Shown here one piece after another: positions 1 through 20,740 of a stretch of DNA of 20,740 nt. The notes below the pieces were generated by a model. That model was not told the DNA's origin, made no database searches, and saw nothing but the letters and a program-made list of their open reading frames with translations. The position numbers and the translations under genes were made by a program. The DNA comes from an uncultured Eubacterium sp. GTDB taxonomy: Bacteria > Bacillota > Clostridia > Lachnospirales > Lachnospiraceae. The stretch covers positions 1-20,740 of the forward strand of contig CAJOQF010000129.1 in the NCBI GenBank assembly GCA_905236295.1. The letters run 5' to 3'. Positions within the stretch are counted from its first letter, which is position 1. Each line of letters starts with the position of its first letter.

Positions 1-79
1 AACAAGTAAAATCCACCCTGTGGAATTTACTTCTACAAGGTGGAAGTTAGTTTTACAAAGTGGAATTAGCTTTTACAAT
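1..79. repeat. Three tandem 20-bp repeats with inverted partner; possible IS21-like terminus
   Basis: Three imperfect direct repeats lie head to tail with an exact 20-base period at 20-39, 40-59 and 60-79. All fit GTGGAA-N8-TACAA. A reversed copy of the first half (GTAAAATCCAC, 6-16) faces GTGGAATTTAC (20-30) across a 3-base gap, with one mismatch. The block ends about 10 bases after the mecA stop codon. Known of the family: IS21-type elements often carry several short repeats at their ends, and such ends finish in CA, which could fit the TTTTACA at 71-77. I infer that a mobile element starts here and runs out of the window to the left. No transposase is visible, so it could instead be a local repeat or a protein-binding array. 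Confidence 0.4.
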
Positions 80-88
80 TGACCTTTT

Positions 89-736
89 TTATAAAGCTCT
101 TAAAAACTCCACTGCAGTGTCCTTGTACATGCAGATTCCGTGCTCATTTACATAGCGTTTGATGAGCTCATCGCGAAGCATCTGTCCTGCAAACTCCAGT
201 CCGAGTGAGCCGACCATGCGAAGCTCGTCGTCTGTAAAATCCTTCTCGAGTACGAGGATGTAGCATACAGGATTCTCGAGTTTGTAGAGCGTGCTCTTGA
301 TGCCGCCTACTGTGAGCGCCTTTGCCATGGTGATCACATCCGAGAGGGTGTCGGCGGTGTAGATAACGAGGTTTTTCGAGAACTCTCTCTCCTCCTCTAT
401 CACCTCATATCCGACTTCATCATCATCAAAGCTTAAGTAGTCTTTCATCGCATCTGTGATGCGTCTGATCTTTTCTATAATATCGTCGGAGTAGGTGTTC
501 TCTGAAATTGTAAGCGATAAGCCCTTTCCCGGGAGCATGGTGGCTTCGACTGAGAGCGAAGCCTCATTTATGGTGAATCCGGTCTCCTCCCTTGCGTCGT
601 CAAGGATCATCTGTAAGAACTCTGAGGCTTTCTGGCGATCGCTTAAGAATTCTTCAATCTCTATACCGTAACCCTCCATCTCGCTTTCCGAAATAAGGCA
701 TCTGATAGTCGTATCATCCACTTTAACAAACTTCAT
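89..736 (-). CDS. mecA: Adaptor protein MecA
   Basis: 215 residues, the usual MecA length. MecA is a cytoplasmic adaptor that delivers substrates to the ClpC-ClpP protease; in Bacillus it targets ComK. The N-terminal 80 residues, with the opening MKFVKVDDTTIRCLISESEM, look like the substrate-binding domain. An acidic linker follows (about 104-117, rich in D and E). The C-terminal domain, which in the family contacts ClpC, includes the stretch around DTLSDVITMAKAL. It starts at ATG behind an AAGGGG-type ribosome binding site, has its own promoter at 781-808, and is separated from the amidase gene by 110 bases, so it is probably monocistronic. No terminator is visible after the stop; the downstream flank is taken up by the repeat block. 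The family is clear, the substrates unknown. Confidence 0.85.
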   Translation of the reverse strand: MKFVKVDDTTIRCLISESEMEGYGIEIEEFLSDRQKASEFLQMILDDAREETGFTINEASLSVEATMLPGKGLSLTISENTYSDDIIEKIRRITDAMKDYLSFDDDEVGYEVIEEEREFSKNLVIYTADTLSDVITMAKALTVGGIKSTLYKLENPVCYILVLEKDFTDDELRMVGSLGLEFAGQMLRDELIKRYVNEHGICMYKDTAVEFLRAL

Positions 737-780
737 AAGATCACCCCTTTCCTATCGTAAACTTCTTTTTTTCTACATTA

Positions 781-808
781 AGTATAACATACTTTCAGTC
801 AAACTCAA
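781..808 (-). promoter_or_regulatory. Predicted sigma-A promoter for mecA
   Basis: On the minus strand TTGAGT (808-803) and TATACT (786-781) are separated by 16 bases, with a TGn extended -10 immediately before TATACT. The -10 box lies about 45 bases upstream of the mecA ATG. The prediction comes from consensus matching only. Confidence 0.5.
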
Positions 809-846
809 ATAAACTATTGGTAAAATCTATTATATTTATCGGCACA

Positions 847-1524
847 TCAGAGAAGATTCTGCACGTCCTTTTTAAACTTCTTCCACTTGTCCTCATGCTT
901 TACATAATACTTCGGACACATCTTGCCGGTTATGTCATAATGACGTATCACGTCCTTGCTGTCAAGCGAAAACTTTTCGCAAAGCCACGCCGTGAGATAG
1001 ATGACACTGTCGTATGTCGCCTCTGTAAATGCGCCGCTCTCGTCCGGAATACAACATTCTATGGCTATGGTGTCGGAGTTGCGGTCGTTTGATGCGTAGG
1101 ATATTTCCGCCGTAGGTATACACTGGACTATCTCTCCGTCTATTCCCACTATAAAATGGCTGCTCGCCTTCGTCTTGTGGGTGTATTGGAGATTGTTGAA
1201 ATAGTCTCTGTTGTCCTTTGCAGAGGCGCCCGGATTGGCGGTGTAATGTATAACGATACCGTTTACTTTTTCAAGCGCTATACCCGGTCTTGAATACTCA
1301 TTCACATCCAAAAGATCCACATCTATCTCGGGATCCTCTAAACTTCCTGTTTTTTGTGTTTCCTGCTCCTGATATCTCTTTTCAACCACCGTCTTTGCGA
1401 CTAATGCGCCGGCAAAAAAAGCGATCACTATAAGGATCAGGATCAACACAAACTTCTTTAAATTGTCTTTATCACGCTTAGAAAGGCGCTTAACGCGCCT
1501 TCCCTGATTTCTCTTATATGCCAT
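847..1524 (-). CDS. Membrane-anchored N-acetylmuramoyl-L-alanine amidase (Amidase_2/PGRP)
   Basis: 225 residues. A very basic N-terminus (KRNQGRRVKRLSKRDKDNLKK) precedes one transmembrane segment at about 25-46, so the enzyme should be anchored in the membrane with its domain outside. The domain at about 88-215 carries the zinc-enzyme pattern of the T7 lysozyme/PGRP family: His93 in GIVIHYTANPG, then His195 and Cys203 with Lys201 in RHYDITGKMCP. The His-x7-Cys spacing matches T7 lysozyme. Such enzymes cut the amide bond between N-acetylmuramic acid and L-alanine in peptidoglycan, so a role in wall turnover, growth or sporulation is likely. The start follows the lactonase stop by 15 bases with an AGGGG ribosome binding site. 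No clear terminator follows it. Confidence 0.85.
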   Translation of the reverse strand: MAYKRNQGRRVKRLSKRDKDNLKKFVLILILIVIAFFAGALVAKTVVEKRYQEQETQKTGSLEDPEIDVDLLDVNEYSRPGIALEKVNGIVIHYTANPGASAKDNRDYFNNLQYTHKTKASSHFIVGIDGEIVQCIPTAEISYASNDRNSDTIAIECCIPDESGAFTEATYDSVIYLTAWLCEKFSLDSKDVIRHYDITGKMCPKYYVKHEDKWKKFKKDVQNLL

Positions 1525-1539
1525 TGTCCCCTTATCCCC

Positions 1540-2589
1540 TTATCCTATCCTCTGTATAAAGATTGAACTCGGCTTTTCTATCCCCACAGGGCGTTTGTTC
1601 TGAAGGAAATATCCTTTCTCGTAATCCACATGGAAGCACCTGATATCATCCGTACCGTGACCTATGCACAGGAAGTGCTGTCCGTCCGGAAGGATCGTAA
1701 TATTCTTCGGATAATCCAGACTCACGGTGGTGTGGGCAACCTGAGACAATTCCCCGTTCGTCCTGTCTATTTTAAAGATCAGAACAGTGTTGCTGCCGGC
1801 GTTTGTCACATAGAGGTAATTGCCGTCCTCAGACACCTCAAGCGCACACGGAACACACTCGTCCGGCGAGTTGTCATAGACGGTTGAGTAGGCGCCGAGA
1901 AGCTCAAATGCCCCCTGACCGTCGAGGTATTTATAGACGTTTACGCAATCCTTGTTCTCGCAGGTGACGAAGGCAAATCCGTCCTCCCTTGAAAATGCAA
2001 TGCGCCCCGGTGCCGCCTCAAGCTGGAATCTGAGCACATTTGCAAGCTTGAGTCTGCCTTTAGTGTAATCAATCTCATAGATCTTTACCTGGTTAAGTCC
2101 ACTGTCTACAGCACATAGATATTTGTCATCCGGTGTAACCTTCACGCAAGTCACATGAGGCTTTGAGCCCCTCTCGGTAAGATCGATTCCTAGCCCCTTG
2201 TGGAATATGCCGTATGCGACTCCACTTAAGGCACCGTTATCCTCAACCTTCATCATAGTTACTCTTCCGTCATAATATCCTGCGACAAAGAGGTATCTGT
2301 CTTTGGAATCGAGGCAGAGATAGCAGCCTCTCATACCGCCGGTGGACATATCGTTTATCAGGGTGATATCCCCGTTCTCCTCTATCTTGAAGGAACTGAT
2401 CCCGGTGTCGCTGACCGAATACAGGTATTTTCCGTTATGCGAGACTATCAGGTCTGACGGGTTACTCACCTCGACAACGCCGCGTCTGGTCAGCTCGCCG
2501 CTTTTCTCGTCAAGATCAAAAATGTATATGCCCTTGCTTTCACCGGTTGTGTAGGTTCCGACATACGCAACATAATGGTTATCACTCAT
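1540..2589 (-). CDS. Lactonase-family beta-propeller (6-phosphogluconolactonase-like)
   Basis: 349 residues, full length for the Pgl/YkgB lactonase family. The opening VAYVGTYTTGESKGIYIFDL and the recurring blades (for example PSDLIVSHNGKYLYSV, PHVTCVKVTPDDKYLCAVD, CALEVSEDGNYLYVTN and PKNITILPDGQHFLCIG) indicate a seven-bladed propeller with no signal peptide, hence cytoplasmic. Members such as E. coli Pgl hydrolyse 6-phosphogluconolactone, but the family also holds other lactonases and proteins of unknown role, so the substrate is uncertain. The ATG lies 18 bases after the U32 gene stop, with GGAGG nine bases upstream. No glucose-6-phosphate dehydrogenase is nearby to support a pentose-phosphate role. 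Confidence 0.75.
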   Translation of the reverse strand: MSDNHYVAYVGTYTTGESKGIYIFDLDEKSGELTRRGVVEVSNPSDLIVSHNGKYLYSVSDTGISSFKIEENGDITLINDMSTGGMRGCYLCLDSKDRYLFVAGYYDGRVTMMKVEDNGALSGVAYGIFHKGLGIDLTERGSKPHVTCVKVTPDDKYLCAVDSGLNQVKIYEIDYTKGRLKLANVLRFQLEAAPGRIAFSREDGFAFVTCENKDCVNVYKYLDGQGAFELLGAYSTVYDNSPDECVPCALEVSEDGNYLYVTNAGSNTVLIFKIDRTNGELSQVAHTTVSLDYPKNITILPDGQHFLCIGHGTDDIRCFHVDYEKGYFLQNKRPVGIEKPSSIFIQRIG

Positions 2590-2607
2590 ACCTGCTTCCC
2601 TCCGTTT

Positions 2608-3855
2608 CTATGATTGTTTTGCCTGAACTCTCAGGATATCGTACACTTTTGCTTCATCCGAATCGAGCTTCACAAAAAGCTTCTCCTTTGGATGCGGCGC
2701 CGATTCTTTGTACTGTCCTGATTCGTCTCTGATCGAGATGACCTTTGCCTTTACGTCGCTTCCGTCCGGCTTCATTATCTCAATCTCATCACCAACCAGG
2801 AATTTGTTTCTCTGGGTGATAATGGCCTCACCCTCATCACTTATGCCCTCGATCACACCGAGGTATGTGTACTCCTGTATGTAGGTGTTGGAATCATATA
2901 TCTGTGAAGTCTCATCCGGTTTGCCGAAGAAGAATCCCGTTGTAAACTGTCTGTATGTGCAGCTCCTTATCTGGCGCTTATACCAATCAAGATTTTCCTC
3001 GTAAACCTCCTTGCCACGGTTGAAGTCATCTATCGCCTTTCTGTAGGTTCTTGCAACCGTCGCAACGTACAGAGCCGTCTTCATGCGACCCTCTATCTTG
3101 AAACTGTCTATACCGGATGACATCAGCTCGGGAATGTATTCTATCATACACAGATCCTTGGAGTTGAAAATGTAGGTACCTCTCTCATTCTCATAAACCG
3201 GGAGATACACTCCCGGTCTCTCCTCCTCGACGACTGCATACTTCCATCTACAGGGGTGTGTGCACTCCCCGTGGTTTGCGTCCCTTCCGGTAAAATAGCT
3301 CGACAGAAGACATCTGCCGGAATATGAGATGCACATCGCGCCGTGGATAAATGTCTCAATCTCGAGATCATCGGGGATATTTCCTCGTATTTCCTTTAAT
3401 TCTTCGAGCGAAAGCTCCCTCGCAGACACGACTCTCCTCGCACCCAGCTCGTACCAGAAATTATATGTGCCGTAGTTTGTGTTGTTCGCCTGAGTGCTGA
3501 TGTGAATGTCGATATCCGGGCATATCTTTTTTGCCTTGGCAAAAAGTCCCGGATCGGAAATGATAAAAGCATCAGGCTTTACCTCATTCAACTTTTCCAG
3601 ATAATCGTCAGCCTCGGCAAGATCTGAGTTGTGAGCAAGGATGTTGACGGTAACATAGACCTTCACCCCGTGTTCATGGGCAAATTCAACTCCCTCTCTC
3701 ATCTCATCCAGTGTGAAATTTTTTGCCTTTGCGCGGAGTCCGAAAACATCTCCGCCTATATAAACAGCGTCCGCTCCGAAGATAACCGCCACCTTGAGCA
3801 CCTCAAGGGAACTTGCAGGAACCAGAAGCTCTGTTTTTCTTTTATATTCTGCCAT
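2608..3855 (-). CDS. Peptidase U32 family protein, TrhP-like (tRNA uridine hydroxylation)
   Basis: 415 residues from the chosen ATG (MAEYKRKTELLVPASSLE). The U32 signature is intact: ETFIHGAMCISYSGRCLLS, followed by GECTHPCRW, which supplies the cysteines expected to hold an Fe-S cluster. The N-terminal half is a TIM-barrel-type U32 domain, and a smaller C-terminal domain starts near residue 320. In Bacillus the homologues YrrN/YrrO (TrhP1/P2) and E. coli TrhP make 5-hydroxyuridine at tRNA position 34 with prephenate. Older annotations call them collagenase-like proteases. The gene follows trmR with one base between stop and start, and TrmR methylates that same 5-hydroxyuridine, which supports the tRNA role. 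A longer reading to 3882 would add nine residues but loses the GGGGAG site seven bases before this ATG. Confidence 0.85.
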   Translation of the reverse strand: MAEYKRKTELLVPASSLEVLKVAVIFGADAVYIGGDVFGLRAKAKNFTLDEMREGVEFAHEHGVKVYVTVNILAHNSDLAEADDYLEKLNEVKPDAFIISDPGLFAKAKKICPDIDIHISTQANNTNYGTYNFWYELGARRVVSARELSLEELKEIRGNIPDDLEIETFIHGAMCISYSGRCLLSSYFTGRDANHGECTHPCRWKYAVVEEERPGVYLPVYENERGTYIFNSKDLCMIEYIPELMSSGIDSFKIEGRMKTALYVATVARTYRKAIDDFNRGKEVYEENLDWYKRQIRSCTYRQFTTGFFFGKPDETSQIYDSNTYIQEYTYLGVIEGISDEGEAIITQRNKFLVGDEIEIMKPDGSDVKAKVISIRDESGQYKESAPHPKEKLFVKLDSDEAKVYDILRVQAKQS

Positions 3856-3856
3856 A

Positions 3857-4546
3857 TCACATCTCCCCGTCCGGGGTATCATCCTTTACATCTTTCTTTA
3901 CACTTATCGCCGTGCCGTCCCCCGCCGAGAGGATCGTCGTAACAAAGCATTCGCTGTGAGTCAGCTCGTACAGATACTCTCTCATACGCTTGTGTATGGT
4001 GCGGTCACGTTTCTTTATTGCGTAATGTGGCATGAGGATATCGCCCTCTTTTAACACATTGTCTGAGACGAGGATCCCTCCCGTCTCAAGCAGCCTTGTA
4101 AGCTCCGGCAGGAAATTAATATACTGTGCTTTCGGACCGTCGAGAAATATAAGGTCAAATGTCCCTGTAAGCTCAGACAGCACCTCTGCCGCATCCCTCT
4201 CGATAAGTGTGATCAAATCTTCTTTTTTAAACTTTTTAAAATTTTCCTTCGCAGCCTCAATGCGCGGAGGATAGTTTTCTATGGTAATGAGTTCTTTAAG
4301 ATCATCATCGTACTCAGCCATAAACAGGGCAGAAAAACCAACAGCCGCTCCAATCTCCAGTATGCGCCCCGGACGGTGCGCCGCCAGAATGACTCTTAAA
4401 AGAGACTGGGTAGCCCTGCGGATGATAGGAACATCATCCTCTATAGCCTCCCTCTCCAGCTGCATCAGCTCATCAGTTTTATTGCTCTCTATCGATGAGA
4501 GAAATATTTCAAATCGACTCTCTTCATCACCGTACGAAAAATTCAA
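3857..4546 (-). CDS. trmR: O-methyltransferase TrmR (tRNA 5-hydroxyuridine methyltransferase-like)
   Basis: A class I SAM-dependent methyltransferase of the YrrM/caffeoyl-CoA O-methyltransferase type, about 229 residues. Motif I is LEIGAAVGFSALFMAEY, followed by the acidic ITIENYPPR strand and the DLIFLDGPKAQYINFL motif with its metal/SAM-site Asp. Bacillus TrmR methylates 5-hydroxyuridine at tRNA position 34 to give 5-methoxyuridine. The next gene is a TrhP-like U32 protein, which makes that substrate. The start is a TTG. Two in-frame TTGs occur, at 4552 and 4546; the GGGAG at 4558-4554 is seven bases from the second and only one from the first, so I chose 4546. Some relatives methylate other substrates, but the neighbour makes TrmR the best call. 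Confidence 0.8.
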   Translation of the reverse strand: MNFSYGDEESRFEIFLSSIESNKTDELMQLEREAIEDDVPIIRRATQSLLRVILAAHRPGRILEIGAAVGFSALFMAEYDDDLKELITIENYPPRIEAAKENFKKFKKEDLITLIERDAAEVLSELTGTFDLIFLDGPKAQYINFLPELTRLLETGGILVSDNVLKEGDILMPHYAIKKRDRTIHKRMREYLYELTHSECFVTTILSAGDGTAISVKKDVKDDTPDGEM

Positions 4547-4564
4547 AGTCAAACTCCCATAAAC

Positions 4565-4903
4565 CTAAATATTAAATCCGATCTCAAAATCCAGCTTGTC
4601 GACTACGCCTCTGACAATGTTTTGCATAAGTCTGCAAAATCCAAGCTCGGCCTGCAGATAATCCTCCGCAAGCTTATTGTGGGAAAACTCCTCCGTCATC
4701 CGCATGAGCTCCGCCACCTGGTCGGATTTGATGTCTCCATGCTGTCTCTGAAACTTGTAATTTGCCTCCTGGTAATCGCACACGCGTTTGTACAGCTCGG
4801 GATCCTCCTTCAAGGCATCTCTTGTCCTCAGGTATTCATTGTACTCATCCAAAGCCATAACTCTGTTTGCAAGAATATTTACTATTCTTTCGCGATCAAT
4901 CAT
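4565..4903 (-). CDS. YlbF/YmcA family regulator
   Basis: 112 residues, almost all helical, in the YlbF/YmcA (DUF964) family; the central DPELYKRVCDYQEANYKFQ region is typical. In Bacillus, YlbF, YmcA and YaaT form an Fe-S-containing complex that modulates RNase Y and affects competence, biofilm formation and sporulation. Whether this copy acts like YlbF or YmcA cannot be told from sequence alone. One Cys is near residue 42 and another near 89. The ATG is one base after the RNase J TAG stop, with GGAGG six bases upstream. Sitting directly after an RNase gene suggests a role in RNA turnover or its control. The gene also ends in TAG. Confidence 0.8.
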   Translation of the reverse strand: MIDRERIVNILANRVMALDEYNEYLRTRDALKEDPELYKRVCDYQEANYKFQRQHGDIKSDQVAELMRMTEEFSHNKLAEDYLQAELGFCRLMQNIVRGVVDKLDFEIGFNI

Positions 4904-4904
4904 A

Positions 4905-6569
4905 CTATACCTCCATTATTATAGGCATTATCATAGGACGTCTCTTGGTATGAGTCCATACAAACTCACCAAGTGAATCCTTTATAGAGGTCTTGATCTT
5001 GCCCCAGTCTGTGACTCCCTTCATCATAAGGATATCCATTGTCTCGTCGAGGACATGTCTCGCCTCATCAAGAAGCCCCTCGGATTCTCTTACATATACG
5101 AAACCACGGCTTACGATATCCGGACCCGCAAGCACATTTGCGCTCTCCCGATCCAGCGTAAGCACTACGATTATGATACCGTCCTCTGCCAGACGCTGTC
5201 TGTCTCTGATAACGATGTTTCCGACATCTCCTATTCCGAGTCCGTCGACAAAGACATCTCCGGTCTGGACGTGATCCACAACCTTGGCTGAGTTCTCATC
5301 GAGCTCAAGTACATCTCCGGACTTGAGGATAAATATATCATCCTTGTCATATCCGAGCTCCTTGCAGATATTTGCCTGAGCCTTCAGATGCTTGTACTCG
5401 CCGTGTACAGGTATGCAGTACTTAGGTCTTACCAGGGAATATATAAGCTTTATCTCCTCCTGGCAGGCATGTCCCGATACGTGTGTATCCTGGAAGATAA
5501 CATCCGCGCCCTGCATCGTAAGCTCATTTATGATGCCTGAGACCGCCTTCTCATTTCCCGGTATCGGATGTGAACTCAGCACCACAACATCACCCGGTTT
5601 TATATGTATCTTTTTATGCATACCACTCGCCATTCTCGAGAGAGCCGCCATGGACTCACCCTGACTTCCGGTGGTGATAAGAACCGTCTTTTCATCCGGA
5701 TAATTCTTGAGCTGGTCGATCTCCATAAGAGTGTTCTCCGGAATCTTTATATAGCCGAGTTTGGTGGCAATATCGATGATATTTACCATGCTCCTTCCCT
5801 CGACTCCGACCTTTCTGCCGTACTTTGCGGCAGTGTCTATTATCTGCTGCACCCTGTCCACGTTAGAAGCGAATGTTGCGACAAATATTCTTGAGTCCCT
5901 GTGATCCGAAAAGATCGCGTCGAATGTCTTGCCTACGGATTTCTCCGACATGGGAAATCCCGGACGCTAGGCATTTGTCGAATCACACATAAGCGCAAGC
6001 ACGCCCTTCTTTCCGATCTCTCCGAATCTCGGAAGATCGATGGCGTCTCCGAATACAGGAGTATAATCCACCTTGAAATCTCCGGTGTGCACAACGATGC
6101 CGGCAGGCGAATAGATAGCCAACGCCGCCGCATCCTGTATAGAGTGGTTTGTCTTGATAAACTCCACTCTGAACGCGCCAAGGTTAATATGCTGTCCGTA
6201 GCTTACGACTTTTCTCTTGACAACCTTGAGCATTTCGTGCTCCTCAAGCTTGTGCTCGATAAGACCATTCGTAAGCTTCGTGGAATAGATAGGAACATTT
6301 ATCTCCTTCATAACATAGGGAATAGCTCCGATGTGATCCTCATGTCCGTGCGTGATAAAGAATCCTTTTACCTTATCGTAATTGTCCTGCAGGTAAGTCA
6401 GATCCGGCACGATGAGATCTATTCCAAACATATCGTCCTCCGGAAACGACAGTCCACAGTCGACCACAATAATGCTGTCGTCATACTCGAAAGCGGTAAT
6501 GTTCATACCGATCTTCTCAAGTCCGCCCAAAGGAACGATCCTCAACTTTTTAGTTTTCTTATTCTTCAA
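4905..6569 (-). pseudogene. rnj: Ribonuclease J, interrupted by one in-frame TAG
   Basis: RNase J is a 5'-3' exonuclease/endonuclease central to mRNA decay in Bacillota. The frame runs 200 codons, then TAG at 5969-5967, then five codons to a Met at 5951 and 348 more residues in the same frame. The total of about 554 codons is the normal family length, so nothing is deleted or shifted. The front half has the metallo-beta-lactamase motif THGHEDHIGAIP, TNHSIQD and HTGDFKVDY, and breaks inside LMCDSTNA-stop-RPGF, where homologues have Glu. The back half has the beta-CASP domain, ITTGSQGE, SSHPIPGNE and PVHGEYKHL. Catalysis needs both halves. It starts at TTG, six bases after a GGAGG that lies inside the DUF1292 gene, and no convincing ribosome binding site precedes Met 5951. 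Possible explanations are a nonsense mutation, suppression or a base-call error. Confidence 0.85.
5967..5969 (-). other. In-frame TAG at a conserved Glu codon of RNase J
   Basis: The codon reads TAG between the Ala of DSTNA and the Arg of RPGF. A single G-to-T change in GAG would produce it. RNase J itself, the YlbF-family gene, the U32 gene, the Nudix gene and the hydrolase gene all end in TAG, so TAG acts as a stop here and genome-wide reassignment is unlikely. Confidence 0.9.
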
Positions 6570-6810
6570 AATCTACCTCCATTAATTCTGTGAAAATCTT
6601 ACTGAGGGAGGTTAAGATATCATCATCTTCTACGAATTCATAAATGACATCTTCTCCGTCCTCCGTTATCTTTTTTAATATCCAACAATCTGCATCACCG
6701 TCTTCATCCTCTGTCACAAGAAGATAATCACACCCCGACACAGTAGTTTGCTCTAATACATAAAATTCTATTTCTGATCCTGTTTCATCAGTAATTCTAA
6801 TTGTTTCCAT
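6559..6810 (-). CDS. DUF1292 (YrzB-like) acidic protein
   Basis: 83 residues, strongly acidic, matching DUF1292/YrzB: ITDETGSEIEFYVLEQTTV, then YLLVTEDEDGDADCWILKK. It looks like a small all-beta cytoplasmic protein. No biochemical function is known for the family. In many Bacillota it is encoded with ireB and ruvX, as here. The ATG is nine bases after the ruvX stop, with only a distant GGGG upstream, so coupled translation is likely. Its last codons overlap the TTG start of RNase J by 11 bases and contain that gene's GGAGG. Confidence 0.85.
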   Translation of the reverse strand: METIRITDETGSEIEFYVLEQTTVSGCDYLLVTEDEDGDADCWILKKITEDGEDVIYEFVEDDDILTSLSKIFTELMEVDFEE

Positions 6811-6819
6811 CTAAAATCT

Positions 6820-7248
6820 TTATCCCCTTGACGCCATATTATCCAAATATTCCTGCAATATGATCGCAGCAGCTATCTTGTCGATATATGTCTTTCGATC
6901 CTCACGTCTGACGCCCGACTCAATGAGGATCTCTTCCGCCTCGACAGTGGTAAGTCTCTCATCAACAAGCACAACATCAAGACCAGTCCTGCTCTCCAAC
7001 ATCTCTTTAAATTTCAATGTCTTTTCGCATCGCTCGCCTTGACTTCCATCCATATTTTTCGGAAAGCCCAGAACAATCAGTTCGACCTCATACTCATTTA
7101 CAAGTTCGCTTATTCTTGCAAGAGTCGTCCTGAGCTTATTCTCTGATTTTCTTACTACGGTCTCCAACCCCTGGGCTGTCAGTTTGAGCGCATCGCTCAA
7201 TGCCACTCCCACCGTCTTCGATCCGTAGTCAAGCCCCATTATTCTCAT
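6820..7248 (-). CDS. ruvX: RuvX/YqgF-type Holliday junction resolvase-like nuclease
   Basis: 142 residues. The opening [19 protein letters not shown] is the RNase H-like fold signature with its catalytic Asp. [18 protein letters not shown] and [17 protein letters not shown] are the other two diagnostic stretches, the latter with a conserved acidic residue. Members have been called Holliday junction resolvases; in E. coli YqgF is linked to processing of the 16S rRNA precursor 5' end. The start ATG is six bases after the ireB stop and has no clear Shine-Dalgarno, pointing to translational coupling. The ireB-ruvX-DUF1292 order is the standard Bacillota arrangement. Confidence 0.9.
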
Positions 7249-7254
7249 AGGCTT

Positions 7255-7521
7255 TTATTGATCCCACTTCTTAAACTTGATATATGATGATAAAAGTTCT
7301 TCTATCAACTCATCTCTCTCAACCTTCATGATGAGATTTCTTGCGTTGTTGTGACTTGTGATATATGTCGGATCACCTGACATGATATACCCGATTATCT
7401 GGTTGAGCGGATTGTAACCCTTATCAACAAGACTCTTGTATACAGTCTCCAATATTTCCGCAACAGATATAGCGGACTCCTTCTCCACTTTAAAAAATTG
7501 TGTGTTTCCTAAATCACCCAT
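7255..7521 (-). CDS. ireB: IreB family regulatory phosphoprotein
   Basis: 88 residues from the chosen ATG (MGDLGNTQFFKVEKE), with GGAGG nine bases upstream. A longer in-frame reading to 7557 adds 12 residues but has no such site. The core matches IreB (formerly DUF965): DKGYNPLNQIIGYIMSGDP, then NNARN and ERDELIEELL. In Enterococcus faecalis IreB is a small dimeric cytoplasmic protein phosphorylated by the PASTA kinase IreK and linked to cephalosporin resistance. The Enterococcus phosphosites, as I recall them, are Thr4 and Thr7; here position 7 is Thr but position 4 is Leu. The start overlaps the upstream gene's stop (TGATG). A PASTA kinase is encoded two genes upstream, so this may be its substrate. 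Confidence 0.9.
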   Translation of the reverse strand: MGDLGNTQFFKVEKESAISVAEILETVYKSLVDKGYNPLNQIIGYIMSGDPTYITSHNNARNLIMKVERDELIEELLSSYIKFKKWDQ

Positions 7522-8744
7522 CAATCTTTTCCTCCATTCTCGTAAGACTTCTCCCAAATCTCGGAGTATACCGAGAGAGGTTCATCCGTAACAAGGCACA
7601 TAAGCACAAACGCCTCATAGGGATTTACCGGATAAATCTCCATCATATCACATTCTCTTAAGAGCTCATTTATGGCATCCACATACTGCAGATATCTCTC
7701 CGCCGGCCAATCCGGCTCCACTTCAACCGCATACACGAAGAACAGAAGTGTAATAAGATCAAATCTCTCAACACGCTGCTTGCCCTTTAGTATACTGTCA
7801 ATTCTCTGTCTGCTCATCCTCTTTAATGAGAACTGCTTTGCCAGAAGGCTTGCCGACATTTTCTGCAGATTGCCCGTGCTGCCCGTAGGTATGCCGGAGC
7901 ACAGTATCTTTTCGATGTCTCCAGGCGCTATCTCAGCCGCAGTCCACACATGGGCATGATCCTTCTGTATATCGGTAAAATCATATTTATTGTAGATGTC
8001 CGCAACCACTCGTCTTGAATCATCATATAACTTTTTAAATGTTTCTGCCAGAGTTTTTGACTTTTCCTCGATAACGTTGAAAAGCTTTAACCCCTGGACA
8101 TAAAATCTGAGAGTTTCCTCATCACAGAGCTTGTTTTTCGGATCGGATTTTATCTCGATCCATCTCTCCCCGTCCAGATCTCCGGCAGGTTTGATGTCGT
8201 CCAGCTCATCCATCAACTGTTTTACCTTGTCGTAGTGCAGGTGGTTCTTAAAAGCGTAAAAAAAACACAGCTCCTCGATATCTCCGAAGTCGAAGTCCTC
8301 CTCCTTTATTACCTTGGTGAGGAACTCAGAAACAGTGTTGTCATCCATTCCAAGTCCAAAGCCAAGCACAAATATGGTCTGTCTCCTGACGGTCTCGCGA
8401 GAGAGCCAGTCCTTTATGATCGCCGACCACTTCTTTACGGTGGAAGTAAACGAGTGCGGAGCCTCATTTTTCTCAAACTCCTCGTCTATGATCCTCGCAT
8501 ACTCCGAATCAGGCGTCTCTCTGAATGAGACTCCCAAATGGTAGGTGGCAAACAGATACCGCTTTAGGTAATCGTTGAAGTTTACTATCTCCATTCCCTC
8601 CGAGAGATACTTGAATATCATATCCGCATCCTCGGATCTGAAGTTGTCCGCATCCATTACATGATACATTCCCTGTACGGCTCTTCTCGTAAAGTCGAAA
8701 TCCCTGATCGTTTTGGATGCATCAAAATCAAGCCAATTGTCCAT
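7521..8744 (-). CDS. Unrecognised 407-residue helical protein linked to PASTA kinase
   Basis: 407 residues, soluble, no signal peptide or membrane segment; I do not recognise a named family. It opens with MDNWLDFDASKTIRDF and a mainly helical N-terminal 110 residues. Two later stretches resemble each other in layout: about 118-170 (RRQTIFVLGFGLGMDDNTVSE, then an aromatic-rich helix) and about 298-393 (a helix-turn-helix-like LLAKQFSLKRMSRQRIDSIL, then DLITLLFFVYAVEV and NPYEAFVLMC). That suggests two divergent copies of a helical, perhaps HTH-like, module separated by a charged middle part. The start is ATG 8744 with GGGGAG five bases upstream; a GTG at 8750 is in frame but overlaps the kinase stop. 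It is sandwiched between the kinase and ireB with near-zero spacing, so it is probably a kinase substrate, partner or output regulator (inference). Confidence 0.6.
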   Translation of the reverse strand: MDNWLDFDASKTIRDFDFTRRAVQGMYHVMDADNFRSEDADMIFKYLSEGMEIVNFNDYLKRYLFATYHLGVSFRETPDSEYARIIDEEFEKNEAPHSFTSTVKKWSAIIKDWLSRETVRRQTIFVLGFGLGMDDNTVSEFLTKVIKEEDFDFGDIEELCFFYAFKNHLHYDKVKQLMDELDDIKPAGDLDGERWIEIKSDPKNKLCDEETLRFYVQGLKLFNVIEEKSKTLAETFKKLYDDSRRVVADIYNKYDFTDIQKDHAHVWTAAEIAPGDIEKILCSGIPTGSTGNLQKMSASLLAKQFSLKRMSRQRIDSILKGKQRVERFDLITLLFFVYAVEVEPDWPAERYLQYVDAINELLRECDMMEIYPVNPYEAFVLMCLVTDEPLSVYSEIWEKSYENGGKD

Positions 8745-8746
8745 AA

Positions 8747-10576
8747 TCACTCCCCATCCACAGGTTTATCGTCACCCATGGTAAATTCCGCACTGTGGTC
8801 GCTTGATGACGAACCACCCGAGCCTCCCTGCGATGAACCGGAACTTCCTCCGGATTGAGACGGTGCGGTCTGCGTCACTTCTTTTCCCTTGCTGACTACT
8901 ATACTTATTGTGGTGCCGGAAGCAACATTCTTGCCGGCTTCTATGCTCTGGCTGATCACCTTGCCGCTCTCAACTGTGTCGGAATACTCCTCGGTCGAAT
9001 TGAATCCAAGTCCGACTTCATCGAGCAGCTCTATCGCATTTTCAAGGCTCTTCCCGACAAGAGACGGCATCAAAACCTTGTCTGAGCCGAGGCTTATCAC
9101 CACCGAGATCTCAGATCCCGACTGAACCTTCTCGTCAGAGGCAGGTATCTGTCGGATGACATTGCCTTTTTCTACATCATCACTGTACTCGGAAGATATT
9201 ACAGTGCATGTGAATCCTTCCGTCTCGGCAACCTTTATGGCCTCCTCCCGCGACAATCCCTCAAGTTTCGGCGGCGATACAAGCTTGCCCGCGCTCACAA
9301 CAACATCAACCTTGGTCTTCTTTCTGACTTTGACACCCTTTTCGATATTCTGGGATATGATATAACCTTCATCAAGCTTCTCATCATACTCAGTGCCCTT
9401 TATCTCGAGCTCGAGCCCGCTCTCCTCAAGCTGTGCGAGAGCTTCCTCCTCGGTCTTTCCATAAAGATCCGGAACGGTCGCATACGCCATCCTGCCGTAT
9501 CCCAGGATTCCAAACGCCACCAGCGCCGCCGCTATGATGACCGCGATCAGGATAACCGGCTTTTTCGAAGAAGTCTTTGCAGCCGGCTTTGGCATTATGG
9601 TGTCCTCGCCGTCAAGGAAGCTTCCGATCTCTATCATATCATCGGTTTTGTCCTGCTCATTTTCAAGAAATTCCAAGACGCCCTCGAGCGCCTCTTTAAA
9701 CTCGGTTGCTGACGAAAAACGGTTCTGCGGCTCATATTCACACGCCTTAAGCACTATCTCTCCAAGCTTCGGATCAGCGTCATCCGGCAATCCGAACTCC
9801 TTGCCGCTCATTCTCAGCACATTGGCATTTATCCTGTCGGAATAGGTAAGCTTCGCAGGGTACGCCGGAAGATGAGGCCCTCTGCCGTGGTTTAGCAGGG
9901 TGTAGAGAACTATTCCCAGAGAATAGATATCCGCAGTCTCGTCAAATGGCTTCTCTTTACATATCTCGGGAGCCATATATGCGTATGTACCCTGTTTCGG
10001 AATGCCGGGATGTCTTCCCTCTGCCTGACATGCGATACCGAAATCTCCGAGCTTATATCTGCCTATCTTGGAGACAAATATATTTTCGGGCTTTATATCC
10101 CTGTGGATTATCGCCTCTTTCTTGCAAACCTCAAGCGCCGTACAGATGTCTATACCCATCTTCACAATCTCTGTCGTCAATGGAGGATCATTCTTTATCA
10201 CATCAACAAGCGGAGTGAGATACTCCATCCTGATAAAGATGTCCCATCCAAACGGCTCCTCGCGTCTGACCACCTCATGATCCTCGTAGCTTACGATATT
10301 TGTATTGCCACGGAGGGCGGACATCAGAGCGAACTCATCCACGATGCAATTTACCATCTCCTCGAATACGCCAAATGCTTCTTCCGCATCCTTTGAGGAC
10401 TCGCGGATCTTGTTGTACTCGTCCTCATCTTTCGGTATGGAGATGACTTTGAGCGCAGAGATATACTCATGCCCAAACTCAGTCCTTGAAATCTTGTAGA
10501 CTTTGCCGTAGGCTCCCTCACCTATCTCCTGTTCAATTTTCCAGTCTTTGTATTTTGTTCCAACTGTTAAATCCAT
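8747..10576 (-). CDS. Transmembrane Ser/Thr protein kinase with three PASTA repeats
   Basis: 609 residues. The cytoplasmic kinase domain is at about 10-300: G-loop GEGAYGKV (19-26), Lys43 in ALKV, Glu81, HRDIKPEN with Asp160, DFG (178-180) and APE (202-204), so it should be active. A charged insert of about 30 residues (48-78) precedes the alpha-C glutamate. One membrane segment lies at about 340-360. Outside are three PASTA repeats (about 367-429, 433-495 and 499-563), then a Gly/Ser-rich tail. PASTA repeats in the PrkC/PknB/IreK family sense muropeptides or lipid II. Its ATG overlaps the stop of the upstream LRR gene (TAATG) with no Shine-Dalgarno, implying coupled translation. No PP2C phosphatase gene accompanies it, unlike the usual prkC operon, so this may be a second, specialised kinase. 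Confidence 0.9.
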   Translation of the reverse strand: MDLTVGTKYKDWKIEQEIGEGAYGKVYKISRTEFGHEYISALKVISIPKDEDEYNKIRESSKDAEEAFGVFEEMVNCIVDEFALMSALRGNTNIVSYEDHEVVRREEPFGWDIFIRMEYLTPLVDVIKNDPPLTTEIVKMGIDICTALEVCKKEAIIHRDIKPENIFVSKIGRYKLGDFGIACQAEGRHPGIPKQGTYAYMAPEICKEKPFDETADIYSLGIVLYTLLNHGRGPHLPAYPAKLTYSDRINANVLRMSGKEFGLPDDADPKLGEIVLKACEYEPQNRFSSATEFKEALEGVLEFLENEQDKTDDMIEIGSFLDGEDTIMPKPAAKTSSKKPVILIAVIIAAALVAFGILGYGRMAYATVPDLYGKTEEEALAQLEESGLELEIKGTEYDEKLDEGYIISQNIEKGVKVRKKTKVDVVVSAGKLVSPPKLEGLSREEAIKVAETEGFTCTVISSEYSDDVEKGNVIRQIPASDEKVQSGSEISVVISLGSDKVLMPSLVGKSLENAIELLDEVGLGFNSTEEYSDTVESGKVISQSIEAGKNVASGTTISIVVSKGKEVTQTAPSQSGGSSGSSQGGSGGSSSSDHSAEFTMGDDKPVDGE

Positions 10577-13254
10577 TATTTGTTATAAAAACTTCCGTAA
10601 TCCCAATCTCCGTAAATCTTCTTGCCGGAAGATGTCTTGTAACCACGTATACGAACGTGATACAGAGTCTTGTTCTTCAACACACCAAGATTTGCCTTGG
10701 TCGTATTCTTACCGTAGAAATATGTGGTCGCTTTTTTGGCATTGTTGCCGGCAAACACCTTGACCTGATATCCGGTCACTTTGCTGTCGCGCTTCCAATA
10801 AACATAAACATTACCCTCAGAGTCTCTTGTGATCTTGCTCTTAAACTTGACAACCTTCGGTCTGATGGTAAGCGTGACAACCTTGGTCGCCTTTTTGTAC
10901 TTGCTTGTCTTTTTAGCTGTCACTGTGATCTTTACCTTGCCGTAGCCGGTAAATGTCACCTTGCCCTTGGATGAAACCTTCGCGATCGTTTTGTCAGACG
11001 AAGCATATGTGATCGCACCTGTTCCGGTGGTAGTGCTCTTTAGCTGGAGACTTCCATCGGTGTAATCGTATGTGAGCGGGCTCTTGTATGTCTTATATGT
11101 TGTCTTGCCGCCTTTCGTGACGGTCTTATACTTCACCGTAAGTTTCTGAGAAACCATAGGTAAAACAGTAAGCTTAAGCGTCTTGCTCGCAGAGAGATAG
11201 TTGTCCGTCGCAGAAGCTTTTATGGTGATGGTGGAAGTACCGGCTGCAATCAGCTTTATCACTCCTGCAGATGAAACGGTCGCCACGCTGACATTGCTGC
11301 TTGCGAATGTAAGTTTTCCGTCTCCCGAAGTCTTCGCCTTGAGATTGACGGTTCCGGCGCCGAGGTATTTTTTTATGCTGCTTAAATAAGCCGCGCTTAT
11401 AGTCTGTGGCTTTTTTGAGACCTTGATAGTGTACTCTGCGATCGCATCCGCAGACACAACTCCACCCGTAGCTTCCGCTATGATGTTTGCCGTTCCCACC
11501 GACACAGGAGTTACAACTCCGGTCTTTGAATTGACCATGGCAACGCTTGTGTTGGATGATCTGAAGGCGATCTTGCCGTCACCCTCATATGTGTACGGAT
11601 TCACATAGCTGTCCGTCATATATACGGATGCGCTGTCGTTCTTGAATGTGATCGGATTTACATCCTTGCTTATCCCAAAAACTATGCTTCCGTTAGCTAC
11701 AACTTTTTCCGGAATATTGAGCGATGAAGAAGCCATGCCTGCCACAACACCCGTGAGATAGTAGGTAGGTATGGCTATATAGTATACCGTGACCCTTCCG
11801 GGGTTTGTAAGCTTCGGAGCTTCCTGCGTGCCTTTTTCGATAAAGTTGGACACAGTAAGTGCCTCTGTGGTGCTGTAATAGATCACAGCAGTACCTGTGG
11901 CGTTGACGGAAAGCTGATGCTCCTGTCCATCGTACTCCACCATGGTATCTTTTGCGTCAACCTTTGGTTTTACATAAATCTCACTCGTAGCGGTACCAAC
12001 CACAAACTGATCCGTCTTTGCGGAATTTGCAGTGAGAGTGATGTGTCCGGCTCTCTTTACCGTGACTACACCCGTGTTGGCATCTACAGTTGCCACCGGA
12101 GAGGCACTTGGCGCTCCGTCATCTGCAATTGTGTAGGTGATGGCACCGTTGGTGTAAGCTGTCAGCGGATTAGTGATCGTCATGGCTGACTCAAATGTCT
12201 TTACCATCTCCGGCTCAGCGAAAGCCATATTGGCTGTTCCCTGTCCAACCCAGTGAATGGTTCCGCCGTAATCCTTCTGCGCAGAATTCCACGCAGTTGC
12301 TCCCTGCGGGTATGCTGCCCAAAGGGTGTCGTTTGTGAATGACGAATACGGACTTGCAAATGTCGGCGGAACTACTCCGTCGAATATCACATACTCTAGC
12401 GATCTGCAGTCCATAAACGCATATGCTCCGATATGCGACACGCCTGCCGGTATCAGAAGATTCTTAATGCCTGAATAATAGAACGCGTAATCTCCTATCG
12501 TCCTCAGGCTCGATGGCAGATTTATCTGAACGAGCGCGCTACAGCTTTCAAACGAATTTGATCCGATTGAAGTGAGTGTCGCCGGAAGATTCACATCGTT
12601 GAGTGAGACGCATCCCGAAAAAACACCGGTCTGCAGTGATGCAAGTGTTCCCGTGATCTCAAGATACTTGAGAGATGAACAATACTGGAACGCATAGGTG
12701 CCGAGGTTGTTGAGCATGCTTCCAAGCTTTGCAGTCTCAAGTCCCGCACAGCCCTTAAAAGCTTGCGAACCTATATTTGTAACCTTGGATTCCGACAGAA
12801 CTATCTCCTTTAGTGAAGAGCAATCGTAGAAGGCCGAATTGCCAATATAGGACAGACCCGTGCCTGTATCAATAGCGGCAAGCTTGCTGCAATCGTAGAA
12901 GCAGCTGTCACCTATAGTCGTAAGTGAATCCGGCAAAACCACCGAGGCGAGCTTTTTGTAGCTTCTAAAAAGATTTGCCGACAATTCGGTGATACCCTCA
13001 GAGACTGTCAGCTTTGTGACATCAACATTGTAGGATGACAGATCAAAAGATGTGACTGTTCCGGTTCCGGAAACCAGCAATCCTCCATCGCTGTACAATG
13101 TCCACGCAGCGCTCGAACCGCAGGTTCCGCCTGCAACTACAGTCGCGTCATCAGCGCGCGCGATCATCTCCGTGCCTTTAAACGGAACAAACACAAGTAT
13201 TAAACATATAAATAAAGCGATAATTCTCTTAACGTGTACTGTATTCTCTCTCAT
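10576..13254 (-). CDS. Secreted BspA-type leucine-rich-repeat protein with Ig-like and FN3-like domains
   Basis: 892 residues. A signal peptide is clear: basic start, hydrophobic IIALFICLILVFVPF (11-25), likely cut after ARA near residue 34. About nine BspA/LRR_5 repeats of roughly 23 residues follow (about 80-292), with the recurring pattern IGxxAFxxCxxLxxIxLPxxL. Next come about four bacterial Ig-like (Big_2-type) domains to about 790, with SSN/SSD-x3-A-x-V motifs and VSVGTANI-like strands. A basic, Tyr-rich domain of fibronectin type III character closes the protein (VYVYWKRDSKVTGYQVKV). There is no LPXTG, S-layer or choline-binding motif, so it is released or held non-covalently. Such proteins act in adhesion or ligand binding. 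It leads the block containing the PASTA kinase and overlaps its start, so a sensing partnership is possible. Confidence 0.85.
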   Translation of the reverse strand: MRENTVHVKRIIALFICLILVFVPFKGTEMIARADDATVVAGGTCGSSAAWTLYSDGGLLVSGTGTVTSFDLSSYNVDVTKLTVSEGITELSANLFRSYKKLASVVLPDSLTTIGDSCFYDCSKLAAIDTGTGLSYIGNSAFYDCSSLKEIVLSESKVTNIGSQAFKGCAGLETAKLGSMLNNLGTYAFQYCSSLKYLEITGTLASLQTGVFSGCVSLNDVNLPATLTSIGSNSFESCSALVQINLPSSLRTIGDYAFYYSGIKNLLIPAGVSHIGAYAFMDCRSLEYVIFDGVVPPTFASPYSSFTNDTLWAAYPQGATAWNSAQKDYGGTIHWVGQGTANMAFAEPEMVKTFESAMTITNPLTAYTNGAITYTIADDGAPSASPVATVDANTGVVTVKRAGHITLTANSAKTDQFVVGTATSEIYVKPKVDAKDTMVEYDGQEHQLSVNATGTAVIYYSTTEALTVSNFIEKGTQEAPKLTNPGRVTVYYIAIPTYYLTGVVAGMASSSLNIPEKVVANGSIVFGISKDVNPITFKNDSASVYMTDSYVNPYTYEGDGKIAFRSSNTSVAMVNSKTGVVTPVSVGTANIIAEATGGVVSADAIAEYTIKVSKKPQTISAAYLSSIKKYLGAGTVNLKAKTSGDGKLTFASSNVSVATVSSAGVIKLIAAGTSTITIKASATDNYLSASKTLKLTVLPMVSQKLTVKYKTVTKGGKTTYKTYKSPLTYDYTDGSLQLKSTTTGTGAITYASSDKTIAKVSSKGKVTFTGYGKVKITVTAKKTSKYKKATKVVTLTIRPKVVKFKSKITRDSEGNVYVYWKRDSKVTGYQVKVFAGNNAKKATTYFYGKNTTKANLGVLKNKTLYHVRIRGYKTSSGKKIYGDWDYGSFYNK

Positions 13255-13274
13255 CAGCTATTACCTCAATCTTT

Positions 13275-13304
13275 AATATACCACAAAAGCACATTTAAAG
13301 TAAA
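13275..13304 (-). promoter_or_regulatory. Predicted promoter for the LRR protein-kinase block
   Basis: On the minus strand TTTACT (13304-13299) and TATATT (13280-13275) are 18 bases apart, with a TGn extended -10 (TGGTATATT). It lies about 20 bases upstream of the LRR gene start, leaving a short leader with GAGG. No stronger candidate was seen within the long run of genes downstream. Confidence 0.5.
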
Positions 13305-13354
13305 TGCTTGCGTTCATATTGAAGAGCTGCCCCAAAACCGCTGCAAACAGGCTG

Positions 13355-14644
13355 TTATTCCACAAAAACGGCGCCCTTCTCCATCTTGCGCACAAAACCT
13401 TCACAGATTGAATTCGCTTTTGAGTCAGCCGGAAGATAAGCCTTAATATATTCTTTTGTATATCCCTGCATGTAGTCCCTGCCGTCAATGCTCACCATTT
13501 CCTCGGACAGCACCGCCACCTCTTTGTCCAGATAATAAGAGATAAACTCCTCTTTCATCTCCTCGCCGAGAGCTATAAGTCGCGAGCTTCTCTCGCTTTT
13601 AACGGCGTTGGTCAGCATGTCTTTCATGGAAGCGGCCTTTGTTCCCTTTCTCGGGGAGAATTTAAACACATGGATCTCGTAAAAGCCTATCTCTTTTGCG
13701 AAATCGTAGGTGATCTGTGCATCTTCTTCCGTCTCCCCCGGAAATCCAACGATTATATCCGTTGTTAGTGCGGGATGGTCAAAGTATGATCTTATTATAT
13801 CACACTTCTTTTTGTACTCGTCAGCAGTATAGTGCCTGTTCATCGCCGCAAGGGTTTTATCACATCCGCTCTGAAGCGAGAGGTGGAAATGCGGGCACAA
13901 CTTCTTTACCTTCGAAAGCTCCGATACAAACTCCTCGGTTATGATCCCCGGCTCAAGGGAACTGAGTCTGATCCTTTCAATCCCCTCAATCTTTTCAAGT
14001 TCCTGTATAAGGGTGATGAGTTTTTCCCCGGTATCCTCTCCGAACGAGCTGACGTGAATCCCCGTCAGTACGATCTCCTTTGTGCCGGACTGCGCGAGAC
14101 GTCCAACTTCCTCAATGACATTCTTGGAGAGTCGGCTTCTGGCGCGTCCTCTTGCATAAGGTATCAGACAGTAGCTGCAAAAGCGGTTACATCCGTCCTG
14201 GATCTTTACAAAAGCCCTTGTATGCTCTCTTGTCGAAGAAAGATACATCTCCTCGTAATCCTTCTCTGTATCGATATCCGTCATGGCGCAGTACTCGTCC
14301 CTGTTCCCCTTAAACTCTTCAATCCTCTTTATAATCTCGCTCTTGTGGTTGTTCCCGATAAGGATATCAGCGCCCTTCGGATCCTTCGCAGCATCTTTGT
14401 CGAGCTGTACAAAGCATCCGCAGGCAACAACTATCGCCTCATCATTGTTCTTTCTGGCACGGTGGATCATCTGTCTCGATTTTGCATCGGCAGTGCCCGT
14501 CACTGTACATGTATTCACGACATAAACGTCGGCTTTCTCATCAAAATCAACTATTTCGTAACCTGCCTCCACAAGTAGCTGTTCCATGCTCTCAGTCTCA
14601 TAAGCATTAACCTTGCAACCAAGGTTCAACAACGCTGCTTTCAT
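13355..14644 (-). CDS. mtaB: tRNA t6A37 methylthiotransferase MtaB
   Basis: 429 residues from ATG 14644, which has GGAGG five bases upstream; a longer frame to 14704 would add 20 residues that do not fit the family. The start MKAALLNLGCKVNAYETESM is typical. Cys10, Cys46 (VVNTCTVTG) and Cys77 (GCFVQ) should bind the first 4Fe-4S cluster. The radical-SAM motif CNRFCSYC follows near residue 152, with PYARGRARSR. A C-terminal TRAM-like RNA-binding region completes it. MtaB adds a methylthio group to N6-threonylcarbamoyladenosine at tRNA position 37, producing ms2t6A. It is divergent from the HPr-like gene across 87 bases and 100 bases upstream of the LRR gene. No clear terminator follows. Confidence 0.9.
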   Translation of the reverse strand: MKAALLNLGCKVNAYETESMEQLLVEAGYEIVDFDEKADVYVVNTCTVTGTADAKSRQMIHRARKNNDEAIVVACGCFVQLDKDAAKDPKGADILIGNNHKSEIIKRIEEFKGNRDEYCAMTDIDTEKDYEEMYLSSTREHTRAFVKIQDGCNRFCSYCLIPYARGRARSRLSKNVIEEVGRLAQSGTKEIVLTGIHVSSFGEDTGEKLITLIQELEKIEGIERIRLSSLEPGIITEEFVSELSKVKKLCPHFHLSLQSGCDKTLAAMNRHYTADEYKKKCDIIRSYFDHPALTTDIIVGFPGETEEDAQITYDFAKEIGFYEIHVFKFSPRKGTKAASMKDMLTNAVKSERSSRLIALGEEMKEEFISYYLDKEVAVLSEEMVSIDGRDYMQGYTKEYIKAYLPADSKANSICEGFVRKMEKGAVFVE

Positions 14645-14671
14645 TTTATCCTCCACAAAAAAATAACCACC

Positions 14672-14700
14672 TTTACCTGTCAATTGTTTTATGCTATCAT
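14672..14700 (+). promoter_or_regulatory. Extended -10 promoter for the HPr-like gene
   Basis: TTTACC (14672-14677) and TATCAT (14695-14700) are 17 bases apart, and TGC precedes TATCAT as a TGn extended -10. The start codon follows 31 bases after the -10 box, with AAGGAGG between. This supports a plus-strand monocistronic gene inside an otherwise minus-strand region. Confidence 0.55.
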
Positions 14701-14731
14701 ACATTTAATCAGAAAAGGAGGTGTATTGCCT

Positions 14732-14962
14732 ATGACATCAGTACAGATTTCACTCAATTCCATCGACAAGGTCAAGACCTTTGTTAACACAATTTCCGAA
14801 TATGACTTTGATTTCGATATCATTTCAGGTCGCTACGTAATAGATGCAAAGTCCATCATGGGAATCTTCAGCCTTGATCTTTCAAAGCCGATCAACCTCT
14901 CCATCCACACGGATGACGCTGACGAGGTTCTCAAAAAAATCGACGAATATCTTGTTAAATAA
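14732..14962 (+). CDS. HPr-like protein lacking the phosphorylatable histidine
   Basis: 76 residues, HPr-sized. The second half matches HPr around the regulatory serine: RYVIDAKSIMGIFSLDL, with Ser41 where HPr has Ser46, and the final helix DADEVLKKIDEYL. The first half lacks the GLHARPA-type active site: the equivalent stretch is SLNSIDKVKTFVNTI, with no His or Arg. It therefore cannot carry phosphate between EI and EIIA like classical HPr, but might still be phosphorylated on the serine or bind CcpA-like or other partners (inference). The start is ATG 14732, nine bases after AAGGAGGT; an upstream in-frame ATG at 14684 lies within the promoter region. It is the only plus-strand gene here, with its own promoter and a strong terminator, and convergent with thiI. 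Confidence 0.8.
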   Translation: MTSVQISLNSIDKVKTFVNTISEYDFDFDIISGRYVIDAKSIMGIFSLDLSKPINLSIHTDDADEVLKKIDEYLVK

Positions 14963-14963
14963 C

Positions 14964-14996
14964 GGTTGAGGCATTATGCCTCAACCATTATTTTTT
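14964..14996 (+). terminator. Rho-independent terminator of the HPr-like gene, overlapping the thiI end
   Basis: A perfect 10-bp stem (GGTTGAGGCA at 14964-14973, TGCCTCAACC at 14977-14986) with a 3-base loop TTA is followed by a T-rich tract to 14996. It begins one base after the HPr-like stop. The loop TTA is the thiI stop codon read on the other strand, and the stem bases encode the last thiI residues. Confidence 0.9.
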
Positions 14997-16155
14997 CTGT
15001 AGTCTCTATTGCAGTTTTCAACATCTCATCTATCTGTTCCGCAAGATGAGTCTCAGATCGTTCTATAACATTTTTATTCGGCTTTGTCACCGGATGTTTC
15101 GCAACAAATATTGTACAGCAGTCCTCGTATGGCAAGATCGAAGTCTCATAAGTTCCTATCTTCTCCGAGAGATCAACTATATCCTGCTTGTCAAAGGCGA
15201 TAAGCGGTCTGAATACCGGAAGATCACACACCGCATTTGTGCAGTAGAGCGAGTGCATGGTCTGGCTCGCAACCTGTCCTATACTCTCTCCGGTGATCAG
15301 TCCGAGGCAACCCGATTCCTTCGCAAAATGCTCTGCTATACGCATCATGTATCTGCGCATGATTATCGTAAGTTCCTCATGCTTGCACTGCTTGTATATA
15401 TACATCTGGATATCAGTGAAGTTTACAATATTGAGCTGTATCGGTCCTGCATATTTAGCAACGATCCTTGCAAGGTCAACGACCTTTTGTTTTGCTCTCT
15501 CGCTGGTGTAAGGCGGAGCGTGGAAGTATGTTGCCTCTATCTTAACTCCTCTCTTTGCCACCATATATCCGGCAACCGGCGAATCGATTCCGCCCGAGAG
15601 AAGGAGCATTGCCTTTCCTGCCGTTCCGACAGGCATACCCTTAAGACCCTGGATCCTCTGCGAGTAGATAAACACGCGCTCTCTGACCTCGATCTCGAGC
15701 ATCAGTTCAGGCTCATGCACATCAACCTTAAGTCCCGGATACTCGTCGAGCAAAGCCTCGCCGACTCCTGCGGATATCTCCATGGATGTCATCGGATAAT
15801 GCTTGTCACCTCTTCTGGTCCTGACCTTGAAAGAAGCGTTGGTATCTCCGTATACCTTGCCCCAGAAATCAACTGCCGACTTGCAGATTTTCTCGAAGTC
15901 GGAATCCTCCTCTATAAGGACCGGGCAAAACTCGACTATTCCGAATATGTTTTTGAGCGCCTCGACTGTCGCATCATAATCGTATTCTCCCACAGCCTCA
16001 ACATATACTCTTCCCTGTTCTTTTGTGACGTTGAACTCTCCCTCTACAGGTCTGAGCGCTATCCTTATCTGTCTCATAAGAGCGTCTTCAAACAGATATC
16101 TGTTCTTGCCCTTTATTCCGATCTCTCCGTATTTTATAAGAAATGCCTGATACAT
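14974..16155 (-). CDS. thiI: tRNA 4-thiouridine synthetase ThiI, no rhodanese domain
   Basis: 393 residues. Order of parts: N-terminal ferredoxin-like region with YGEIGIKGKNR, a THUMP domain at about 60-165, and an ATP-pyrophosphatase domain with the PP-loop SGGIDSP (187-193). ThiI adenylates U8 in tRNA and inserts sulfur to make 4-thiouridine. A Cys pair at 346-347 (PYEDCCTIF) lies where the E. coli enzyme has its resolving Cys344. The C-terminal rhodanese domain of E. coli ThiI is absent, as in Bacillus, where a dedicated desulfurase (NifZ) passes sulfur directly; the next gene upstream here is such a desulfurase. AAGGAG lies five bases before the ATG. The stop codon falls in the loop of the convergent terminator. 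Confidence 0.93.
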   Translation of the reverse strand: MYQAFLIKYGEIGIKGKNRYLFEDALMRQIRIALRPVEGEFNVTKEQGRVYVEAVGEYDYDATVEALKNIFGIVEFCPVLIEEDSDFEKICKSAVDFWGKVYGDTNASFKVRTRRGDKHYPMTSMEISAGVGEALLDEYPGLKVDVHEPELMLEIEVRERVFIYSQRIQGLKGMPVGTAGKAMLLLSGGIDSPVAGYMVAKRGVKIEATYFHAPPYTSERAKQKVVDLARIVAKYAGPIQLNIVNFTDIQMYIYKQCKHEELTIIMRRYMMRIAEHFAKESGCLGLITGESIGQVASQTMHSLYCTNAVCDLPVFRPLIAFDKQDIVDLSEKIGTYETSILPYEDCCTIFVAKHPVTKPNKNVIERSETHLAEQIDEMLKTAIETTEKIMVEA

Positions 16156-16198
16156 AATTTCTCCTTATCCTCTATACTTGTGCGATTTATCTTCAATC

Positions 16199-17419
16199 TC
16201 AATGTCTGGTAAACTGGCGAAGCACCGGCAAGAGTTCCCTCATTGCCTCGACGGCAGTTTCGATATCTTCTTTTGCAGTGTATCTGTTTAGCGAAAATCT
16301 GATGGTTGACTCGGCCTCCTTCTTTGCGAGTCCGATAGCCGTAAGTGTATCGCTCACCCTCTTTTTGTGCGACGAACATGCGCTTCCCGCCGATACATAT
16401 ATCCCCTTATCCTCGAGAGCATGAAGCAGCACCTCGGCGCGGATGCCCGACACGGTAACGCTTACTATATGCGGAGCCGCAGCATCAGTCTCCGAATTTT
16501 CCACTCCGGTCGCTGAGTCTGCCGAAACGGCAATCCTTCCCATCACTCCGTTTATCCTTACATCCTCAAGCTTTGAAAGCTCCCTCGCAAGCAACAGAGC
16601 ATTCTCCATCATCGCCTTTGCGTTTTCTTCCAGTTTCTCGTCTGCGAGCTTTGCCGCAAGAGCCATGCCGCATATTCCCGGCACGTTGTCGGTTCCCGAA
16701 CGAAGACCTCCCTGCTGCCCTCCTCCGAGCATCTGGGTTTCAAGCCTTACTTTCTCGTTTTTAAAAAGGAATCCAACACCCTTCGGCCCGTGAAATTTGT
16801 GGGAGCTTGCCGTATACAGATCCACTCCGGCCTTTGGCGGATAAAGTCTGATCTTTCCAAAAGCCTGCACTCCGTCAACATGGAATACCGCCTTCGGAGA
16901 TTTTTGTTTGATGAGTTTTGCGATCTCCTCTACAGGTTGCACTGTGCCGATCTCATTGTTCACCGCCATGACAGATACAAGTATCGTATCATCCGTAAGG
17001 CTGTTTTCAAGCTCATCCATATCCACCAGCCCAAGCTCATCCACCGGCAGATACACAACCTCAAAACCTTCATCCTCAAGTCTCTTGAACGGCTCCGCCA
17101 CAGCGGGGTGTTCTATGACCGTGGTGATTATCCTGTTGCCGCTTCGTTTGTATGCATGAGCCGCGCCGATAATGGCGAGGTTATTTCCCTCGGTTCCTCC
17201 CGAAGTAAACACTATCTCCTTTTCCTTGCACTTCAGTATGCCGGCAAGAGTCTTTGTGGCATCCTTTATACAGTTTTCGGCCCTGACACCCATAATGTGC
17301 ATGGATGACGGATTCCCGTACTCTTCTGTTAGTATTTTACACACTAATTCCGCAACCTCGGGCTCGCACCTCGTAGTTGCGGAATTATCTAAATAGATCT
17401 CTTTAATTTTTTCTTGCAT
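16199..17419 (-). CDS. Cysteine desulfurase (NifS/IscS class), probable ThiI sulfur donor
   Basis: 406 residues, a PLP enzyme that takes sulfur from cysteine. Landmarks: IYLDNSATT start, FTSGGTEGNN, His104 in VIEHPAV, the PLP lysine Lys208 in SSHKFHGPKGVGF, and the catalytic Cys348 in SAGSACSSHKKR. A segment of roughly 20 residues (about 296-316, small and acidic residues) sits just before the HIVSVTV strand and looks like an insertion relative to IscS. It is 43 bases upstream of thiI, and the pair corresponds to Bacillus nifZ-thiI, so tRNA thiolation is the likeliest role; supply to Fe-S clusters is also possible. It overlaps the prmA end by 17 bases, and the ribosome binding site is weak. 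Confidence 0.88.
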   Translation of the reverse strand: MQEKIKEIYLDNSATTRCEPEVAELVCKILTEEYGNPSSMHIMGVRAENCIKDATKTLAGILKCKEKEIVFTSGGTEGNNLAIIGAAHAYKRSGNRIITTVIEHPAVAEPFKRLEDEGFEVVYLPVDELGLVDMDELENSLTDDTILVSVMAVNNEIGTVQPVEEIAKLIKQKSPKAVFHVDGVQAFGKIRLYPPKAGVDLYTASSHKFHGPKGVGFLFKNEKVRLETQMLGGGQQGGLRSGTDNVPGICGMALAAKLADEKLEENAKAMMENALLLARELSKLEDVRINGVMGRIAVSADSATGVENSETDAAAPHIVSVTVSGIRAEVLLHALEDKGIYVSAGSACSSHKKRVSDTLTAIGLAKKEAESTIRFSLNRYTAKEDIETAVEAMRELLPVLRQFTRH

Positions 17420-18356
17420 TTATATTTACCCACTCTCCGAGGTGGTTAATCTCGATTATCTCAAAACCTGCTGCCTCGAGAGCTTCTTTGACATCGTTTT
17501 CCTTAAAATCTATGATACCGGAGGTGATGAGTGTGCCTCCTTTTTTTACCGTCGGGTATATGTGGGGCGCCATCGGTATGATTATGTCCGCCAGTATATT
17601 GGCTAAGACCACATCATATTCACCGGTGCCAAGCTTTTCCTGAAGCTCTTTGTCATCGATGAGGTTGCCGATAATAAACTCAGTGTCCGCATAGAGCAGT
17701 CCGTTTACCGCCAGGTTCCCTCTGGCTGACTGAATGCACGCCGAATCGACATCCGTACCGACCACTCTTCCGGCTCCGAGCTTTATAGCGGTAAGCGTCA
17801 ATATACCGCTTCCAAACCCCAGATCCAAAACCCGATCCCCGTCCTTTAGATACTTTTGCATCTGTTCGATAACAAGTCTCGTGGTCTCGTGTTTGCCCGT
17901 GCCAAACGACATTCCCGGGTCTATACGGATAATGGTCTTTCCTCTGTCCTCGGGTTTCATCATCTCCCAGGTCGGGATTATGCGGATATCTCCGATGGAA
18001 AATGCCGTAAAGAATTTCTTCCAGTTGTTGATCCAGTCGATATCCTCGGTCATGTCCGTCTCGATCGTACCCTCGCCAATGTCCATGAACTCTCTCTCAG
18101 CTTCCAAAGCTTCGCGCACTTTAATAAGGAGCTCCTCGTAAGGGTCTCCTTCTTTGACAAAGAAGCTCACCTTGCTGGTGCCGTCATCCGGTGGAAGTTC
18201 TGCCGGGAAATCAATAAACATATCACCGATCTCCTCGTCAGTGAGAGGTACGTTGTCCTCGATAAGAACCCCCTCGACTCCGAGTTCTGAGAGCATGGCG
18301 CTTATGATGTCTTCTGCCTGTGTAGTTGTATTGATCGTAAACTTATTCCATCTCAT
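17403..18356 (-). CDS. prmA: Ribosomal protein L11 methyltransferase PrmA
   Basis: 317 residues, family length. The N-terminal domain (MRWNKFTI to about 105), thought to grip L11, carries the PrmA-type start with WNKF and IEDN. The C-terminal methyltransferase domain has DPGMSFGTGKHETTRL, motif I VLDLGFGSGILTLTAIKLGA, VVGTDVDS and the catalytic-site stretch VVLANILADII. PrmA trimethylates amino groups of L11 in the cytoplasm. The ATG has AAGGA seven bases upstream. It lies 44 bases downstream of rsmE in the same operon, and rsmE with prmA is a common pair in Clostridia. Confidence 0.93.
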   Translation of the reverse strand: MRWNKFTINTTTQAEDIISAMLSELGVEGVLIEDNVPLTDEEIGDMFIDFPAELPPDDGTSKVSFFVKEGDPYEELLIKVREALEAEREFMDIGEGTIETDMTEDIDWINNWKKFFTAFSIGDIRIIPTWEMMKPEDRGKTIIRIDPGMSFGTGKHETTRLVIEQMQKYLKDGDRVLDLGFGSGILTLTAIKLGAGRVVGTDVDSACIQSARGNLAVNGLLYADTEFIIGNLIDDKELQEKLGTGEYDVVLANILADIIIPMAPHIYPTVKKGGTLITSGIIDFKENDVKEALEAAGFEIIEINHLGEWVNINARKN

Positions 18357-18400
18357 AATCTAATCCTTTGCGGCTATTATATAAGATTCCCGCGATTTAT

Positions 18401-19141
18401 TCAATCCTTTTCAAGTTCCATCATAACGAGCGTCATCGCCGCGATGGCAGCCGTATCCGTGCGAAGTATTCTCCGCCCCAGTGTAATGATATGCGCTCCG
18501 GCTTCCTTTAAGAGTTTTATTTCCTCCTCGTCAAACCCACCCTCAGGTCCTATAAAGATACTGATCTGACTGTATTTATCCATGGATGAAAAAGCCTCTT
18601 TATTGCCCTCCATACCGCGCTCATTTTCATAAGGAACTATTATCAGGGAATCAAGGCTCCCTGCATACTCTATCGCTTCCTTAAGACTCATCGGCGCATG
18701 AACCCCGGGCAATATGCTTCGCTTTGACTGTTTTGCCGCCGCGTGAGCCACCGCAGTATAACGCTTTACCTTGGATGCCGCCTTCTTTGAGTCCCACCTG
18801 GCGACACAGTATTTCATAGATACCGGAATTATCTCATGCACTCCGAGCTCAACACTCTTTTCGACCACGGTATCAAACCTGTCGCCCTTCGGGATAGCCT
18901 GGAACAATCTGATATTGCTCTTTAATTCCGTATCCTGCGCAGCCGTCTCAATCTCTGCCAGCACCACATCATCCGTCACATCGGTGATATCACATATAAA
19001 ACTCTCACCGGAATTCGTGCTGACTCTGATCTTTTCATGGGGCTTAAGCCTAAGCACGCGCGATATATGGTGGGCGTCATCACCCATTATCCTGAATGTG
19101 TTGTCAAACGCCGTATCGTCCACAAAAAACTGAAACATCAT
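18401..19141 (-). CDS. rsmE: 16S rRNA (uracil1498-N3)-methyltransferase RsmE
   Basis: 246 residues. It has an N-terminal PUA-like part (HHISRVLRLKPHEKIRVS) and a C-terminal SPOUT/trefoil-knot methyltransferase domain with the diagnostic IGPEGGFDEEEI and LGRRILRTDTAAIAAM. It methylates N3 of U1498 in 16S rRNA. Two consecutive ATGs start the gene directly after the Nudix TAG stop; GGGAG is three bases from the first and six from the second, so the true start may be 19138. Translation is probably coupled to the Nudix gene. Confidence 0.93.
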   Translation of the reverse strand: MMFQFFVDDTAFDNTFRIMGDDAHHISRVLRLKPHEKIRVSTNSGESFICDITDVTDDVVLAEIETAAQDTELKSNIRLFQAIPKGDRFDTVVEKSVELGVHEIIPVSMKYCVARWDSKKAASKVKRYTAVAHAAAKQSKRSILPGVHAPMSLKEAIEYAGSLDSLIIVPYENERGMEGNKEAFSSMDKYSQISIFIGPEGGFDEEEIKLLKEAGAHIITLGRRILRTDTAAIAAMTLVMMELEKD

Positions 19142-19702
19142 CTACTCCCTGCTCCACAGATAGCACCACGCCTGACAGCGCGCAGTAAACCTGTGCTCAT
19201 TTAACATCTGCTTAATCTGCTTCTTGTCATACCACCCCGGAACGATCTCTTCCTCCGCGGAAGTGCTCTTTGCAAACTCTCCCCTGGCTTTTCCGATCAC
19301 ACAGACATTCGACTCATTTGAAAATCCCACCGCCGAATAACTGAGCGGAAGGTGATCTTCTATCTCGCACAGGTCAAGTCCGGTCTCCTCTTTTAATTCG
19401 CGAACCGCAGCCGAATCAGGATCCTCCCCCGGCTCAATTATCCCCGCCGGCAGATTGTATACCCACTCTCCGACAGCCATTCGGTATTCTCTGTTTACCA
19501 GAATATGCTCTCCGCTCTCATCAGTCGCGATAATGACCACCGCATCCGGAGAATCCGCGTGCATATCTTTAAGTGTCTCTATATTTTTCTTACGGCTGAT
19601 AAACTCATATTTTTTGTCCGTGCCGTCGTTTAATCTGTACTGAGCATCATACCGCGAGATGAACTTTCCCTCGTGCAATTTCTTTACTTCTAAGAATTCC
19701 AT
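19142..19702 (-). CDS. Nudix hydrolase, ADP-ribose pyrophosphatase-like
   Basis: 186 residues. The full Nudix box is present at about 100-122: G-x5-E-x7-REL-KEE-TGL, beginning GIIEPGED. The layout, with YNLPAGI before the box and a beta-rich N-terminus, fits ADP-ribose pyrophosphatases, which cleave ADP-ribose to AMP and ribose-5-phosphate, but other nucleoside diphosphate-linked substrates are possible. The C-terminal region VPGWYDKKQIKQML is somewhat divergent. It is first in the operon with rsmE, prmA, the desulfurase and thiI, behind a good promoter, with only a weak AAGG ribosome binding site nine bases from the ATG. Confidence 0.85.
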   Translation of the reverse strand: MEFLEVKKLHEGKFISRYDAQYRLNDGTDKKYEFISRKKNIETLKDMHADSPDAVVIIATDESGEHILVNREYRMAVGEWVYNLPAGIIEPGEDPDSAAVRELKEETGLDLCEIEDHLPLSYSAVGFSNESNVCVIGKARGEFAKSTSAEEEIVPGWYDKKQIKQMLNEHRFTARCQAWCYLWSRE

Positions 19703-19742
19703 ATCCTGCTGCCTTTCTGCATTTCGTTTTTTTGCTTAATGC

Positions 19743-19771
19743 AGTATATCACCGTTACCTGATACTATCAA
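19743..19771 (-). promoter_or_regulatory. Predicted promoter of the Nudix-rsmE-prmA-nifS-thiI operon
   Basis: TTGATA (19771-19766) and TATACT (19748-19743) on the minus strand are exactly 17 bases apart, each one mismatch from consensus, with TGA before TATACT as an extended -10. The Nudix ATG lies about 40 bases downstream of the -10 box. Confidence 0.6.
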
Positions 19772-19816
19772 GGCAATTTTATCCGACAGCATCAAAACGT
19801 ATTTTTCACCAAAATA

Positions 19817-19860
19817 CCGGCCCTCAAACGTCCGATTTTAGTCAGACTTTTGAAGGCCGG
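19817..19860 (-). terminator. Hairpin terminator after the phloretin hydrolase-like gene
   Basis: A 16-base stem (19860-19845 with 19832-19817) has one G-U pair, one A-G mismatch and a 12-base loop. It begins 43 bases after the hydrolase stop. Only TATTTT follows on the minus strand, so the T tract is modest. The AT-rich stretch 19861-19903 between stop and hairpin holds nothing else recognisable. Confidence 0.65.
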
Positions 19861-19903
19861 CAGTAAGTGTTACTTATTTATAATATTATATAAATGCCAA
19901 AAA

Positions 19904-20719
19904 CTATTTCCAATTGTCTTTCTCCTCCTCGTAGATGGAAGGAAGTATTGCTGCCAGATTGGCAAACTCTTTTACATTGTGGTTTAACAGGCAGACAGGA
20001 CCTTCTTTAGGGATCGTCACTCCGTCCGGAATGCATTTTACTGCCTTTCCATCTATGATCTGCCATCCAAACCAGAATCTTGAGCGCAATACTGATCCGC
20101 CCTCTGCAGGTCTTAAGAAATGAGTCATGACAACCGGAACATCCGGAGTCTTATCATCGCCTATTATCTTGACATTGGCACAGACCAATCCGTTGCAGGC
20201 TTCCGTATCCACCTTTGACTCATCATATCCCAAATCTGCCGGTCTCTCAAAAGATATTCTCAAAAGGTCAGCGCCTCCGAGTCCGATATCCTCCCAGATG
20301 TTATGTACGCTTCCCCAATGACGCTCACGCATGGAAAGTGACATATCGAGCGCCCTTGCCGGATCGTCCAGATAAACATCATAGTGATCCTCGTTATCCC
20401 AGCATGCATAGCGCAGACGATCTATCGGATGCCATGCAAACCACCAGTCGAACATCTCACCCGTCAATCCCGGGAAGAAAGTCTTGTTGGCGATAAGTGC
20501 TGTTCCATCCTCAAGCTGCCACCATCCGAACTCTCCCGGCAGATCTCCCGGAAGGAATAGATCATTCCTGTTCTCAATCCTAAGCGCTGTGGCGTTATCC
20601 TCGGGCACGTCCTTTATCATGTCGTATTTCTCCTGAGGAGCCGCCTTGATATCCTGCGCATAATACTTGTAGTAACTCTTTTCGCGATCAGCCAAACTTG
20701 CCGGTACTTTTTTTGCCAT
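19904..20719 (-). CDS. Phloretin hydrolase / DAPG hydrolase (PhlG) family protein
   Basis: 271 residues, cytoplasmic, resembling the zinc C-C hydrolases PhlG of Pseudomonas (2,4-diacetylphloroglucinol) and the phloretin hydrolase of Eubacterium ramulus. Those enzymes split a carbon-carbon bond next to a phloroglucinol ring. Visible features: FDWWFAWHPIDRLRYACW with His97, RERHWGS with Glu132, and NHNVKEF with His247 and Glu251. The His-x3-Glu pair matches the C-terminal zinc ligands I recall for PhlG (His270/Glu274); His97 and perhaps Glu132 would supply the others. A strong GGAGGT lies five bases before the ATG, and a hairpin terminator follows. No flavonoid genes are visible within the window, so the true substrate is unproven. 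Confidence 0.75.
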   Translation of the reverse strand: MAKKVPASLADREKSYYKYYAQDIKAAPQEKYDMIKDVPEDNATALRIENRNDLFLPGDLPGEFGWWQLEDGTALIANKTFFPGLTGEMFDWWFAWHPIDRLRYACWDNEDHYDVYLDDPARALDMSLSMRERHWGSVHNIWEDIGLGGADLLRISFERPADLGYDESKVDTEACNGLVCANVKIIGDDKTPDVPVVMTHFLRPAEGGSVLRSRFWFGWQIIDGKAVKCIPDGVTIPKEGPVCLLNHNVKEFANLAAILPSIYEEEKDNWK

Positions 20720-20724
20720 ATTAC

Positions 20725-20730
20725 ACCTCC
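20725..20730 (-). promoter_or_regulatory. Strong ribosome binding site of the hydrolase gene
   Basis: GGAGGT on the minus strand lies five bases before the ATG, a near-perfect Shine-Dalgarno. Any promoter lies beyond the window edge. Confidence 0.8.
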
Positions 20731-20740
20731 GTATGATTGC

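Follow-up and report, generated by a model that had tools for sequence, protein, structure and literature searches.

Internal stop codons in otherwise intact, conserved genes have been described as spurious pseudogenes of draft assemblies. According to the available excerpt of one study (PMC11017572) such stops are often assembly artefacts and depend on coverage; the study rests on coli reads and not on metagenomes. The locus described here shares with these cases a single stop, an otherwise intact conserved gene and a fragmented draft, and it differs from those in the excerpt in that the error is one that we infer. The gene resembles RNase J1 (RnjA; profiles NF047419 and TIGR00649; solved chains 3zq4 and 6k6s) in being of full length with all domains in one frame. 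It differs from RnjA by a TAG at codon 201, a Pro at codon 206 and an NF047419 score of 702.9 bits, which is below the curated RnjA cut-off of 820. The RNase J of [Eubacterium] oxidoreducens (P0007) is found in genome G001, one of three other members searched of what is, by the grouping used, the same genus, and the source organism is therefore a relative of that species. The two proteins are identical at 172 of 200 residues before the stop and at 279 of 353 after it, with the difference that P0007 has a sense codon, GAA, at codon 201 and Thr at codon 206.

The window, that is the whole stretch of 20,740 nucleotides that was analysed, contains the following features of concern here.

3857..4552, minus strand: trmR-like methyltransferase, the name being taken from an earlier, sequence-only reading of this DNA
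4565..4903, minus strand: gene directly downstream of RNase J, taken to be ylbF-like after the same reading
4905..6569, minus strand: RNase J reading frame, 554 codons, with a TTG start, a terminal TAG and one interruption
5970..6569, minus strand: first piece, 200 aa, which covers NF047419 positions 3-192, the initial part of the metallo-beta-lactamase domain, and contains the Asp-164 equivalent
5967..5969, minus strand: the in-frame TAG, codon 201
5952..5954, minus strand: codon 206, Pro here and Thr in all 226 RNase J sequences aligned with it
4905..5951, minus strand: second open piece from the ATG of codon 207, 348 aa, with the beta-CASP, RMMBL and C-terminal domains and the His-389 equivalent (profile matches for this piece were run on 4905-5966)

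The stop is really present in the assembly, where it is flanked as DSTNA-TAG-RPGFPMSE. The two pieces match adjoining parts of one profile, positions 3-192 and 195-549 of the 549 in NF047419, and a six-frame search gave a single match to this profile over 3-549 with '1 TAG' inside. TIGR00649 is matched in full length across both pieces (617 bits against a cut-off of 400, positions 2-546 of 546), and the Pfam domains PF00753, PF22505, PF07521 and PF17770, all above cut-off, are shared out between them. The full-length profile and the four domains of an RNase J are thus found, while one continuous open reading frame is not, because of the TAG at codon 201. The assembled sequence confirms what the sequence-only reading had described, a single in-frame TAG that interrupts an RNase J, normal in other respects, where Glu is the usual residue. 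An antisense open frame of 230 aa (5901-6593, plus strand) lies over the N-terminal part of RNase J as a mechanically predicted frame.

The most likely explanation, with a probability of roughly 0.6, is that the TAG is a local base-level or assembly artefact and that the enzyme is ordinary, intact and single-copy. The artefact would consist of a wrong consensus base in a fragmented draft, perhaps together with the odd codon 206; we infer that the TAG base itself is wrong. The sequence-only reading had listed a base error in the assembly among its alternatives. The state of the draft favours this reading, since it comprises 2,143,295 bases in 387 contigs and is 79.87% complete and 3.52% contaminated. 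Its fragmentation is shown by RNase Y, which is divided between two contig ends (G000:C25:3-1313 and G000:C54:6337-6540). What counts against an artefact is that the other sampled parts of the genome are clean, which speaks against an assembly with errors throughout. This sample comes from a homology survey of 941 reading frames of G001 against 41 of the 387 contigs. Matches were removed if their identity was below 45% or if they overlapped a better match, and what was left came to 70 pieces representing 64 genes and 21,066 aligned codons, among which the TAG of RNase J was the only stop inside a gene. Five further stops, four on other contigs and one before the RNase J start, fall within the first nine aligned columns and are read as lying upstream of gene starts. 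One query of the survey gave two pieces on L164. The homology survey was the only one relied on, because mechanical split-gene surveys performed poorly and left RNase J itself unflagged.

The presence of RNase J throughout the family also favours an artefact. A match at E <= 1e-50 was found in 294 of 299 family genomes, and in 288 of the 299 it was above the family cut-off; among good-quality genomes (at least 90% complete, at most 5% contaminated) the proportion with a match at E <= 1e-50 was 245 of 245, though a match does not prove that the gene is intact. The six genomes that have a match below the family cut-off (G111, G201, G207, G230, G271 and G274) show a best E of about 1e-93 to 1e-118 and perhaps carry partial or broken genes. 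The sequence-only reading had offered a second RNase J gene elsewhere as an alternative; a search of the whole draft found none in the recovered part, the other matches being of 18-29 bits and belonging to other proteins. Within the genus, no RNase J was found in G002 (86% complete). A loss of RNase J in the genus was considered on this account and rejected, since G002 also lacks ruvX and has a best U32 match of 38% identity, so that the region is probably just missing from its assembly. The ruvX and U32 neighbours are on the RNase J contig in G001 as well.

The half of the gene past the stop is no more diverged than expected, which is a further point in favour of an artefact. The ratio of dN past the stop to dN before it has a median of 1.38 for the window and ranges from 1.02 to 1.9 in 19 relative loci, of which two are identical in sequence; synonymous sites are saturated in most pairs of the window with a relative. 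Judged by this comparison the downstream half shows no sign of relaxed constraint, and since the ratio for the window lies inside the relatives' own range, any real break would be recent.

Of the 227 distinct sequences that were aligned, 214 have E at codon 201, 3 have M, 3 I, 2 V, 2 L, 1 Q and 1 S, and only the window has a stop. At this position Leu is found in 6k6s, the solved chain of RNase J1, and the codon at the TAG site is GAG in the genus relative G003. The expectation of Glu in the sequence-only reading holds as the usual state (214 of the 226 other sequences) and fails as an obligatory one, as M, I, V, L, Q or S replaces it in 12. On this alignment Glu at codon 201 is usual but replaceable.

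A second abnormal codon, 206, lies 15 bases from the TAG and likewise favours an artefact. T is found here in 226 of the 227 aligned sequences and P in the window alone; in a wider set, consisting of the 305 of 340 downloaded proteins that fit a looser motif, the residue was T in 304 and S in 1. The sequence-only reading is silent on this substitution (T206P). Singletons at an otherwise invariant column occur somewhere in 34 of the 227 aligned sequences. In the neighbouring genes the window differs from its relatives at 2 of 31 invariant columns in trmR, 1 of 2 in ylbF, 0 of 25 in ruvX, 0 of 136 in U32 and 0 of 2 in DUF1292, a comparison in which a few of the relatives' matches have stops near either end (trmR 3, ylbF 1, U32 1). 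Since such singletons are carried by other sequences and the neighbours also deviate at invariant columns, the abnormal codon 206 would be a hint of local error and weak evidence for it. A tangle of the assembly graph at a shared DNA motif was considered as a cause and found unsupported, since by DNA identity the best 30-base window over codon 201 ranks no higher than the top 16%.

The trmR-like gene has 46.7-56.5% identity to relatives at the six loci printed, some of them from the same genome. One block reads DGPKAQY in the window versus DAAKGQY in relatives; the AA of the latter motif is found in 109 of 111 matches, and the motif was not found in the other 2. From the sequence this block change looks like lineage divergence, and the gene at 3857-4552 may possibly have been replaced.

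Single stops at other positions of RNase J in two further assemblies also favour an artefact. A metagenome-assembled genome from roe-deer rumen (L142, JAFUZE010000021.1) has a TAA at codon 539 in the numbering of the window. It is the only stop-bearing locus of the 80 examined, and it has abnormal residues at 484, 538, 546 and 551, the last three no more than 12 codons away from the stop. The other genome, G095 (L082, G095:C231), is a draft of about 460 contigs and was the one stop-bearing genome among the family-genome matches listed; its TAA is at codon 487 in the same numbering, where 223 of the 227 aligned sequences have Ser. The different stops, in different places and in such draft assemblies, favour sporadic error over a shared mechanism. 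Against an artefact, the stop of G095 has no abnormal residue nearby, its single singleton being residue 126.

Among 392 genomes of the order, a stop at codon 201 was found in one, the organism's own. The same stop in relatives, as expected for programmed readthrough or a conserved split gene, was thus seen in 0 of the 391 others, in a scan that misses about a quarter of relatives, as its any-codon pattern fits 84 of 113 loci. A conspecific copy of RNase J was not seen among the best 120 matches listed in each of three protein-database searches, where the closest sequences other than the window's own pieces were 84%, at most 87% and, over part of the query, at most 89% identical. The protein cluster of the 200-aa piece has 2 member sequences on 1 contig. 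Two RNase J pieces in the database, 204 and 207 aa long (P0179 and P0177, the latter listed on 4 contigs), end at or just past the same motif and may represent either contig ends or real truncations.

Next after an artefact comes a genuine nonsense allele of very recent origin, carried by the strain or population that was sampled, by which RNase J would be lost or strongly reduced and RNA decay carried by RNase Y and other nucleases. This reading is tentative and rather unlikely. Going by the title of a 2013 paper by Figaro, rnjA can reportedly be deleted in B. subtilis. The available excerpts of PMC8266666 and PMC7864078 likewise give B. subtilis rnjA as deletable, and this tolerance of the loss of RNase J1 speaks for a null allele. 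So do the presence of RNase Y in the draft, in its two contig-end pieces, the clean state of the sampled genes and the lack of RNase J in G002. Neither piece alone holds both Asp-164 and His-389, two residues that the available excerpt counts among those of the active site in S. epidermidis RNase J1; in P0003, an intact relative, the corresponding motifs have the same numbers. These points are countered by the matches in all good-quality family genomes, the undecayed downstream half, the failure to find a second copy and the probable incompleteness behind the absence in G002, and such an allele would be unlikely to dominate in a natural population for a gene of this kind. The sequence-only reading regarded a true null as surprising; the B. 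subtilis deletions in the excerpts weaken this opinion, and the family-wide presence still supports it.

An improbable reading is that of a two-piece RNase J, in which translation would stop at codon 201 and restart at the ATG of codon 207, the pieces associating into an enzyme. The TAG is placed at the junction between the beta-lactamase and beta-CASP domains: the available excerpt on the RNase J of S. epidermidis assigns residues 4-200 to the first beta-lactamase segment and 206-360 to the beta-CASP domain, and the alignment puts the TAG at about residue 200 of that protein. The ATG six codons past the TAG opens the 348-aa frame, and the abnormal codon 206 is inside the stretch that would be left untranslated. 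Against restart, the ATG is also found inside intact relatives and the GGGATTT upstream of it is common to G001, so neither was made for this purpose. The stop does not recur in the 391 other genomes, the local RNA fold at the stop is unremarkable compared with shuffles (z = -0.73), and Asp-164 and His-389 would be on different pieces. No split RNase J was found among the 12 of 14 literature matches listed, in the excerpts that they provide.

In the last reading an amino acid would be inserted at the TAG, whether through programmed readthrough, a suppressor tRNA or an altered genetic code. The frame is open and constrained past the stop, and the recovered tRNA set is incomplete, with 19 matches, so that a suppressor tRNA could sit in the missing part. 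Against this, a piece of prfA is present at a contig end (302.8 bits, below the cut-off of 423.25; model positions 3-228 of 361). Its last residues hold a PxT-type motif, which we take to mark RF1, and the other release-factor match has SPF, which presumably marks RF2; the loss of RF1 that goes with recoding is thus not seen. Among 116 long frames whose stop is visible, TAG terminates 32 (a further 7 frames run off the contig); the frames were chosen mechanically by length and some may be spurious. TAG is also the terminal stop of RNase J itself. No CTA anticodon was called by ARAGORN at the 19 tRNA matches in this draft of about 80% completeness, one match (L028) being without a call. Several conserved genes with an in-frame TAG, as recoding would give, were not found in the 41 of 387 contigs surveyed. 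Genome-wide recoding of TAG was rejected on the RF1 piece, the common use of TAG as terminator and the lone internal TAG, and there is little room for recoding of any kind in view of these results, the lack of a called CTA and the lack of recurrence. The suppressor tRNA and programmed readthrough put forward by the sequence-only reading are unsupported on the same grounds. The literature matches listed for bacterial UAG readthrough are, from their excerpts, mostly eukaryotic work and are left out of account. Decoding of the TAG is the least probable of the readings, with very little in its favour.

A local artefact in an ordinary RNase J gene thus remains the most likely reading and a recent null allele the next. 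The case mainly cautions against taking an isolated stop in a conserved gene, when the assembly is a draft, for recoding or for loss of the gene before the reads have been checked. If the stop is real, a species that lives with no RNase J, or with one made of two pieces, would offer a useful natural test of the extent to which this enzyme can be dispensed with or divided.
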